A stretch of DNA of 64,000 nucleotides from Lysinibacillus sp. 2017 (GTDB lineage: Bacteria; Bacillota; Bacilli; Bacillales_A; Planococcaceae): NCBI RefSeq assembly GCF_003073375.1, contig NZ_CP029002.1:2466001-2530000 (forward strand). Direction: 5' to 3'. Each line of letters begins with the position of its first letter. The first letter of the stretch is position 1. A program made the position numbers and the translations under genes. Below are positions 1 through 64,000 of this stretch, piece by piece. Below the pieces are notes generated by a model. It worked only from the letters and a program-made list of their open reading frames with translations. It ran no database searches and had not been told where the DNA came from.

Positions 1-791
1 AGCCCAATCCCGCATCTTTTAATCACACGTGTCAATTGTCTACTACTAAGCGGGGCGTCTGTTGCTAATACAATAATAATTGACCCATCTGTAGGCGCAA
101 TGGTAGAATTCGCCTGCTGTTTCGTAGTTGTATAACGCTCTTTCATAAATTCATTACTTGAACCAAAATTCGATAACACGAGACAACCAAGCATATACGT
201 TTGATCCGTGTCCGCTACTTCTACGATTCTAGAAGCACTTCCAATTCCCCCTTTGTAGCCAAAGCACATCATTCCTTTACCTGCACCAACCGCGCCTTCT
301 TCAGCCACTGAATTCGTCGCATTTTCAATGGATTCCTTTGCATGCTCTGGTAAAACGGGACAATGACGAATTGAATTTAAATGACCATCATTACATTCCC
401 CGACGACGATATTTATTGTCCCTGTTAAAATGCCAATCTCTTCATTTTGTTCAAGTAAGTATTCTAATGTCCCTTGTGTAACGGCTGGTATTCCGAATGT
501 ATTCGTCAACATAATCGGTGATTCGATAACACCTAGCTCATTCACTTGTACAAGACCTGTCGATTTCCCAAACCCATTTAACACATAACTTGCGGCTGTT
601 ACCTTTTGCTGAAATAGATTTCCGCCATGCGGTAAAATGGCCGTCACACCTGTACAAGCCTTTTCCCCTTGTTCATTTAAAGGACTATCAAGCGTAACAT
701 GTCCCACTTTCACACCCACAACATCAGTTATGCAATTTTTTTTACCTGGCTGTAATTGGCCAATTAGTATACCTCGTTCACGAATTTTCAT
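1..791 (-). CDS. P1 family peptidase (DmpA-type), C-terminus cut by window edge
   Basis: About 263 N-terminal residues are visible, starting at the ATG whose complement is 789-791; the rest lies outside the window. The protein matches the P1 (S58, DmpA/BapA) family of Ntn-type aminopeptidases, which activate by self-cleavage before a Ser nucleophile. Visible family marks are an N-terminal ITDVVGVKVGH stretch, a glycine-rich GAVGAGKG segment near residue 170 and KGGIGSASR near 180-188, where S185 is the probable nucleophile and new N-terminus. No signal peptide is seen, so it is probably cytoplasmic. The substrate cannot be told from sequence. Confidence 0.85.
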   Translation of the reverse strand, partial: MKIRERGILIGQLQPGKKNCITDVVGVKVGHVTLDSPLNEQGEKACTGVTAILPHGGNLFQQKVTAASYVLNGFGKSTGLVQVNELGVIESPIMLTNTFGIPAVTQGTLEYLLEQNEEIGILTGTINIVVGECNDGHLNSIRHCPVLPEHAKESIENATNSVAEEGAVGAGKGMMCFGYKGGIGSASRIVEVADTDQTYMLGCLVLSNFGSSNEFMKERYTTTKQQANSTIAPTDGSIIIVLATDAPLSSRQLTRVIKRCGIG

Positions 792-850
792 GTTTTATTC
801 CTCTCTATAAACCATTTTCTGCATTTATCCTACCGTAACTTGAGAAAACA

Positions 851-891
851 AAAAAGGAAAACTTTTGACAATCGCATCAAAGGCTTTCCTT
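851..891 (-). terminator. intrinsic terminator of the 42-residue ORF
   Basis: On the minus strand an imperfect stem (AAGGAAAGCCTTTGA with its partner) is followed by a T run. It lies between the small ORF at 958-1086 and the peptidase gene. It supports transcription of the small ORF. Confidence 0.6.
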
Positions 892-957
892 ACATATCAT
901 GAAATGGTTTCTTGCTTGCGAAAAACATCACCTTATTATAAAAAATAACAATCATAA

Positions 958-1086
958 CTAAATTTCTAAAATTCCTCTTTCCCAACGGTCTACGAAGACT
1001 TCAAAAGTTATTCCATATCGGTTATATACTTCATGATAAACAAAATAAATTCCGAGTCGATCTAACAATTCGTCATTAATTTTCAT
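958..1086 (-). CDS. small hypothetical protein, 42 residues
   Basis: ATG start with GGAAGAGGG about 8 bases upstream, followed by 42 codons and TAG. The product is charged and aromatic (begins MKINDELLDRLG, ends VDRWERGILEI), has no membrane segment or signal peptide, and I do not recognise it. A good intrinsic terminator follows at 851-891. A TATAAT hexamer preceded by TG lies about 100 bases upstream. The ribosome site plus terminator make it a likely real gene, but the function is unknown. Confidence 0.5.
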   Translation of the reverse strand: MKINDELLDRLGIYFVYHEVYNRYGITFEVFVDRWERGILEI

Positions 1087-1338
1087 TGTATCTACCCTCT
1101 TCCATTTCAAATTCTTAATGATATTTTTCACCATTTCTCACTGATACATTGTTACTTATTACATGCCCATATTTGCAAATTATTATACACTTTGTTATTT
1201 CAATGATAATTTTTAATCATTTTGAAAGCCTAGAAAGTGCTGTTACAAAGTTTTCACATTCAATGAATATTTCGGCATGTTTAAGCAAGGACATTTTAGT
1301 AAGATAGAAGTAATGACAACATCATCGGAGGAACTGTA

Positions 1339-1827
1339 ATGAAAAAATTAATTCCACTTTTACTATTTGCATCGATACTTACAGGTTGTGGAGATACTTA
1401 CAGCGAAATTAAAGAGGCGGTTTCTGGTATAGGCTCAAAGGCGAATGATGCAGCAGCAGCCATTTCAGTTGAGGTACATACGCTTCGGGCGGTTGAACTA
1501 CAATACAACAACGAAACTTTTACAATTAACGACCTTTTTAAAACTACTTTACGTGATGTTCAATGGCTTTATGATGAAAAAAAACAATATTTAAAAATCA
1601 CTGGTACCTGGAAAGACAATGAACTTTTTGCTGATCAACAATATAATGACACGAAAAAAGCGCAATTACGCGAAAACGGCGATGTCGAAGTGCATTTATT
1701 TTTTGATAATGAAACATTAATTGAAGAAAAGACAACCGTTACCATGCAGCTTCAATCGGAAACATTAATTGATGAGACAGGAACAGATGCTTTAGATCAT
1801 TTTTACAAAGTATACGCAGCACAATAA
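1339..1827 (+). CDS. putative lipoprotein, 162 residues
   Basis: The N-terminus (MKKLIPLLLFASILTGCGD) is a lipoprotein signal peptide with lipobox LTGC, so Cys17 should be lipidated and the protein held on the outer face of the membrane. The mature part is soluble, acidic and rich in beta-type sequence (repeated TVTMQLQ-like strands). No enzymatic motif is seen. The start follows GGAGG with 7 bases spacing. It is transcribed opposite to its neighbours and has no obvious partner. Function unknown. Confidence 0.75.
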   Translation: MKKLIPLLLFASILTGCGDTYSEIKEAVSGIGSKANDAAAAISVEVHTLRAVELQYNNETFTINDLFKTTLRDVQWLYDEKKQYLKITGTWKDNELFADQQYNDTKKAQLRENGDVEVHLFFDNETLIEEKTTVTMQLQSETLIDETGTDALDHFYKVYAAQ

Positions 1828-1875
1828 TAGGAAGACGTCATAGAAATTTTACTCAATAAATAAAGTTCGTATTAG

Positions 1876-2022
1876 AGAAACACACGATTATGGCTTGCAG
1901 AATATGCACGATTTCATACAACAATACCAATGTTGCAACATTCCCCAAAACCAGTTCAAACCATTGCTACGCCTGAAATTTATCAAATGTGTAAAAAAAT
2001 TGTGTATAAAGAATTCACCGCT
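1876..2022 (+). pseudogene. truncated reading frame beside the array end
   Basis: An open frame with protein-like composition (includes LWLAEYARFHTTIPM and VQTIATPEIYQMCKK) starts just after a stop at 1873-1875. It has no start codon or ribosome site before the internal ATG at 1930. It runs directly into the hairpin at 2025-2064. It looks like the 3' part of a gene that lost its 5' end, perhaps when the neighbouring array formed. The family is not recognised. Confidence 0.25.
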
Positions 2023-2024
2023 AA

Positions 2025-2119
2025 AAAACCCACAAACGTTGATTGGACATCGTTTGTGGGTTTTCGGGACGTGACCAAACTTGCGTTTGGAAACGTTTAT
2101 TCAGTTTGTTTTGTATACG
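2025..2119. repeat. junction site S1 with adjoining perfect hairpin
   Basis: A 14-bp perfect stem (CGTTTGTGGGTTTT, 2025-2038 with 2051-2064) precedes the half-site GACCAAAC-TTGC-GTTTGGAAACGTTT at 2073-2096. The tail GTTTGTTTTGTATACG at 2104-2119 is repeated almost exactly in S4 (4998-5013). This marks the left end of the array, downstream of gene A. Confidence 0.6.
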
Positions 2120-2166
2120 TTATTAGTTCTTGTTGTACTAAATTCCTTAGTGAAATAAAAACTCCA

Positions 2167-2628
2167 TTACCAATCTGGTCCATCATTTCTATCTACGACT
2201 TTAAGATTAAATGATTTGGAGTCTAGACTAACATTTTCAACTGTTTCAAAGAAAATTGATTTTACTTCTTTCTGTATGGATTCAGTCGCATCTTTTTCTA
2301 AAATATATTTCACCCGTATATCATCATTTGAATAAACTGCAAGCATCATTTGAAAAGAATAACCGTTATTTTTTAATTTGTTATTTACCTGTTCAAATAA
2401 GCCTCCCTTTTGATAAAGTAGGGTTGTAATTTCTTCTGATTCTTTTATTTTCTTTTCATTTTCAGCATTTAATTCAGGACTTATTGAAGGTGGAGATTCA
2501 GGTATTTCCCCTTTAGTTGAGATGTTATAGATAAATAGAAAAGCTAAAACAAATAAAATCACAATGGTTCCAATTAAAGTGATTTTGCCCTTTTTTATTC
2601 TGTACACTTCCTTTTTTACTTTAAACAT
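2167..2628 (-). CDS. small membrane-anchored hypothetical protein (cassette A)
   Basis: 153 residues: a short basic N-terminus, one membrane helix at about residues 17-36 (ITLIGTIVILFVLAFLFIY), then a hydrophilic, mostly charged domain probably outside the cell. The ATG at 2628 has no clear ribosome site. TATACAAT sits 6 bases upstream, so the start may be wrong or the message leaderless; GTG at codon 8 is an alternative. The helix (KITLIGTIVIL) resembles that of the protein at 7333-7545 (RLSLTGAIVIL) in the same array. Family not recognised. Confidence 0.6.
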   Translation of the reverse strand: MFKVKKEVYRIKKGKITLIGTIVILFVLAFLFIYNISTKGEIPESPPSISPELNAENEKKIKESEEITTLLYQKGGLFEQVNNKLKNNGYSFQMMLAVYSNDDIRVKYILEKDATESIQKEVKSIFFETVENVSLDSKSFNLKVVDRNDGPDW

Positions 2629-2672
2629 ATGATTGTATAAAAGGTTTTAAACTATCCGTTCGTTGAAGAAAA

Positions 2673-2724
2673 ACCTTCCCAAAGCGTGTTTAGGAAGGTC
2701 AGCAGGTAAAGGGAACGTTATTGA
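2673..2724. repeat. junction site S2
   Basis: Left part is the palindrome ACCTTCCCAAA-GCGTG-TTTAGGAAGGT (2673-2699). Right part AAAGGGAACGTTATTGA (2708-2724) matches the right arms of S3-S7. It lies between genes A and B. Confidence 0.65.
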
Positions 2725-2762
2725 GATTTGAAATTTATATCGTATTCATAAAGTATCAATTA

Positions 2763-3194
2763 TTATTCCTCAGGTTCACTAAAAGGATATATATACATAT
2801 CAATATCAATAAATGCATTGATAGCGGAAGCAAATCTACTAAATTGAGGAGAAATTACCAAACCTGGTGTATAACCATCTATCATTGTTATCACTAATTC
2901 AATTTGTACATTCAAATTCAATTCTTCTTTTAAACGGTTAATTGAATCTGCTTTGTCTTGAAAAAAATTTAAAATGGGTAGTAAAACATCATCTACATCA
3001 AGTGTTTCCAATGTTTCAGATTCGTATTGCCAGGATGTAAATGAACGTGTATGTACATCATTTATTCTTTCACCCATTCGCAAAATTGTTGTGGGCTGTA
3101 CACCTAACATCTCTGTTACTACTTCGACAGGAAAATCGTCAACATCATCCTTACCAGTAAAACTAATGTATGCATATAAACTTGTTTTCTCCAT
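2763..3194 (-). CDS. DUF4279 domain protein (cassette B)
   Basis: 143 residues from the ATG at 3194, chosen because GGAGG lies 9 bases upstream; the longer open frame to 3284 has no ribosome site. The sequence matches the DUF4279 family: AYISFTGKDD near the start, a central LGVQPTTILRMGE and the SWQYES block. Members occur singly in accessory regions and some sit beside polymorphic toxins as immunity proteins, but no toxin is adjacent here. Soluble, acidic, no signal peptide. A TATAAT at 3231-3236 is a probable promoter inside the unit. Confidence 0.75.
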   Translation of the reverse strand: MEKTSLYAYISFTGKDDVDDFPVEVVTEMLGVQPTTILRMGERINDVHTRSFTSWQYESETLETLDVDDVLLPILNFFQDKADSINRLKEELNLNVQIELVITMIDGYTPGLVISPQFSRFASAINAFIDIDMYIYPFSEPEE

Positions 3195-3257
3195 ACAGCC
3201 AGCCCTCCAAAGGTTTTTTATACAAGTGATTATAACGTTAAAATTTACTGGATAAAA

Positions 3258-3379
3258 GTTACAAAAGCGCTGTTTGGGAGCCAAATTTAAAAGCAGCTAA
3301 GACAAGAAGTTGTCCTAGCTGCTCGATTGAACGTTCATAATGGCTTATTTGGGAACGTTATTTTGAATGGGATTGTATA
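3258..3379. repeat. junction site S3 with central terminator-like hairpin
   Basis: Left arm ACAAAAGCGCTGTTTGGGAG (3261-3280), central stem AGCAGCTAAGACAA/TTGTCCTAGCTGCT (3292-3323), right arm TTTGGGAACGTTATTTT (3348-3364) and tail GGGATTGTATA (3369-3379). On the minus strand the central stem is followed by TTTT, so it can end transcription of gene C. Confidence 0.65.
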
Positions 3380-3455
3380 ATTGTTTTACATCACCAAAAA
3401 TAGCAACCCAAACCATTTAAAATAACAATATGCAAAATCTATACCTGAAATTATG

Positions 3456-4718
3456 TTAAGATTGATCTCTTAAATAGTTTAAAAAACCTTCCGTAATTTT
3501 GTTATATTTACTCTCTACATTTCTTTCATCTACTGTCACCATTTTTCGATCTTTCATAACCCATTTACCTTCAACCATTACATGTTGGATGGAATCCTCT
3601 TTACTATAAAATAATAAGTTGTGAAGATAATTAGAAAAATCCTCGTTATTAATCAATGGTTCTAAATCCAAATTTTTCTTAATAAAAACTAAGTCTGCTT
3701 TATAACCTGCTTTTATTTGTCCGATACTTTCGTGTAAACCATATGCTTTAGCTCCATTTATAGTCGCCATTTTAAAAATATCCTCTGAAGAATATTTTTG
3801 AACAGGACTAGTGGTTTTCAATAAATAGTAAGTCAATCGCATTAACTCCCACATGTTCGTATGAACGTAATCCGTTCCTAAAGAAACGTTGACTCCATTT
3901 TCAAGCATATAATTAACATCTGCGACACCTGCACCTGTATCTAAGTTAGAGAGTGGACAATGAACGATAGAGCTATTATGTTTGGCCACTAACTCTATAT
4001 CATGCTTCGACATAAAAACTCCGTGAAAGAGAACGGTTTTATCATCTAGTAAATCTAGTTCATTGTAAATTTCGATACTCGATTTTCCAAATTTAGAGTT
4101 AACGATGTTATATCTCCATTCATTCTCTAAACAATGTGTCATCATGATAGAGTTATAGTTGTTTTTGATTTCTTTTAATTTATTTAAATCCGTTTCAGTG
4201 AAATCTTCTTCCTCTAATAAATGCGTACCAAATAAAACCGTTCCTTCTGATTTATGATAATAATCGCCAATTTCTCCATATGTATCAATGATTGCGCGTA
4301 TTCCAAGCTCTTTTATTGCGTCAGCTAGTAATTGTGGTGTTTGTGGATCAGAATCACTTACAAACGTTACCCCATTTTTAACCATATCAATATAGCTCTT
4401 TTGCGCAACATACACAAAATCCTCTTCTGAAATTTCATTGTCGATATAATCAAAAAATAGTTTTTGTATTTTTCCTTGCTTCGTATTGTTGCTCCAATCC
4501 TCAATGGATGTTTCCTTCATCAATCCTTTAGTTAAGGGCGAATAACTATGGAAATGAGCATTAATCAATCCAGGGATTACAAAATAATGCGAGCAATCGA
4601 TTGTTCCTTCATCGTTTACATCATGAAAATCGAAATGAATTTCACCATCTATAATTTCAATATTTTGTGTTTCAAATTTCATATCCTGATTTAGATATGT
4701 TACATTTTTTAATTTCAT
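3456..4718 (-). CDS. amidohydrolase, MTA/SAH- or cytosine-deaminase-like (cassette C)
   Basis: 420 residues, cytoplasmic metal-dependent hydrolase of the amidohydrolase superfamily. Visible ligands are the HFHSYSPLTKG strand-1 motif (HxH, near residue 57), THCLENEW, FHGVF, HCPLSNLDTG and the terminal aspartate in LGTDYVHTNMWE. The layout matches the SsnA/MtaD/chlorohydrolase group that deaminates aminated purine or triazine rings. The usual GTDGAASNN is replaced by GTDYVHTNM, so the substrate is uncertain. Start supported by AAAGGGG 6 bases upstream and an extended -10 box at 4757-4765. It is the largest cargo gene of the array. Confidence 0.8.
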   Translation of the reverse strand: MKLKNVTYLNQDMKFETQNIEIIDGEIHFDFHDVNDEGTIDCSHYFVIPGLINAHFHSYSPLTKGLMKETSIEDWSNNTKQGKIQKLFFDYIDNEISEEDFVYVAQKSYIDMVKNGVTFVSDSDPQTPQLLADAIKELGIRAIIDTYGEIGDYYHKSEGTVLFGTHLLEEEDFTETDLNKLKEIKNNYNSIMMTHCLENEWRYNIVNSKFGKSSIEIYNELDLLDDKTVLFHGVFMSKHDIELVAKHNSSIVHCPLSNLDTGAGVADVNYMLENGVNVSLGTDYVHTNMWELMRLTYYLLKTTSPVQKYSSEDIFKMATINGAKAYGLHESIGQIKAGYKADLVFIKKNLDLEPLINNEDFSNYLHNLLFYSKEDSIQHVMVEGKWVMKDRKMVTVDERNVESKYNKITEGFLNYLRDQS

Positions 4719-4756
4719 ATAAATCCCCTTTAGAAAATTCGAAATTTTAAAATTTA

Positions 4757-4765
4757 ATTATAACA
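4757..4765 (-). promoter_or_regulatory. extended -10 promoter formed at the edge of a junction site
   Basis: On the minus strand the bases read TGTTATAAT, a perfect extended -10 box, 38 bases before the ATG of gene C. The TGTT is the outer end of the S4 left arm, so the site and unit together make the promoter. No good -35 is seen, as is usual for extended -10 promoters. Confidence 0.5.
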
Positions 4766-4792
4766 TTCCCAAAGCGCTGTTTGGTAACATTT
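4762..4792. repeat. junction site S4, left arm
   Basis: AACATTCCCAAAGCG followed by CTGTTTGGTAACATTT. It matches 28 of 30 bases of the S6 left arm at 6127-6156. The rest of S4 is the long repeat at 4838-5013. Confidence 0.65.
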
Positions 4793-4837
4793 CATGCCAT
4801 TCAGAACAAGTGGATTGAACAGTCCTCTTTAAAATAG

Positions 4838-5013
4838 TTTCTCACAGCGTCTCAGAGCGTTATTTTCTATAATAACAGCGACAAACACTGTGAAATCAGT
4901 GTTTGTCGCTGTTTGAAATATTCCCAAGCTTGAAGTGACCCCTAAAAGTTAGACACGGTTATTGGTTACCTAACTTGCATTTGGGAACGTTATTTACGTT
5001 TGTTTTGTATACG
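4838..5013. repeat. long junction repeat, copy 1 (right part of S4)
   Basis: Matches 6539-6712 with no gaps over at least 150 bases. In order: CTCACAGCGTCTCAGAGCG; a 16-bp perfect stem (4875-4890 with 4897-4912) with loop TGAAAT; a stretch ACCCCTAAAAGTTAGACAC like the end of IS3-family elements; then half-site GGTTACCTAACTTGCA-TTTGGGAACGTTATTT and the tail GTTTGTTTTGTATACG. The stem probably acts as a terminator. Between here and the next gene there is only a 23-codon ORF. Confidence 0.7.
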
Positions 5014-5111
5014 CTATAAATCTTTTAAAAATTAAAGTAATCTTGTATTTTAGTAAAATAAAGACACTTCTTCAGCCAACCCGATTGTGACAAAAAAATT
5101 TGCTATTTGTT

Positions 5112-5183
5112 CTAGCCAACTCTAGAAGTAATAGTAGCAGACAAAAGAGTAATTAATAAAGTAAGTGAAAAACGAGAAAACAT
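5112..5183 (-). CDS. possible 23-residue peptide after cassette D gene
   Basis: ATG at 5183 with AAGAGGT 8 bases upstream (overlapping the stop of the previous gene), 23 codons, TAG. The product MFSRFSLTLLITLLSATITS plus VG looks like a bare signal peptide or membrane peptide. It could be a translated leader, the stub of a broken secreted protein, or chance. Confidence 0.3.
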   Translation of the reverse strand: MFSRFSLTLLITLLSATITSRVG

Positions 5184-5188
5184 TTATT

Positions 5189-5455
5189 TTACCTCTTTGA
5201 AATAGCTCCAATAAAAGTACCTATCCATACTCCTACAAAAATAGTAATCGTGAAGTAAGCCAAAAAGATACCGTCCCAACCACCAACTACATCTTTGCTA
5301 AAAATAATTAATCCAATACAAATTAGACTTAATACAGTGGCAGTTAAAATTAAAGCTTTTCTTGAAACCTTACGGGATATAATATACATCCCAATTGCAA
5401 ACATAATTCCGCAAAGTAATATAGGAGTCCATCCCTCTAACATCAAAGCATCCAT
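5189..5455 (-). CDS. small multi-pass membrane protein (cassette D)
   Basis: 88 residues from the ATG at 5455, chosen for GGAGG 7 bases upstream. Three predicted membrane helices: GWTPILLCGIMFAIGMYII, a second beginning ALILTATVLSLICIGLIIF, and a third FLAYFTITIFVGVWIGTFIG. A basic loop (SRKVSRK) follows helix 1. No known family. An upstream TGCTATATAAT near 5540 is a probable extended -10 promoter. One of five multi-pass or single-pass small membrane proteins in the array. Confidence 0.6.
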   Translation of the reverse strand: MDALMLEGWTPILLCGIMFAIGMYIISRKVSRKALILTATVLSLICIGLIIFSKDVVGGWDGIFLAYFTITIFVGVWIGTFIGAISKR

Positions 5456-5622
5456 TTGATTACCTCCTGTTATGTTTTTCCGTAAACTGAGCAAATTTCT
5501 AGAGTTATTTATTATTTATATTACTAACTACGATAAATTATATAGCATAAAATTTCCAATTTGTGGACTTATCATTCATAAGAGGCAAAATCCCCTCATT
5601 CAATTAAAAAAAGGGGGGGAAT

Positions 5623-5672
5623 TGGTCCCCAAAGTTTCATTTGGGAACGTTTATTGAATTTATAATGTATAT
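5623..5672. repeat. junction site S5 (short form)
   Basis: GGTCCCCAAA-GTTTCA-TTTGGGAACG (5624-5649) with tail TTTATTGAATTTATAATGTATA. It is the compact version of the junction, an inverted repeat with a 6-base centre. It lies between genes D and E. Confidence 0.65.
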
Positions 5673-5779
5673 AGTATTTATTGTTCAAAAATAGATATTA
5701 CAGTAATCCTTAAGACAATTAATACAAAACTACTTGTTTTTTAAAGTACATTTGATGCCAACAGTTATCCAAAGCAATT

Positions 5780-5995
5780 CTAAAAACACCTAACAACAAG
5801 AGATATACTCACTATCCCCCAAGCAAAAGTACCACATATCCACCAAATTACAGATTTAGCTTTTGATAAATTTTCCTCTGATTCCGGATTTGCTTTTATA
5901 AAAGCGACTTTACTCTCCATACTTTTTTTCATAGAGAAGATAACAACAAATCCAATTATTATGAAACCGATAGTTATCCAAAGTAATAGGTCCAC
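5780..5995 (-). CDS. small two-helix membrane protein (cassette E)
   Basis: 71 residues from a GTG at 5995, chosen because AAAGGGGG lies 7 bases upstream; the longer frame to 6043 lacks a ribosome site. Two membrane helices (LLLWITIGFIIIGFVVIFSM and SVIWWICGTFAWGIVSISLVV) are joined by a charged loop containing KANPESEENLSKAKS. No family recognised. It lies between S5 and the left arm of S6, like a one-gene cassette. Confidence 0.6.
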   Translation of the reverse strand: MDLLLWITIGFIIIGFVVIFSMKKSMESKVAFIKANPESEENLSKAKSVIWWICGTFAWGIVSISLVVRCF

Positions 5996-6126
5996 TTTTA
6001 CACCCCCTTTATATAATTGAATTTTACCGCTATTTAAAAACAAACCTTGTGTTAATTCAGATTCGTTTTAGTATATAAAATACCCTGTGAAAATAATAAT
6101 TAATACGTATTAGAATGCTGAAAATT

Positions 6127-6156
6127 AACATTCCCAAAGCGAGGTTTGGTAACATT
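6127..6156. repeat. junction site S6, left arm
   Basis: AACATTCCCAAAGCG then AGGTTTGGTAACATT, nearly identical to the S4 left arm. In S4 the long repeat follows after 45 bases; here it follows after about 380 bases that hold a plus-strand gene. Confidence 0.65.
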
Positions 6157-6276
6157 CTTAAACGAATTATTTTTTAACACTGTCACCAATGAGAATAAAA
6201 TGGATAAATATGTATCCATTAGAGATTACCTTCGTCTATATCCGAAGGTAGCGTAAATATAATTAGAGGTGATATT

Positions 6277-6573
6277 TTGAAAAAAGTGATAATCGTTCTA
6301 AGTAGTACAGTATTTATAATTGTAGCTGCGTATTTATTAATGCCTAACATTATGATGAACAGCGTAAAAGATAAAATTATAGAAAATAATCCCGACATTG
6401 AAAATATTGTCACGATAAATCATATAAGTTCGTGGGGAGAATGGTTTTTAGAATACGTATTGGTAGTTGAAATTGGTGGACAAAAATTTCGAATTTGGTC
6501 AAATGACAAAGGCGAAATAACAGATAAAGAAGCTTTAATTTCTCACAGCGTCTCAGAGCGTTATTCTCTATAA
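6277..6573 (+). CDS. small membrane-anchored protein, opposite strand, C-terminus formed by repeat (F)
   Basis: 98 residues from a TTG start with AGAGGTGA 6 bases upstream. One N-terminal helix (VIIVLSSTVFIIVAAYLLM) and a soluble domain ending NDKGEITDKEALISHSVSERYSL. It is the only plus-strand gene of the array. Its last 12 codons lie inside the long repeat that starts at 6539, so the original C-terminus has probably been replaced. Flanked by the S6 left arm and the repeat. Function unknown. Confidence 0.55.
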   Translation: MKKVIIVLSSTVFIIVAAYLLMPNIMMNSVKDKIIENNPDIENIVTINHISSWGEWFLEYVLVVEIGGQKFRIWSNDKGEITDKEALISHSVSERYSL

Positions 6574-6712
6574 AAACAGCAACAAACACTGATTTCACAG
6601 TGCTTGTCGCTGTTTGAAATGTTACCAAGCTTGAAGTGCCCCCTAAAAGTTAGACACGGTTATTGGTTACCTAACTTTCATTTGGGAACGCTATTTATAT
6701 TTAGTCTGTATG
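6539..6712. repeat. long junction repeat, copy 2 (right part of S6)
   Basis: Gap-free match to 4838-4997 and weaker after it. The central stem is kept (6576-6591 with 6598-6613, two G-T type mismatches) but the six-base loop reads ATTTCA, the exact reverse complement of TGAAAT in copy 1. Half-site GGTTACCTAACTTTCA-TTTGGGAACGCTATTT ends the copy and overlaps the stop codon of gene G. Confidence 0.7.
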
Positions 6713-6914
6713 TTTTATAAATAAACAATGACCACAAAATTACTAAAAATAAAATATATTGTGTTGTAATTGTTCCAAAATCTGTATTTAAAAAGATAGC
6801 AATTATAAACAGTGAGGAAAAGAAGATTGGAATAAATAAAAGAATTTTTTTAGACTTAGTGCTAATTTGTATAATTATCGCCAAAACAATTACTGTCAAA
6901 GATAAAAGAGTCAT
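6678..6914 (-). CDS. small membrane protein (cassette G)
   Basis: 78 residues, ATG with AGGAGG 8 bases upstream. Two or three membrane helices cover most of the chain (LLSLTVIVLAIIIQIST, ILLFIPIFFSSLFIIAIF, ITTQYILFLVILWSLFIY). The last codons and TGA stop are encoded by the GTTCCCAAATGA of the junction site, so the site supplies the C-terminus SVPK. An extended -10 TGCTATAAT lies about 40 bases before the start. No family recognised. Confidence 0.6.
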   Translation of the reverse strand: MTLLSLTVIVLAIIIQISTKSKKILLFIPIFFSSLFIIAIFLNTDFGTITTQYILFLVILWSLFIYKTYRLNINSVPK

Positions 6915-6974
6915 TAATTAAAACCTCCTATTTTTTGTAAATCATAATATTGATTATAGCATTAAACCTAAAAA

Positions 6975-7020
6975 AAACGTCCCCAAAGCAGGATTCATTT
7001 GGGAACGTTTATTGAATTTA
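6975..7020. repeat. junction site S7 (compact, best palindrome)
   Basis: AAACGTCCCCAAA (6975-6987) and TTTGGGAACGTTT (6998-7010) are inverted repeats matching at 12 of 13 bases around a 10-base centre. The tail ATTGAATTTA matches S5. This is the clearest complete site. Confidence 0.7.
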
Positions 7021-7024
7021 TCAT

Positions 7025-7207
7025 TCAACTAAAAGGTGTTAAAGCGATACTCCAGACAATTAAAACAAAAGATGCTGTTAACCAGAACGTATTAGTGGAA
7101 GTAGGCTGTTCTTTTTTTATTTTTTTAATTATTTCTACAAGGTTGATACAAAATATAATAGCTAAAATTGGCATTACGTATACACTTATAAATGCAAATA
7201 CTATCAT
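7025..7207 (-). CDS. small two-helix membrane protein (cassette H)
   Basis: 60 residues, ATG with GGGGAG 10 bases upstream. Two helices (VFAFISVYVMPILAIIFCINL and FWLTASFVLIVWSIALTPF) separated by the charged loop EIIKKIKKEQPTS. A TGGTATATT box lies about 30 bases upstream as a possible extended -10 promoter. The stop is 5 bases from the S7 tail. No family recognised. Confidence 0.55.
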   Translation of the reverse strand: MIVFAFISVYVMPILAIIFCINLVEIIKKIKKEQPTSTNTFWLTASFVLIVWSIALTPFS

Positions 7208-7255
7208 ACGTAAACACTCCCCTCAGAAATAATATACCATTTTTTTACACAAAGA

Positions 7256-7284
7256 ACCTTCCCAAAGCGGTGTTGGGGAATATT
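7256..7284. repeat. junction site S8
   Basis: ACCTTCCCAAAGCGG then TGTTGGGGAATATT. Left arm equals that of S2; the right arm is diverged (TTGGGGAATATT). It lies between genes H and I. Confidence 0.55.
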
Positions 7285-7332
7285 TAAAGGAGTGCTTGTT
7301 ACACTAAGCGCATAGTTCAATAAGAAAAGCGA

Positions 7333-7545
7333 TTACCGTTCTTCATTATCTCCTTGAAATGTTTTTATTAGTTCTTCAAAATTCTCATTAAATCTGTTTA
7401 TTTCATATCCATAAGTTCCATTGTCGACATTAACCCTTGATGAATCTCTTATAGCGTTTGAAATAATAAAAGCAGAAAATAATATGCAAATGCTTAAAAT
7501 AACTATTGCACCAGTTAAAGATAATCTCGGCTTTTTCTCACCCAA
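7333..7545 (-). CDS. small single-helix membrane protein (cassette I)
   Basis: 70 residues from a TTG at 7545, chosen for GGGGGAG 6 bases upstream; the open frame to 7650 overlaps the next gene and has no ribosome site. Basic N-terminus GEKKPRLS, one helix (LTGAIVILSICILFSAFII), then a soluble tail rich in Asn, Glu and Asp. The helix resembles that of the protein at 2167-2628. No junction site separates it from the GNAT gene upstream (33-base gap). Function unknown. Confidence 0.5.
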   Translation of the reverse strand: MGEKKPRLSLTGAIVILSICILFSAFIISNAIRDSSRVNVDNGTYGYEINRFNENFEELIKTFQGDNEER

Positions 7546-7577
7546 AATAACTCCCCCATTTTTAAGAAGATTAATCT

Positions 7578-8438
7578 TCACATAGTCTCTACATAATAAG
7601 AATTCCAGCTTTTTTTCTTTTCTAATTGTAGTAATGCTGCAAATTGCCATGACATGTGGTTAGTTGTGTCGATTTCAAATTCGACTGTTTTGACACCTTG
7701 GCGTTGTAATTGGATAAGCTGTTGCTTCAAAATGGGCAGAAGGTTTGTGTGATTATTCATGCCAACCCACCCTATTTCGTAATGGTCTGGTGATATTGGA
7801 TGAAGAAAAATATAGGCCATTACGTTATTTTCTTCAACTGTTACAAAGCTTAAATTAAAGTCTGGTGTATCGTCTAATAAAATTTCCTTCCAAGTTTGCC
7901 AAGTAACGTCTTTTGCAGGATTATCTAAATGGGTTTGCTCATAGTTGTATTTTAGTAGTTTAAAAAGATTCTGTTCTAAAGTAGGCTCATTTAATATTTC
8001 GAGTAATGGGATGAGTGTTTGTGTTGATTGTTCTTGTTCTAACCGTTTTAATAATGAGCTTATTTCGTAAGTTTCAATGTATGTTTTACGGAACAGTTTG
8101 AATTGAAATTGTTTCAACAACTGTATTTTTTCTAATTCATGGTCCCAGCAGGATAAAATGATTTTATCGTGCGTATCAGTGGCGGCAAGTAAGTGGTTCA
8201 TCAGTTCAAAAGATGAGTCGTTAGCTAAGACATCAATATATTTTGCATAAGGATGAAAAGGGCTTGACCAGCTAATGCCAATTCCTTTTATAGTCTCCGC
8301 TGAAATTTGGGCAAATAGTTCGGAAAACTTTTTAGATTGAATACGCCATTCTAAGTCGATTAATTTTTGCTCGAGCGCGTAGTCTAATTTAAAGCCATTT
8401 ATGTTATCGATTTTTTTGATTGTTAGATTTTTATTCAT
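7578..8438 (-). CDS. GNAT-family acetyltransferase-like protein (cassette J)
   Basis: 286 residues from the ATG at 8438, chosen for CGGAGAACC 4-8 bases upstream. The C-terminal half (from about residue 160) has the order of a GNAT fold: a helical lead, strand LSFVTVEENNVMAYIFLHPI, YEIGWVGMNN for the strand-4/acetyl-CoA region and a final strand VEFEIDTTN. The N-terminal half resembles a second, degenerate GNAT domain. Substrate unknown. GNAT genes are frequent cassette cargo in integrons. Directly upstream lies site S9. Confidence 0.65.
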   Translation of the reverse strand: MNKNLTIKKIDNINGFKLDYALEQKLIDLEWRIQSKKFSELFAQISAETIKGIGISWSSPFHPYAKYIDVLANDSSFELMNHLLAATDTHDKIILSCWDHELEKIQLLKQFQFKLFRKTYIETYEISSLLKRLEQEQSTQTLIPLLEILNEPTLEQNLFKLLKYNYEQTHLDNPAKDVTWQTWKEILLDDTPDFNLSFVTVEENNVMAYIFLHPISPDHYEIGWVGMNNHTNLLPILKQQLIQLQRQGVKTVEFEIDTTNHMSWQFAALLQLEKKKSWNSYYVETM

Positions 8439-8482
8439 GGTGGTTCTCCGTTCAAGATTTGTATTCAATTGAATAAGGGGTA

Positions 8483-8532
8483 TTGGTTCCCTAAGTATCA
8501 TTGGAAACGTTTTTTTGTATGGTATTGTATAA
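8483..8532. repeat. junction site S9
   Basis: TTGGTTCCCTAAG-TATC-ATTGGAAACGTTTTTTT with tail GTATGGTATTGTATAA. The same form as S5 and the right half of S4/S6. It lies between the Nudix and GNAT genes. Confidence 0.6.
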
Positions 8533-8539
8533 GATAATT

Positions 8540-9031
8540 CTAACGAACTCGATAAACCTCATTTAGATTTAGTTTATGCTCTTCTATTAAATCAATGTTT
8601 CTAGGATTTTGCGTATATTCTTGTAAATAAGGTCCGATGTTTGCGTACATTTCAATATTTTGTAACTCTAAAATAGGAACCCATCTAACATCTATTTGAT
8701 TTGAATCTGGGTTTTCTGGGAATTTTGGTGTACTAGGGCTTTTTATTTTGCATTCAAACATCATAACCAATGTATGTATGTTCCCAAACTTTTCAAAATT
8801 AAGATGAGGTGTGTATTCATAAACAAAAGCCAGAGGACCTACTTCTACATCTATACACGTCTCTTCTTTAGCTTCTCTTTTAACTGTATCTGTAATTGAT
8901 TCATTGGGTTCCGCTCCACCAGCAGGTAAATCGTAAACGATACCTCTTATTGGGTCGTTATACACCGTTAATAATATTTCATTATTTTCTATGATTATTG
9001 CACCAGCCCGTACTCTAATATGAGAAGACAT
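8540..9031 (-). CDS. Nudix hydrolase (cassette K)
   Basis: 163 residues, ATG with AGGAGG 7 bases upstream. A Nudix hydrolase cuts nucleoside diphosphate-linked compounds with a divalent metal. The Nudix box is at about residues 38-60: GGAEPNE...REAKEETCI fits Gx5Ex7REUxEExGU except that the late glycine is Cys. The catalytic glutamates are kept. Start and end lie close to S10 and S9, so it forms a one-gene unit. Substrate cannot be told; Nudix genes are common cassette cargo. Confidence 0.85.
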   Translation of the reverse strand: MSSHIRVRAGAIIIENNEILLTVYNDPIRGIVYDLPAGGAEPNESITDTVKREAKEETCIDVEVGPLAFVYEYTPHLNFEKFGNIHTLVMMFECKIKSPSTPKFPENPDSNQIDVRWVPILELQNIEMYANIGPYLQEYTQNPRNIDLIEEHKLNLNEVYRVR

Positions 9032-9092
9032 TTAAAAACCTCCTAAGTTGATATATTAAGGTTTCTAGAAGATGCTATTGAATTCCTTTAAA

Positions 9093-9154
9093 AATTTCCA
9101 AATCGATGTTGGGAAGTTATTATATATTAATAGTTCATCTTAAAATATTGTATA
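9093..9154. repeat. junction site S10, right end of array
   Basis: ATTTCCAAATCGATGTTGGGAAGTT, a diverged palindrome, with ATTGTATA at 9147-9154 as the tail. No further site was found to the right. The stretch 9155-9332 holds no gene or other feature that I can see. Confidence 0.5.
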
Positions 9155-9332
9155 GCTACGAATATGGAACTTATCTCCATTTGTATTATAGTAATTAAAT
9201 TCTACAAATATAACGAGAAATCTTCTATAAATTCCTGTAACAATAGACGAATTACATCATGATGTAATTGATTATTTCAATGGCATTAATTTCAAAGTTT
9301 TATCAAATATTCAATTTAATAACTAACAATAG

Positions 9333-9357
9333 GTTTTATTTTTTTAATAGAGGGAAG
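9333..9357 (+). promoter_or_regulatory. probable SigB promoter of csbD
   Basis: GTTTTA (9333-9338), 13 bases, GGGAAG (9352-9357) fits the general-stress sigma-B consensus GTTTAA-N12-15-GGGTAT. It is 34 bases before the ATG. csbD is a known SigB target in Bacillus subtilis, which supports the reading. Confidence 0.55.
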
Positions 9358-9391
9358 ATAGATATTGTATAAAACTTAAGGAGGTCATACA

Positions 9392-9592
9392 ATGTCGAGT
9401 GGATTTTCTGATAAATTAAAAAGTACAGGTAATAAAATTAAAGGGGAAGTAAAAGAAACGGTTGGGGAAAAAACAAATGACCCAAAATTACAAGCTGAAG
9501 GAAAATTAGATCAGTTAAAAGGGGAAGCACAAGAAAAAATTGCTGATGTAAAAGAAGCGATTTCAGACAAATTCAACAATGGATCAAAATAG
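9392..9592 (+). CDS. csbD: CsbD family stress protein
   Basis: 66 residues, ATG after AAGGAGG with 9 bases spacing. The sequence is the CsbD pattern: KSTGNKIKGEVKETVGEKT, then LQAEGKLDQLKGEAQEKI. It is small, highly charged and hydrophilic, probably partly unfolded, and cytoplasmic. CsbD proteins are induced by general stress under SigB; the biochemical role is unknown. A probable SigB promoter precedes it and a strong terminator follows, so it is a single-gene unit. Confidence 0.85.
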   Translation: MSSGFSDKLKSTGNKIKGEVKETVGEKTNDPKLQAEGKLDQLKGEAQEKIADVKEAISDKFNNGSK

Positions 9593-9598
9593 TCTAAA

Positions 9599-9631
9599 AA
9601 ACTAGCATCCAAGTGGTTGCTAGTCTTTTTA
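9599..9631 (+). terminator. terminator of csbD
   Basis: ACTAGCATCCA-AG-TGGTTGCTAGT stem followed by CTTTTT, 7 bases after the csbD stop. Confidence 0.85.
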
Positions 9632-9782
9632 TGCACTAAAATAAGAACTAAGGATTATATTAAAATAGGCATTAAAACATATAATTTTAAATTTTTCTAA
9701 CATTTAATTAATTTATATTTCATTTTATAGGAATTTTGATATACTTTAAATTATTAACCATACCTAATAAGGGGGAGATATT

Positions 9783-11957
9783 ATGAAACTCGATCAATTA
9801 ATACCCCTATCAAAAGACAGATTATTTATTTGGCTAAAAACCTTAAGTAACCAGCTTTCGAAAGGCACTGTAATCATTGATTTCCATGATTCAAATCTTT
9901 CTATTGTTCATGCCAACGAAGAATTTCTTCAATTAACAAATTACTCAATCGAGCAACTCATTGGACAAAATTTTTCAATCTTTAATGGTCATCGTACAGA
10001 TACAGAAACTGCAAATGAATTTATATATCACATTCAAAATGGTGTGTCACGGAAATTTACAATTTTAAATTATACATTGGGTGGCTCTACATTTTGGAAT
10101 AATATTACGATTCATCCGATTCGAGACGAAAATCAAAAAATACAATATATTTTCCTAACGTGTGAAGACTACACAGAGAACGAGTTAAATAAAATGCTTT
10201 CTAAACTTGAGCATGAAGTATACGAAGCAATTGATGCCGATGACGATTTACAATTCATTTTGACATTAATTACAAAAAAAATTGAGAATCACTATATCCG
10301 CGATGTATATTGTACGATTCATCTGTTTGACGAACAGCTAAAAGCGCAAACAATTGGTTCCAATACATTGCCAATCGAAATTATCAATGAACTTGAGCTA
10401 ATAAAAGTTACGCCAAATATGGGCTTTAATGAATCAGCCATCTATTTAAAAGATATCAAACTAACACAACAACAACGACAATCATTTTACAATTTCCAAT
10501 TAAACGATGTCTGTGGTACTTGGTCAAAACCGATTTTAACACCACAATATGACTTATTAGGGATGTTGACATTATTTCATCAAGAAGATAACGAATTAAA
10601 ACAAGCAGATATCAACTATTTAAATCGACTTGCACTTTTAATTCAGCTTGCTATAAAGTATGCGAAACAGAAAAATGAGCTTCGACGTTTAGCTTTTTAT
10701 GATGTCGAAACAACCCTTCCAAATACGCATTATTTTAAAACAACTCTTTTTGATTGGATAGACGAAGGAAAAAAAGGTTTTGTCGCTATCCTACACGCAA
10801 GAGAGTATAACAAAATAATCGATTTATATGGAAGGAAAGCTGGGGCCGATTTATTAAAACAAATTGCGGACCGATTAGATCAACTAAATACACCAGGAAA
10901 AGAGTTTGTAGCCCGCTTCTCTAATTCAATTATTATGGCAAAAATAAACAATTATACAAATTTATTAAATTACCTACCCGTTCTCAAACAATTAATAACC
11001 GAGCCTTACCTCATCAACGGAGAAAAAAATTATATTACATTGAAAATTGGTGTTACCTTTTTCGATAAACAATCTACAATCGACCAATGTATTCACAAAG
11101 CAGACATTGCATTATCAACGTCACGTAAAGTAAACGGTACTTATGCAGCTGTTTTTGAGGAAAATAGTAATCAAAAATTAGCGGAAGAAATGAAAATTTT
11201 TAACCATTTAAGTTGTGGGATTTTAAACGAAGAATTCCAAGTTCATTTACAGCCGAAAGTAAATATTGAAACACTTGAAATTGAAGGTTTTGAAGGTCTC
11301 TCTCGTTGGAATTCAAAAGTTCTCGGCAATGTATCACCCGCAAAATTCATTCCCATAGCAGAACAATCAGGAAAAATTAAAGAAATCGATTTATTAAATT
11401 TCAAATTTGTTTTAACATGGCTTCAAAATCGGATCAATGATAACAAAAAAGTATTACCGATTGCACTAAATGTATCGCCCGATCATTTTTATGATCCTAA
11501 ATTTATTGAAAATATCGTAAACGTGTTTTCACAATTTGAAGTTCCTGCTAAGTATATTAAATTTGAAGTAACAGAAAGTATTGAATTAGATGATTTAACA
11601 AAAGCGAAGGAAATTTTAAATACGCTAAATACTATGGGAATTGAAAGTTCGATTGACGACTTTGGTGTTGGTTATTCATCCCTTAGTTATCTACCACAAC
11701 TGCCATTTTCAGAATTAAAAATTGATCGTAGCTTTATCAACGAAATAACTGAACCTGGTATGCATGCAGTCGTACAAACGATCATCCAGCTTGCAAACAA
11801 TATTAATATGCGTGTAATTGCAGAAGGTATTGAAACAGAAGAGCAACTTAAACTGCTCCAACAATTAGGCTGTCCAGCAGGGCAAGGTTATTATTTCTAC
11901 AAGCCAATGCCGATTGAAGAAGCGGAAAAATTACTTGATATTGAACAAAAGCGCTAA
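9783..11957 (+). CDS. PAS-GAF-GGDEF-EAL protein, probable c-di-GMP phosphodiesterase
   Basis: 724 residues, no membrane helix. Order: PAS (about 30-140), GAF (140-290), GGDEF (300-450), EAL (470-720). The GGDEF signature is replaced by FSNSI (in ARFSNSII), so cyclase activity is unlikely. The EAL domain keeps metal and catalytic residues: E of EGL (EAL variant), NVSPDHF, EVTESIE, IDDFGVGYSSL, LKIDRSFI, AEGIETEEQ and the late QGYYFYKP. It therefore probably degrades c-di-GMP in response to PAS/GAF input. A paralogue of the same layout lies at 32210-34396. ATG after GGGGGAG. Confidence 0.85.
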   Translation: MKLDQLIPLSKDRLFIWLKTLSNQLSKGTVIIDFHDSNLSIVHANEEFLQLTNYSIEQLIGQNFSIFNGHRTDTETANEFIYHIQNGVSRKFTILNYTLGGSTFWNNITIHPIRDENQKIQYIFLTCEDYTENELNKMLSKLEHEVYEAIDADDDLQFILTLITKKIENHYIRDVYCTIHLFDEQLKAQTIGSNTLPIEIINELELIKVTPNMGFNESAIYLKDIKLTQQQRQSFYNFQLNDVCGTWSKPILTPQYDLLGMLTLFHQEDNELKQADINYLNRLALLIQLAIKYAKQKNELRRLAFYDVETTLPNTHYFKTTLFDWIDEGKKGFVAILHAREYNKIIDLYGRKAGADLLKQIADRLDQLNTPGKEFVARFSNSIIMAKINNYTNLLNYLPVLKQLITEPYLINGEKNYITLKIGVTFFDKQSTIDQCIHKADIALSTSRKVNGTYAAVFEENSNQKLAEEMKIFNHLSCGILNEEFQVHLQPKVNIETLEIEGFEGLSRWNSKVLGNVSPAKFIPIAEQSGKIKEIDLLNFKFVLTWLQNRINDNKKVLPIALNVSPDHFYDPKFIENIVNVFSQFEVPAKYIKFEVTESIELDDLTKAKEILNTLNTMGIESSIDDFGVGYSSLSYLPQLPFSELKIDRSFINEITEPGMHAVVQTIIQLANNINMRVIAEGIETEEQLKLLQQLGCPAGQGYYFYKPMPIEEAEKLLDIEQKR

Positions 11958-11997
11958 AACGCCCTTATGTACGGTGATTTAGCACTTTCTTACTAAA

Positions 11998-12038
11998 ATA
12001 AAAGCGGATGCCCGATTCATTTCAGGCATCCGCTTTTT
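11998..12038. terminator. bidirectional terminator
   Basis: AAAGCGGATGCC and GGCATCCGCTTT form a 12-bp stem with T runs on both strands. It separates the convergent EAL gene and esterase-like gene. Confidence 0.85.
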
Positions 12039-12042
12039 GTTG

Positions 12043-12693
12043 TTAATTTAAAGTTGTTGGTAAATCTTCAGCCAAAAAGGCAATTAAATCTTGTAAATTT
12101 TGTTCGCATACACCGTGCCCTATTGGATACGATTTGAACACGACTTTCGTGCCGTATTCATTAAAGAAGTTTGAGGCATGCTCTGCCCACACAAATGGGA
12201 AATCATAATCATATTCACCATGTGAAATGAAAATCTTCGTTTCATCCATTGTTTTTTTACTATATTCTAGCGCAGCAAACTCTGGTAAATAACCACTTAA
12301 TATCGCAGTGCCTCGTATTGCATTGCCCATAACCATTGCTAACGATCCCGCCATGGCCGCTCCTTGATTAAAGCCAACTACATAAATTTGCTTTTCATCT
12401 AAATTAAATTCTTGAATCGCTTCAAAAATAAACGCCTCTACCGCTTTTAACACTTTGTCGAAAATGGCACGATCTGGCTTGCCCTCTTCTTCAAACGTAT
12501 AAAAAGCATAGCCAGGACGATGCTGAATCGGTCCTTGTAAACTGAAAATGTGGCACTGTGATGAAAATGATTCAACTAATTGTACTAAATCCTTTTCATC
12601 ACTTCCTAAACCGTGTAATAAGAAAATGGCGGGTTGTTTATCCCCCTGTACTGCTGGTGTTTTGTGTAAATAATTAAATGGTGTTTTCATCAT
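12043..12693 (-). CDS. phospholipase/carboxylesterase-like alpha/beta hydrolase lacking the Ser nucleophile
   Basis: 216 residues, single alpha/beta-hydrolase domain of the carboxylesterase/thioesterase (Abhydrolase_2) type. The oxyanion strand LLHGLGSDEKDL is present. The nucleophile elbow reads VVGFNQGAAM: the Ser of GFSQG is Asn. The acid (HGEYDYDFPF) and His (PIGHGV) regions remain. Loss of Ser suggests a non-hydrolytic role, if the base call is right. Start at 12693 or at the next ATG (12690), both behind AGGAG. A terminator lies at 11998-12038. Confidence 0.75.
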   Translation of the reverse strand: MMKTPFNYLHKTPAVQGDKQPAIFLLHGLGSDEKDLVQLVESFSSQCHIFSLQGPIQHRPGYAFYTFEEEGKPDRAIFDKVLKAVEAFIFEAIQEFNLDEKQIYVVGFNQGAAMAGSLAMVMGNAIRGTAILSGYLPEFAALEYSKKTMDETKIFISHGEYDYDFPFVWAEHASNFFNEYGTKVVFKSYPIGHGVCEQNLQDLIAFLAEDLPTTLN

Positions 12694-12721
12694 ATACTCC
12701 TTTTATCACGTATTAACTCTT

Positions 12722-13285
12722 TTAAGAAAGCGTCATTTGATTAACAATTTGGTCGGCGTAGTAAGCAATATAGCCGTCCATCATTTTTAACGTCTCGTCG
12801 ATATTTCCTTCAGTTAACGTTTCCGCATTTTTTATCGTTACATAAGTTAAAAAATCAATGCGTAGTGTATGTTCGATCGATGCATATGCATAATCATAGA
12901 TTACATCTTCATCTGAAACATTAAGTTCTTTATATTGCTTGTGAAATGCTTCTTTATAGTCATCCATTTTTTCTGCAACATCATTACGAATTCGCATTTG
13001 CTGCGCCATTAATTCGTTTTCGATAAAGCTCACTTTTGGAAATGACCCAGAACCATATGTATCACGTACAATCTGTGTCCAAGCTGTTTTATTGTCAACA
13101 AAATACGCAATATTTAACATGAGGCGATCATAAAAATCTTCTGTTGAAGTTGCTGACTCACGTTTTTGATTGACATTTTGTTGAATCATTTGTTCAAATT
13201 GCTTCACATCGGTTTTGTTTGTTAGAAAAAAAAGTACTTTTTCAATGTATGTTGTAATTTCTTTTTGAATTTGATCTGTTGTCAT
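12722..13285 (-). CDS. hypothetical helical protein, 187 residues
   Basis: ATG at 13285, upstream GGAAGTGAACGGTTT is only a weak ribosome site. The chain is acidic, soluble and predicted to be mostly helical, with no signal peptide, membrane helix or catalytic motif that I recognise. It lies between the esterase-like gene and tkt on the same strand, and is separated from tkt by a terminator. In B. subtilis sirA follows tkt, but this protein does not resemble SirA. Function unknown. Confidence 0.6.
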   Translation of the reverse strand: MTTDQIQKEITTYIEKVLFFLTNKTDVKQFEQMIQQNVNQKRESATSTEDFYDRLMLNIAYFVDNKTAWTQIVRDTYGSGSFPKVSFIENELMAQQMRIRNDVAEKMDDYKEAFHKQYKELNVSDEDVIYDYAYASIEHTLRIDFLTYVTIKNAETLTEGNIDETLKMMDGYIAYYADQIVNQMTLS

Positions 13286-13384
13286 AAACCGTTCACTTCC
13301 TTCATCTGATGCTTCCTTTTATCCAAGTTTTATCGTACCATTCCGTCAACAATTAAGCACGTTTTGGTCATAGAAAACCTAATA

Positions 13385-13423
13385 AAAATGCCACCCGCCA
13401 AATATAGGCGGATGACATTTTTT
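13385..13423 (-). terminator. terminator of tkt
   Basis: On the minus strand ATGTCATCCGCC...GGCGGGTGGCAT forms a stem followed by TTTTTATT, 11 bases after the tkt stop. Confidence 0.8.
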
Positions 13424-13433
13424 GAGGATTCAA

Positions 13434-15428
13434 TTATAGTGCTTTTACTTTCGCAACTACATTTTCCACTGTAAAGCCGTATTGTTCAAGGACAATTTTT
13501 TCTGGAGCTGAAGCACCGAATTTGTCGATTGCTAATACATCGCCCTCAAAACCAACATATTTATGCCAGCCGAATGACGCACCCATTTCAATTGCTAAAC
13601 GTTTTGTTACCGCTTTTGGTAAAACAGATTCTTTGTATTCTTTTGATTGTTTTTCAAAACGATCCATTGATGGCATTGAGACAACCGATGCATCAATTCC
13701 TTCAGTCAATAACACTTTTTGTGCTTCCACTGCTAAAGAAACTTCTGAACCTGTTGCGATTAAAATCGCATCTGGTGTTTCTTTTGTTGCTTTTGAAACA
13801 ACGTAAGCGCCTTGTTCAACACCAGCGTATACTGTTTCTTTTGTTGCATCTAATACTGGTAAGTTTTGACGAGATAATACTAATACTGTTGGTGTAGAAG
13901 TACTTTCAACCGCTAATTTCCAAGCTGCTGCTGATTCGTTACCATCTGCAGGACGAATTACTGAAAGGTTTGGCATTGCACGTAATGCAGCTAAATGTTC
14001 AACTGGTTCATGTGTTGGACCATCTTCCCCTACTGCAATTGAATCATGTGTAAATACATATGTTACTGGTAAGCCCATTAAAGCTGATAAACGGATTGCT
14101 GGACGAACATAGTCAGAGAATACGAAGAATGTACCACCAAACACGTTTAAACCACCATGTAAAGCCATACCGTTCATGGCGGCACCCATAGCGAATTCAC
14201 GTACACCAAACCAAATGTTACGGCCTTCTGGAGTTTCAGCGAAGAAGTCACCAGCGCCTTTAATAGTTGTTTTGTTAGAACCTGCTAAGTCTGCAGAACC
14301 ACCGAAGAATGATGGTGTCATTTTCGCGATGGCGTTAATTGCTTCACCAGATGACGAACGAGTTGCAATTGATTTACCTACTTCATATACAGGTAATTCT
14401 GATGCAAAGTTTTCAGGTAATTTATTTTCCATTGCGTTCACAAATTGAGCTGCTAATTCAGGGTATTCTGCTTTGTAGCTTGCAAAAATTTCGTTCCAAG
14501 CTGCTTCTGCTTGCACACCTTGTACTTCTGATGCTGCTTTAAATGTTTCATAAACTTCAGCAGGTACGTGGAATGGCTCATGCTCCCAACCGTAAGCTGC
14601 TTTTGTTAATGATACTTCATCTGTTCCAAGTGGAGAACCATGAGAATCTGATTTACCAGATTTATTTGGTGACCCAAACCCAATTACCGTTTTTACTTCG
14701 ATAATTGTTGGACCGCCTGTATTTTGTTTTGCTGTTTCAATTGCCGCATTGATTGACGCTGTATCTGTTCCGTCTGCTACTTTTAAGTAATTCCAATTGT
14801 AAGATTCGAAACGTTTTTGGATGTTTTCTGAGAATGACTTTTCTAAATCACCATCAAGTGAAATATCATTTGAATCATATAACACAATTAACTTGTCTAA
14901 TTGTAAGTGACCCGCTAAAGAAATTGCTTCTGCAGCGACACCTTCCATTAAGTCCCCGTCACCACAAAGTGCAAATGTGTAGTGATCGACAATTTCGTGA
15001 CCTGATTTATTGTATGTAGCAGATAAATGACGTTCAGCCATTGCCATACCTACTGACATTGCAATCCCTTGACCAAGTGGGCCTGTTGTTGCTTCAACCC
15101 CAGTTGTGTGACCATATTCAGGATGTCCAGGTGTTAATGAACCCCATTGACGGAAGCTTTTGATTTCTTCCATATCTAATCCGTATCCACCAAGGTGTAA
15201 TAAGCTATATAAAAGCATTGATCCATGTCCAGCTGATAATACAAAACGGTCACGGTTGAACCATTTTGGATTTTGTGGGTTATGACGTAATTGCTTCGTC
15301 CATAACGTATAAGCCATTGGTGCAGCACCCATTGGTAATCCTGGGTGACCTGAGTTCGCTTTCTCGACTGCGTCGATTGATAGTGTACGGATTGCGTTAA
15401 TTGCTAACTGATCCATCTGTTGTGTCAT
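13434..15428 (-). CDS. tkt: transketolase
   Basis: 664 residues, the usual family length. It moves two-carbon ketol units between sugar phosphates in the pentose phosphate pathway, with thiamine diphosphate and a metal. Visible marks: [18 protein letters not shown] near the N-terminus, the ThDP motif [13 protein letters not shown] with its Asn ([10 protein letters not shown]), [12 protein letters not shown] and the Pyr-domain [21 protein letters not shown] behind AAAGGATG. It follows ynzC as in B. subtilis (lexA-yneA-yneB-ynzC-tkt). Confidence 0.97.
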
Positions 15429-15566
15429 TGTTTGACATCCTTTCTCGAACTATATTTATACATTCTATAGTTTAGACAAATTTGAGTAAGAAAACAATCA
15501 CTTATCGTAACGTTTCACAAAATATGCCATACTCAATTTCGAATGTGTCACATTAATTGCAATTTT

Positions 15567-15803
15567 TTAATTTAATAAATTTTTTTGCGCTTTAATTTGT
15601 TTTAATTTTTCTGGAGTTACATCATTTCCTTCTTCGTCTACTACTTTTACGTGTTCAATTGTGTCACGCATTGTAGACCGAAATACATCTAAATATTCTT
15701 TTCGAAGGGCCGTACGCTCTTTTGCTTGTTCCTCCGTTAAATTTCCTTCTTTTGCTAATTTTGATAACTCATTGATTCGCGCCATTTTTTCTTTAGATAA
15801 CAT
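15567..15803 (-). CDS. ynzC: DUF896 protein YnzC
   Basis: 78 residues, all helical. The N-terminal two-helix hairpin (INELSKLAKEGNLTEEQAKERTALRKEYL) is the DUF896 signature. The biochemical function is unknown; in B. subtilis it lies in the SOS-induced yneA operon. Here it follows yneB by 66 bases on the same strand, so it is probably co-expressed after DNA damage. ATG with AAAGGTGAG upstream. Confidence 0.9.
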   Translation of the reverse strand: MLSKEKMARINELSKLAKEGNLTEEQAKERTALRKEYLDVFRSTMRDTIEHVKVVDEEGNDVTPEKLKQIKAQKNLLN

Positions 15804-15869
15804 TACATTCTCACCTTTCTTAATTCCAATAATACAAAGGTATAAAAAAACGACTTGGAGAGCAAGTGT

Positions 15870-16860
<991 letters not shown>

Positions 16861-16877
16861 AAATAACTGCCCCTTTT

Positions 16878-16956
16878 CGAATGTATGTTCGGAATATGTG
16901 TTCTCATAATAATACGAACATATGTTTTTGTCAACCGTTTCTCGAACCTATGTTTG
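16878..16956. promoter_or_regulatory. three LexA (SOS) boxes between yneA and lexA
   Basis: CGAATGTATGTTCG (16878-16891), CGAACATATGTTTT (16915-16928) and CGAACCTATGTTTG (16943-16956) fit the Bacillus SOS box CGAACNNNNGTTCG with zero to two changes in the half-sites. A further half GTTCG follows at about 16968. They should give LexA control of both divergent promoters. Confidence 0.9.
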
Positions 16957-17027
16957 CATTTATGTTCGCATACTGCTATACTGTATTTAATTAAAAATAT
17001 CCATTTTATATTAAAGAGGTGAGCAAG

Positions 17028-17651
17028 TTGACAACAAAAATTTCAAAGCGACAATTAGCAATTCTAGCTTTCATAAAAGAGGAAGTTCGTTCTAAAGGTT
17101 ACCCCCCATCTGTTCGAGAAATTGGTGAAGCGGTTGGTTTAGCTTCTAGTTCAACTGTCCACGGGCATTTAGCTCGTTTAGAAAGTAAAGGGCTTATTCG
17201 TCGTGACCCTACAAAGCCACGCGCTATTGAAGTTTTACAACAAGAAGATTCGACAATCCCAAAACCAGGTGTCGTTCATATACCATTAATCGGTAAGGTT
17301 ACTGCTGGCCTACCCATTACAGCGATTGAGCATATTCAAGAGTACTTCCCACTGCCAGATACATACGGGGCATCTGAAGATGAACTATTCATGCTTGAGA
17401 TTATGGGTGAATCGATGATTGACGCAGGAATTTTAGATGGGGATTATGTAATCGTAAAGAAAACGTCAACAGCAAACAATGGTGAGATCGTTGTAGCTAT
17501 GACGGAAGAAGACGAAGCTACTGTGAAACGTTTTTACAAAGAAAAAACACATTTCCGCCTTCAACCTGAAAATAGCTCAATGGATCCGATTATCGTCAAT
17601 CAAATCTCGATTTTAGGTAAAGTTGTCGGCTTATATCGCAACGTACATTAA
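17028..17651 (+). CDS. lexA: LexA repressor
   Basis: 207 residues from the TTG at 17028, chosen because AGAGGTG lies 7 bases upstream and the product then starts like other LexA proteins ([12 protein letters not shown]); GTG at 17019 overlaps the ribosome site. N-terminal winged helix ([21 protein letters not shown]), Ala-Gly cleavage site in KVTAGLPI, catalytic Ser in GESMIDAG and Lys in EATVKRF. It represses SOS genes and cleaves itself with RecA after DNA damage. Confidence 0.96.
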
Positions 17652-17660
17652 ATGTTCGAA

Positions 17661-17696
17661 GTCTATCTTCTATATTAATAGTAGATAGACTTTTTT
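17661..17696 (+). terminator. terminator of lexA
   Basis: GTCTATCT...AGATAGAC stem followed by TTTTTT, 9 bases after the stop. Confidence 0.85.
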
Positions 17697-17701
17697 CATG
17701 A

Positions 17702-17735
17702 AAAAAGAGTTCAGCAAAATCGCTGAACTCTTTTA
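17702..17735 (-). terminator. terminator of the C26 amidotransferase-like gene
   Basis: AAAAGAGTTCAGC and GCTGAACTCTTTT form a 13-bp stem flanked by T runs on both strands. It serves the minus gene ending at 17747 and backs up lexA. Confidence 0.85.
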
Positions 17736-17746
17736 AATACCCTATT

Positions 17747-18442
17747 TTACTTTTCACACGCTTCTACAAAGCTTCTAAATAAACGCTGTGCATACACATC
17801 TCCTAGTGGTGCAAGCTCTTCAGGATGCCATTGTACGGATACACAATACGGGTGTGATTCATGCTCAATTCCCTCTATAACACCATCTTTCGCAATAGCA
17901 GAAACTACTAATCTTTTTCCAAGTTTACCAACCGATTGATGATGGAATGTATTCACACGGAACGAATCGTCCCCGAAAATCTCTTTAAACTTCGGAGTTA
18001 GAACTTCTACACTGTGTGCGAGTGCACCGCGCTTTGATAATTGCTTATGCCCAATTGCATTTTCAACTTGAGATGGAATATCTTGAATGATCGTCCCCCC
18101 AAAAGCCACATTCATCACCTGCGCCCCACGACAGACACCTAAAATCGGCATTTGCTTGTCAAACGCATGCTCCATTAATAATAGATCACTGACATCACGT
18201 TCATGAACGACACGCCCAATTTTTTGATGCGGCTCTTCTCCAAATAAAAACGGATCTAAATCTTCGCCTCCAATTAGAAGTAAGCCATCAACAACTGATA
18301 ATAAGGCTTCAACCGTGTCTTCCGTTGCGTTCGGAATACAAATCGGTATGCCTCCCGCTTGTTCAATAGAATGTAAATACGCATTATTAATGTCTAATTT
18401 TTTATCAATATCATACATCGTTAAGCCAATAATCGGTTTCAT
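17747..18442 (-). CDS. gamma-glutamyl-gamma-aminobutyrate hydrolase family protein (C26)
   Basis: 231 residues, one class-I glutamine amidotransferase-like domain. Nucleophile Cys in GVCRGAQVMNV, catalytic His/Glu in QWHPEELAP, and the GGEDLDP loop typical of PuuD-type peptidase C26. It hydrolyses gamma-glutamyl amide bonds, probably in polyamine or glutamate metabolism; no puu genes lie nearby, so the substrate is open. ATG after AAGGGGATGTAGAGG. Confidence 0.88.
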   Translation of the reverse strand: MKPIIGLTMYDIDKKLDINNAYLHSIEQAGGIPICIPNATEDTVEALLSVVDGLLLIGGEDLDPFLFGEEPHQKIGRVVHERDVSDLLLMEHAFDKQMPILGVCRGAQVMNVAFGGTIIQDIPSQVENAIGHKQLSKRGALAHSVEVLTPKFKEIFGDDSFRVNTFHHQSVGKLGKRLVVSAIAKDGVIEGIEHESHPYCVSVQWHPEELAPLGDVYAQRLFRSFVEACEK

Positions 18443-18532
18443 CCTCTACATCCCCTTTATTCACTACTCATTTAGCAAACTCAATTATTCAGATAATTCA
18501 AATTATACTACTATACCTCTGTAATACTCCAG

Positions 18533-18572
18533 AAAAAAAAAAAAAGATAGATTGTTTTATTTACAATCCATC
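18533..18572 (-). terminator. terminator of the nucleotidase gene
   Basis: On the minus strand GATGGATTGT...ACAATCTATC is followed by a run of 13 Ts. Confidence 0.85.
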
Positions 18573-18580
18573 CCATTCAC

Positions 18581-19123
18581 CTATGCTTTTAATTGTTCTA
18601 AAAAGTACTCTTTAATTTCTCGCCAATTTTGCACACGGACATAGCCTTCCACCGCAGCATTATATGGCATTGAATACAAAACACCCGTTCCTTTAAATGC
18701 TTCAAGCTGTCTCGAACTATCATCGATCAAATAATCGGTATGTATCACAGCTTTATTGCCACAGAATACAATATTTTGCGTTTTTAAAAATGGCAAATGC
18801 TCCCGTAGCCATTCGTATTTCGCCGTGAAGGAACCTGGTACATCCATAGCCGCTGTTGCAATGTAAATTTCATAATGCTCTTGTAACTCCTTGATAACCT
18901 CGATTGCATCTGAATCTAATACGGCTAAATCACGAAAATAATCTGGTTCATTTAATAATGCAAATAGTTTTTTTCCGTCTTCCGTTGGTAAATCACGCTG
19001 CGTCGTTAATAAAAATTCTTCTTTGGTAAAATTCGTTCCGAAATTTTCATTATATGTAGCACATAATTTCGAATAAAAATCTGCTAATACTTGGTCCATA
19101 TCAATAGCAATACTCTTTTTCAT
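18581..19123 (-). CDS. 5'(3')-deoxyribonucleotidase
   Basis: 180 residues from the ATG at 19123 (GAGGGGG 8 bases upstream; the GTG before it is too close). HAD-type phosphatase of the NT5C family: nucleophile motif IAIDMDQVLADFY, ATAAMDVPGSF as motif II, and the acidic DYLIDDSSRQ as motif IV. It should remove phosphate from deoxynucleoside monophosphates and balance nucleotide pools. Single gene with its own terminator; cytoplasmic. Confidence 0.88.
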   Translation of the reverse strand: MKKSIAIDMDQVLADFYSKLCATYNENFGTNFTKEEFLLTTQRDLPTEDGKKLFALLNEPDYFRDLAVLDSDAIEVIKELQEHYEIYIATAAMDVPGSFTAKYEWLREHLPFLKTQNIVFCGNKAVIHTDYLIDDSSRQLEAFKGTGVLYSMPYNAAVEGYVRVQNWREIKEYFLEQLKA

Positions 19124-19205
19124 CACAAAGGCCCCCTCGAATTTCCTACTATTAGTTTAATAAACTCATGAACTGGAAACAAGTGATTACTCTATTTGTC
19201 ACAAT

Positions 19206-19913
19206 TTAACATCTTACATATTTTCGTTTGAACCCAATACGGTCTTTTTCAACTTGTTTTTGAATGTCTTCATAGGCATGTAAACTACCAGGTTTCTTCC
19301 CTTCACGTGGCATAGCAACAGGCCCGATTTCCTTAGCGAATTCCAATGCTTCATAATGCAGTGGTTTATAGGATACACCAACTGTCATAACAAAATTGTT
19401 CATCGCTGCCTTTGTGCGGGGTGGCGCATTTTGTATTTCTTCCTTCACTTTTTCTAACATGCCTAGCAGCTTCTCTTTGGAGAACTCTTCATCCTTACGA
19501 TTGCCAAGTAACCAGCAATAGCAATTCCAACCAGCTGACATTTTTAGTTCTTCTCCACTATTAATCCATTTATCGCTAACTTGCTGGGCAATATCTGATT
19601 CCGCTAATGTCACCGCGACGACAAAGTCTGAAATCATGTAAAAGTAGGCCCCCTCTATCCAACGATCATAATCGCTTTGCGTCATTGTCTTTGGATCTGC
19701 AATAATGCCCGCAAAATACATCGCATCATAATTACCTGTTGCATAAAGCTCTTCTGCTAATGGTTGATCAATTTTGATTTTTTTTGCGATTGGCTTCATT
19801 GAACCCGTTGTTACACCGAAAACAGGTTCTTTTGCACCGTTTGACATATAGATTTTTTTCGAGCGCTCTTTGCCTAATGCTTCAAGCTCTTGCATGACTG
19901 TTTTGAAATCCAA
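19206..19913 (-). CDS. DNA alkylation repair (AlkD-type) protein
   Basis: 235 residues, all-helical HEAT-like repeat protein. Matches the AlkD/AlkC-like DNA glycosylase group: SNGAKEPVFGVTTGSMKPIAKKI at the N-terminus and the W-E-G-A-Y block (RWIEGAYFYMISDF) in the middle. AlkD removes 3- and 7-alkylpurines without base flipping. Members of this subgroup are less studied, so the substrate is inferred. ATG at 19913 with AAAGGATG upstream. Single gene. Confidence 0.8.
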   Translation of the reverse strand: MDFKTVMQELEALGKERSKKIYMSNGAKEPVFGVTTGSMKPIAKKIKIDQPLAEELYATGNYDAMYFAGIIADPKTMTQSDYDRWIEGAYFYMISDFVVAVTLAESDIAQQVSDKWINSGEELKMSAGWNCYCWLLGNRKDEEFSKEKLLGMLEKVKEEIQNAPPRTKAAMNNFVMTVGVSYKPLHYEALEFAKEIGPVAMPREGKKPGSLHAYEDIQKQVEKDRIGFKRKYVRC

Positions 19914-20072
19914 TTAAACCACATCCTTTTTGTTAGGTTAATGTTCGAATGTAAATATATACCTCCTAAATAATTCTTAACTTAATTTTATTCGTTGGTA
20001 TTAGGCGGAAATCCCTTTATTTTTTAATTTCATATGATGGCATTGGGAACAAGAATTAAAAGCTGTGGACAT

Positions 20073-20116
20073 AAAAAAAAAGCGCAAGGGCAAATTAAAT
20101 CGCCCTTGCGCTTTTT
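20073..20116 (-). terminator. terminator of glnRA operon
   Basis: AAAAAGCGCAAGGGC and GCCCTTGCGCTTTTT form a 15-bp stem with T runs on both strands, 8 bases after the glnA stop. Confidence 0.9.
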
Positions 20117-20123
20117 CTAAAAA

Positions 20124-21458
20124 TTAATACATTTTCATATATTGATCGCGTTCCCACTGATGTACTGTTGAACGGTACATGTCGAACTCGATTTCTTTTG
20201 CTTCTTTGAAGTTTGCATAAATATGCTCACCTAACGCACTTTTAACGACTTCATCTTTTGAAAGTAAATCAAGTGCGTCATTTAAAGCAGCTGGTAAGTT
20301 ATCGATACCATTTGCTTTACGCTCTTCTTCACTCATTACATAGATGTTGCGGTTGATTGCAGCTGGAGGTGTCATTTTTTGGCGAATACCTTCTAAGCCA
20401 GCTTCTAAAATTACAGCCATTGCTAAGTATGGGTTAGCAGCTGGATCCACTGAACGTACTTCTACGCGTGTTGATACGCCGCGAGAAGATGGGATACGAA
20501 TTAGTGGAGAACGGTTTTGTGCAGACCATGCTACGTAACATGGCGCTTCGTAACCTGGTACTAAACGTTTGTAAGAGTTTACAGTTGGGTTTGTAATCGC
20601 TGTGAAACCTTGTACGTGCGCTAAAACACCAGCCATGAATTGCATTGCTGTTTCAGATAAACCAATCTCTGCTGATTCATCGTAGAATGCATTTTGTTTG
20701 CCTGTGAATAAAGACACATTAAAGTGCATGCCTGATCCAGCTTCACCAAATAATGGTTTTGGCATGAATGTTGCGTGTAATCCGTGTTTACGAGCGATTG
20801 TTTTTACAACTAATTTAAATGTTTGGATGTTGTCACAAGCTGTGATAGCATCTGCATATTTAAAGTCGATTTCGTGTTGACCTGGTGCAACTTCGTGGTG
20901 AGAAGCTTCGATTTCAAAGCCCATTTCTTCAAGCTCTAATACGATATCACGACGGCAGTTTTCACCTAAGTCTGTTGGTGCTAAGTCGAAGTAACCACCA
21001 TGGTCATTTACTTCTAACGTTGGTTCACCTTTTGCGTCTAATTTGAATAAGAAGAACTCTGGTTCAGGTCCTAAGTTGAAATCTGTAAAACCTAACTCTT
21101 CCATTTCTTTTAATACGCGTTTTAAGTTGTTACGTGGGTCTCCTGCGAATGGCTCACCATTTGGATTGTAGATGTCACAGATTAAACGTGCTACTTTTCC
21201 TTTTTCGGCAGTCCATGGGAAAACCATAAACGAATCGTAGTCAGGATATAAGTACATATCAGATTCCTCGATACGCACGAATCCTTCAATTGAAGAGCCG
21301 TCAAACATCATTTTGTTGTCTAATGCTTTTTCTAATTGAGTTACTGGAATTTCTACGTTTTTAATCGTTCCTAAAATATCTGTGAACTGTAAACGAATAA
21401 ATTTTACTTCTTCTTCTTGTACGAGACGTTTAATATCGTCTTTTGTGTATTTACCCAC
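20124..21458 (-). CDS. glnA: glutamine synthetase, type I alpha
   Basis: 444 residues from the GTG at 21458, which gives the family length and a product starting [16 protein letters not shown] lies 10 bases upstream. It makes glutamine from glutamate, ammonia and ATP. Visible: [30 protein letters not shown], the ATP site [11 protein letters not shown] and NRSPLIRIP. It forms an operon with glnR (51-base gap), as in B. subtilis, where feedback-inhibited enzyme also controls GlnR and TnrA. Confidence 0.97.
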
Positions 21459-21521
21459 TAAATTCCACACTCCTAAATTTGTTCAGTACCGATATAGTAT
21501 CGATCTTATATTTTACACGCT

Positions 21522-21902
21522 TTATTGATAAAAACGTGATAAATCCCCTTGTCGAATAGATGATTTTTGCATACGCTGTGCTTGACGCATTTCCTCACGT
21601 AAAATTTTTCGTAATTCTGTGTCTGAGATTTCTTTGCTAGCATCTTTCATTGCAGGGTCATTTTTCATTGCAAACACTTTTTTAATGCCTGCCATATTAA
21701 CACCTTGTTCTAACATATCTTTGATCTCTAATAAGGTATCGACATCATTCAGTGAGAACATACGCCGATTTCCTTCTGTGCGGTGCGGCTGAATTAAATC
21801 ATGTTCTTCGTAATATCGAATTTGTCTTGCTGTAAGGTCCGTTAATTGCATGACAATACTAATGGACAATAATGGCATAGAACGTCGAATTTCACTACTC
21901 AT
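21522..21902 (-). CDS. glnR: nitrogen regulator GlnR (MerR family)
   Basis: 126 residues, ATG after GGGAGG. N-terminal MerR winged helix ([37 protein letters not shown]), a short dimer helix and a C-terminal tail [17 protein letters not shown] that in homologues senses feedback-inhibited glutamine synthetase. It represses glnRA when nitrogen is plentiful. A matching operator lies at its own promoter (21959-21975), so autoregulation is expected. Confidence 0.96.
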
Positions 21903-21924
21903 TTAATCCACCTCCCTTGCAAAT

Positions 21925-21975
21925 ATCATACGACTTGTGACGAACGTTGTCAAATGCATGTAAGAAAAACTAACA
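21925..21975 (-). promoter_or_regulatory. glnRA promoter with GlnR/TnrA box
   Basis: Minus strand: TTGACA (21948-21953), 17 bases, TATGAT (21925-21930). Just upstream TGTTAGTTTTTCTTACA (21959-21975) is a perfect TGTNA-N7-TNACA box. Confidence 0.9.
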
Positions 21976-22039
21976 TACGATGTATAAAACAGAAAATCCG
22001 TACAAATAGGAAGCGAATTGACTGAAAATATTCTTTTAT

Positions 22040-22073
22040 AAAAAAAGCCGCACAATTTAAATATTATGCGACT
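22040..22073 (-). terminator. terminator of ynbB
   Basis: Minus strand GTCGCATAAT-ATTTAA-ATTGTGCGGC followed by TTTTTTT. Confidence 0.8.
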
Positions 22074-22081
22074 AAAATTAT

Positions 22082-23329
22082 TTATTTTAACTTCTGAACC
22101 GCTAAACAAATCGCGTATTTTACGTGTTCATACGTTAAGCCACCTTGTACAAAAGCTGTGTATGGCGGACGAATTGGGCCATCAGCTGTTAACTCAATGC
22201 TTGACCCTTGTACAAATGTACCTGCCGCCATGATGACATCATCTTCATACCCTGGCATATACGCTGGTTCTGGAGCAAAATGTGCATTAATAGGGGAAGC
22301 CGCTTGAATTTCACGACAAAATGCAATCATTTGATCCGCCGTTTGGAATGAAACGGATTGGATTAAATCCGTACGTTCATCTGTATAATGCGGTGCTGTT
22401 GTCATACCGATTTCTTCAAGTATTGCTGACGTGAAAATTGCACCTTTTAAGCTTTGTGCCACGACATGTGGAGCCATGAAGAAACCTTGGTAAAAGTCTG
22501 CAAGCGTATTTAAACTCGCTCCAGCTTCTGCTCCAATACCTGGAGAAGTCATTCGATATGCACATTTTTCAACTAAATCCGCGCGTCCAGCAATATATCC
22601 CCCAATTTTCGCAAAACCACCACCTGGGTTTTTAATAAGGGAACCCGCGATTAAATCTGCGCCAACTTCTGTAGGCTCCAACTTTTCTACGAATTCACCA
22701 TAACAGTTATCCACGAAAATAACCGCATGTGGTGCGATTTCACGGATATTACGGATCATTTCAGTTATGGCCGCAATTGTAAATGACGGACGTGTCGCAT
22801 AACCTTTTGAACGTTGAATCGCGATCATTTTTGTATTTTCATTGACCGCCTTTTTTACGCCGTCCCAATCGATGTCTTTATTATCGATTAAATCGACGTG
22901 TGAATAACCAATTTTGTAGTCTTTTAAAGAGCCTGTATCTTTTTCGCCACCGTCAACAATTGATTGCAGTGTGTCGTATGGTTTGCCTGTAATATACACT
23001 AACTCATCACCAGGACGTAATACGCCGAATAAGCTTAATGTAATCGCATGTGTTCCTGAAATGATCTGCGGGCGAACGATGGCTGCCTCTGCACCGAAAA
23101 CTTCCGCATACACGCGTTCTAAATTATCACGCCCTTCATCGTCATAGCCGTAGCCTGTTGAGGGATGTAGGTGGAAATCACTTACTTGATTATTTCGAAA
23201 CGCTGCTAATACCTTTTGTTGATTGAAAAATGCTTGTTCATCTACTTTTTGATGAAAGCTGTGCACTTTCTCTTCGATACGTGACGCGAGCGCTAAAGTT
23301 TCATTTGTAATACTTGATTGAAATGCCAT
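22082..23329 (-). CDS. ynbB: methionine gamma-lyase family protein YnbB
   Basis: 415 residues from the ATG at 23329 (GGAG 9 bases upstream; an earlier ATG at 23344 has no ribosome site). PLP-dependent fold-type I enzyme of the aluminium-resistance/YnbB group: FVDNCYGEFVE holds the PLP aspartate region and SLIKNPGGGFAKIGGYIAG the Schiff-base lysine. The reaction in vivo is not settled. It lies just upstream of glnRA, as in B. subtilis, but with its own terminator and a separate glnR promoter. Confidence 0.9.
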   Translation of the reverse strand: MAFQSSITNETLALASRIEEKVHSFHQKVDEQAFFNQQKVLAAFRNNQVSDFHLHPSTGYGYDDEGRDNLERVYAEVFGAEAAIVRPQIISGTHAITLSLFGVLRPGDELVYITGKPYDTLQSIVDGGEKDTGSLKDYKIGYSHVDLIDNKDIDWDGVKKAVNENTKMIAIQRSKGYATRPSFTIAAITEMIRNIREIAPHAVIFVDNCYGEFVEKLEPTEVGADLIAGSLIKNPGGGFAKIGGYIAGRADLVEKCAYRMTSPGIGAEAGASLNTLADFYQGFFMAPHVVAQSLKGAIFTSAILEEIGMTTAPHYTDERTDLIQSVSFQTADQMIAFCREIQAASPINAHFAPEPAYMPGYEDDVIMAAGTFVQGSSIELTADGPIRPPYTAFVQGGLTYEHVKYAICLAVQKLK

Positions 23330-23446
23330 TTTTTCTTGCTCCATTCTATTAAAACTATCTTCTATTATACATCAAATGATTTTACTTTGACGAACGATTG
23401 AAAAACTGCTATTCTCAATGTCGATTCGATTTTTAGGGGGATGTTT

Positions 23447-24055
23447 ATGGCTTGGGATGTATTTAGCGTCATTGGCACCATTGCCTTCGCCATTTCTGGC
23501 GCAATCGTTGCAATGGAGGAAGAATACGATTTATTTGGAGTCTATATTTTAGGCATTGTAACAGCGTTTGGTGGAGGCGCAATTCGAAATTTATTGATTG
23601 GTTTACCGGTTTCAACATTGTGGAGTCAAGAAATGATGTTTCAAATTGCGTTAGCGGCGATTACAATTTTCTTTTTAATGCCGCATCATTTAATAAAGCA
23701 TTGGAATCGTTGGGGGAACTTTACCGATGCAATTGGATTGTCGGCATTTGCCATTCAAGGGGCCATGCATGCGGTGCATTTACAATTACCAGTTGCAGCT
23801 GTCATTGTCGCGGCTGTTTTAACAGGGGCTGGTGGAGGAATTGTTCGTGATTTACTCGCAGGAAGAAAGCCAATTGTCCTTAGACATGAAATTTATGGCG
23901 TTTGGGCTGCAATTGCTGGTCTATTAATTGGTCTTGAATTATTTTCTGGAGATTTCTTCTTATATACGCTGTTTGTGATTATTACGATTTTACGCGTATT
24001 TTCCTATACACGCGGTTGGTGCCTACCCGCAAAAAAAATTCAATTTGCAAAATAA
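23447..24055 (+). CDS. TRIC-type cation channel family protein (UPF0126)
   Basis: 202 residues from the second ATG (23447), 6 bases after AGGGGG. Membrane protein with seven predicted helices made of two repeated halves. Each half carries a glycine-rich kink: AFGGGAIRNLLIGLP and TGAGGGIVRDLLAG. Bacterial TRIC homologues form trimeric monovalent-cation channels. The physiological role here is inference. It is divergent from ynbB and followed by the structured repeat at 24057. Confidence 0.88.
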   Translation: MAWDVFSVIGTIAFAISGAIVAMEEEYDLFGVYILGIVTAFGGGAIRNLLIGLPVSTLWSQEMMFQIALAAITIFFLMPHHLIKHWNRWGNFTDAIGLSAFAIQGAMHAVHLQLPVAAVIVAAVLTGAGGGIVRDLLAGRKPIVLRHEIYGVWAAIAGLLIGLELFSGDFFLYTLFVIITILRVFSYTRGWCLPAKKIQFAK

Positions 24056-24056
24056 A

Positions 24057-24233
24057 GAACAAAAGCGCTAAAGCGTCCGTTTAGCCCCGAACAGCTTTGG
24101 CGGACCCGACAAGAAAGTAAACGTTCTTAGGAGGGGTCGAAAAGCTCGCGGGGCTAGCGCTTTAGCCTCGACGTGAGATATGCTTTATTTAAAAGTTATC
24201 CACAATACGAGGATTTATAATTTCCTTAACAAA
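24057..24233. repeat. dispersed structured repeat, copy 1
   Basis: Matches 55981-56168 except a 12-base gap. It holds nested stems (GCTAAAGCG/CGCTTTAGC outside TAGCCCCG/CGGGGCTA) and ends with AAAAGTTATCCACAATACGA, including TTATCCACA (24196-24204), a consensus DnaA box. The 16-base head GAACAAAAGCGCTAAA also occurs at 11943-11958. Confidence 0.8.
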
Positions 24234-24235
24234 GA

Positions 24236-24266
24236 AAAAGCACAAGAGTTTAAAACTCCTGTGCTT
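24236..24266 (-). terminator. terminator of the rhodanese gene
   Basis: Minus strand AAGCACAGGAGTTT...ACTCTTGTGCTT followed by TTTCTTT. Confidence 0.8.
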
Positions 24267-24282
24267 ACTACGTTATTGAAAA

Positions 24283-24585
24283 TTATTTAAATTCTAACTC
24301 GCCATCGTACGCCATCATGCCGCCTTCAAGATTTATTACGTTAAATCCTTGTGCTTCTAAATATTGACATGCATTGGCACTACGTCCGCCACCTTTACAT
24401 ACAACGATGTATGGTGTTTTTGCATCTAATTCATTTGTACGTTCTGGAATTGAACCTAATGGAATATGAACAGCACCTGGAATCATTCCGTGTTCAACTT
24501 CAAAATCTTCTCGTACATCGATTACATGTAAATCTTCGTTTGCATCTAATAAGTTCACTAGCTCATCTGTTGTCATTGCTTTCAT
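24283..24585 (-). CDS. rhodanese-like sulfurtransferase
   Basis: 100 residues from the ATG at 24585, chosen for GGAGG 8 bases upstream. Single rhodanese domain: DVREDFEVEHGMIPGAVHIP and the active-site Cys loop VVCKGGGRSANACQYL, where the Cys carries the persulfide. CKGGGRS suits thiosulfate-type small anion substrates. It probably delivers sulfur in the cytoplasm; partner unknown. It stands alone between the TRIC-type gene and hfq. Confidence 0.9.
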   Translation of the reverse strand: MKAMTTDELVNLLDANEDLHVIDVREDFEVEHGMIPGAVHIPLGSIPERTNELDAKTPYIVVCKGGGRSANACQYLEAQGFNVINLEGGMMAYDGELEFK

Positions 24586-24662
24586 TATAAAATCCTCCAA
24601 TACTTCTAACATCTAAGTCATTATAATTGAAACAATCACAATCTGCTAGTTGTATACACTAC

Positions 24663-24890
24663 TTACGCTTCCTCTTCTGTTAACGCAACATTTTTTGTAG
24701 GAACAAAAGTTGAAATCGCATGTTTATAAATTAACTGTTGTTTCCCTTCTGTTTCTAACAATACCGTAAAGTTATCGTAGGATTTAATTAAACCTTTTAA
24801 TTGAAAACCGTTTAATAAAAATACTGTTACAAATGTATTATTTTTTCGTAATTGGTTTAAAAACGTATCTTGTAAGTTCGTCGATTTCAT
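24663..24890 (-). CDS. hfq: RNA chaperone Hfq
   Basis: 75 residues from the ATG at 24890 (GGGAG 9 bases upstream); the longer frame to 25004 overlaps miaA and is not used. Sm1 motif ([25 protein letters not shown] split over strands 1-3) and Sm2 motif LIYKHAIST with the KH pair are clear. Hexameric RNA-binding protein. It follows miaA, the usual order. Confidence 0.95.
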
Positions 24891-24976
24891 ATCTATTATC
24901 TCCCTTAAAGTAGAATACATGCCATATAGTACTATTAGGTAATAGTATACTCTTTTCCTCCTAAAATTAGAAGAAT

Positions 24977-25876
24977 TTAGAAAAAATATTTTACTTTGTC
25001 CCAATTATTACCAATCCATTGAACATTCATTTTATTACGGAAATAAGTTAATTGACGTTTTGCATAGCGACGGGAATTTTGTTTAATTTGATCCTTGGCT
25101 TCTTCAAGCGTTAAACGTCCATCAAAATAGGCATACAACTCTTTATAGCCAATCGCTTTGATCGATTGCACATCACGGATTTCTGCATCATATAAAGCCC
25201 GCACTTCTTGCACAAGACCTGCTTCCATCATTAAATCGACACGCAAATTAATGCGTTCATATAATTTTTCACGGTCCATATCCATTCCGATGATGAGGTG
25301 ATTATATAATGCAACATCGCCACGATTAAATTGTTCTTCCGCACGAGATACCCCCGCAAGTTCGGCCATTTCAAGTGCGCGAATGACTCTTCGGGTATTA
25401 TTCGGATGAATGTCGGCTGCAGCTGCAGGATCAATTATTGCTAATTTCGCATGCATTGCCTCTGGACCAAGCTGTTCTAACTCTTTGTAATACGTATTTC
25501 GTGCTTCCTCATTGACTTCTTGTTTTGTAAATTGGAAATCGTATAAAACGGATTGCACGTAAAGCCCTGTTCCGCCAACAATGATTGGCATTTTACCGCG
25601 CGACTGAATTTCTTCAATCTTCCCTCTAACAAGCTGTTGATATTCCGCAACCGAAAATCCTTCTGTTGGTTCCTTAATATCTAGCAAGTGATGTGGAATG
25701 CCTTCCATTTCCTCTTGCGTAATTTTTGCTGTCCCAATATCCAAGTTGCGATAAATTTGCATCGAATCGCCGTTAATAATTTCACCATCGATTTCCTTGG
25801 CTAATCGGATACTAAGCGCTGTTTTACCTGATGCAGTTGGACCGATAATGGCCACAACATCGATTTTATTTTTCAT
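24977..25876 (-). CDS. miaA: tRNA dimethylallyltransferase
   Basis: 299 residues. P-loop [16 protein letters not shown], substrate loop [16 protein letters not shown] and [12 protein letters not shown] are family marks. It adds a dimethylallyl group to A37 of tRNAs reading UNN codons; miaB at 34990-36507 then methylthiolates the same base. It overlaps the hydrolase gene upstream by 11 bases or more and precedes hfq, suggesting co-transcription. Confidence 0.96.
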
Positions 25877-26789
25877 CTTTTAACCACCGTACAATTATTT
25901 CAAATACTTGATGTTTTTTTCGTTCATTTAATATTTCATGGCGCAACCCTTCAAATAGATGCACCAATACATTCGTTACACCTGCATCTACAAGCTGCTC
26001 AGCCGCTTTTAATACATCTTTTGCATTGTTACCACCAACTGGATCATCTGTCCCACTGACAAATAATACAGCTAAATCTGAACGAATTTGCTCATTTTTA
26101 GATTGATCATCTAACTGGATCATACCTTCTGTTAAATCAGCAAAGAGCTGTGTTGTCGATATGAACCCACAAAGTGGATCATCGATATATTTTTGCACTT
26201 CCTCTTCATCCGTGCAAAGCCAATCAAAGGGTGTTTTCGCATTCTTCACATTGTTGTTGAAATTACCAAAGCTCAATAGGTTCATCAGTTGACTCGATGT
26301 CGTTGGCCCTTGAAGCTTCACTAATTGTTTTGCAATAACATGTCCAGCTGAATGGAGTAGTGACGGAGAACCAGATCCACTTAAAATGAGCTTTTCGATC
26401 ATTTCACTATAAAGCTGCGCGAAACGTCTCGCGATAAATGAGCCCATGCTGTGACCAAAAAGAATGGGGCGTCCTGTATTTGCGATGATTTCAACTTGTT
26501 TTAAGACTTCATAAACGTCCTGTACAACACGATCAAAACCTTTTTCATAACCGAAGAAGCCCAGCTGACCATTTTTATCAGCTGTATAACCGTGACCACG
26601 GTGATCATGTGTCGAAACAAAATAACCTTGGGCCACCAAAACTTGGGCGAATTCCTCGTAACGTTCCGAATGCTCTGCCATCCCATGTAGCAAATGAATA
26701 TGTCCGATTATCCCTTCGTCAGGTTTAAATGTTCTTACAAACACTTCATGTCCATCCGTCATTGTCATATAAAACGTGTTTTTCTCCAT
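25866..26789 (-). CDS. lysophospholipase-like alpha/beta hydrolase
   Basis: 307 residues from the ATG at 26789 (AAAGGG 8 bases upstream; a GTG at 26798 is the alternative). Serine hydrolase_4 (monoacylglycerol lipase/lysophospholipase) type: oxyanion [16 protein letters not shown], nucleophile elbow [14 protein letters not shown] (intact Ser), acid in [10 protein letters not shown] and His in [11 protein letters not shown]. No signal peptide. It lies between mutL and miaA and overlaps miaA, so probably in that operon. Confidence 0.88.
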
Positions 26790-26813
26790 TCCATCCACCC
26801 TTTCATTGTCAAA

Positions 26814-28718
26814 CTACATAACGCGTTTAAACATTTTTTCTACTTCATACGACGTAAAGTGAATTAAAACAGGGCGCCCATGTGGACAAGTAAATGGATT
26901 GTCTGCGTTTCGCAAATCTTCAATGAGACGCTCCATTTGCTGCTGGTCTAAATAGTGATTCGCTTTAATCGACTTTTTACAACTCATCATGATGGCAGCT
27001 GCTTCTCTCAATTTTTTGATATCTGCTATACGCGTGTTTAACACTTGCTCGATCAATTGCTCGATGATTTCCTGCTCTTCCCCTTTTGGAAACCATGTCG
27101 GATATTCTCGTACGATAAATGATGATTGACCAAACTCTTCTAAAAATACCCCAACATCATCTAAGGCTGCTTTTGATTCATTTAAACGGATGGCCTCATC
27201 TGCAGAATAATGAAATGTTAATGGCATGAGGAGTGATTGGCGTTCATTGGCGTTGACTTCCCCAACTTTATCACGGAAATATTCGTATTTAATACGTTCT
27301 TGTGCCGCGTGTTGATCGATTAGATAAAAGCCGTCTTCCATTTGTGCCACGATATACGTTCCATGAATTTGACCAACGATTTCTACTTGTGGGAAATGGC
27401 GTTTTGGATTAGTTCGTTCAATTTCATCAACATTTTCTACCTCTTGCATTGGTTCAAACGGTATACTTTCTAGTTCATTCATTTCTTGCACTACTTCTAC
27501 GGTTGGTTGCGATATTGTTACTTGTTGATCAAAATGTTCTTCTTGCTGAGTTTGCATCGGTGAAGGTACATAGGGTTCTCTCACGATTGTCTGCTCGTTC
27601 GTTAATCGTTCAACAAGTGATGTCATTTTTTGTGTATCAAAACCTGGTGTAGTCGCAGTGCTCGGATTCCAAATATTCATTTGTTCGCTTGGAACTCGGA
27701 CTGGCTTTTCTTTCTTTTCAGCGAGTGGGATTCGATTAACCGCACGAATTGCTTGACGAATTGTATCCTCGATTAATTTTAGTAGCTCTGGCTCTTTACT
27801 AAGTCGTACTTGATGCTTCGCAGGATGGACATTGACATCTGTTAATTGCGGATCCCCTTCTACATAAAGTAATACAATTGGGAATCGTTCTATTGGTAAA
27901 TACGTATGATACGCATCAATTATGGCCTTTTGAATAACAAAATGTTTCACCCAGCGTCCGTTTACAAACAGTGACATATAGTTTTTCGATGCCCGTGTCA
28001 CTTCAGGTAGTGATGCATAGCCGTGAATTTTATAGTCATTATTACTGCCTTCAAAAGCTAGCATCTTTTTCGCATTATGCGCTCCGTAAATCGCAGCTAA
28101 TACTTGCTGCACTTGACCACGTCCATTTGTTTGTAGCAATGTTTGACCATTATGCACAAGCTTAATCGCAACTTCCGGGTAACCTAATGCGATACGGTTA
28201 ATAAAATCAATCGTATGCCCTAACTCAGTCTGAATCGTTTTCAAATATTTTAAGCGCGCGGGGGTATTGTAAAATAGCTGTGCTACTGTAATGTCTGTAC
28301 CACGACGTAGGGCAGTTGGTTTATGCTCTTTTAAATGGCCACCTTCTAAATACAGGTGTACCCCTCCATCTCCGTCCGATGTGCGTAATGTTAATTTAGA
28401 AACAGAGGCAATTGACGCCAAAGCCTCTCCACGGAAACCTAACGTACGAATTCGGAATAAGTCTTGTTCTTTTTCAATTTTAGAAGTCGCATGACGAGAA
28501 AACGACATTAATGCGTCGGCTTCGTCCATTCCACTCCCGTTGTCCACTACTTGAATGGAAGTAAGACCGGCTTCTTCAAGAAAAATCTCGATCGATGTAC
28601 TACCCGCATCAATGGCATTTTCAACTAGCTCTTTGACAACGGATGATGGTCGCTCTACTACTTCACCAGCTGCGATTTTATTCGACAGCCATTCATCCAT
28701 AATTTGAATTTTTCCCAT
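26814..28718 (-). CDS. mutL: DNA mismatch repair protein MutL
   Basis: 634 residues. N-terminal GHKL ATPase ([32 protein letters not shown]), a low-complexity linker at about 345-440, and a C-terminal endonuclease domain with [22 protein letters not shown] and [11 protein letters not shown]. The full metal site means this MutL nicks DNA itself, as in bacteria without MutH. It begins 13 bases after mutS ends, so the two form an operon. Confidence 0.97.
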
Positions 28719-28731
28719 CCGGCATTCCTCC

Positions 28732-31365
28732 TTATTTACTTGCTAATAGTTTATGTTGTAACTCATAAAGCATGGTCATTGCCTGCATTGGTGTTGTGCC
28801 CATAACATTTAATTTTGAAATAGCTGCCAAAACTTCTTGTTCCTCTTTTGAAATAGCAGGGCCTTCTTGAATTTGGAACAACGATAATTGTAATTCTTCT
28901 TCAGCAACAGTCGGCTGAATAACCACTTTTTCTGGTTCTGGTTCTGGTTTTAGCACTTCAACTGGTACTGTTGGCATTTTCTCTTGTTTCATATCGCTTG
29001 CTTCAAATTGCTCTAACAACACACGTGCACGATTTAATATCGCTTGAGGCATGTCTGCAAGTTCTGCCACATGCACGCCGTAACTTTTATCGGCCGCGCC
29101 TTTTTTTACTTTATGCAAGAATACGACTCGCCCATCTTGCTCCGTTGCACTAACATGAACATTTTGCAAGCGGTCTAGTTCGTTTTCTAAATCCGTTAAC
29201 TCATGATAATGCGTTGAAAATAATGTATTGGCGCCAATTTCTTCATGAATATATTCCATCATTGCTTGCGCTAAGCTCATTCCATCATATGTTGATGTCC
29301 CACGACCAATTTCATCGAAAAGCATTAAACTATTTTTTGTCGCATGGGTAATCGCATGTTGTGATTCTAACATTTCAACCATAAATGTTGATTGTCCTGC
29401 TGCTAAATCATCTGCTGCTCCGATTCGTGTGAAAATTTGATCAGTAATCGGTAATAAGGCTTCTTGTGCTGGAACATAACAACCCATTTGTGCGAGTACT
29501 ACGATTAATGCCACTTGACGCATATACGTACTTTTACCCGACATATTCGGACCTGTAATCAGCATCATGTTTTTATCATCCATTAATACGCAGTCATTCG
29601 GTACATAGCTTTGCTTATTCAGCATTTTTTCTACAACCGGGTGGCGGCCTTCAATGATTTTTAACGCGCGGCCTTCATGGAATACTGGTTTTGTAAAACG
29701 ATATTTATCCGTTACAGCAGCAAAGCTCATCAATACATCCAGTTCACTAATTTGAGCTGCTAATGCTTGTACACGCGGAATATAAGTTTTTAATTCATCA
29801 CGTAATGCGACAAATAAATTATATTCTAGCGCTAAACTTTGCTCTTCCGCATTTAAAATAAGCGCTTCTTTTTCTTTTAACTCTTCTGTGATATAACGCT
29901 CGGCATTGGCTAATGTTTGCTTCCGTTCGAAACGCGCTAAATCCGTATTGCCTAAGTGAGATTTCGTAATTTCAATATAGTAGCCAAATACACGGTTATA
30001 GCCGATTTTCAAGTTTTTAATGCCTGTTAATTCGCGCTCTTTTTGCTCAAGTTGGGCAATCCAATCCTTGCCGTGACGGGATGCATCACGATATTGATCA
30101 AGCTGGTCGTTGTAGCCATCGCGAATCACATCGCCTTCCTTAATGGAAATTGGTGGATGATCGGTAATGGCATTGGCTAATAGTTGTTCGACATCTGCAC
30201 ATAAATCTAAGTCTCGCCCCAGTGCAACACATTTTTCACGGCCACTTTCGATTAGTTTCTCTTTAATGGACGGTACTTGGCGTAATGATTCACGTAGTTG
30301 TGCTAAATCACGACCACCTACTGAACCAAAGGCAACACGTCCTGCTAAACGTTCTAAATCATAGACACTTTTTAAAAGCTGTGTTAATTCGTCACGTAAG
30401 AAAAATTCCTCGATTAACTCTGTAACAACGCTTTGACGTGCTTCAATTGCCTGTTTGTTTGCTAATGGTTGATGCATCCATTGCTTTAGCTTACGTCCAC
30501 CCATCGCAGTAACCGTTTCATCTAGTAACCAAAGTAATGTACCTTTCGCATCCCCACCACGAATCGATTGAATTAGCTCTAAATTACGTTTGGAGTTTGT
30601 ATCAATGCGTAAGTAACTGTTTGCTTCTGAATACGTAAATGCTTGAATATGGGATAGTGAACGCATTTGTGTGCGCTCAACATATTGTAATAAACGTTTG
30701 GCAACACCTTGCAGGACACTTGGAATGTCTGTTACATATTTCGCTGCACGTTGTTCATTCATTTCTTCTTTTTCTAATGACAGCACGATTCCACTATTTT
30801 CTGCAAAGTCGGCCATTAAAAGTTGTAACTGCTCTGTTAAGATGACTTCTTTAATCGCATAGGCATTTAATTGTTGAACCAATTCCTTGGCGCTTCCTTC
30901 TAAAATGGATGTGTGTGCTTCACCAGTTGATACATCTAAATAGGCAAACGCAATCTCATTATTTGAAAGACTTTCTGCCGCTGCGATGAAATGATTGGTT
31001 TTTCCGTCGAGTGCTTTTCCTTCTGTAATCGTACCTGGCGTAATGACTTGTACGACTTCGCGCTTCACAACGCCTTTTGCATTCTTCGGATCTTCTGTTT
31101 GTTCACAAACGGCTACTTTATAGCCTTTTGCAACGAGTGTTTCAATATAGCCCTGCGCCGCATGATGTGGCACACCACACATGGGAATCGGATTGTCCGT
31201 ACTCCCTCCACGCGCTGTTAACGTAATTTCTAAAAGCTGTGATGCTTTAATGGCATCATCAAAAAAGAGCTCATAAAAATCTCCTAAACGGTAAAATAAA
31301 AACGCATCTTGATAATCTTGTTTAACGAGCATGTACTGCTGCATCATTGGTGTATATGTAGTCAT
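28732..31365 (-). CDS. mutS: DNA mismatch recognition protein MutS
   Basis: 877 residues from the ATG at 31365, chosen for GAGGGA 8 bases upstream. Mismatch-binding domain with the Phe-Tyr-Glu motif ([13 protein letters not shown], Phe-Tyr-Glu at about 34-36), connector, lever/clamp, and ABC ATPase with [26 protein letters not shown] and STHYHELT. The C-terminal tail has a Pro-Glu rich stretch (about 800-825) before the dimer/clamp helices. Operon with mutL downstream and cotE upstream, as in bacilli. Confidence 0.97.
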
Positions 31366-31507
31366 TCGAACTTCCCTCATTTGCTAAAACTTGTACTTGC
31401 TATTATACCACTAGCCACAAGAAATTCCTCACTTGCAAAACCAATCTCAAAACGATTTTTTGAAAATAAAAAGGCTCAAGCTTTTTATCGCTTGAGCATA
31501 AGATCGA

Positions 31508-32098
31508 TTATTCAAAAGATGAAGAATCAAACTGCTGTGCCGCTGAACTTGACGATGACGAACTAGAAGATGAACTAGAGCTAGAGGAACTAGAAGAACT
31601 TGATGCATTAATAGAACTTTCATCATCATATGTCCAATCTTCTTCATAATCTGATGGATGCACATTTATAACAACTGTCGTTTCTCCAATAATTTCAGCT
31701 AAGAATTCCCTTTCAATTGTCACCTGGAATTTATCGCCTTGCTTCGTAATGATGGCTTCAATACAATTTGGTTGTTGCAACACACGAATCTTAACATCAT
31801 CTGAATCACCCGTATCACCATCTCGGAATGATAGCTTTATACGATCTTTATACGAAATCGTTTCCGTAAATACCGCCGTTTTCGAATGATTATTGTACGC
31901 ATACCAAACATTTACATCAAATTTCCCAGATACATCAACATATTTACCAACTCGTTTTGCTTGATGATGATGATTAATAACCCAACAGCCGAGAATACTT
32001 GTCGGCGCATTCGGTGGACTTAGCGTTTCTTTACATTCGGTACGTTTTTTTCCTTTCGCAATCACTGCTTTTGTTACAATTTGGCGCAAACGCTTCAC
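31508..32098 (-). CDS. cotE: outer spore coat morphogenetic protein CotE, with polyserine tail
   Basis: 196 residues from a GTG with AAGGGGAG 7 bases upstream. The body (ITKAVIAKGKK-like start, SILGCWVINHHH, GKYVDVSGKFDVNVWYAY, ETISYKDRI) is CotE, which builds the outer coat on forespores. Family proteins end in an acidic tail; here DEEDWTYDD-like acid residues are followed by a run of 20 serines and AAQQFDSSSFE. The serines use six codons, so it is selected sequence rather than recent slippage alone. It lies between ricA/miaB and mutS as in B. subtilis, apart from the inserted EAL gene. Confidence 0.93.
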   Translation of the reverse strand: MKRLRQIVTKAVIAKGKKRTECKETLSPPNAPTSILGCWVINHHHQAKRVGKYVDVSGKFDVNVWYAYNNHSKTAVFTETISYKDRIKLSFRDGDTGDSDDVKIRVLQQPNCIEAIITKQGDKFQVTIEREFLAEIIGETTVVINVHPSDYEEDWTYDDESSINASSSSSSSSSSSSSSSSSSSSAAQQFDSSSFE

Positions 32099-32209
32099 CG
32101 AACATCTCCCCTTTCTTCAACTACTCGAACTAGTGTATGCGGCAGTTGCCTAAAGGGTGATGTGAAATTTGAAAAAGCAACTACTCAAAAAGAATAGCTG
32201 CTTCATGTG

Positions 32210-34396
32210 TTATATATTTAACTTTTGATCCTCTAATAACTGATCAATGTCTTCTAACTTCATTGGTTTGTAATAGTAATAACCCTGACCTATGTCACAA
32301 CCAAGGCGCTTCAATTCAAGATGTTGTTCTTCTGTTTCAATTCCTTCTGCAACCGACTCCATATTTAAGTCGTTTGAAAGCTGAATTATCGTTTTAATGA
32401 CTGCATTCATGCGCGGGTCTGCTAAATTGTCGACAAAGCTTTTATCAATCTTAATTTCTTCAAATGGTAGCTGTTGTAAATAGCTTAGCGAAGAATAACC
32501 GACTCCGAAATCATCAATAGATGTTGCAATGCCGTATTCATTTAGTTCGTTAATAATTCGCTTTGCTCGCATGACATTTTCTAGTTCAATACTCTCTGTA
32601 ATTTCGAATTTAATATATTGCGGATCAATCCCGTACTGTTCGATCAACTTGATTGAACCTTCGACAAATGAGGGATTATAAAAATGACTTGGTGAAATAT
32701 TTACTGATACTTGATACATTTTAAATCCAGTTTCTAAACGTTGCTTTTGCCACTGCAGTACTTTTCGGAAAATATCACGGTCGATTTTATAAATATTCCC
32801 GGTATTTTCGGCAACAGGGATAAATTGTGCTGGTGAAACGAATCCTAAATCAGCTGAAATCCAACGAGCCAATGCTTCAAAACTCTTAATTTTTCCGGTT
32901 TCAATATTGACTTTCGGCTGTAGCATTGGGAAAAATTCAGCATTTTTTAGCCCGTGGGGAATATGCGCCAATACATTCATTTCGCGCTCAACAGATTCAA
33001 TTAGTCCTTCTTCAAATCGTTTCACAACCGTACCTGTGGCTTTTATAGCACTTGATAATGCCGTATCAGCTTGTCGAATTGCTTCGTTTAAGGTTATTGT
33101 TTCACAAAAACCTGAGGTCCCAACCTTTAACGTAACGTATACTTCTTTATTATCAATGAAATATGGCTCAAACAATATTCCTTCCCGTTCTTGTTGTGAA
33201 ATTTTTATTTCCTTCATTCCCAAACGTGAAGCGACAATTATCGATGAGTTCGTATAACGTGCAAGTATCGAATCTTCAAATGTACGGACATTCTGAAGTC
33301 GACTGGCTAATTGGCGTAAAATTTCATCGCCGCCTTGACGGCCGTATATATCAACAATCTTTTGGTATTCACCTGGCTCAATAATATATAAATAGCCTTC
33401 ACAACCGTGTTCAATTAAAGCATTCATCGTATTTTTAAATTGTTCTAAATTATTTAATCCTGTTGATACATCTTGATATGCTAATAATCGAATGGCGTTT
33501 TTTTGTTCAAAATACTTCAATGCTAAGGTAACAATCGGTGCAATGCGATTTAAAAACTTGAAGTCAACTTCTTGCGGTTCTGCTTCTTGTTCAAAATACA
33601 TTGTAAATAAACCAATCACTTCGCCTTCCGTATTTAAAATTGGCTGGCTCCATAAAGATTGCAAATTAAATTTATCAATTAACTGTTTATATTTTTTACT
33701 TAAATTCGAACTTTGAATATCTCGTACAATCACTGGTTTTTTTACAAGATGCTGTCTTTCTTCACGGACATCTAATATATGTAAATTTTTATCTATCGTA
33801 ATTAATTCATCAGCAAATTCTCCGTAGTATTTTACGGAATGATTACTTTTATTGTGTATTACAATCGAACAATGGCATTTTTTCCCGAATGTCGTTTCTA
33901 CATTTGAACAAATATTTCCTAAAACTTCGTCAATAGATTCTCCATTTTCTAAGCTAAAATACACATCACGCTCTAATTCAATTAAGGATTCTACGTTGAT
34001 CGACTCGGTAACATCTTTCATTATAAGCACGCTATATTGGAGTTCACCATTTAGGTTGCGCACTGGTAAATTACTTACCTCATTCCAAAAAGCCGAACCG
34101 TCTTTTCGGTAATGGAAAGAAGATGTTTTAAATGTTAAGCCATTTTCAATACTTTCTTGTATTGCCTGTTCATTTAATAAATCTGTTAACGGTCCGTATA
34201 ATGTTGATAATGTATTACCCATTAAATCTAACTCGCTGTATTCAGTCAAACGAGTAAAGATGTGATTTGCGAAATTAATTGTATATCCTTTTTTCGGATC
34301 AATGATTAATATAGCCGTGTCAACTTGTCGTGCCATTTGACATAACCAAAAATACATTTCATCATCGCTATGTCGTTGATTACCAAATTCGTTCAT
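32210..34396 (-). CDS. PAS-GAF-GGDEF-EAL protein, probable c-di-GMP phosphodiesterase
   Basis: 728 residues, no membrane helix, same layout as the protein at 9783-11957: PAS (25-140, with FWNEVSNLPV), GAF (145-300), GGDEF (310-460), EAL (475-725). GGDEF is degenerate (RYTNSSI). The EAL domain is complete: FEALARW, NISPSHFYNP, EITESIELE, IDDFGVGYSSL, EIKIDKSF, AEGIETEEQ, IGQGYYYYKP. It is inserted between cotE and ricA relative to B. subtilis order. Paralogy with 9783-11957 is clear by eye across all domains. Confidence 0.85.
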   Translation of the reverse strand: MNEFGNQRHSDDEMYFWLCQMARQVDTAILIIDPKKGYTINFANHIFTRLTEYSELDLMGNTLSTLYGPLTDLLNEQAIQESIENGLTFKTSSFHYRKDGSAFWNEVSNLPVRNLNGELQYSVLIMKDVTESINVESLIELERDVYFSLENGESIDEVLGNICSNVETTFGKKCHCSIVIHNKSNHSVKYYGEFADELITIDKNLHILDVREERQHLVKKPVIVRDIQSSNLSKKYKQLIDKFNLQSLWSQPILNTEGEVIGLFTMYFEQEAEPQEVDFKFLNRIAPIVTLALKYFEQKNAIRLLAYQDVSTGLNNLEQFKNTMNALIEHGCEGYLYIIEPGEYQKIVDIYGRQGGDEILRQLASRLQNVRTFEDSILARYTNSSIIVASRLGMKEIKISQQEREGILFEPYFIDNKEVYVTLKVGTSGFCETITLNEAIRQADTALSSAIKATGTVVKRFEEGLIESVEREMNVLAHIPHGLKNAEFFPMLQPKVNIETGKIKSFEALARWISADLGFVSPAQFIPVAENTGNIYKIDRDIFRKVLQWQKQRLETGFKMYQVSVNISPSHFYNPSFVEGSIKLIEQYGIDPQYIKFEITESIELENVMRAKRIINELNEYGIATSIDDFGVGYSSLSYLQQLPFEEIKIDKSFVDNLADPRMNAVIKTIIQLSNDLNMESVAEGIETEEQHLELKRLGCDIGQGYYYYKPMKLEDIDQLLEDQKLNI

Positions 34397-34493
34397 ACAC
34401 CTTATCCTTCCTAATTTCTTACACTAATTAAAAAGTATAACAAAAAATTACACTTATTGCGACTAAAAACCTACAAAAAATGTAATATGATGT

Positions 34494-34535
34494 AAAAAAA
34501 AGCCCTCTACCTAGAAGTAGAGAGCTGTTTTAAAA
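34494..34535 (-). terminator. terminator of miaB-ricA
   Basis: Minus strand AGCTCTCTAC-TTCTAG-GTAGAGGGCT followed by a run of Ts. Confidence 0.85.
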
Positions 34536-34540
34536 AAATA

Positions 34541-34975
34541 TTATGAGCAAGAACCTGGAACGCTATTACGTATTTTTGATCCTGTTTCACCCTTTAATAA
34601 ATCGCCTTCAGTTGATACGATTACTTCATTTGTTACGTTATTGGCGATGGCATTTGATACTAATTGTAATAATGTATTTACTTCAAATTGTGATTGTTTG
34701 AATTGCTGTACGACTGGAAGAGAATCAATTTCCTCTTCAATCCCTGTAATTTTGCCTTCAATCATTTTTAATGCTTTTTCTTTCCCTAAGTGCTGAAAGT
34801 TTACCGCTTGCTTTTGAAGTGTTTTTAATGATGCAATTTTTTCACGGACAAATTGATTTTCGTTAATTTGTTCTTCTGCTTTTTTGAAAAACTCTACTTC
34901 TTCCGTGTTAGCAATCATATGTGCAATTTCTTTTGCCTTTTCGACGATTTCGTCTTTAGAATATAATTTTGTCAT
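34541..34975 (-). CDS. ricA: RicA family protein (YmcA)
   Basis: 144 residues, helical. The YmcA/YlbF signature is clear (EIAHMIANTEEVEFFKKAEEQI, VREKIASLKTLQKQAVNF). With YlbF and YaaT it forms the Fe-S-linked complex that aids RNase Y mRNA processing and Spo0A phosphorelay, competence and biofilm formation in B. subtilis. Only one Cys (in PGSCS at the C-terminus) is visible. It starts 14 bases after miaB, so they are co-transcribed. Confidence 0.92.
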   Translation of the reverse strand: MTKLYSKDEIVEKAKEIAHMIANTEEVEFFKKAEEQINENQFVREKIASLKTLQKQAVNFQHLGKEKALKMIEGKITGIEEEIDSLPVVQQFKQSQFEVNTLLQLVSNAIANNVTNEVIVSTEGDLLKGETGSKIRNSVPGSCS

Positions 34976-34989
34976 GTTACGAATTCCAC

Positions 34990-36507
34990 CTATTCTTTAA
35001 TTTCTTCAACAAACTCTCCCATAAGCGAGTATGATTTTGCTTCTAAAATCTTTACTTGAACAAGCTTTCCAATGTATTTTGGATCCGCTTTAAAGTTTAC
35101 AAGACGGTTTTTACGCGTATAGCCAGCTAAAACATCATCTCGTCTTTTACTGCTGCCTTCAACTAAAACTTCTACTATTTGACCTTCTAAATCTTTTAAA
35201 GCTTTTGCAGAAAATTCCCCTACCACTGTATTTAAACGTTGTAAGCGGTCTTTCTTTTCTTCTTCAGTTACGTTGTCGATCATTTTCGCAGCCGGTGTAC
35301 CTTCACGTGGCGAATAGATGTAGGTAAACGCCATATCAAAGCCTACTTGGCGATAAAGATCAAGCGTTTCCTGGAATTGTGCTTCCGTTTCATTCGGATA
35401 ACCAACGATAATATCAGTTGTTAACGTTACTCCTGGAATAGCTACTTTGATCTTATCAACTAATTGTAAAAAGTGCTCACGCGTATATTTACGCGCCATA
35501 ATTTTTAAAATTTCATTTGAGCCAGATTGTACTGGTAAATGAATATGATCTACTAAGTTGCCACCTTTTGCTAACACTTCGATTAAATAATCATCGAAGT
35601 CTCGTGGATGACTTGTTGTGAAACGAATTCGTGGAATATCAATTTTACGTAATTCATCCATTAAGTCACCTAAACGGTACTCAATATCTTCGAAGTCTTT
35701 GCCATATGCATTAACATTTTGACCAAGTAGCATAATTTCCTTATACCCTTGTGCGGCTAAATCGCGTACTTCTTGGATGATTTCTTCTGGACGGCGAGAA
35801 CGCTCTTTACCACGTGTATAAGGAACGATACAGTAGGTACAGAATTTATCACAGCCATACATAATGTTCACCCATGCTTTAATCGAGCCAATCCGCTTTT
35901 TCGGAAGGTTTTCGATGACATCGCCTTCTTTTGACCAAACTTCTACGACCATTTCTTTCGACATATAGGCGTCATGTAAAATGTTTGGTAAACGGTGAAT
36001 ATTATGTGTACCGAACACCATATCAACATGCTGGTACTGTTTTAAAATTTTGTTAACTACGGATTCTTCTTGCGACATACATCCACAAACGCCGATTAAC
36101 ATCTCTGGATTTTTTCGTTTATATTTTAACAAGAAGCCTAACTCACCGAATACTTTGTTCTCTGCGTTTTCACGAATTGCACATGTGTTTAATAGCACTA
36201 CATCTGCTTCTTCGATCATTTCTGTCGGTGTATAGCCAAGCTGCATGAAAATACCAGCCATTACTTCTGTGTCGTGTTCGTTCATTTGGCAGCCATATGT
36301 ACGAATGTAAAACTTACGATCTGTACCCATTCTTAAATACTTTTCATCTATATCAAAATCTTTATGATATTTAACTTCTTCTTTACCACGTTTTTTCGCG
36401 TCTTTTAACGAAGGAGCCGTAAATACTTTTTCGAAATATTTACTATAGTCTTTTTCTTCTTTTGGTTGTTTAATCTGCTGACTAGCTAGTCGTTGTTCTT
36501 CATTCAT
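34990..36507 (-). CDS. miaB: tRNA-2-methylthio-N6-dimethylallyladenosine synthase
   Basis: 505 residues. UPF0004 domain with [22 protein letters not shown] and GVCGCMSQE Cys ligands for the auxiliary cluster; radical SAM motif [18 protein letters not shown] (CxxxCxxC); C-terminal TRAM domain. It methylthiolates i6A37 in tRNA, the product of MiaA. The N-terminus has about 60 extra residues, usual for Bacillus MiaB. Operon with ricA. Confidence 0.97.
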
Positions 36508-36576
36508 CGACTGTTGCCCCTCTCAATCCTTTTACTCATTTCATCATTATAGCGAATAGTCATACGTTCCGACAAG

Positions 36577-36921
36577 CTAGTCGATGAAATGTTTATAGCT
36601 TTCTTTGTCATTTATGCGCAAAATTGTAAGAAATGTGACACTTAATTGAATGACTTGTGTCCAATTCATTTCATATTTTGCTTCAAAATGGTGTTTTGGT
36701 AGCTTGATTACATCTTGAAATAAAGTTTTTGCATCGAGCTGACCTTGCTCTAAATATGCTAAAAATGCCAAAAATAATTTATGGTCTTCTAGCTTCACTG
36801 CTTTATTTTCTAATAATGCATCAACAAGGTCCGTTGGAGAATTAGCCCGTTCTAATAGTTTTTCAAGCTGACGTTCTAATTTTTCATTTTTAAATTGTAA
36901 AAAGTTTAAAATGTCCGACAT
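36577..36921 (-). CDS. hypothetical helical protein, 114 residues
   Basis: ATG at 36921 (codon 6 of the longer frame) with GAGGCG 7-9 bases upstream. Charged N-terminal helix (FKNEKLERQLEKLLERA) and helical remainder, no membrane segment or signal, no family that I recognise. It lies between lepA and miaB on the same strand, at the join of two segments that are apart in B. subtilis, and is not part of either conserved cluster there. Confidence 0.6.
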   Translation of the reverse strand: MSDILNFLQFKNEKLERQLEKLLERANSPTDLVDALLENKAVKLEDHKLFLAFLAYLEQGQLDAKTLFQDVIKLPKHHFEAKYEMNWTQVIQLSVTFLTILRINDKESYKHFID

Positions 36922-37000
36922 AAAATCACGCCTCATTTTAAATTAGATTTCATTTCCTTCTTACTTTAGCAAATTGTTACCTATTTCTCACCTAAAAAGT

Positions 37001-37035
37001 AAAAGGCAGAAAGATTGCTCTTTCTGCCTTAAAAA
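37001..37035 (-). terminator. terminator of lepA
   Basis: AAAAGGCAGAAAGA-TTGC-TCTTTCTGCCTT with T runs on the minus strand, 3 bases from the lepA stop. Confidence 0.9.
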
Positions 37036-37037
37036 AT

Positions 37038-38867
37038 TTACTTCGGATCGTCCATTTTCAGTACCGCCATGAAGGCTTCTTGAGGTACTTCTACTGAACC
37101 AACTTGTTTCATACGTTTTTTACCGGCCTTTTGCTTTTCAAGTAATTTACGTTTACGTGAAATGTCACCACCGTAACATTTTGCAAGAACGTTTTTACCC
37201 ATTGATTTAATCGTAGAACGGGCAATAATTTTTTGACCAACTGCTGCTTGAATTGGTACTTCGAATTGTTGACGAGGAATTAATTCTTTTAATTTCTCTA
37301 CAATTATTTTTCCGCGCTCATAAGCAAAGTCTCTGTGCACGATGAAACTTAATGCATCGACTTGCTCGCCGTTTAATAAAATATCCATTTTATTTAATTT
37401 AGATGGTTGGTAGCCAATTAACTCATAGTCAAATGACGCGTAACCTTTTGTATTTGATTTTAAGAAGTCAAAGAAATCATACACAATTTCTGCTAACGGC
37501 ATTTCATAAACGATTTTTACACGCGTAGAATCGATATAATCCATACCAGAGAAGTTACCACGTTTCTTTTGGCAAAGCTCCATAACTGCACCTACGTAAT
37601 CGTTTGGTACCATGATTGTTGCTTTTACATATGGTTCTTCAATTTTATCAACTTTTTGTGGGTCTGGCATCATTGATGGGTTGTCCACTTTTAAAATAGT
37701 GCCATCTGTTTTCGTTACTTCATAAATTACAGAAGGAGCTGTTGTAATTAAATCAATATTAAACTCACGCTCGATACGCTCTTGGATGATCTCCATGTGT
37801 AAAAGTCCTAAGAATCCACAACGGAAACCGAAGCCTAATGCTTGAGATGTTTCGGCCTCGTATTGTAGTGCTGAGTCGTTTAATTCTAACTTTTCTAATG
37901 CTTCACGTAAGTCATTGTAGCGCGCTGTATCGATTGGATAAAGACCGCAGTATACCATTGGGTTTAACTTACGGTACCCTTCTAACGCCTCTGTGGCACC
38001 ATTAGGACCAGCATATGTTACCGTATCCCCTACACGTGTATCGCCCACATTTTTAATTGATGCGGTTAAGTAACCTACGTCACCAACTGTTAATTCTTTT
38101 TGAGGAATTGCTTTTGGTGTATGGATACCTACTTCGATTACTTCAAATTCGGCACCTGTGGCCATCATTTTAATCGTGTCGCCAGCTTTTACAGTACCGT
38201 TAACGATACGAATCGAGATGATTACCCCTTTATAGGCATCGTAGACAGAGTCGAAAATTAACGCTTGTAACGGCGCATCTGGATCGCCTTGTGGAGCTGG
38301 TACTTTTTCTACAATTTGCTCTAAAATCTCTTCAATTCCAATACCAGCTTTAGCCGAAGCAAGTACCGCTTCAGAAGCATCAAGACCGATAACATCTTCT
38401 ATTTCTCCGCGTACACGCTCAGGATCTGCTGCGGGTAAATCGATTTTATTGATAACTGGTAAGATTTCTAAATCATTATCTATTGCTAAATAAACATTGG
38501 CTAATGTTTGTGCTTCAATACCTTGTGCTGCATCGACTACTAAAATTGCACCTTCACATGCAGCTAATGAACGAGATACTTCATACGTGAAATCGACGTG
38601 TCCTGGTGTGTCGATTAAGTGGAATGTGTAAACTTCCCCGTCTTTAGCATTGTATTTTAATTGAACAGCATTTAATTTAATCGTGATTCCGCGCTCACGT
38701 TCTAAATCCATTGAGTCTAATAATTGAGCCTTCATTTCACGTTGTGTCACGGATTTCGTTGTTTCTAATAAGCGGTCTGCTAATGTTGATTTCCCGTGGT
38801 CGATATGTGCGATAATCGAGAAATTTCGGATGTTTTCTTGGCGTTTTAAGCGTTCTTCTCGGTTCAT
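37038..38867 (-). CDS. lepA: elongation factor 4 (LepA)
   Basis: 609 residues, the family length. GTPase motifs [23 protein letters not shown] and NKIDLP, then EF-G-like domains II, III and V, and the LepA-specific C-terminus ([17 protein letters not shown]). It acts on stalled or mispositioned ribosomes. ATG after GGAGAGGAC. Upstream lies a leader RNA with a terminator only 22 bases before the start (38889-39062). Confidence 0.97.
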
Positions 38868-38888
38868 GTATTTGTCCTCTCCTAATTA

Positions 38889-39062
38889 GAAAAAACACCG
38901 TATCTCCATTTACGTGCGAGATGGTGTCACTACGTATGTAGATCTTTATCCACTTACTTTTCTACTAAAATATAGCCTCTGTGCGCAATTACCAATGAAG
39001 TAAAGGTTCACAAGAGGCATTCTGTAATTTAAATTATACTATGAACTTACGCGAAACTACAA
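38889..39062 (-). promoter_or_regulatory. lepA promoter and structured leader with terminator
   Basis: Minus strand: TTGTAG (39057-39062), 18 bases, TATAAT (39033-39038). The predicted RNA starts near 39025 and folds TGCCTCTTGTG (39009-39019) with CACAGAGGCTA (38973-38983). It ends in a terminator stem ACACC-ATCTC/GAGAT-GGTGT with six Us (38889-38928), directly before the lepA ribosome site. No known riboswitch or T-box motif is seen. Attenuation is inference; the stem could also just end spoIIP transcription. Confidence 0.5.
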
Positions 39063-39136
39063 CAGCCAACGCCAAACGAGCTAAATCAAATTTTCTTTCG
39101 CACCATTTAAAAGTGCTATATTAGACAAAAAATTGC

Positions 39137-39949
39137 TTAAACGGTGATCTCCATAAACGCTTTTCGAATCGCTTGCGCTAAAATTGCCATCGTACGCTCT
39201 ATTTCTTCTTTTGTATTATCAATACCGCCCAGTTCAATCAACACCATCTTTGGCGATAAATCCTGATTGTACACTCCATTTACGCCTTCCCCTTCTTTTT
39301 TAATAACGCCACGTGAAATACCAGGCATCATACGATTTAATTGTTCACTAAGCGCAGTTGCATAAGTTAAATTCGCTTCATATCCTGCATGCTTTGCACC
39401 TACAACAAAGGCAATTTTCGCAAAACGCTCGCCGTTACTTTCCAGTGTTGTCACTTTACTCGTTGCTGAATCCCGATGAAAGTCAATAACTAAATCATAG
39501 TTTTCACCGCTTAATTTTGTCGCTAATACTGGACGCATAACACCATAGGCCTGATACATTTTTGCACCAGTGCTCTTTAATTCAGTCATCACATCAAAAT
39601 CAACGACACTTGATGTAATTTGATTGAGCTGAAAATAGTGTTGCATCATTTGCTGCATCGAATAAATATTTGTCTGATCATCGTATACCTCTTGTAAACC
39701 TTTTGATTGCGCAACGACAGGCTTATACGATTCATGGGAATGCGTATAGAGCATTAATACATGAAAAGGCACATTCGTTTGAATCAAAGGTTGCTGCGTA
39801 GATAAAACTTGTGATGCGGCATACACAACATGAGCCGGTTCTTTTGGTTTTTCAGAAAACTCATTGTTCGGAAAAGGTAGTTGCCCAATTGCGATTGGCA
39901 ATGTAAATAAAAATAAGAACAGTAAGCTAAAGCGTTTCAATTTTTGCAT
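39137..39949 (-). CDS. spoIIP: stage II sporulation protein P
   Basis: 270 residues from the ATG at 39949 (AAAGGGTG 6 bases upstream). One N-terminal membrane helix (FSLLFLFLFTLPIAIG) and an extracellular amidase/endopeptidase domain: LMLYTHSHESYKPV holds the zinc His-Glu pair, with LVIDFHRDS and LIELGGIDN. It digests septal peptidoglycan with SpoIID for forespore engulfment. Shorter than B. subtilis SpoIIP (about 400) mainly in the juxtamembrane region. It follows gpr by 44 bases, as in B. subtilis. Confidence 0.93.
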   Translation of the reverse strand: MQKLKRFSLLFLFLFTLPIAIGQLPFPNNEFSEKPKEPAHVVYAASQVLSTQQPLIQTNVPFHVLMLYTHSHESYKPVVAQSKGLQEVYDDQTNIYSMQQMMQHYFQLNQITSSVVDFDVMTELKSTGAKMYQAYGVMRPVLATKLSGENYDLVIDFHRDSATSKVTTLESNGERFAKIAFVVGAKHAGYEANLTYATALSEQLNRMMPGISRGVIKKEGEGVNGVYNQDLSPKMVLIELGGIDNTKEEIERTMAILAQAIRKAFMEITV

Positions 39950-39993
39950 GCATAACACCCTTTCTCCACTACGATATGGAGAGAGGAATAAAA

Positions 39994-41025
39994 TTAGAAC
40001 GTGCTTCTAGCATTTTTTATCCAATCGAATAAACTTTCACTTAATAGATAGGCAAATTGACTTAACCAAAAATCCACTTCTTTTGGCGTAACAATTAGTC
40101 GCTCTGGGTGCGTATTAAATACTTCCTCGAACAATTGGCGTCGATCTTCGGTTGTCCATGTTACCCACTCCCCAAAGATGGGTTCAATTGTCGTTAAATC
40201 CACTTCTTCTCTCGTAGGTGTCCAGTTTGATACTGAAAGTTTACTCGATGGTTTCCCTTTTTCTCCGATTTTTGCAGCAATTGATCGAAACACAACATCG
40301 ATAGCATCCGCAATTAATATTGGTGCTTCAACAACAGTCGGGATTCCGATTGCAGTAACAGGAACATTTAATGCTTCTTTAGAAATTTCCTTTCGCTGAT
40401 TTCCAACTCCTGCTCCAGGATGAATGCCTGTATCCGTTAATTGAATCGTTCGACATAATCGTGCACTGCCACTCGTTGCCAGCGCATCTATGACGATGAC
40501 AAGGGACGGCTTGATTCTTTCGGTTAACGCCTGTACATATTCACTTGTTTCAAAGCCTGTTTGTCCTGTAACACCAGGTGCATACAAAATAAACTCGGGT
40601 CCTTCAAGTTCTGATTGCATTTTATGCATCGCATCAATGGTGTAAGGACCGATTGCATCTGGTGTAATCGTTTTGTTTCCCAGTCCGATGACTAAAACTT
40701 TTGATTGTGTCGTCAAAGAAATATTTTTATGCAGTTCATGTAAATATTTTAGCAACGTTTCTTTCATTTGGGAAAAGCCTTGTTTATCTTCAATCGTTAA
40801 GGTAGGTAGCGATAATGTAATATACGTACCTTGTTTTTTTCCTATCTTCTCCTCTCCTACAGCATTTACTACTACTTTCGTAACTTTCACTCGGTTTTGT
40901 TGCATTTCTTCCATCTGAACGCCACGTTCACTATGAAGCTTTTCCTTTTGCTCCTTTGTTTGATGGAGAACAACTTCTTTTGTTTCATCGATTAAATCCG
41001 TATAATTCCACTCAATTTTCTTCAC
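39994..41025 (-). CDS. gpr: germination protease Gpr
   Basis: 343 residues from a GTG with GGAGGTG 6 bases upstream. It degrades small acid-soluble proteins on spore germination. It is made as a zymogen; the short N-terminal propeptide ends near SERGVQMEE. Family marks include VLVIGLGNKTITPDAIGP and HPGAGVGNQRKEI. Aspartate-type catalytic residues are in the conserved DALATSGSARL region. Operon-like order gpr-spoIIP; rpsT is divergent. Confidence 0.95.
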   Translation of the reverse strand: MKKIEWNYTDLIDETKEVVLHQTKEQKEKLHSERGVQMEEMQQNRVKVTKVVVNAVGEEKIGKKQGTYITLSLPTLTIEDKQGFSQMKETLLKYLHELHKNISLTTQSKVLVIGLGNKTITPDAIGPYTIDAMHKMQSELEGPEFILYAPGVTGQTGFETSEYVQALTERIKPSLVIVIDALATSGSARLCRTIQLTDTGIHPGAGVGNQRKEISKEALNVPVTAIGIPTVVEAPILIADAIDVVFRSIAAKIGEKGKPSSKLSVSNWTPTREEVDLTTIEPIFGEWVTWTTEDRRQLFEEVFNTHPERLIVTPKEVDFWLSQFAYLLSESLFDWIKNARSTF

Positions 41026-41191
41026 GAAAACACCTCCACATGAAGTTTGTTCAATCTGTCAAGTAAATATTCTTTGCATTTAAGTATTGCAATTCTTTCA
41101 ATCCTTTGATAGAATGATTTTTGTTGTATTGACACATGAAATAAGTGAGAAGATACTCATCTCGTACCTAAAATCTAGGAGGTGAAAATAT

Positions 41192-41440
41192 ATGCCAAAC
41201 ATTAAATCTGCTATCAAACGTGTAAAAGTTAACGAAAAAGCTAACGCTTTAAACGTACAAGCTAAATCAGCTATGCGTACTACAGTTAAAAAAGCTGAAC
41301 AAGCTATCGTTGCAGGTGCTGATAACGCACAAGAATTAGTAGTTGCTGCTTCTAAAGCTTTAGATAAAGCTGCTTCTAAAGGTCTTATTCACAAAAACGC
41401 GGCTTCTCGTAAAAAGTCTCGTTTAGCGAAAAAAGCTTAA
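41192..41440 (+). CDS. rpsT: 30S ribosomal protein S20
   Basis: 82 residues, very basic, helical: [20 protein letters not shown] at the start and [19 protein letters not shown] at the end. It binds 16S rRNA early in 30S assembly. ATG after AGGAGGTG. Single gene with its own terminator, placed between gpr and holA exactly as in B. subtilis. Confidence 0.97.
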
Positions 41441-41452
41441 TTCTAACTTCTA

Positions 41453-41488
41453 AAGCCAACTGTTCTTAATTGAACAGTTGGCTTTTTT
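41453..41488 (+). terminator. terminator of rpsT
   Basis: AGCCAACTGTTC-TTAATT-GAACAGTTGGCT followed by TTTTT. Confidence 0.9.
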
Positions 41489-41517
41489 CGTTGTCTAACC
41501 TGAATCGTGTACAAAAG

Positions 41518-41564
41518 AAAAACAGCCACTGTCTATCGTATTTTAGTTAGACAGTGGCTGTTTT
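41518..41564 (-). terminator. terminator of holA
   Basis: AACAGCCACTGTCTA and TAGACAGTGGCTGTT form a 15-bp stem with T runs on the minus strand. Confidence 0.9.
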
Positions 41565-41565
41565 A

Positions 41566-42576
41566 TTATAATTTTTTCATTAAAAACAGTTCCAAGTGGC
41601 GCTCTCGGTTACCACCTGTTGTTTTTAGTTGTAGATCGACGTCTGCTAAGCTGTAGAGTGCTTGAAGTAAACGTTGGTCAGCTGGACGGTTTTTTTGACT
41701 TAGCATAATTTGCACACGATAAGGATGTATTTTTAATTGCTTGGCGATTTGTTGTTGGTGATAGCCTTTCTTTTGCAAATAAAAAACATTCGTCATTGTG
41801 CGGATATTGTTTGCGAGTAAACCGACTAATTTAATTGGCTCTTCTTTTTGTCGAAGCAAATCATGATAAATTTTTAATGCTTCTTGTTGATTGTGATTTA
41901 AATACGCATTTAACATTTTAAACGCATCATGCTCCAATGTTTTTGCAACTAAGTCTTCGACAAGTTCCATCGTGATTTCATGGTCTTCCCCTAAATAAAG
42001 AGACATCTTCTCGATTTCCATTTGCAACTGCAGCATATTCGGGCCGACCATTTCAACAAGCTTATTCATAGCTTCTGTTGTAATCGCCTTACCGAATTTA
42101 GCCGTCTCACTTTGAATCCAAACATCTAAATCCTGATTTTGAGGTGTTTCTGCTAATAAAACGACCGATTTTTCCTTCATCAGCTTCGTTACTTTCTTTC
42201 GCTCATCTAGCTTCTCAAAAGGTGCAATAAATACCGTCACTGCCGTATCAGTTGGATTGGCCAACCAACTTTCGAGGCGCTTCACATCATGATCAATTTT
42301 TTCTTTTCCTTTTTCTGTTGCTTTTAAAAAAGAAGCATTTTTGGCTATAATTAATTTACGTTCAGTAAAAAATGGGATTGTATCGGCTTCATCGATCACA
42401 TAATCAATTGGCTGTTCATTTAAATCAAATGTCATCACTTCCGCCTCTTCTTCCTTACTGAGTGCGGCCTTTAATTGTTGGATCGTTTCATCTACAAAAT
42501 AGGATTCTTCCCCTACAAGTAAATAAACCGGAGCGAAATTCCCTTTTTTAAAATCTTGCCATACTTTAGTAAACAT
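41566..42576 (-). CDS. holA: DNA polymerase III subunit delta
   Basis: 336 residues from the ATG at 42576 (AAAGGAGG 7 bases upstream). Clamp-loader delta: PVYLLVGEESYFVDETIQQL at the N-terminus, LIIAKNASFL, and the C-terminal helical collar (KLVGLLANNIRTMTNVFYLQ). It opens the beta sliding clamp ring for loading. Located between rpsT and yqzM/comEC as in B. subtilis. Confidence 0.94.
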   Translation of the reverse strand: MFTKVWQDFKKGNFAPVYLLVGEESYFVDETIQQLKAALSKEEEAEVMTFDLNEQPIDYVIDEADTIPFFTERKLIIAKNASFLKATEKGKEKIDHDVKRLESWLANPTDTAVTVFIAPFEKLDERKKVTKLMKEKSVVLLAETPQNQDLDVWIQSETAKFGKAITTEAMNKLVEMVGPNMLQLQMEIEKMSLYLGEDHEITMELVEDLVAKTLEHDAFKMLNAYLNHNQQEALKIYHDLLRQKEEPIKLVGLLANNIRTMTNVFYLQKKGYHQQQIAKQLKIHPYRVQIMLSQKNRPADQRLLQALYSLADVDLQLKTTGGNRERHLELFLMKKL

Positions 42577-42747
42577 ACGGGAACCTCCTTTAATATCGTA
42601 AATTCTAGTATACACATTTTTTCTTCTATTGAGAATGTGAATATTTTAAGGCAGGGAAAACCCTTACTAGATAAGGAATAATTAGGATTATATATAGCAT
42701 TTTTTAGATGATTGCCTTATAATGGTTGGAGATTAGGAGGGATAATT

Positions 42748-42924
42748 ATGGCAGGACATCAAGATCCAAATTATGTTTCTGAAAACCCATTTGAAGGCCA
42801 AGGTCGCGCACTAAAAGGCAATGACTTTGGTATCGTAGGTAACGGGTTCATCGTCGGTGGAGGCTTCTTCATCGTAATGTTCATCATTGCAATCGTAGTA
42901 GAGGTTGCAACCCGTTCTATGTAA
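42748..42924 (+). CDS. yqzM: small membrane protein, YqzM-like
   Basis: 58 residues from the ATG at 42748 (GGAGGGA 6 bases upstream; an earlier in-frame start at 42712 has no ribosome site). Polar N-terminus (AGHQDPNYVSENPFEGQG) and one C-terminal helix (FIVGGGFFIVMFIIAIVVEVA). In B. subtilis the small gene yqzM lies at the same place between comEC and holA, and the sequence has a similar helix. Assignment rests mostly on position; function unknown. Confidence 0.6.
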   Translation: MAGHQDPNYVSENPFEGQGRALKGNDFGIVGNGFIVGGGFFIVMFIIAIVVEVATRSM

Positions 42925-42966
42925 AAACGGAACGACTCTAAATTAATTGGAGTCGCTCCGTTTTTT
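42925..42966. terminator. bidirectional terminator between yqzM and comEC
   Basis: AAAACGGAACGACTC...GAGTCGCTCCGTTTT, T runs on both strands. Confidence 0.9.
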
Positions 42967-45286
42967 ATTTTTGAAAGTAGGTATTTGATTTTTCTATTTG
43001 CATTTGGCCCTGTCGAATTTTCACTTCTACCGTCCCTTCATAGCCAGTCGTCACATAAGGAATATTCCGTTGTTCAAAACGGTTGACCACATCAATATGT
43101 GGATGATTATAACGATTATTCTCACCGGCCATAAAAACAACAAGGCGTGGGCTTGTTAATGCGACGAATTCCTCGATACTTGACGTTTTACTTCCATGGT
43201 GCCCCGCCTTTAACAAATGAACATTTTGCAGTAAATCTGGATACAACTTCACCAGCTCTGCCTCTCCTTCTTTTTCTAAATCACCAGTGAAAAGCGCTTT
43301 AAACCCTTCTTGCTGCACGAGTAACACGAGCGAATCATTATTGCCTCCATATTCCGTTTCATGCGGCCATAAATAACGAAATTCCACATCGCCCACTTGC
43401 CACTCATGACCAACCATTCGTTCTTTGACAATTGTTTTCGTATGCTTCAATTCATCTAAAAAGTCATTCATCACAGCTTTTTCAAGTGAGTTTGGCGTGA
43501 CATGGACTTCCTTTACCCTTACTTCTCGCAACACTTCTTCCGCGCCTTCTACATGATCCGCATCGGCATGCGTTAATATAAAAAGGTCCATTTTTTGAAT
43601 CCCTCTGCCCTTTAAGTAAGGTACAACGACCTGTCTCCCCACTTCATAAGGGGTCCTACGTTCCTTCCACTTATCCTGGTCAAAACGCAGTAACCCTCCT
43701 GCATCAATAACGATTACTTGTCGGCGATATGGAAGTTCTATAACGACACAATCCCCTTGTCCCACATTGACAAAAGCAATTTGCAAATCTTTGTGTGTAT
43801 ACGTATGAAAATGAAAGACGATCGCAGGAACAAGCAATATTACGATAACTTTTTTTATATTCGCAGCTTGATCCAGTAAATAAAATGTCACAAACACACT
43901 ACCATAAAGAACAAGAAGCCAAAATATCGACGGCCTTCCAGGATTCCACATTTGCACGATCGGTTGTTGAAGAATAATAATAGCCTTTGTCAAACCTGTA
44001 CGAAGGGGTTCATAAATTGCAAAAAGGAGGGTATCAATAGGAAATGGGATATAAGTTAGAGCCAATAGCAGTAAATTGATTGGTAAAATAACAAAGGAGA
44101 ATAGAGGGACAAAGAAGATATTGGCTAAAAAGGAGGACAAACTAATCTCATAAAAGTGGAATAATAACAGAGGATACACAAGAATTTGACAAACGAAGGT
44201 TATAAAAAAAGATTGCAACCACCAATTTGAGTAACGCGATAAAATACGACCAGAATACACTAAGCTATACGTGGCTAAATACGACAATTGAAAGCCCACT
44301 TGAAAAATCGCACCTGGTTCTAATAGGACAAAGAAAATAAAACTTAGTGATAAGGCATCGTCCATAGGTATCTTAAGACGAAAATATTGTGCCAGCATGA
44401 TAAACTCCACCACACTAACTGCACGCCAAATAGAGGGTGCACCGCCCGCTAAAACGGCATACATAGGTAAAACGACGAGAAGTAATAGGTTTGCAAGTTC
44501 TCGACGTACCCCTATTCTTAATAAAAGTTGAAAAAATAACACAGATACGAGTGCAACATGTAAACCTGAAATCGCAAATAAATGCGTAATGCCTAGCTTT
44601 TGATAGGCACGATTTAACTCATCATCCACATTTTCTTGTAAGCCAATTAATAAGGCTTGCGCTTCTGCAACAAGAGAAGGTGGAAAAGTTCGTTCAATAT
44701 GTTCTTTCATTTTAAAACGCTGGTCATAAAGTGGCTGCAATATTGTTTTTTGCTTAACTAAAAATTGAAGGGAGGAAATTTCAATAATACCACGCGCGTT
44801 TTTACTTTCTAAATAACGAGCCATAGAAAAGCCGTAGCGATGTGCAGGAGGAGACGGGGGTACTTGTTCACCGAAGACCTCAAAACGCATACCAGCGAGT
44901 TGCTGTGCCTCATAATAACGCTTTTCATGTTCACTATTGAATTGATAGGTCACATAAAGCTTCTCATTTTTTTCATCCTTCATAAATCCACGTAGCGTGA
45001 CACCGTTAATTTTATATTCATCCGTCCAAATTAGCTCTGTCGGGAACGTAACAGGCTCATCTAACTTTTTCACTTCGTAACTAAAATAACTAAACGACAT
45101 AACGCTAATAACAGTTAAAAGAATCAAATGACCTTTCCACATTTTTTTATAGAAGCCAAAAAGGATAAGTAACCCAAGTAATAATAATAAAAGCCTTACC
45201 GATTCAAAGGCAGCAAGCGCGCTAATTAAAATCGATAAGGCATAATAAATCCAATTATGCTTGAATAAGTTGACCAAATAAAGCAT
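42965..45286 (-). CDS. comEC: competence DNA channel protein ComEC
   Basis: 773 residues from the ATG at 45286 (GAGGAG 7 bases upstream, inside the end of comEB). Order: N-terminal helices, an OB-like domain (about 90-200), the competence domain with HLFAISGLHVALV and about eight helices, then a C-terminal metallo-beta-lactamase domain (FILTHADADHVEGAEE, LKAGHHGSKTSS). It forms the channel for single-stranded DNA uptake; the last domain is probably the nuclease. comEA-comEB-comEC operon. Confidence 0.95.
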   Translation of the reverse strand: MLYLVNLFKHNWIYYALSILISALAAFESVRLLLLLLGLLILFGFYKKMWKGHLILLTVISVMSFSYFSYEVKKLDEPVTFPTELIWTDEYKINGVTLRGFMKDEKNEKLYVTYQFNSEHEKRYYEAQQLAGMRFEVFGEQVPPSPPAHRYGFSMARYLESKNARGIIEISSLQFLVKQKTILQPLYDQRFKMKEHIERTFPPSLVAEAQALLIGLQENVDDELNRAYQKLGITHLFAISGLHVALVSVLFFQLLLRIGVRRELANLLLLVVLPMYAVLAGGAPSIWRAVSVVEFIMLAQYFRLKIPMDDALSLSFIFFVLLEPGAIFQVGFQLSYLATYSLVYSGRILSRYSNWWLQSFFITFVCQILVYPLLLFHFYEISLSSFLANIFFVPLFSFVILPINLLLLALTYIPFPIDTLLFAIYEPLRTGLTKAIIILQQPIVQMWNPGRPSIFWLLVLYGSVFVTFYLLDQAANIKKVIVILLVPAIVFHFHTYTHKDLQIAFVNVGQGDCVVIELPYRRQVIVIDAGGLLRFDQDKWKERRTPYEVGRQVVVPYLKGRGIQKMDLFILTHADADHVEGAEEVLREVRVKEVHVTPNSLEKAVMNDFLDELKHTKTIVKERMVGHEWQVGDVEFRYLWPHETEYGGNNDSLVLLVQQEGFKALFTGDLEKEGEAELVKLYPDLLQNVHLLKAGHHGSKTSSIEEFVALTSPRLVVFMAGENNRYNHPHIDVVNRFEQRNIPYVTTGYEGTVEVKIRQGQMQIEKSNTYFQK

Positions 45287-45830
45287 GCATCTTCTCCTCA
45301 AGTGGGAGCAATTCTTCCCTACTTGCGCCAAGTTCGCGTAGCTTTTGCAGCATTTCAAATGTTAATGCGTACTTTTCATCCTTTAAAAAATCAATTTTCG
45401 CTTCATCAAATGGAATATGTACGACATTAACATTCGCCTTTTTAAACAACTCCATCGCGTACAGATTGTTTTTATAATCTTTTGCGTAATACACATTTTT
45501 AATCCCAGCTTGGATAATTGTTTTCGTACAAGGTAAACAAGGAAAATGTGTGACATAAAGATCTGCGCCGTTCGCTGGAGTTCCGTATTTTGCGCATTGC
45601 AGTAAGGCATTTGTTTCAGCATGAACGGTTCTAACACAATGATTGTCGATCACATAGCACCCTTGTTCGTTACAGTGCTCGTCACCTGAAATAGACCCGT
45701 TATAACCGCCTGCAATAATACGTTTTTCACGAACAATTGTTGATCCTACAGCTAATCGTGAACATGTGCTTCGTAGGGCAAGTAAATGACTTTGTGCCAT
45801 GAAAAATTGATCCCAAGTAATACGCTCCAT
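45255..45830 (-). CDS. comEB: deoxycytidylate deaminase family protein ComEB
   Basis: 191 residues. dCMP/cytidine deaminase zinc motifs: TVHAETNALLQCAK (His and catalytic Glu) and THFPCLPCTKTI (two Cys). It should deaminate dCMP to dUMP; in B. subtilis it also affects polar location of competence proteins. ATG after GGGGGTTATCAT is a modest ribosome site. It overlaps comEC by 32 bases. Confidence 0.93.
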   Translation of the reverse strand: MERITWDQFFMAQSHLLALRSTCSRLAVGSTIVREKRIIAGGYNGSISGDEHCNEQGCYVIDNHCVRTVHAETNALLQCAKYGTPANGADLYVTHFPCLPCTKTIIQAGIKNVYYAKDYKNNLYAMELFKKANVNVVHIPFDEAKIDFLKDEKYALTFEMLQKLRELGASREELLPLEEKMHALFGQLIQA

Positions 45831-45914
45831 ATGATAACCCCCAAAATTTGATTCACTTTTAGTTTAAACGTAGTTGTTATGAATCGCAATGTAAGATATT
45901 TCAGAAATCTCTCG

Positions 45915-46568
45915 TTATTTCACATCAATTAAATCTTTTAACTGCTCAAATGTTTTTTCACCTATACCAGTTACTTTTTTTAAATCTTCAATTACTTGAA
46001 ACTGCCCTTGTTCTGTGCGGTATTGAATAATAGCCTTTGCTTTCGACGGACCAACTCCTGGCAGCTGTGTTAAACCATTTTCATCTGCTTGGTTTAAGTT
46101 GATTTTGCCAGATTTAGAAGAGCCGCTAGAGGAAGTCGTGGTTTGCGGTACCTGTACCAACTGTTCGATTGTTTCACTTATCTCCTCACCTATTTTCGGA
46201 ATATAAATGACCATCTCATCTTGCAACTTTTGTGCATGATTAATTATAGAAGGATTTGCTTGATCGATGTAACCACCAGCAAGTTCAATAGCATCAACAA
46301 TTCGTTGCCCATCTTCAAGCGTGTAAACGCCTGGATAGCGAACAGCACCCTTCACATCAACTACTATAGATTGCGGTGAGCTATCCACCAAAGGTTGTTC
46401 AATTTCAGGTACAGGGTCCGTAGCTGCGAATGTAGAAATGGTATCAATCGTTTCTATTGAGGATTGTTCAGGGGAATCTTGTATAAAGAAGAAATAAACG
46501 AGGAAGGCTATTCCAATACTACCAGGGATGAGTAGTTGTTTTCCGTACTTTTCTAGAAATGAAAGAAT
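45915..46568 (-). CDS. comEA: competence DNA-binding protein ComEA, probable ATT start
   Basis: 217 residues if started at ATT (46568), 7-10 bases after AAAGGGTG. No ATG, GTG or TTG exists upstream in frame before codon 59, yet residues 4-27 (FLEKYGKQLLIPGSIGIAFL and following) form the expected anchor helix, so translation must begin before the GTG at 46391. A SLBB domain (VVDVKGAVRYPGVY...VYIP) and two helix-hairpin-helix motifs (LPGVGPSKAKAIIQY, VTGIGEKTFEQLK) follow. It binds incoming DNA outside the membrane and hands it to ComEC. Confidence 0.88.
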   Translation of the reverse strand: MLSFLEKYGKQLLIPGSIGIAFLVYFFFIQDSPEQSSIETIDTISTFAATDPVPEIEQPLVDSSPQSIVVDVKGAVRYPGVYTLEDGQRIVDAIELAGGYIDQANPSIINHAQKLQDEMVIYIPKIGEEISETIEQLVQVPQTTTSSSGSSKSGKINLNQADENGLTQLPGVGPSKAKAIIQYRTEQGQFQVIEDLKKVTGIGEKTFEQLKDLIDVK

Positions 46569-46689
46569 AAAAAAACACCCTTTCGATCAAGATGGTTTTA
46601 TATATGGAGCTTACCTCCACTATACAAAGTTCCTATCTTAATGAAAAGATGTTTCGTTCAAAATCGCCGAAAGTTTCTTTTTCAGCTAT

Positions 46690-47430
46690 TTACTTTACAG
46701 CGCGAATAAAGATACGTTCGTTTTCTTCAGACGGTGCTTCCGTCGTCCAGTCCGCTGTTATCTCAACTTGTGAGAAGCCAATTTCTTTTAGCCACTTTTC
46801 AAATTGTGTATACACAAATGTACGTTGGAAATGTTCTTCGTCAAAACGTTCAAATAAGCCATTTGCTGTTTGAACGAAAAACGTCATTTGATGATAAACC
46901 GAATGCTCGAATTCGCCTTGTTCTGTATGCCACACATACGTAATTTCTCCGTCATCATACGTAAATGGACCATCTAAAAAGATTTCGTCCATTTTGAAAA
47001 GTGAGTGAACATCAAAAAATAGTTGTCCCCCATTACGAAGGCTGCCATAAATACGTTTTAATGTTTCTACAACATTTGCTTCTTCTTTTACGTAATTGAT
47101 TGAATCAATCGGAATTATGGCAACATCTAAATTATCAAAACCGTCTAGCTCATCCATTGACATCGCATAGAGCGGAATCGATACACCAGCTGCACCCAGA
47201 CGACTGCTTGCGATGGCTAGCATCTCTTCGGATAGATCAATACCCGAAACATCATAGCCTGCTTGATGCAACATAAACGCTAACGTCCCTGTCCCACAGC
47301 CAATGTCTAGAAGCTTTGGAAACCCAGTTGCAGGCGCATGCGATTGAACCCACTGAACATATTCATCATATGGAATATCAGTCATTAGCTCATCGTATAC
47401 TTCCGCAAAACGGTGATAACTATTCGTCAT
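46690..47430 (-). CDS. yqeM: SAM-dependent methyltransferase YqeM
   Basis: 246 residues, class I methyltransferase. Motif I LLDIGCGTGTLAFML, acidic loop end SGIDLSEEM, and DVAIIPIDSINY as motif IV. The substrate is unknown. It overlaps rsfS by 11 bases, in the order yqeK-rsfS-yqeM-comEA known from B. subtilis. Cytoplasmic, no other domain. Confidence 0.9.
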   Translation of the reverse strand: MTNSYHRFAEVYDELMTDIPYDEYVQWVQSHAPATGFPKLLDIGCGTGTLAFMLHQAGYDVSGIDLSEEMLAIASSRLGAAGVSIPLYAMSMDELDGFDNLDVAIIPIDSINYVKEEANVVETLKRIYGSLRNGGQLFFDVHSLFKMDEIFLDGPFTYDDGEITYVWHTEQGEFEHSVYHQMTFFVQTANGLFERFDEEHFQRTFVYTQFEKWLKEIGFSQVEITADWTTEAPSEENERIFIRAVK

Positions 47431-47779
47431 CTTCTTCTAATTGTGGTGCGTCTAATTGCGGTGCATCTCCCCATAAACGCTCTAAGTTATAGTAAGCACG
47501 CTCGTCTTTGTGGAAAATGTGTGCAACAACATCGCCCATATCAACTAAAATCCAACGCGCTGTATCTAGACCTTCTAATTTACGAACTTCAAAGCCAGCT
47601 TCTTCAGCTTGAGCTTTAATTTCACGCGCAATCGCTTGCACTTGGCGCTCTGAGCTACCTTCTGCAATAACGAAATAATCTGCTAAAAGTGAAATACCTT
47701 GCATATTTAATACAATGATATCTTCGCCTCGCTTGTCATCGATTGCTTTGTACGTAAGATTTAATAAAGTTTCATTCAT
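47420..47779 (-). CDS. rsfS: ribosomal silencing factor RsfS
   Basis: 119 residues. DUF143/Iojap domain: AIDDKRGEDIIVLNMQGIS, ADYFVIAEGSSERQVQAI, WILVDMGDVVAHIFHKDERAYYNLERLW. It binds L14 and stops subunit joining when nutrients are short. It lies 5 bases after yqeK and overlaps yqeM, clearly in one operon. The acidic tail (APQLEEDDE) is ordinary. Confidence 0.95.
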   Translation of the reverse strand: MNETLLNLTYKAIDDKRGEDIIVLNMQGISLLADYFVIAEGSSERQVQAIAREIKAQAEEAGFEVRKLEGLDTARWILVDMGDVVAHIFHKDERAYYNLERLWGDAPQLDAPQLEEDDE

Positions 47780-47784
47780 GTATG

Positions 47785-48345
47785 TTAATCCTCTCTCATT
47801 AGGCTATTGTAGCAGTCGATTGATACTGGGTAGATGGCTTGTTCAGAAGCGATTAAAAAGCTTAAAGTGTGCAATACGCAAGCGCGAAATGCCTCATCTA
47901 AATCTTTTTTCACTAAAGTTCTTAGCACCTCTACTCCTTCAAACTTTCTGTTCGGTTCAATCATGTCTGCTACATAGATTATTTTTTCAAATTTTGTCAT
48001 GTTCGCGCGTCCCGTTGTATGATGACGAATCGCATTTAACATGTTTTCGTCCTCAACGCCAAATTCAGTTTGTGCAATCCATGCGCCAACTGGTCCGTGT
48101 AATATTTCTGCATCCCAATCAAGCAAACGCTTATCAAGCTTTTGTTCGATTACAATCCGTTTCATCCAATCTACATCTGCAAATTTCGCAACATCATGTA
48201 AAATCGCTGCGACTTCAGCCTTTTTAGGATCTTCTCCGTATGCTTTTGCTAATGTAATTGCTGTTTCCATCACGCCAATAGTATGAATATAGCGTTTCTC
48301 AGGCATACGACCTTTAATGGCCGCGAGTAATTTTTGTCGCTCCAT
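47785..48345 (-). CDS. yqeK: HD-domain hydrolase YqeK
   Basis: 186 residues. HD motif AAILHDVAKFAD with further ligands HGPVGAWIAQ and AIRHHTTG, the YqeK pattern of symmetrical diadenosine tetraphosphate (Ap4A) hydrolases. It should cleave Ap4A to two ADP. It overlaps nadD by 32 bases, and is followed by rsfS. Confidence 0.93.
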   Translation of the reverse strand: MERQKLLAAIKGRMPEKRYIHTIGVMETAITLAKAYGEDPKKAEVAAILHDVAKFADVDWMKRIVIEQKLDKRLLDWDAEILHGPVGAWIAQTEFGVEDENMLNAIRHHTTGRANMTKFEKIIYVADMIEPNRKFEGVEVLRTLVKKDLDEAFRACVLHTLSFLIASEQAIYPVSIDCYNSLMRED

Positions 48346-48904
48346 AAAGACCTTCCTTTCGGATATAGCTTTCTACAGTAAGTGGCAATAAAAACTGCAA
48401 TGGTCCTGTTTGCTGTAATCGTTTTCGAATAAAGGTTGAAGAAAGATTGATTTCTGGCGCCTCTACCATCTGCACATTGTATGAAGTTTTCGCTTTTGAA
48501 CCAGGACGCTTCACACCAACAAAGTGAACGAGCTCCATTAGTTCATCAATACGATACCACGTATGAAGGGAATCAATCATGTCGCCACCGATGATAAAAT
48601 AAAATTCCACATCTGGCTCATGTTCACGCATTGCCTTCATCGTGTCATAAGTATATGATACACCACCACGTTCCATTTCAAAGCGTTCCACTTTAAAATA
48701 AGAGATGCCTTCGATGGCAAGCTCTACCATCTGAAGACGCTGTTCATTCGTAGCTGATGCTGAAGTTTCCTTATGTGGAGCCGTTGCATTTGGCATAAAA
48801 CGAACTTCCGCAAGATCGAGTGCTGCATAAACTTCATTTGCCATAATTAAATGTCCAATGTGCACGGGGTTAAATGTTCCGCCAAAAAGACCAACCTTCT
48901 TCAT
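48314..48904 (-). CDS. nadD: nicotinate-nucleotide adenylyltransferase
   Basis: 196 residues from the ATG at 48904 (AAGGTG 7 bases upstream). Nucleotidyltransferase fold: VGLFGGTFNPVHIGHL with the HxGH motif, FIIGGDMIDSLHTWYR and the SSTFIRKRL loop. It makes nicotinate adenine dinucleotide in NAD synthesis. Between yhbY and yqeK in the conserved operon. Confidence 0.95.
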   Translation of the reverse strand: MKKVGLFGGTFNPVHIGHLIMANEVYAALDLAEVRFMPNATAPHKETSASATNEQRLQMVELAIEGISYFKVERFEMERGGVSYTYDTMKAMREHEPDVEFYFIIGGDMIDSLHTWYRIDELMELVHFVGVKRPGSKAKTSYNVQMVEAPEINLSSTFIRKRLQQTGPLQFLLPLTVESYIRKEGLYGATKITRGH

Positions 48905-48915
48905 CACAATTCACC

Positions 48916-49221
48916 TTACTTCGTAGCAACTTTTGGTAATACGATTTTTTTGTTATTGCGAGATTCTTTATATAAAACAACTGTTAAGCCGATTAATTGT
49001 ACAAGCTCAGCGCGAGTGCCTTCCGCTAGGCTTTGTGCTACTTCACGTTTGTCATCTTCACAGTTATCTAAAATACGAACTTTAATTAGTTCGCGAGCTT
49101 CTAATACATTGCGTAATTGAGCAATCATTGCATCATTTACGCCACCTTTACCAACTTGGAAGATTGGATCTAAGTGATGTGCTTCAGCACGTAAAAAACG
49201 TTTTTGTTTACCTGTTAACAT
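48916..49221 (-). CDS. yhbY: CRM-domain RNA-binding protein YhbY (YqeI)
   Basis: 101 residues. CRM fold: KRFLRAEAHHLDPIFQVGKGG and ELIKVRIL, ending with the positive tail. It associates with pre-50S ribosomes. It starts 5 bases after aroE ends; conserved operon yqeG-yqeH-aroE-yhbY-nadD. ATG after AGGAGG. Confidence 0.93.
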   Translation of the reverse strand: MLTGKQKRFLRAEAHHLDPIFQVGKGGVNDAMIAQLRNVLEARELIKVRILDNCEDDKREVAQSLAEGTRAELVQLIGLTVVLYKESRNNKKIVLPKVATK

Positions 49222-49226
49222 AAAAT

Positions 49227-50057
49227 TTAATTTCCTCCTAATTGCTTCGTTAAGCGAGCAATCATTACATTTGTATTTGGGTAGTCACCTAACCAATATT
49301 GGTAGGCAATGGCCCCTTGATGAACGAACATACCTAAGCCATTCACAATGGTAGCGCCTTTTTGCTCAGCCGCCTGCAAAAATGGCGTCATTAATGGATT
49401 ATACACAATATCTGCTGCAATTGCGCCTGTTGGGAACTTTTCAAGCGAAAATGGCAATGCAAAGTTCCCTGTTGACATACCTGCAGGCGTTGTCTGAATA
49501 AAAATTTTGTAGCTCATTAAATTTTGCTCAGCCTGCTGCATTGAAATCCCGTTTCCAGTACCTAATTCAGCGATAATTTGCTGAGCCTTTTCAACAGTAC
49601 GGTTGGCAATTGTTATATTGCGATAGCCTGCTAGTTGAAGAGCAAAGGCAATCCCACGTGCAGCACCACCCGCACCAATGATTAAAACATGCTCATCACG
49701 ACAAGTTGTCCCAATGACGTTTTCCAAAGATTTTACAAAGCCTGGGCCGTCTGTATTATAGCCTTTAAGTTTGCCTTCTGCTGTGCGGACAACGGTATTC
49801 ACCGCACCCATTTTAGCAGCAAGTTCATCTAATTCGTCCAAAAACGGAATAATCGTTTGTTTATGTGGAATTGTCACGTTCCAACCACTAGCACCTAGCA
49901 GCTTGAACGATTCAACTGCCTGTTGTAATTGCTCAGGCTTTACATGAATTGGGATATATGTTGCATCCACGTTGTCTTCTTCATACCATGCATTGTGCAT
50001 TTCTGGAGATTTTGATTGTGCAATTGGATCTCCTATAACCGCAAACCACTTTTTCAT
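49227..50057 (-). CDS. aroE: shikimate dehydrogenase
   Basis: 276 residues from the ATG at 50057 (AAGGA about 9 bases upstream). Shikimate site KSPEMHNAWY and NVTIPHKQ with the catalytic Lys, KGYNTDGPGFV with the Asp, NADP fold HVLIIGAGGAARGIAFAL and NRT. It reduces dehydroshikimate in aromatic amino acid synthesis. In the yqeH-aroE-yhbY operon. Confidence 0.95.
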   Translation of the reverse strand: MKKWFAVIGDPIAQSKSPEMHNAWYEEDNVDATYIPIHVKPEQLQQAVESFKLLGASGWNVTIPHKQTIIPFLDELDELAAKMGAVNTVVRTAEGKLKGYNTDGPGFVKSLENVIGTTCRDEHVLIIGAGGAARGIAFALQLAGYRNITIANRTVEKAQQIIAELGTGNGISMQQAEQNLMSYKIFIQTTPAGMSTGNFALPFSLEKFPTGAIAADIVYNPLMTPFLQAAEQKGATIVNGLGMFVHQGAIAYQYWLGDYPNTNVMIARLTKQLGGN

Positions 50058-50118
50058 CGAAATAGTTCCTTCTTTCATGTTATAGCCATTGATTATGCAA
50101 CCTAATATCTAGTTAAAA

Positions 50119-51222
50119 TTAAATCAATGATGGGCGGATGAATACTTCTACGCCTTTTGGTGCATAAGCCGCTACGACTACATTAGCGTTTTGTACAGTA
50201 ATCCAACCTAGACCTGAGAAAACGACATCCATTTTATCTTCTTTAATTGAGAACTCGCGACGAACTAGTTCTGGCATTTTATCAATATGTGCAGCAGTTG
50301 GAGGTGCTAATAGCTCCCCTTTGTGCTCTGCATATAACGAATCCGCGCGCTCTAGTTTTGTACGGTGAATTGGTAAATCATTCGCCACATGTACCGTAAA
50401 CGCTGCTCGCTCACCTTGAATGAAATCAAAACGTGCTAATGCACCGATAAATAATGTTTGACCAGCATTTTGCTGGTATACTCTCGGCTTCAATTCTTTT
50501 TTCGGCATAATATATTTTAATTCGCTTGAATCAATATGGTGTGCCATTTGGTGATGATTAATAATCCCTGGTGTGTCAAAAAGTGATGAACCATCGTCTA
50601 GTGGAATACCAATCATGTCTAATGTTGTACCTGGGAAATGAGATGTTGTAATCACTTCGCCTTCGCCTGTTGCTTGTTTAATAATGCGGTTAATGAACGT
50701 AGATTTCCCTACATTCGTACAACCTACAACATAAACATCTTGTCCTTTTCGATATTCTTCAATCGCCTCTACAACTTCAGCCATGCCCATTCCTTTATGT
50801 GCAGAAACAAGCTTCACGTCAATTGGTTTTAAGCCTAACGATTTTGCTTCACGTTTTAACCAGTTGATTACTTTCTTTTCCTTCACCGATTTCGGTAAAA
50901 GATCTGCTTTATTCGCAACTAAAAGTACTGGGTTATTCCCTACAAATCGGTGTAAACCAGGTAACCAGCTGCCGTTAAAGTCAAAGATGTCGACGATTTT
51001 AACGATAAGACCTTGCTGCTCTCCAAGACCATTTAAAATACGTAAAAAATCATCATCCGTTAAGCTAACTGGTTGAATTTCATTGTAATTTTTTAAGCGG
51101 AAACAACGTTGGCAAATAATCGTTTCCTTTTCTAGAGAAGATGCAGGTGCATAACCTAGCCCCTGTTTGTCTTCTGTTTGGATCAGTGCTCCACAGCCAA
51201 TACATTGTGGCATTTCATTCAT
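50119..51222 (-). CDS. yqeH: ribosome biogenesis GTPase YqeH
   Basis: 367 residues, circularly permuted GTPase. N-terminal zinc finger (CIGCG...CQRCFRL), then G4 (VANKADLLP), G5, G1 (GCTNVGKSTFINRII) and G3 (DTPGII), in that permuted order, and a C-terminal RNA-binding part. It is needed for 30S assembly. ATG after AGGAGG; between yqeG and aroE. Confidence 0.96.
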   Translation of the reverse strand: MNEMPQCIGCGALIQTEDKQGLGYAPASSLEKETIICQRCFRLKNYNEIQPVSLTDDDFLRILNGLGEQQGLIVKIVDIFDFNGSWLPGLHRFVGNNPVLLVANKADLLPKSVKEKKVINWLKREAKSLGLKPIDVKLVSAHKGMGMAEVVEAIEEYRKGQDVYVVGCTNVGKSTFINRIIKQATGEGEVITTSHFPGTTLDMIGIPLDDGSSLFDTPGIINHHQMAHHIDSSELKYIMPKKELKPRVYQQNAGQTLFIGALARFDFIQGERAAFTVHVANDLPIHRTKLERADSLYAEHKGELLAPPTAAHIDKMPELVRREFSIKEDKMDVVFSGLGWITVQNANVVVAAYAPKGVEVFIRPSLI

Positions 51223-51272
51223 AAAAAAAATTCCTCCTAACTATTTCGCACACTATTGTGCAACACTTGGTA

Positions 51273-51788
51273 CTATTGTTCCCAAGGATATTGACCTTTT
51301 CGTTTCAAATCGTTGTAAACACGACGTTCAACAAAACGATTAAATTTTGTGACTAAGCCATCTGAATCGGCAACGGGACGCACTAAAAACGTATATAACT
51401 TTTGACGTTTTGCACCCATGATATCCGTTAATAGCTGATCTCCTAGCATGGCAACTTCATTGCGACGTAAACGTAACTGTACAAGCGCCGCATAATATGC
51501 CCCGCCTAATGGTTTTTTTGCACGAAAAATAAACGGAATTCCGTGTGGTTCTGCAAATTTACGCACACGTTCCTCATTATTATTTGAAGCAATAATAATC
51601 TTAATGCCCGCTTCACGCATCATATCAAACCATGCCACTAAATCTTCCGTTGCATCTGAACGATCCCATTCCACTAACGTATTATCTAAATCGGTAATAA
51701 TACCTTTAATGCCTAATTCATTTAGTTTTTCAGGTGTAATTTCAAACACACTGTTCACAAATTCATTTGGTAATAAAAAGTTATACAA
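51273..51788 (-). CDS. yqeG: HAD-IIIA phosphatase YqeG
   Basis: 171 residues. HAD motifs: GIITDLDNTLVEWD (nucleophile Asp), IIIASNNNEER (motif II) and AMLGDQLLTDIMGAKR (motif IV). The family is linked to phosphatidylglycerophosphate phosphatases (PGP/GEP4 like), and lies here beside psd and pssA, which fits a lipid role; that is inference. Leads the yqeG-yqeH-aroE operon. No strong ribosome site: GGGGCTACGAATTTG before the ATG. Confidence 0.9.
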   Translation of the reverse strand: MYNFLLPNEFVNSVFEITPEKLNELGIKGIITDLDNTLVEWDRSDATEDLVAWFDMMREAGIKIIIASNNNEERVRKFAEPHGIPFIFRAKKPLGGAYYAALVQLRLRRNEVAMLGDQLLTDIMGAKRQKLYTFLVRPVADSDGLVTKFNRFVERRVYNDLKRKGQYPWEQ

Positions 51789-51822
51789 ATTCGTAGCCCC
51801 TTACTCAAAATTTATTTCTTTA

Positions 51823-52605
51823 TTATAACATAGTAGCAAAGGCTTCTCCCATTTTTATCATCGTGCCACGAATGACTCGCTCATTGAATTTTATGGCATC
51901 ATCTTCAAATAACATAACAACAGTCGAACCAAAAGCGAAGTACCCGACTTCTTCTCCTTTAAGCCATTTTTTCGTTGTATTCGTTAACTTGATTGAATTG
52001 ACAAATGTCGCACCCACTTTAATAAACGCTGTCATGTGCGTGTCATCATATTCAATTTCACTAACCATACGATAGTTATGACTTATCGGTTTTTTGCCAT
52101 ATTGCAATCCTAATTGGTTCACTGGATACGATTTTTGTCCTAATACATACTGATGTCGAAGAAAACCATCAATTGGACTATGAATACGATGATAATCTGC
52201 TGGGCTTAAATAAAATACAATATATTGGCCATTTTCATAACGTTTAGCTTGCGAATCACTTCCCAATAAGTCAACAATTGAATACGGTTTATTTTTTACG
52301 ACAAACGTCATGCCATCCTCAATTTTTCCGAATGCTTCTATTTTCCCATCAACAGGACTCGTAAATATATTCACTCGCATATCCACTTTTCGTACGTCCT
52401 CTTTTAATTGGCGAACAAAGAAATCATGCAAACTTAAAAATTGCTCGGGAGATTTTGAAACTTCCTTTAAGTTGATTCCGTATATATTACTATAACTACG
52501 AATAAATTTTTTACTTACAGCAGATTGTGCCGTGCGTTGTAAAATTTTCGAAGAGATTTTTCCATTTGAAAGTTCGATTAAGCTTTGATATAATTTTTCT
52601 TTCAT
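51823..52605 (-). CDS. psd: phosphatidylserine decarboxylase
   Basis: 260 residues. Catalytic residues: FTSPVDGKIE, YHRIHSPIDG with His, and the self-cleavage motif YFAFGSTVVMLF (GST variant of LGST), whose Ser becomes the pyruvoyl group. It turns phosphatidylserine into phosphatidylethanolamine at the membrane. ATG after GGAGG (GGAGGTCCATGG). pssA lies divergently 210 bases away, so both steps are encoded together. Confidence 0.95.
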   Translation of the reverse strand: MKEKLYQSLIELSNGKISSKILQRTAQSAVSKKFIRSYSNIYGINLKEVSKSPEQFLSLHDFFVRQLKEDVRKVDMRVNIFTSPVDGKIEAFGKIEDGMTFVVKNKPYSIVDLLGSDSQAKRYENGQYIVFYLSPADYHRIHSPIDGFLRHQYVLGQKSYPVNQLGLQYGKKPISHNYRMVSEIEYDDTHMTAFIKVGATFVNSIKLTNTTKKWLKGEEVGYFAFGSTVVMLFEDDAIKFNERVIRGTMIKMGEAFATML

Positions 52606-52815
52606 CCATGGACCTCCAATAGTCTAAATAAGCTTTTATAAGCCTTATTAATATTGCCACTTTTTTCTTATTTCACCCTTTATCGAAGGTGGGATAAAGA
52701 TAAATTATATAATGGATAATCGTTCATGGAAAGGTCTTATTAGATTTTAACTACTACCTTTTTTAAAATTTAGAAGTATAATAGAATATAGCGGATTAAG
52801 CAAAGGAGTGTTCTA

Positions 52816-53355
52816 ATGTTTTTACTTCAAAAAGTTGATTCAACAGTAAAAAAAATAAAATCTAACGCAGCAAATATTATTACAATTTCGAATATGTCAT
52901 TTGGTGGCGCAGCTATTATGGCCACACTTAATGAATCATATAGCTACGGTGTCTTATTAATTTTCATCGCTGCATTTTTAGATCGCTACGACGGAAAAGT
53001 AGCTCGCAAATTCAATCAAGAATCGGAGCTTGGTAAACAACTCGATTCAATGGCAGACATTATTTCATTTGGTGTTGCGCCCGCGTTACTAATGTATGAA
53101 GTTGCACTTATCGACGGTGGCGTAACTGCCATGATGATGCCAGTACTATTTATTGCAGCAGGGGCTTTACGTTTAGCACGATTTAACGTCATGGATTCTA
53201 ACGGTTATTTTGTTGGGCTGCCAATTACCGCAGCAGGTACATTACTTACGTTCTCATATTTCTTTACCAACATGTTATCCGTAACTTTTTACATGATCTT
53301 ATTCCCAGTATTAGCTTTTCTAATGATTAGTACATTCACACTAAAGAAAGTGTAA
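52816..53355 (+). CDS. pssA: CDP-diacylglycerol-serine O-phosphatidyltransferase
   Basis: 179 residues, five to six helices. The CDP-alcohol phosphotransferase motif is complete: DRYDGKVARKFNQESELGKQ followed by LDSMAD (DG-x2-AR-x8-G-x3-D-x3-D). It makes phosphatidylserine, which Psd then decarboxylates. ATG after AAAGGAG. An intrinsic terminator follows at once. Confidence 0.94.
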   Translation: MFLLQKVDSTVKKIKSNAANIITISNMSFGGAAIMATLNESYSYGVLLIFIAAFLDRYDGKVARKFNQESELGKQLDSMADIISFGVAPALLMYEVALIDGGVTAMMMPVLFIAAGALRLARFNVMDSNGYFVGLPITAAGTLLTFSYFFTNMLSVTFYMILFPVLAFLMISTFTLKKV

Positions 53356-53382
53356 GAGCGATTCGTCTCTTACACTTTTTTT
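53349..53382 (+). terminator. terminator of pssA
   Basis: AGTGTAAGAG...CTCTTACACT followed by TTTTTTT; the stem includes the last codons of pssA. Confidence 0.9.
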
Positions 53383-53434
53383 CATTTCCACTAAATTGTT
53401 GTCATATACTGTCGAAAAAGAAAGGATGTTTCGC

Positions 53435-54142
53435 TTGAGCGGTATGTTCACTTCTATGTTGCAGATTTGGCTTGAACTCCCCGCTTTAATAGGCTATTTA
53501 AAAGGCCAAACTTTTTATAATCCACTTTCTCGAGAAGATGAAGCAAAAGTGATTGCACGCTATATGGAAGGTGATGAACAAGCGCGCATTGAATTAATCG
53601 AACATAATATGCGATTAGTTGCGCATGTCGTAAAAAAATTCCATCCCCCTCATGAATTATTAGATGATTATATTTCCATTGGCACCATCGGCTTAATGAA
53701 AGCTGTAAGTAGCTTTACGCCAGAGAAAAAAACACGTCTTGCTACGTATGCTGCACGCTGTATTGAAAATGAAATCCTCATGCATTTGCGCGTTCAAAAA
53801 AAGGTCCAAAAAGATGTTTCACTTTTTGAGCCCATTGGCACTGATAAAGACGGTCAATCCTTACAAATTCGAGATTTGTTGCAACTGGAAGAACCTTCCG
53901 CAATGGAACATATCGAACAAAAGGAGCATTTCGATGAGCTGTATCGCTATTTGAATACATTAGACCCAAGAGAGCTCGAAATTATTTCCTACCGTTACGG
54001 ACTTCAGAATGCTGATCCACTCACGCAAAAAGAAATTGCGCAGCTGTTAAATATTTCACGTAGTTACGTGTCACGCATCGAAAAACGTGCACTCATAAAG
54101 CTGTATCAACAATTTAAGCATAACGAACATGCGCAACAATAA
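53435..54142 (+). CDS. sigK: sporulation sigma factor SigK, uninterrupted
   Basis: 235 residues from the TTG at 53435, chosen because AAAGGA lies 8 bases upstream and the product then starts with a pro-sequence (LSGMFTSMLQIWLELPALIGYL) like pro-SigK. Region 2 (LRLVAHVVKKF-like, YISIGTIGLMKAVSSF, YAARCIENEILMHLR) and region 4 HTH (TQKEIAQLLNISRSYVSRIEKRALI) follow. It directs late mother-cell transcription after removal of the pro-sequence. No skin-like element splits the gene. Confidence 0.95.
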   Translation: MSGMFTSMLQIWLELPALIGYLKGQTFYNPLSREDEAKVIARYMEGDEQARIELIEHNMRLVAHVVKKFHPPHELLDDYISIGTIGLMKAVSSFTPEKKTRLATYAARCIENEILMHLRVQKKVQKDVSLFEPIGTDKDGQSLQIRDLLQLEEPSAMEHIEQKEHFDELYRYLNTLDPRELEIISYRYGLQNADPLTQKEIAQLLNISRSYVSRIEKRALIKLYQQFKHNEHAQQ

Positions 54143-54213
54143 AAGAGGTGCCTTGTAAGTAGATTTACTCACAAAACACCCTGCTTATTTGTTCAATATG
54201 GAAAAACATGGTT

Positions 54214-54300
54214 TTATTCTATGCCTTCACTAGTTTCAGCAAACATAACTAATCCTAAAATCGTTGTAATACCCATTGCGATTGCCATTAAAAATACCAT
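54214..54300 (-). CDS. 28-residue membrane peptide
   Basis: ATG with AAGGAGG 9 bases upstream, 28 codons, TAA. The product is one membrane helix (VFLMAIAMGITTILGLVMFA) and an acidic end (ETSEGIE), so the N-terminus should lie inside and the acidic tail outside or the reverse. It is too short for most gene callers. It is convergent with sigK and 118 bases after mtnN's stop side. Function unknown. Confidence 0.6.
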   Translation of the reverse strand: MVFLMAIAMGITTILGLVMFAETSEGIE

Positions 54301-54418
54301 TTGCTAAGCCTCCTTAAAAAACGAAAGTAGTCATTCTACTAGTACCCTAACATTTAATAAAAAAACTGACTGTGACTTTTTTAACACATAGAAAGACATT
54401 TTTTGAACGAATGATGAA

Positions 54419-55111
54419 TTATAGTTTTGTAATTGCTTTTAACACAATTTGTGTTGAATGCTTGGCAGCTACTGGTAAAAATTCATCAAAGCTAATGTTC
54501 GATTCTTGACCTGCAATATCCGATAACGCACGAATAACTACGAATGGTGTATTAAATTGATAGCATACTTGTGCAACGGCAGCTGCTTCCATTTCAACTG
54601 CTTTCATTGTTGGGAAGTCTTTACGAACCGCTTCTACACGTACAGGATTGCTCATAAATACATCCCCTGAACAAATTAGACCAAGTGCAGATGCATGTTC
54701 ACCCACTTCAGCTACAGCTTGTTTTGCAACTTCGATCAATTTTTCATCTGAATGATATGCTGCTGGCATGCCCGCCATTTGACCAATTTCGTAACCGAAA
54801 GCAGTTACATCTACATCATGGTGACGTACTTCATCAGAAATGACGATATCGCCCACTTTAAGTGATGTGTCAAAACCACCTGCTGAGCCTGTGTTAATGA
54901 CAACATCTGGTTGATATTTTTCTAATAAAATAGTAGTCGACATTCCAGCATTTACTTTCCCGATACCACTTTTTAAAAGTACAACGTCCTTACCTTCGTA
55001 TGTACCTGTTGTGTATTCACTGTTTGCGATTGTTTCTGTTGTTGTATTTTCTAATGCAGCACGTAGTAATTCTACTTCTTGCTCCATTGCACCAATAACG
55101 GCGATTTTCAT
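54419..55111 (-). CDS. mtnN: 5'-methylthioadenosine/S-adenosylhomocysteine nucleosidase
   Basis: 230 residues from the ATG at 55111 (GGAGG 10 bases upstream). Nucleoside phosphorylase fold: [35 protein letters not shown] and the catalytic Asp in RALSDIAG. It splits MTA and SAH to adenine plus thioribose or homocysteine, recycling methyl-group by-products. It follows yrrS on the same strand. Confidence 0.96.
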
Positions 55112-55187
55112 AAAATTCATTCCTCCAATATTTAGACACTGTTCTAAAAATAATCAATTTACTAGTCATTCGTCAAGGAAATTTCGA

Positions 55188-55862
55188 TTAATTCACACCG
55201 TCCAATGAATTTAATACTTCTAGTTGAACAGGTTTCCATCCTTCACCGTCAATCCATTCAATACTAACGCGGTATTTTTTCTCTTTATCCATTGATGTGA
55301 CAACTGCGATTGCAGACTTTGTATTACCATTATTACGGACACTCAAAACAATACTATTTTCTTGTTGCAAATCAATTACGCTAAAAATTGCTTTTAGCTT
55401 TTCTTCATAATCGATATTCCCTTTTTCAAAAGCGGATACATGCTCTCCTGTTTGTTCAGTCGGATATGCTTGCCAATCGGGATTCGTTTGTACTTCCGAT
55501 ACAGTTGGATCTGATGAAGAATTTACAATCGTTTCGGAAGCCTGATTCGTTGTTTCATCTGTTGTTTCATCATCAGAGGTCGCTGTTTCGCTTTCCCCCT
55601 CTTCTGAAGGGCTATCTTCATTTTCCTCATTAGAAGACGTATTCGTGTCCTTATCGACCGTTTCAGCTTGTTCTGGTGCTTCTGCCACGTCTGTATCGGG
55701 TTTCGAATCTTTTGAAAGAATAAACCAAAGCGTAAAAATAATTAATACCGCAACAATTGCGATTAAATAATTTAAATAGTGATTGACCTTATCAAATTTT
55801 GATTCATTTGCTTTTTGTTCCGCATACTGTTGTCGTGTTTGAAACCGTCTTTTACGTTCCAT
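55188..55862 (-). CDS. yrrS: DUF1510 membrane protein YrrS
   Basis: 224 residues from the ATG at 55862 (GGGGGAG 5 bases upstream). Basic cytoplasmic start, one helix (YLNYLIAIVAVLIIFTLWFI), a long acidic Ser/Thr/Glu-rich linker (about 50-125) and a C-terminal DUF1510 domain (NPDWQAYPTEQTGEHVSAFEKG, VSIEWIDGEGWKPVQ). In B. subtilis yrrS lies beside the penicillin-binding protein gene pbpI, which is absent here. Probably a cell-wall related protein; inference. Confidence 0.85.
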   Translation of the reverse strand: MERKRRFQTRQQYAEQKANESKFDKVNHYLNYLIAIVAVLIIFTLWFILSKDSKPDTDVAEAPEQAETVDKDTNTSSNEENEDSPSEEGESETATSDDETTDETTNQASETIVNSSSDPTVSEVQTNPDWQAYPTEQTGEHVSAFEKGNIDYEEKLKAIFSVIDLQQENSIVLSVRNNGNTKSAIAVVTSMDKEKKYRVSIEWIDGEGWKPVQLEVLNSLDGVN

Positions 55863-55980
55863 TTCATCTCCCCCTATGCATGCATCCATTTTAGCATTTC
55901 AAAAACATATTTTGCACTTCAATCGCGCAAAATGATATTTTTTCCTATACAAATTTCTTCAAAGACCTATTTTTCTCCAA

Positions 55981-56168
55981 GAACAAAAGCGCTAAAGCGT
56001 CCGTTTAGCCCCGAACAGCTTTGGAGGACCCGACAAGAAAGTAAACGTTCCATCACTTTCGTAGGAGGGGTCGAAAAGCTCGAGGGGCTGGCGCTTTAGC
56101 CTAGACGTGAGATATGCTTTATTTAAAAGTTATCCACAATACGATGGATTTATAATTTCCTTAACAAA
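55981..56168. repeat. dispersed structured repeat, copy 2
   Basis: About 90 percent identical to 24057-24233, same orientation, with a 12-base insertion near 56050. It keeps both nested stems (with compensating and wobble changes) and the DnaA-box sequence TTATCCACA (56130-56138). It lies between yrrS and greA. Confidence 0.8.
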
Positions 56169-56171
56169 AAT

Positions 56172-56211
56172 AAAAGCAGTTAGCATCATTCGCTAACTGC
56201 TTGTTATTTTT
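56172..56211 (-). terminator. terminator of greA
   Basis: AAGCAGTTAGC-GAATGAT-GCTAACTGCTT on the minus strand followed by TTATTTTT. Confidence 0.9.
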
Positions 56212-56216
56212 TAAAA

Positions 56217-56702
56217 TTATTTAATTTTTAAAATAACAACTTCCATATCTCCGCCTGGTGTTGTTAATTTAACTACATCATCTACATGTTTACCCATTAA
56301 TGCTTTTGCGATTGGTGAGTCGTTTGAAATCTTACCTTCCACTGGATCTGCTTCTGCAGAACCTACGATTGTGTAAGACTCTTCAAAGTCCGCACGTTTA
56401 CCTTTAATTAACTCATCAAAAGTAACTGTTTTCCCTAAAGATACAGCATTTGTTGTTACATCATCTGTAATAATTAATGCGTTACGTAACATTTGCTCGA
56501 TTAAAGAAATACGCCCTTCAACGAAACCTTGCTCTTCTTTTGCTGAATCGTATTCAGAGTTCTCAGATAAGTCACCAAAGCTACGTGCCACTTTAATACG
56601 GTCTACCACCTCAGGACGTTTTACTGTTTTTAATTCGTTTAATTCATTTTCTAATTTTTGTTTACCTTCTAGTGTCATTGGATATTGTTTTTCAATTGAC
56701 AT
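56217..56702 (-). CDS. greA: transcription elongation factor GreA
   Basis: 161 residues from the ATG at 56702 (GGAG 8 bases upstream; the ATG before it is also possible). N-terminal coiled coil with the acidic tip ([19 protein letters not shown]) and C-terminal FKBP-like domain ([27 protein letters not shown]). It stimulates cleavage of backtracked RNA in RNA polymerase. Next to udk as in B. subtilis. The 250 bases before udk hold no gene I can see. Confidence 0.95.
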
Positions 56703-56965
56703 CATTACCACTCCTTATAATAACTTGAAAACGGTTACTTTTTCGTTTTCTTTTTCTAATTATACGATTTATCCATTATGAATATTGCAAGCGTATTTTG
56801 TTCAATAAATAATAGAAAACCCGACTACTAGTTAACGATATGTGTAGGTTGCTTCGTTTAGAAGCTCACTTACACCGCGTTTACTAGCAGCCGAATTTCG
56901 TGAATGCTTATTTATGTTCTCATCGATTGTTGAAATGTAAATATTGTAAATACTTACCCATCATA

Positions 56966-57601
56966 TTACACAATCGGATCAGATTCAAGAATTGTTTTTA
57001 TTTTCGTTACCATTAAGTCGATTGCAACATTATTGCCGCCGCCTTCTGGAATGATCACATCTGCATATCGTTTTGTTGGTTCGATAAACATATTGTGCAT
57101 TGGACGAACAGCCGAAAGATACTGATCAATTACTGAATCTGCAGTACGACCGCGCTCTTTAATGTCACGTTGAATACGACGAATAATACGTAAATCAGAA
57201 TCTGTATCGACGAATAATTTAATATCCATTAAATCACGTAAACGATCATCTTCTAATACTAAAATTCCCTCGATAATAATTACCTCTTTTGGCTCAACGT
57301 GAATTACTTCTTCTGAACGTGTGTGCTGAACGTAATCATAAACAGGTTTTTCAACTGCTTTATAGTCAAGTAGGCTATGAATATGTTCGATCAATAAATT
57401 ATTATCAAACGCTAATGGATGGTCATAGTTTGTTAATAAACGTTCATCAAATGTCATATGACTTTGGTCTTTGTAATAATAATCTTGTTCGATGACAACT
57501 ACGGAATGATCGCGGAAAACATCATAAATAGCTTGGGTTACACTCGTTTTACCTGAGCATGAACCACCTGCAATCCCGATAACAACTGGACGCTTTTTCA
57601 T
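56966..57601 (-). CDS. udk: uridine kinase
   Basis: 211 residues. P-loop [31 protein letters not shown] with YDHPLAFD, and [13 protein letters not shown] in the lid. It phosphorylates uridine and cytidine for pyrimidine salvage. It starts directly after the yrrO stop, so it is translated with the tRNA-hydroxylation genes trhP2-trhP1-trmR upstream. Confidence 0.95.
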
Positions 57602-58879
57602 TTAGTTATTCTCCTTTCGCATCATATCAAAGTGCGATATTGGGCGATCTACTTTAAATTTTACGATTTGTAATGGATGACGTGCTACATCTAGCTCATT
57701 ACCTTCTTCATCCCAAAGTTGTTCAACAGTTGTTTGGAATGTTTCTAAATTAGGACCAAAGAACTCAACTGTATCTCCTGGTTTGAAGTAGTTACGTTGT
57801 TCTAATGTGACCATTTGTGTTTCTTGATCATAATCCATAACAAAACCGGCGAAGTCCCATTTCATTTTATGTGAGTGGAAGCCGAACATTTGTTGTTTGT
57901 AGCTTGGTTCACCTTCAAAGAATGATGAAGCTGTTGCACGGTTTGCACAACGCGCTAATTCAGTTAACCATTCTTTTTGGAATGTGAAATTTTCTGGATC
58001 TGCGCAGTAAGCGTCAATTACTTTACGGTAAACAGAGATTACTGTTGCTACGTAGTGAATTGATTTCATACGACCTTCTACTTTTAATGAGTCAATGCCA
58101 AGCTCAATCATATGAGGAATTGATTCGATTAATTTTAAATCTTTCGGGCTCATAGCGAATGGCGCTTCGCCTTCGTTGAATAACGCTACTTCTTCGCCTT
58201 CTTTTTCTTCGTATAGGTCATAGTCCCAACGACAAGATTGACAGCAGCCACCACGGTTTGAATCACGTGCAGTCATATGGTTTGAAAGTGTACAACGACC
58301 TGAATAAGCGATACACATAGCACCGTGCACGAATGCTTCGATTTCAATGTCTACTTCTTCTTTCATTTTACGCATTTCTTCGCCGCCAACTTCACGCGCA
58401 AGCACGACACGTTCTAAGCCTTCACTTTTCCAATACTTCACAGCTTTCCAGTTTGATAATGATTGCTGTGTAGAAAGGTGGATTTCTAAAGAAGGCGCGC
58501 ACTTTTTACAAGTTTCGATAATTAATGGGTCCGCCACGATAATCCCTTTAACGCCAGCACCCTCAATTGCTTGTAAATACTCTTCTAAGCCGTCCATATT
58601 TTCGTTATGTGCGAAGATATTCGTTGTAACGTAAATAACGGCACCATATTTCTTGGCGAACTCAACACCTTCACGCATTTCGTCAATTGTAAAGTTACCT
58701 GCGTTTGAACGTAGACCAAACTCTTGACCACCGATAAATACGGCATCTGCACCGTAGTGTACGGCTACTTTTAATTTTTCTAAGCTTCCTGCTGGTGCTA
58801 AAAGCTCAGGTTTTTTCGTAATTACTTTTTTTCCGTTAACTGTTTCACGGATTTTTTCATTTTGAATTAACTGTAGCAT
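57602..58879 (-). CDS. yrrO: U32 peptidase-family tRNA hydroxylation protein TrhP2 (YrrO)
   Basis: 425 residues. Peptidase U32 signature EAFVHGAMCIAYSGRCTLSN followed by Cys residues of GGCCQSCRW, likely Fe-S ligands. In B. subtilis YrrN and YrrO with YrrM turn uridine 34 of tRNAs into 5-hydroxy- then 5-methoxyuridine; the three genes occur here in the same order. C-terminal part (KPGDTVEFFGP) is the usual U32 beta domain. A true peptidase role is unlikely. Confidence 0.93.
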   Translation of the reverse strand: MLQLIQNEKIRETVNGKKVITKKPELLAPAGSLEKLKVAVHYGADAVFIGGQEFGLRSNAGNFTIDEMREGVEFAKKYGAVIYVTTNIFAHNENMDGLEEYLQAIEGAGVKGIIVADPLIIETCKKCAPSLEIHLSTQQSLSNWKAVKYWKSEGLERVVLAREVGGEEMRKMKEEVDIEIEAFVHGAMCIAYSGRCTLSNHMTARDSNRGGCCQSCRWDYDLYEEKEGEEVALFNEGEAPFAMSPKDLKLIESIPHMIELGIDSLKVEGRMKSIHYVATVISVYRKVIDAYCADPENFTFQKEWLTELARCANRATASSFFEGEPSYKQQMFGFHSHKMKWDFAGFVMDYDQETQMVTLEQRNYFKPGDTVEFFGPNLETFQTTVEQLWDEEGNELDVARHPLQIVKFKVDRPISHFDMMRKENN

Positions 58880-58897
58880 GCTGTGACGTTCTCCCCT

Positions 58898-59830
58898 CTA
58901 GTAAACTGTTTCTTTGAAGATGAAGCCAGTATCCAGTGGACGTAACGCTGGCTGAATTGCTTCTACTTGCTCAAATAATTCGGATTTGATTTCGTCATAC
59001 GCATCTTCACCTTGATCGAAATATGTATCGATTGCTTGGCGATATAGCTTAGTTACCGTAACAACATAATCAAATGATTGTAGCACGCCATCAATTTTCA
59101 TTGAATCAATTCCTGCTTCAAATAACTCATTCAATTCCTCGATAATGCACATATCGTTTGGTGAGAAGATGTGTGTACCATTTAAATCTTCATAAATTGG
59201 GTATTTATTTTTACGCTCATTGTCATGTAAGAACATGTTTTTATTGTCTTTACGATTTTCAATTTCCATCGCTTCTTCACGGTATAAGAAATAGTTACCT
59301 AATAGTGAACGTTTTGATTGGAACATACATGTCATCCCGTGTACTTGCACTTCGATTTCATGTTTTGTGTTTTCTTTAATTTCAATCACTTCATCAACTG
59401 AAAGCTCACGCGCTAATACAGCACGTTTACTGCCGCGCTCGCCCCAATAATTTACTTGGAACCAGTTTGTTGCAATTGTTTCTGGACTCCAGTGAAGAGG
59501 AATTGTAATGCCTAATTCACGTACCGCTACAATTACTGCTGGATCACCGAAAATTAGTGCATCCACACCAATACGTACCATTTCTTTTAAATAGTCATCT
59601 AATGCATCTAAACGATCATTGTGGAAAATAGCATTCACTGCTACATATACTTTCTTACCTGCAGTATGAATTAGTTTCGTTGCTTCTTCAACTTGAGCTA
59701 CTGTAAAGTCTCCAGCTAAACGTAGTCCAAATTTTTGTTCACCAATTACGAAAGCGTCTGCACCTGCATCTAATAATGCAACGACATGCTCAACTGATTG
59801 GGGTGTAAGTAATAGTTCTGGTTTTTTCAC
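58898..59830 (-). CDS. yrrN: U32 peptidase-family tRNA hydroxylation protein TrhP1 (YrrN)
   Basis: 310 residues, paralogue of the next gene without the C-terminal domain. EVQVHGMTCMFQSKRSLLGN corresponds to the U32 signature, with fewer Cys than in YrrO, as in B. subtilis YrrN. It is predicted to act with YrrO on U34 hydroxylation using prephenate-derived chemistry in homologues. It lies 6 bases after trmR. Confidence 0.92.
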   Translation of the reverse strand: MKKPELLLTPQSVEHVVALLDAGADAFVIGEQKFGLRLAGDFTVAQVEEATKLIHTAGKKVYVAVNAIFHNDRLDALDDYLKEMVRIGVDALIFGDPAVIVAVRELGITIPLHWSPETIATNWFQVNYWGERGSKRAVLARELSVDEVIEIKENTKHEIEVQVHGMTCMFQSKRSLLGNYFLYREEAMEIENRKDNKNMFLHDNERKNKYPIYEDLNGTHIFSPNDMCIIEELNELFEAGIDSMKIDGVLQSFDYVVTVTKLYRQAIDTYFDQGEDAYDEIKSELFEQVEAIQPALRPLDTGFIFKETVY

Positions 59831-59836
59831 CTTTCG

Positions 59837-60469
59837 TCACCTCTTCAAACAAATTAACAATCCATCTCCAACTGGGAAGAAAGCACTCGTATAATCTGGA
59901 TGTGCCATAATCCAATCAGAAAATGTTTTTAAGTTTCGAATCATTGTTCTTTTTCTTCTCGGTACTTCTTTTATATCTAAATCTGAAAGTCCGTGCATAT
60001 ACATATTATCGATGTATAATACTCCGCCTGATGGTACGAGCGGCGCATATTTTTCGAAAAATTTCATGTATTGCCCTTTTGCCGCATCAATGAAAACCGC
60101 ATCAAAAGACTTTTGAATACTTTCTAAATCCACATCTAATGCATCGCCTTCAATTACTTGAATACGGTCTGCTACCTCTGATCTTGCAATGAATTGGTTC
60201 GCATACTGGACACGTGATTCGTCACGTTCAATCGTCACAATCGTGCATTCTGGTATCGCCTGTGCCATTCGAATTGCAGAATAACCTATGGCCGTACCAA
60301 TTTCTAAAATCGATTTTGGGTTTTGAATACGTAAAAGTTGATTCAACGATTCAATCCCCGCAAGCTGCATAATCGGAACGTGGTTTTCTAATGCAAACTG
60401 TTCCATTTCAACGAGTAATTCATCACGTTCAGGAATGAAGGAAGCAATATAAGCGTCTGATAATTCCAT
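59837..60469 (-). CDS. trmR: tRNA 5-hydroxyuridine methyltransferase TrmR (YrrM)
   Basis: 210 residues, class I O-methyltransferase of the catechol-type group: ILEIGTAIGYSAIRMA (motif I), VTIERDESR, IQVIEGDA and DAVFIDAAKGQY (metal site). It makes 5-methoxyuridine 34 from ho5U. First gene of the trmR-yrrN-yrrO-udk set; ATG after GGGAGATTGACGA. Confidence 0.94.
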   Translation of the reverse strand: MELSDAYIASFIPERDELLVEMEQFALENHVPIMQLAGIESLNQLLRIQNPKSILEIGTAIGYSAIRMAQAIPECTIVTIERDESRVQYANQFIARSEVADRIQVIEGDALDVDLESIQKSFDAVFIDAAKGQYMKFFEKYAPLVPSGGVLYIDNMYMHGLSDLDIKEVPRRKRTMIRNLKTFSDWIMAHPDYTSAFFPVGDGLLICLKR

Positions 60470-60596
60470 TCGTCAATCTCCCTTTACTTGATTGTTTGCG
60501 CAAGTCTTTATCGACATAATAAAAAGACGAAACGAGATGTTTGCGCCTACAATGTTTATATATAAGGACAAAAAATCACAACTTATAATAGCATGA

Positions 60597-60668
60597 AAAC
60601 AAAAGGAATGCGAACAATCTTAACTATTTCCGCCTTTTGACGGAGTTTCAAGACATTCGATTCCTTTT
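60597..60668 (-). terminator. terminator after mltG
   Basis: Minus strand outer stem AAAAGGAATCGAA...TTCGCATTCCTTTT with an inner CCGTCAAAAGGCGG stem, then GTTTTC. Confidence 0.6.
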
Positions 60669-60675
60669 CAATTAC

Positions 60676-61794
60676 TTATTTTAAATATTTTTCAATATTT
60701 GCTAAATGCTCGTCATAAGATTTTGCGAAGTGGTTCGTACCTTCTTTATCAGCTAAGAAATATAAATAATCCGTTTGCGATGGATTTAATGCTGCTTCAA
60801 TTGATACTTTTCCTGCCCCTGCAATTGGTCCTGGTGGTAAGCCAACATTTTGATAGGTGTTATACGGATTTTGTACCTCTAAATCCTCGTACAATACACG
60901 CTCTTTATGTGATCCCAATGCATATAAAACGGTTGGGTCTGTTTGTAGTGGCATGTCAATGGCGATACGGTTGAAGAATACGCTTGCAATTGTCTCACGG
61001 TCGGTTTGTGCAGTTGCTTCTTCTTCTAGTAAAGAGGCGAATGTTAACAGCTCATGAACAGACATTTGTTTTTCTTCAAGTACTACTTTAAAATCTGAAA
61101 CAATTGAATTTGTCGCGTCTAACATCGTTTTAACAATCTCTTCAATCGTCGGATTTTCTTCAAAGAAAGGATAAGTTGCAGGATATAAATATCCCTCTAA
61201 TGCATAACGAACATTTTCCTGTAAAATAGCCTCTGTTAATAATTCCGGATATTCTGCCATCATTTGTTCAATAAATGCCTTATTGGTAGTCTTTTCCATA
61301 AATTTTTCTGCAGAAATAGATGTATTTTTTTCTACGATTTTCGCAATTTGGTCGAGTGTTAATCCCTCGGGTACCGTCATTGTAAATACCGGCTCACGGT
61401 ATACACGACCTGTTTTTAAACTTTCGATAATTTCATCTAGCGTCATTGATTTTGTTAATGAATAATTGCCTGCTTGAAATTCTGATTCGTTTTTAAACTT
61501 CGTATAATATTTAAAAATCTTCGCATCTTTAATAATTCCCTTTTTCTCTAAAACAGATGAAATCACGGTAATCCCTGAGCCCATTGGAATTTCAACTGCA
61601 ATTTGATCATTCGATTCTGGATCCACTGGTTCCAAAGCAGAAGATATGTATTTATAACCTAAAAATCCAATGATTACTAATGCTATGAGAGCAACAACTG
61701 CAATAATAGAAACGACTCTTCGCACAGTTCGAATCTCCCCTTTTCTATCTTTCATTTTTTTGAACATTTCTTGTTTCTTCTCTTCATCTAACAC
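60676..61794 (-). CDS. mltG: endolytic transglycosylase MltG
   Basis: 372 residues from a GTG at 61794, chosen for AAGGGGGG 6 bases upstream; the longer frame has no ribosome site. Cytoplasmic charged start, one helix (VVSIIAVVALIALVIIGFLGY), a LysM-like part (AVEIPMGSGITVISSVLEKKG) and the YceG domain with catalytic Glu in LLTFASLLEEEATA, then DPTVLYALG and NTYQNVGLPPGPI. It cuts nascent glycan strands outside the membrane. Confidence 0.94.
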   Translation of the reverse strand: MLDEEKKQEMFKKMKDRKGEIRTVRRVVSIIAVVALIALVIIGFLGYKYISSALEPVDPESNDQIAVEIPMGSGITVISSVLEKKGIIKDAKIFKYYTKFKNESEFQAGNYSLTKSMTLDEIIESLKTGRVYREPVFTMTVPEGLTLDQIAKIVEKNTSISAEKFMEKTTNKAFIEQMMAEYPELLTEAILQENVRYALEGYLYPATYPFFEENPTIEEIVKTMLDATNSIVSDFKVVLEEKQMSVHELLTFASLLEEEATAQTDRETIASVFFNRIAIDMPLQTDPTVLYALGSHKERVLYEDLEVQNPYNTYQNVGLPPGPIAGAGKVSIEAALNPSQTDYLYFLADKEGTNHFAKSYDEHLANIEKYLK

Positions 61795-62053
61795 GGGCGT
61801 CCCCCCTTTTTCTTTCATAATGATACAAAATATTTCTAGTTGATACAATAAAACGAATAAAAGTAATACGAATTGTTCTATTTTAAACTCTTTTCAACTG
61901 ACGAATGCCCTAAAAAATTGTTCGCTACAAAAAAATCTAACTAACCCGTTATGGCTAATTAGATTCTCAAATGGTTTATCCCGCATTAGCTAAGACCGAT
62001 TGCTTTAACAAGTGGGAGATGAAGAAAACCGCGACTAATGAAGTTTCAAGTTA

Positions 62054-62563
62054 TTATTGTGCTAACGAGGCTAAAACTTCTTCTATCATTTCCCACTCAG
62101 CATCTGTTTCGATTGGTAATAAATCGATAACTTCACCTTTTTCACCTGCGATGTAAGCTGATGCGAATACTTCATCTAAGTTTGGTGCATCGTCTTCAAA
62201 AATAGCATAGAATAAATAGTTTTTATTGCCTTGCTCGAATCGGTGTAAAATTTGACACATCACTTCTTCGTCTTGATCATTCGTGATTGTAAAGAAGTTC
62301 GCTTGGTCAGCACCAAATTCAGCGATGACTGTATTCATTACTTCTTCTACCATTGCCCATTCTTCATCCGTTTCGATATCTGAAAAACTCGACATTTCAC
62401 CATTTTCATCTACTTCATAGCGTAATGCTGAAATACCAGTATCCGTGTCACCTACTAATGAAAATAGTACATATGAATGCTCGTCCGAATCAAACGAAAA
62501 TACAACGCGGCATTGTTGCTCTTTCCCGTCTTCTGTTTGTAATACAAAAATTTGATCTTCCAT
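62054..62563 (-). CDS. tandem DUF1292 protein
   Basis: 169 residues made of two DUF1292 units in a row: about 1-85 (QIFVLQTEDGKEQQCRVVFS ... DIETDEEWAMVEEVMNTVI) and 88-169 (FFTITNDQDEEVMCQILHRF ... PIETDAEWEMIEEVLASL). Very acidic, cytoplasmic. The single-unit paralogue YrzB lies just upstream at 62642-62935, so a local duplication and fusion is likely. Function unknown. ATG after GGAGGGCC. Confidence 0.85.
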   Translation of the reverse strand: MEDQIFVLQTEDGKEQQCRVVFSFDSDEHSYVLFSLVGDTDTGISALRYEVDENGEMSSFSDIETDEEWAMVEEVMNTVIAEFGADQANFFTITNDQDEEVMCQILHRFEQGNKNYLFYAIFEDDAPNLDEVFASAYIAGEKGEVIDLLPIETDAEWEMIEEVLASLAQ

Positions 62564-62641
62564 GAAAGGCCCTCCTATAATAACAAAGCAGAGTCGGCTC
62601 TTGCCTACTCTGCTTTATTTTCATGTTAAATTACGAAAAGA

Positions 62642-62935
62642 TTATTCTTCTTCGCCAATTTCGTCTTCAATTTGGTTTAATACTTCTTCGATTAAATCCC
62701 ATTCAGCTTCATTTTCGATTGGCGTTAATTCGCCATCTTCACCGTTTTCAGCTGGTACGAAAGCTGAGGCAAAAATTTCCACTGCGCCGTCTTCGTCTTC
62801 TTCAGCGCCTACTAAAGAATATAATACGTATGATTTACCGAATTCTTCTGATTCGAAAGTGTGTAAAATTTCGCAAAGTTGTTCGTTTCCATTTTCATCT
62901 ACTACTGTAATTTGATTTTGTTGTTGTTCTGACAT
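62642..62935 (-). CDS. yrzB: DUF1292 protein YrzB
   Basis: 97 residues from the ATG at 62935 (GAGGTGA 5 bases upstream). One DUF1292 unit: [52 protein letters not shown]. Acidic small protein of unknown role; in B. subtilis it lies in the alaS-yrzL-yrrK-yrzB set, as here. A weak stem (62587-62619) separates it from the tandem paralogue. Confidence 0.9.
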
Positions 62936-63042
62936 TATAGTCACCTCTTCATAATATTTAGGCTTAACCTATTACTCCATTTATTATACAAAATTGGTTA
63001 CATTTTAAGAACCAATACGTCTCATGTTGGAGCGACTTTAAT

Positions 63043-63111
63043 TTTTGCCTTTGAAGCTTCGCTTTCAAGGCAAAAACTAAACGTTTTGCTTGAACAAAAC
63101 GTTTAGTTTTT
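63043..63111 (-). terminator. two stems after ruvX
   Basis: Minus strand AAACTAAACGTTTTG/CAAAACGTTTAGTTT (63074-63110), overlapping the last ruvX codons and followed by TTTTTG, then TTTTGCCTTGAAAGC/GCTTCAAAGGCAAAA (63043-63075). The first is a good terminator. Confidence 0.7.
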
Positions 63112-63519
63112 ACTATCTAAGTATCCTTGTAAAATCATAACCGCTGCCATTTTATCAATGACTAGTTTGCGTTTTTTTCGGCTTACATCTGCTTCAATAA
63201 GCATACGTTCTGCAGCCATTGTCGTTAAACGCTCGTCCCATAATTTTACTGGGAAGCCGAATGTATCTTCTAGTAACTTTTTATAACTTTCAGATGCTTC
63301 CCCACGTGGTCCAACTGTATTGTTCATGTTTTTCGGAAACCCAACAACGAATTCCGTTACATTGTGTTCCTTTACAAGCTCTTTAATACGTTCAATACCA
63401 AATTCGCCTATCGCTTCATTAATTTTTACAGTTTCTATCCCTTGAGCCGTCCAGCCAAATGCATCGCTTATCGCGACACCGACCGTTTTTGAGCCGACGT
63501 CTAAACCCATAATTTTCAT
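63103..63519 (-). CDS. ruvX: Holliday junction resolvase-like RuvX (YrrK)
   Basis: 138 residues, RNase H-like fold: [20 protein letters not shown] with the first Asp, [18 protein letters not shown], and [13 protein letters not shown] with the later acidic residues. The family processes pre-16S rRNA 5' ends in E. coli and is proposed as a junction resolvase. It overlaps the upstream IreB-family gene by 4 bases (ATGA). Confidence 0.94.
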
Positions 63520-63788
63520 TTTTCCGCCTCAGTATTCTTCTTAATATAAAATTTTACGAGCTCCTCAAGAATTTCATCTCGCTCGAGCTTGCGGATTAAA
63601 TTACGTGCATCCTGGTGGCGAGGGATGTATGCCGGGTCACCAGATAACAAATAACCGACAATTTGATTTGTTGGGTTATAGCCTTTTTCTTCTAATGACT
63701 TATACACTTTCAACATCACTTGCTTTACTTCTTGTTCCATTGACTCTTCAGGAAAACTAAATTTCATCGTTTGATCGAAAGAACTCAA
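63516..63788 (-). CDS. yrzL: IreB family regulatory protein (YrzL)
   Basis: 90 residues from a TTG at 63788, chosen because GCGAGGTG lies 6 bases upstream and the product then starts SSFDQTMKF like IreB. The family core [20 protein letters not shown] and [21 protein letters not shown] is clear. IreB of Enterococcus is a target of the IreK kinase and limits cephalosporin resistance; the role here is inference. alaS lies upstream. Confidence 0.92.
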
Positions 63789-63911
63789 GACCAGCACCTC
63801 GCTTTCAGCAATAAGGAGATGGAGTGATTAGACCCCATCTCCATTTTCTCTATTATAGCTTATTCGAGCATGCACTTCAAATATGCTTGAGTAAATTTCA
63901 GGAAGTTCGAA

Positions 63912-64000
63912 TTATAAAGATTTTACATGCTCGTACACAGCTGCTAATGCTTCGTCTAATTTAGAAGCATCTTTCGCACCAGCCATCGCCATATCTGGAC
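63912..64000 (-). CDS. alaS: alanyl-tRNA synthetase, C-terminal end only
   Basis: The last 28 codons before TAA are visible; the rest lies beyond the window. PDMAMAGAKDASKLDEALA fits the conserved end of AlaRS (GGxPDMAQAGG type), and the neighbours yrzL-yrrK-yrzB follow alaS in B. subtilis. Confidence 0.85.
   Translation of the reverse strand, partial: PDMAMAGAKDASKLDEALAAVYEHVKSL

What the first reader, a model, noticed from the sequence alone, without database searches (positions are those of the whole stretch)
2025..9154. Integron-like array of one-gene cassettes in a Bacillota chromosome, with no integrase in sight
Seen: ten related palindromic junctions separate short units, most with one complete minus-strand gene and its stop codon within 5-80 bases of a site. 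The junction arms (CCCAAA...TTTGGGAACGTT) recur while the cargo does not. Cargo is typical of integron cassettes: GNAT, Nudix, DUF4279, many tiny membrane proteins. Known: integrons are almost absent from Bacillota, and these sites do not fit the attC consensus. Inference: a cassette-capture system with its own recombinase, encoded elsewhere, or a recombinase-independent way of building arrays.
Basis: partly seen in the sequence, partly recalled or inferred. Interest (0 to 1): 0.9.

Follow-up and report, generated by a model that had tools for sequence, protein, structure and literature searches.

The report
Xer-type gene cassette system in Solibacillus
This Solibacillus chromosome carries strings of small interchangeable genes framed by 28-base recombination sites, and the likely enzyme that shuffles them is a dedicated recombinase encoded far away, so it looks like an integron-like gene-capture system in a group where integrons are very rare.

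Summary
The array is real. Its junctions are near-palindromic 28-bp (11-6-11) sites of two classes, A (after the stop codon) and B (before the gene), inverted to each other around a terminator spacer. A model trained on other species' loci finds 9-10 sites in the 7.2-kb array, 1 in the rest of the window, 0 in 20 shuffles. The array is an insertion: the flanking genes lie together in 15 of 15 other Solibacillus genomes. Units recur in other species, with identity switching in the 6-nt spacer of A and B, as expected of a tyrosine recombinase; on plasmids one unit meets four contexts, each inside an A site. Best candidate enzyme: a third Xer-like recombinase near the chromosome midpoint, with the same palindrome just upstream in 47 of 53 loci (42 of 48 distinct genomes); site number follows its presence (94 of 220 family genomes). 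It is not an integron integrase, and crossovers in both A and B differ from attC. The logic is closest to Acinetobacter dif modules, with its own enzyme and a conserved array end. That this enzyme does the work is inferred.

The parts
1843..2069 (-). Array 3' terminal element: terminator hairpin followed by an inverted repeat (TTTATACACAATTTT ... ATGAAATCGTGCATA type)
   Evidence: Shared with array ends elsewhere in the genome; by eye both parts in 11 of 14 ends aligned; 1843-2101 is 87% to L051:5177-5437
2070..2097 (-). A site (array-end A)
   Evidence: 33.0 bits
2167..2628 (-). cassette gene, 153 aa, no family found
   Evidence: 2147-2652 is 89% to G015
2674..2701 (-). B site (degenerate), followed by a degenerate A at about 2704-2725 (by eye)
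   Evidence: 14.3 bits; unit breakpoint with G010 and G009 at 2711
2763..3194 (-). cassette gene, DUF4279
   Evidence: PF14106 E 2.4e-28; unit 2711-3265 is 91% to G010, 2711-3262 is 89% to G009
3255..3282 (-). B site
   Evidence: 21.9 bits (called on + strand, near-palindrome)
3332..3359 (-). A site
   Evidence: 21.3 bits
3456..4718 (-). cassette gene, amidohydrolase, 420 aa
   Evidence: PF01979 E 3.3e-48
4764..4791 (-). B site
   Evidence: 39.1 bits
4792..4963 (-). spacer module with terminator-like hairpin, family shared between arrays
   Evidence: window 4762-4995 is 95% to G000:2207411-2207644; pieces match many other places
4964..4991 (-). A site
   Evidence: 43.3 bits
5189..5494 (-). cassette gene, YesK-like membrane protein
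   Evidence: PF14150 E 2.6e-10; 4972-5531 is 91% to G013
5624..5651 (-). A site
   Evidence: 44.6 bits
5780..6043 (-). cassette gene, 87 aa membrane-type ORF
   Evidence: 5737-6160 is 90% to G004
6129..6156 (-). B site
   Evidence: 39.0 bits
6277..6573 (+). ORF of 98 aa in reverse orientation between B and A
6665..6692 (-). A site; 6536-6722 repeats 4835-5021 at 87%
   Evidence: 40.1 bits
6678..6914 (-). cassette gene, 78 aa membrane-type ORF
6970..7012 (-). compact fused A/B site
   Evidence: sequence; 9.3 bits
7025..7207 (-). cassette gene, 60 aa membrane-type ORF
7257..7284 (-). B site
   Evidence: 34.6 bits
7333..7650 (-). ORF, 105 aa
7578..8501 (-). ORF of up to 307 aa; no Pfam match
   Evidence: 7586-8462 is 88% to G013, ends not at sites
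8485..8513 (-). A site, one base short
   Evidence: sequence; unit shared with G014 begins at 8501
8540..9031 (-). cassette gene, Nudix hydrolase
   Evidence: PF00293 E 1.3e-14; 8501-9113 is 95% to G014
9093..9120 (-). B site (weak), 5' start of the array
   Evidence: 11.1 bits

Best explanation
A chromosome- and plasmid-borne cassette system run by a dedicated Xer-like tyrosine recombinase ('rec3', G000:1865943-1866893, 600 kb from this array). rec3 binds near-palindromic 28-bp sites (two 11-bp arms around a 6-bp spacer) and exchanges strands in the spacer. Sites come in two spacer classes: A (mostly TGAAAG, TCAAAG or TAAAAG) after each gene, B (mostly CGACGC) before it. A recombines with A and B with B, so excised circles re-enter other arrays in the same direction, and gene units and terminator-spacer units reassort independently. 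Arrays grow on a platform, an A site plus a conserved terminal element, present at many chromosomal loci and on plasmids. rec3 probably represses itself through the palindrome at its promoter. Shown: sites, two classes, spacer crossovers, mosaic arrays across species, insertion into a site that is empty in congeners, co-occurrence, promoter palindrome. Inferred: rec3 as the enzyme, circles, A-with-A and B-with-B pairing, autoregulation.
For: Sites: 192 at >=13 bits in 591,621 bases of 38 loci against 2 in one shuffle. Crossovers: among A pairs alike only on the spacer side (87) identity is at background at site position 14 (0.49; background 0.56) and 0.91 at 15 (background 0.59); B pairs (49 and 14) switch in the same spacer; sequence examples. 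Plasmids: one bcrABC-bearing unit meets four different left contexts, identity ending inside the A site each time. Empty site in 15 of 15 congeners. rec3: R169, H261, R264, H287, Y296 of the catalytic set (motifs recalled) present; distinct from the XerC (28% identity) and XerD (31%) that the genome also has; palindrome TTCCCAAAT-n4-ATTTGGGA about 60-80 nt upstream in 47 of 53 loci, 42 of 48 after dropping five genomes present twice (twins by coordinates). Co-occurrence: rec3 in 94 of 220 family genomes; after taking off 2 hits for the palindrome, >=10 site hits in 37 of 94 with rec3 and 1 of 126 without, p 4e-15, Mann-Whitney p 3e-23; the one exception, G066, has rec3 in two overlapping frames beside the palindrome.
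Against: No experiment. The genomes are related, so co-occurrence is partly shared descent and the p values are too small. 9 of 94 rec3 genomes have no more hits than the promoter palindrome gives, so rec3 can exist without arrays; two of the 94 (G006, G186) have a stop inside rec3. 6 of 53 loci lack the palindrome, which could also be only an operator. The A pairs alike on the gene side (117) are weak evidence: they share an AT-rich flank and several arm positions are at or below background. Many ends among the 139 alignments lie away from sites. Listeria, Vagococcus and Exiguobacterium plasmids carry A sites, but none of the 5 plasmids found with a rec3-like gene is one of these, and their chromosomes were not tested. 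Right ends of the Listeria unit are not at B sites. A-with-A and B-with-B pairing was not tested directly.
Confidence: 0.78

Rival explanations
1. dif-module system run by the ordinary host XerC and XerD: A and B are stray dif-like sites and rec3 is unrelated or only regulated at a similar palindrome.
For: 28-bp 11-6-11 layout and alternating inverted sites are those of Acinetobacter dif modules (PMC13141974, abstract and introduction). Sites occur on plasmids of genera where rec3 was not shown.
Against: XerC and XerD are taken as universal (recalled; both found here), but site number follows rec3. Site arms (GTTCCCAAA) do not resemble the putative dif half TTATGTAAACT next to rec3 (the Bacillus dif sequence is recalled). 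The A/B consensus stands as a palindrome upstream of rec3 in 47 of 53 loci.
Confidence: 0.14
2. A true integron: an attC-like site A-spacer-B folded as a single strand and recombined by an integron integrase.
For: A-spacer-B has the R''-L''-loop-L'-R' layout of attC (layout recalled); orientation is largely uniform within arrays; an SOS-box-like motif lies upstream of rec3.
Against: No protein reaches the integron-integrase cut-off (13 matches in G000, best 91 against 265 bits), and in rec3 model positions 183-238 are spanned by only 57 nt. A and B arms of one site pair no better than those of shuffled partners (26 pairs; p 0.24 and 0.20). Crossovers occur in A as well as B. No Rfam match in 1-12000.
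Confidence: 0.04
3. Ordinary terminators or dispersed repeats, with arrays mixed by homologous recombination or insertion sequences.
For: Spacers do contain terminator-like hairpins and repeat families; IS-like ends were seen by eye in some spacers; some alignment ends lie away from sites.
Against: Identity switches within a few nt inside a 28-bp site, less than homologous recombination is thought to need (recalled); rec3-less relatives have site hits near control level; gene content changes with the sites.
Confidence: 0.04

Closest known systems
dif modules (pdif modules) of Acinetobacter Rep_3/OrfX plasmids
   Same: 28-bp-type sites with a 6-bp spacer, inverted sites alternating, two kinds of module in alternation, reassortment, resistance genes among the cargo (PMC13141974, abstract and introduction read)
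   Different: Here in Bacillota, on chromosomes as well as plasmids; sites almost symmetric and unlike the putative host dif; a candidate dedicated third Xer-like enzyme; gene units of one polarity with tiny terminator spacers as the other; several arrays per chromosome with a conserved terminal element. That abstract calls the dif module system unique to Acinetobacter.
Integrons and sedentary chromosomal integrons
   Same: Arrays of mostly single-gene, same-orientation cassettes of mixed function; a tyrosine recombinase; attC-like two-site layout; possible SOS control (SOS control of intI: PMC3108266, search listing and abstract start only)
   Different: No IntI; no attI-integrase-array cluster, the enzyme would act in trans; crossovers in both simple sites; no sign of selection for a folded strand. 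IntegronFinder 2.0 reports one complete integron in Firmicutes, in Limnochorda pilosa (PMC9024848, passages).
XerC/XerD-dif chromosome dimer resolution
   Same: rec3 scores best to the XerC and XerD models (224 and 219 bits, cut-offs 335 and 330) and lies near the chromosome midpoint beside a dif-like half site
   Different: Third copy besides XerC and XerD; many putative target sites instead of one. Most named relatives are nevertheless called XerC.

Membership tests
Integron | Integron integrase (IntI) with its extra motif | tested here: not met
   13 matches in G000, none over the 265-bit cut-off; in rec3 model positions 183-238 are spanned by only 57 nt; 88 bits.
Integron | attC sites: inverted R/L boxes able to fold | tested here: inconclusive
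   Layout matches; no A-B covariation in 26 pairs. No attC covariance model was run.
Integron | attI next to intI with the array beside it | tested here: not met
   rec3 at 1.866 Mb; nearest array about 20 kb away, this array 600 kb away. An A/B-type palindrome does lie before rec3.
Integron | Crossover only in the R' simple site, one strand | tested here: not met
   Crossovers in A and B spacers. Strand not testable.
dif modules | 28-bp sites, two 11-bp arms and a 6-bp spacer | tested here: met
dif modules | Alternating inverted sites giving two module types | tested here: met
   A and B alternate inverted; gene units and spacer units switch in the spacers. Some B sites are degenerate or missing, so A can follow A.
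dif modules | Recombined by host XerC and XerD; site resembles host dif | tested here: inconclusive
   Site unlike the putative dif half; number follows rec3. No biochemical test.
dif modules | Carried by Acinetobacter Rep_3/OrfX plasmids | tested here: not met
   Solibacillus chromosomes and plasmids of Bacillota.
XerC or XerD | Equivalog score and conserved locus (codV; deoB) | tested here: not met
   Below both cut-offs; the codV-type and deoB-type loci hold other genes (loci recognised by eye). The cut-off was not tried on those two genes.

The most novel reading that the evidence does not exclude
A third, independently evolved kind of gene-capture platform: Bacillota of the Solibacillus-Lysinibacillus group turned a spare Xer recombinase to this use, spread its palindromic site through chromosomes and plasmids as two spacer classes, and so built dispersed, in-trans cassette arrays that trade genes across species and reach plasmids of Listeria, Vagococcus and Exiguobacterium, where the benzalkonium-efflux unit bcrABC is joined at an A site.
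Probability: 0.55. Interest if true: 0.93.

Novelty: new variant of a known kind. Interest (0 to 1): 0.88.

Why it matters
Integrons are very rare in Firmicutes (PMC9024848, passages) and dif modules are described as unique to Acinetobacter (PMC13141974, abstract). A site-specific cassette system in Gram-positive chromosomes and plasmids would show how a dimer-resolution type of enzyme can turn into a gene-capture engine, would help explain gene turnover in this group, and would give a mechanism for how some plasmid-borne genes (metal and disinfectant efflux among them) change context. It is directly testable with one enzyme and two 28-bp sites.

Tried and rejected
Folding model: A-B arm covariation was looked for and not found (a first attempt used a wrong register and is discarded). 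Promoters behind B: TATAAT-like hexamers not enriched, 49 of 95 against 57 in shuffles. Rfam: nothing in 1-12000. SOS control: GAACNNNNGTTC perfect in 27 of 53 upstream regions, 23 of 48 distinct, but in this genome about 90 bp above the rec3 -10 and between divergent genes, so left open. Replication-coupled orientation: sense strand leading in 60 of 80 site calls, no more than genes in general may show (recalled), not used. dif: TATTATGTAAACT is exact only once, after rec3, but at one mismatch it has 16 hits against 25 for the control, so the dif call is tentative. Literature searches for an earlier description showed none on Solibacillus or Lysinibacillus cassette arrays or dif modules in Bacillota among the rows listed (25 of 271, 20 of 123, 15 of 159, 8 of 8, 10 of 14, 8 of 8, 8 of 10 papers); only open-licence papers are held. 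Defence cargo: 21 PADLOC families matched among 43 cassette proteins, 20 of them in one protein each, too scattered to call these defence arrays.
Full report
What is there. The array at 2025-9154 consists of small units, most with one minus-strand gene, separated by related palindromic junctions. A weight matrix built from the repeats shows that the basic element is a near-palindromic 28-bp site with two 11-bp arms around a 6-bp spacer. Two classes separate: A, consensus AACGTTCCCAAATgAAAgTTtGGgaAC, lies after the stop codon; B, AAtgTtcCCAAACgaCGcTTTGGGaAc, lies before the gene. In 38 loci of this genome (18) and nine congeners (20), 591,621 bases, 192 sites reach 13 bits against 2 in one shuffle. 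In the direction of the genes the order is B, gene, A, short spacer with a terminator-like hairpin, B, gene, A. Some B sites are degenerate or missing.

Genome-wide. The site arm occurs 136 times in the 3.74-Mb chromosome at up to 3 mismatches, against 34 for the reversed control, in clusters at about 1.68, 1.84, 2.02, 2.14, 2.21, 2.47 (this window) and 3.06 Mb and singly elsewhere. Of 46 A sites in 17 loci, 36 follow an ORF of at least 45 aa (median 139 aa) that ends a median of 49 nt before the site. Cargo is mixed: 43 cassette proteins matched 43 Pfam families, of which 25 were listed, among them Nudix, GNAT, methyltransferase, signal peptidase and HTH; only NUDIX and Acetyltransf_1 were found in more than one protein.

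Array ends. Fourteen array ends were chosen and aligned. All continue past the last A with a terminator hairpin; by eye 11 also share an inverted repeat about 100 bp apart. A search with one terminal element gave 18 matches in the genome (40 of 54 candidates scored), which fall at 15 places; 10 of them lie in loci already annotated with an adjacent A site, and the other five were fetched and each has an A site at its near end. I read A plus terminal element as the platform of an array.

The array is an insertion. In each of 15 other Solibacillus genomes the orthologues of the left flank (58-aa ORF, 162-aa lipoprotein-like ORF) lie within 1.5 kb of the right-flank EAL gene, in 8 with csbD between; here 7.5 kb separates the 162-aa gene (ends 1827) from csbD (starts 9392).

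Units move, and the crossovers are in the spacers. The window array has matches in 15 of 15 other genus genomes, as pieces at scattered places. Examples: Nudix unit 8501-9113, 95% to G014; DUF4279 unit 2711-3265, 91% to G010 and 89% to G009; 5737-6160, 90% to G004; a 325-bp unit of another array, 95% to G004. Of the 139 alignments listed many have ends away from sites (shared chromosomal backbone, or sites too worn to score), among them the 7586-8462 match to G013 and the YesK matches to G008 and G012. Averaging over site pairs that are alike on one side only, identity changes at site positions 14-17, in the spacer, for A on the spacer side (87 pairs) and for B on both sides (49 and 14 pairs). 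The 117 A pairs alike on the gene side fit less cleanly, since they share an AT-rich flank. Pairs are not independent. Gene units and spacer units therefore reassort separately.

Plasmids. Site-bearing stretches occur on pSSIL1 of Solibacillus silvestris (eight sites; an ArsR-type regulator and a metal P-type ATPase lie between B at 3664 and A at 6379), on a Lysinibacillus plasmid and on Listeria plasmids. Of the 50 rows listed of 332 records, 26 cover bcrABC; in 24 the match begins inside the A site, and the other two carry the query's own context. Six records were compared letter by letter: four different left contexts, the identity ending 17, 25 or 26 nt into the A site region, that is in the spacer for one context and at the far arm for the others; three of the four contexts have the same spacer. 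One context is a terminal element. The genes there read away from A, and the right ends are not at B sites, so this unit is not a standard cassette.

The enzyme. By eye the genome has XerC beside topA, trmFO, hslU and codY, and XerD beside a phosphopentomutase gene. A third Xer-like recombinase, rec3 (317 aa), lies at 1865943-1866893, 2-3 kb from the chromosome midpoint (1.869 Mb), just before the only exact copy of TATTATGTAAACT, which I take from memory as the XerD half of dif. rec3 is 28% identical to XerC and 31% to XerD and below the XerC, XerD and integron-integrase cut-offs. Upstream stands the palindrome AACGTTCCCAAATATAAATTTGGGAACGTT, a perfect A/B-type site. Of 53 rec3 loci from unnamed and named genomes 47 have TTCCCAAAT-n4-ATTTGGGA about 60-80 nt upstream and 6 do not; five genomes are in that set twice (L065/L123, L060/L124, L076/L127, L078/L145, L064/L149, by their coordinates), which leaves 42 of 48. 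The bases next to the core vary between genomes while the palindrome is mostly kept.

Co-occurrence. rec3 (E<=1e-80) is in 94 of 220 sampled family genomes, including 16 of 16 of this genus; two of the 94 copies have an internal stop. Site-pattern hits (both strands) average 14.4 with rec3 (control 1.3) and 1.0 without (control 0.8); after taking off 2 for the promoter palindrome the difference stays (Mann-Whitney p 3e-23; uncorrected for descent). Seven rec3-negative genomes with at least 4 hits were looked at again: G066 has rec3 in two overlapping frames beside the palindrome, G086 is a 90% complete assembly, the other five have only distant Xer relatives (35-37% identity for the best) and 4-8 hits. 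Nine rec3 genomes have at most 2 hits.

Reading. The simplest account is a tyrosine recombinase acting in trans on two spacer classes. It works like an integron in outcome and like dif modules in logic. It fails tested features of the integron family (integrase, attI cluster, single crossover point), and of the Acinetobacter dif-module family it fails the host and probably the enzyme. That rec3 is the enzyme rests on the palindrome and on co-occurrence, not on a test.

Papers. PMC13141974: abstract and introduction. PMC9024848: passages. PMC3108266 and all others: search listings with abstract starts only.

Noticed in passing
L039:4726-5625 (G000 about 1862725-1863624): A Xer-like protein of about 299 aa without most catalytic residues (R to K; H, H and Y lost) lies 2.3 kb before rec3; found in 22 of 61 relatives, all 22 among the 26 with rec3. 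Possible inactive partner or accessory factor.
   Followed up: partly
L039:7814-7825 and other rec3 upstream regions: LexA-box-like GAACNNNNGTTC upstream of rec3, perfect in 27 of 53 loci, between divergent genes here, so its target is unclear.
   Followed up: partly
L193:8073-8100, L194:7161-7188, L209-L212: The bcrABC efflux unit of Listeria, Vagococcus and Exiguobacterium plasmids meets four different left contexts, each inside an A site.
   Followed up: partly
L192:3664-6406 (pSSIL1): An ArsR-type regulator and metal P-type ATPase lie between a B and an A site on a small Solibacillus plasmid.
   Followed up: no
window:4931-4962 and similar spacers: Some spacers hold a short stretch resembling IS3-type ends (TGAAGTGACCCCTAAAAGTTAGACA; resemblance recalled), as if minimal units had been inserted into A sites.
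   Followed up: no
window:24055-24242 and 55979-56178: A 200-bp repeat at 92% identity elsewhere in the window, without called A/B sites.
   Followed up: no
A sites in 37 loci: The gene-side flank of A shares an AT-rich motif (atttataa..tATacAaaa..aa...AAatAACG; 96 sites), perhaps an accessory binding stretch.
   Followed up: no
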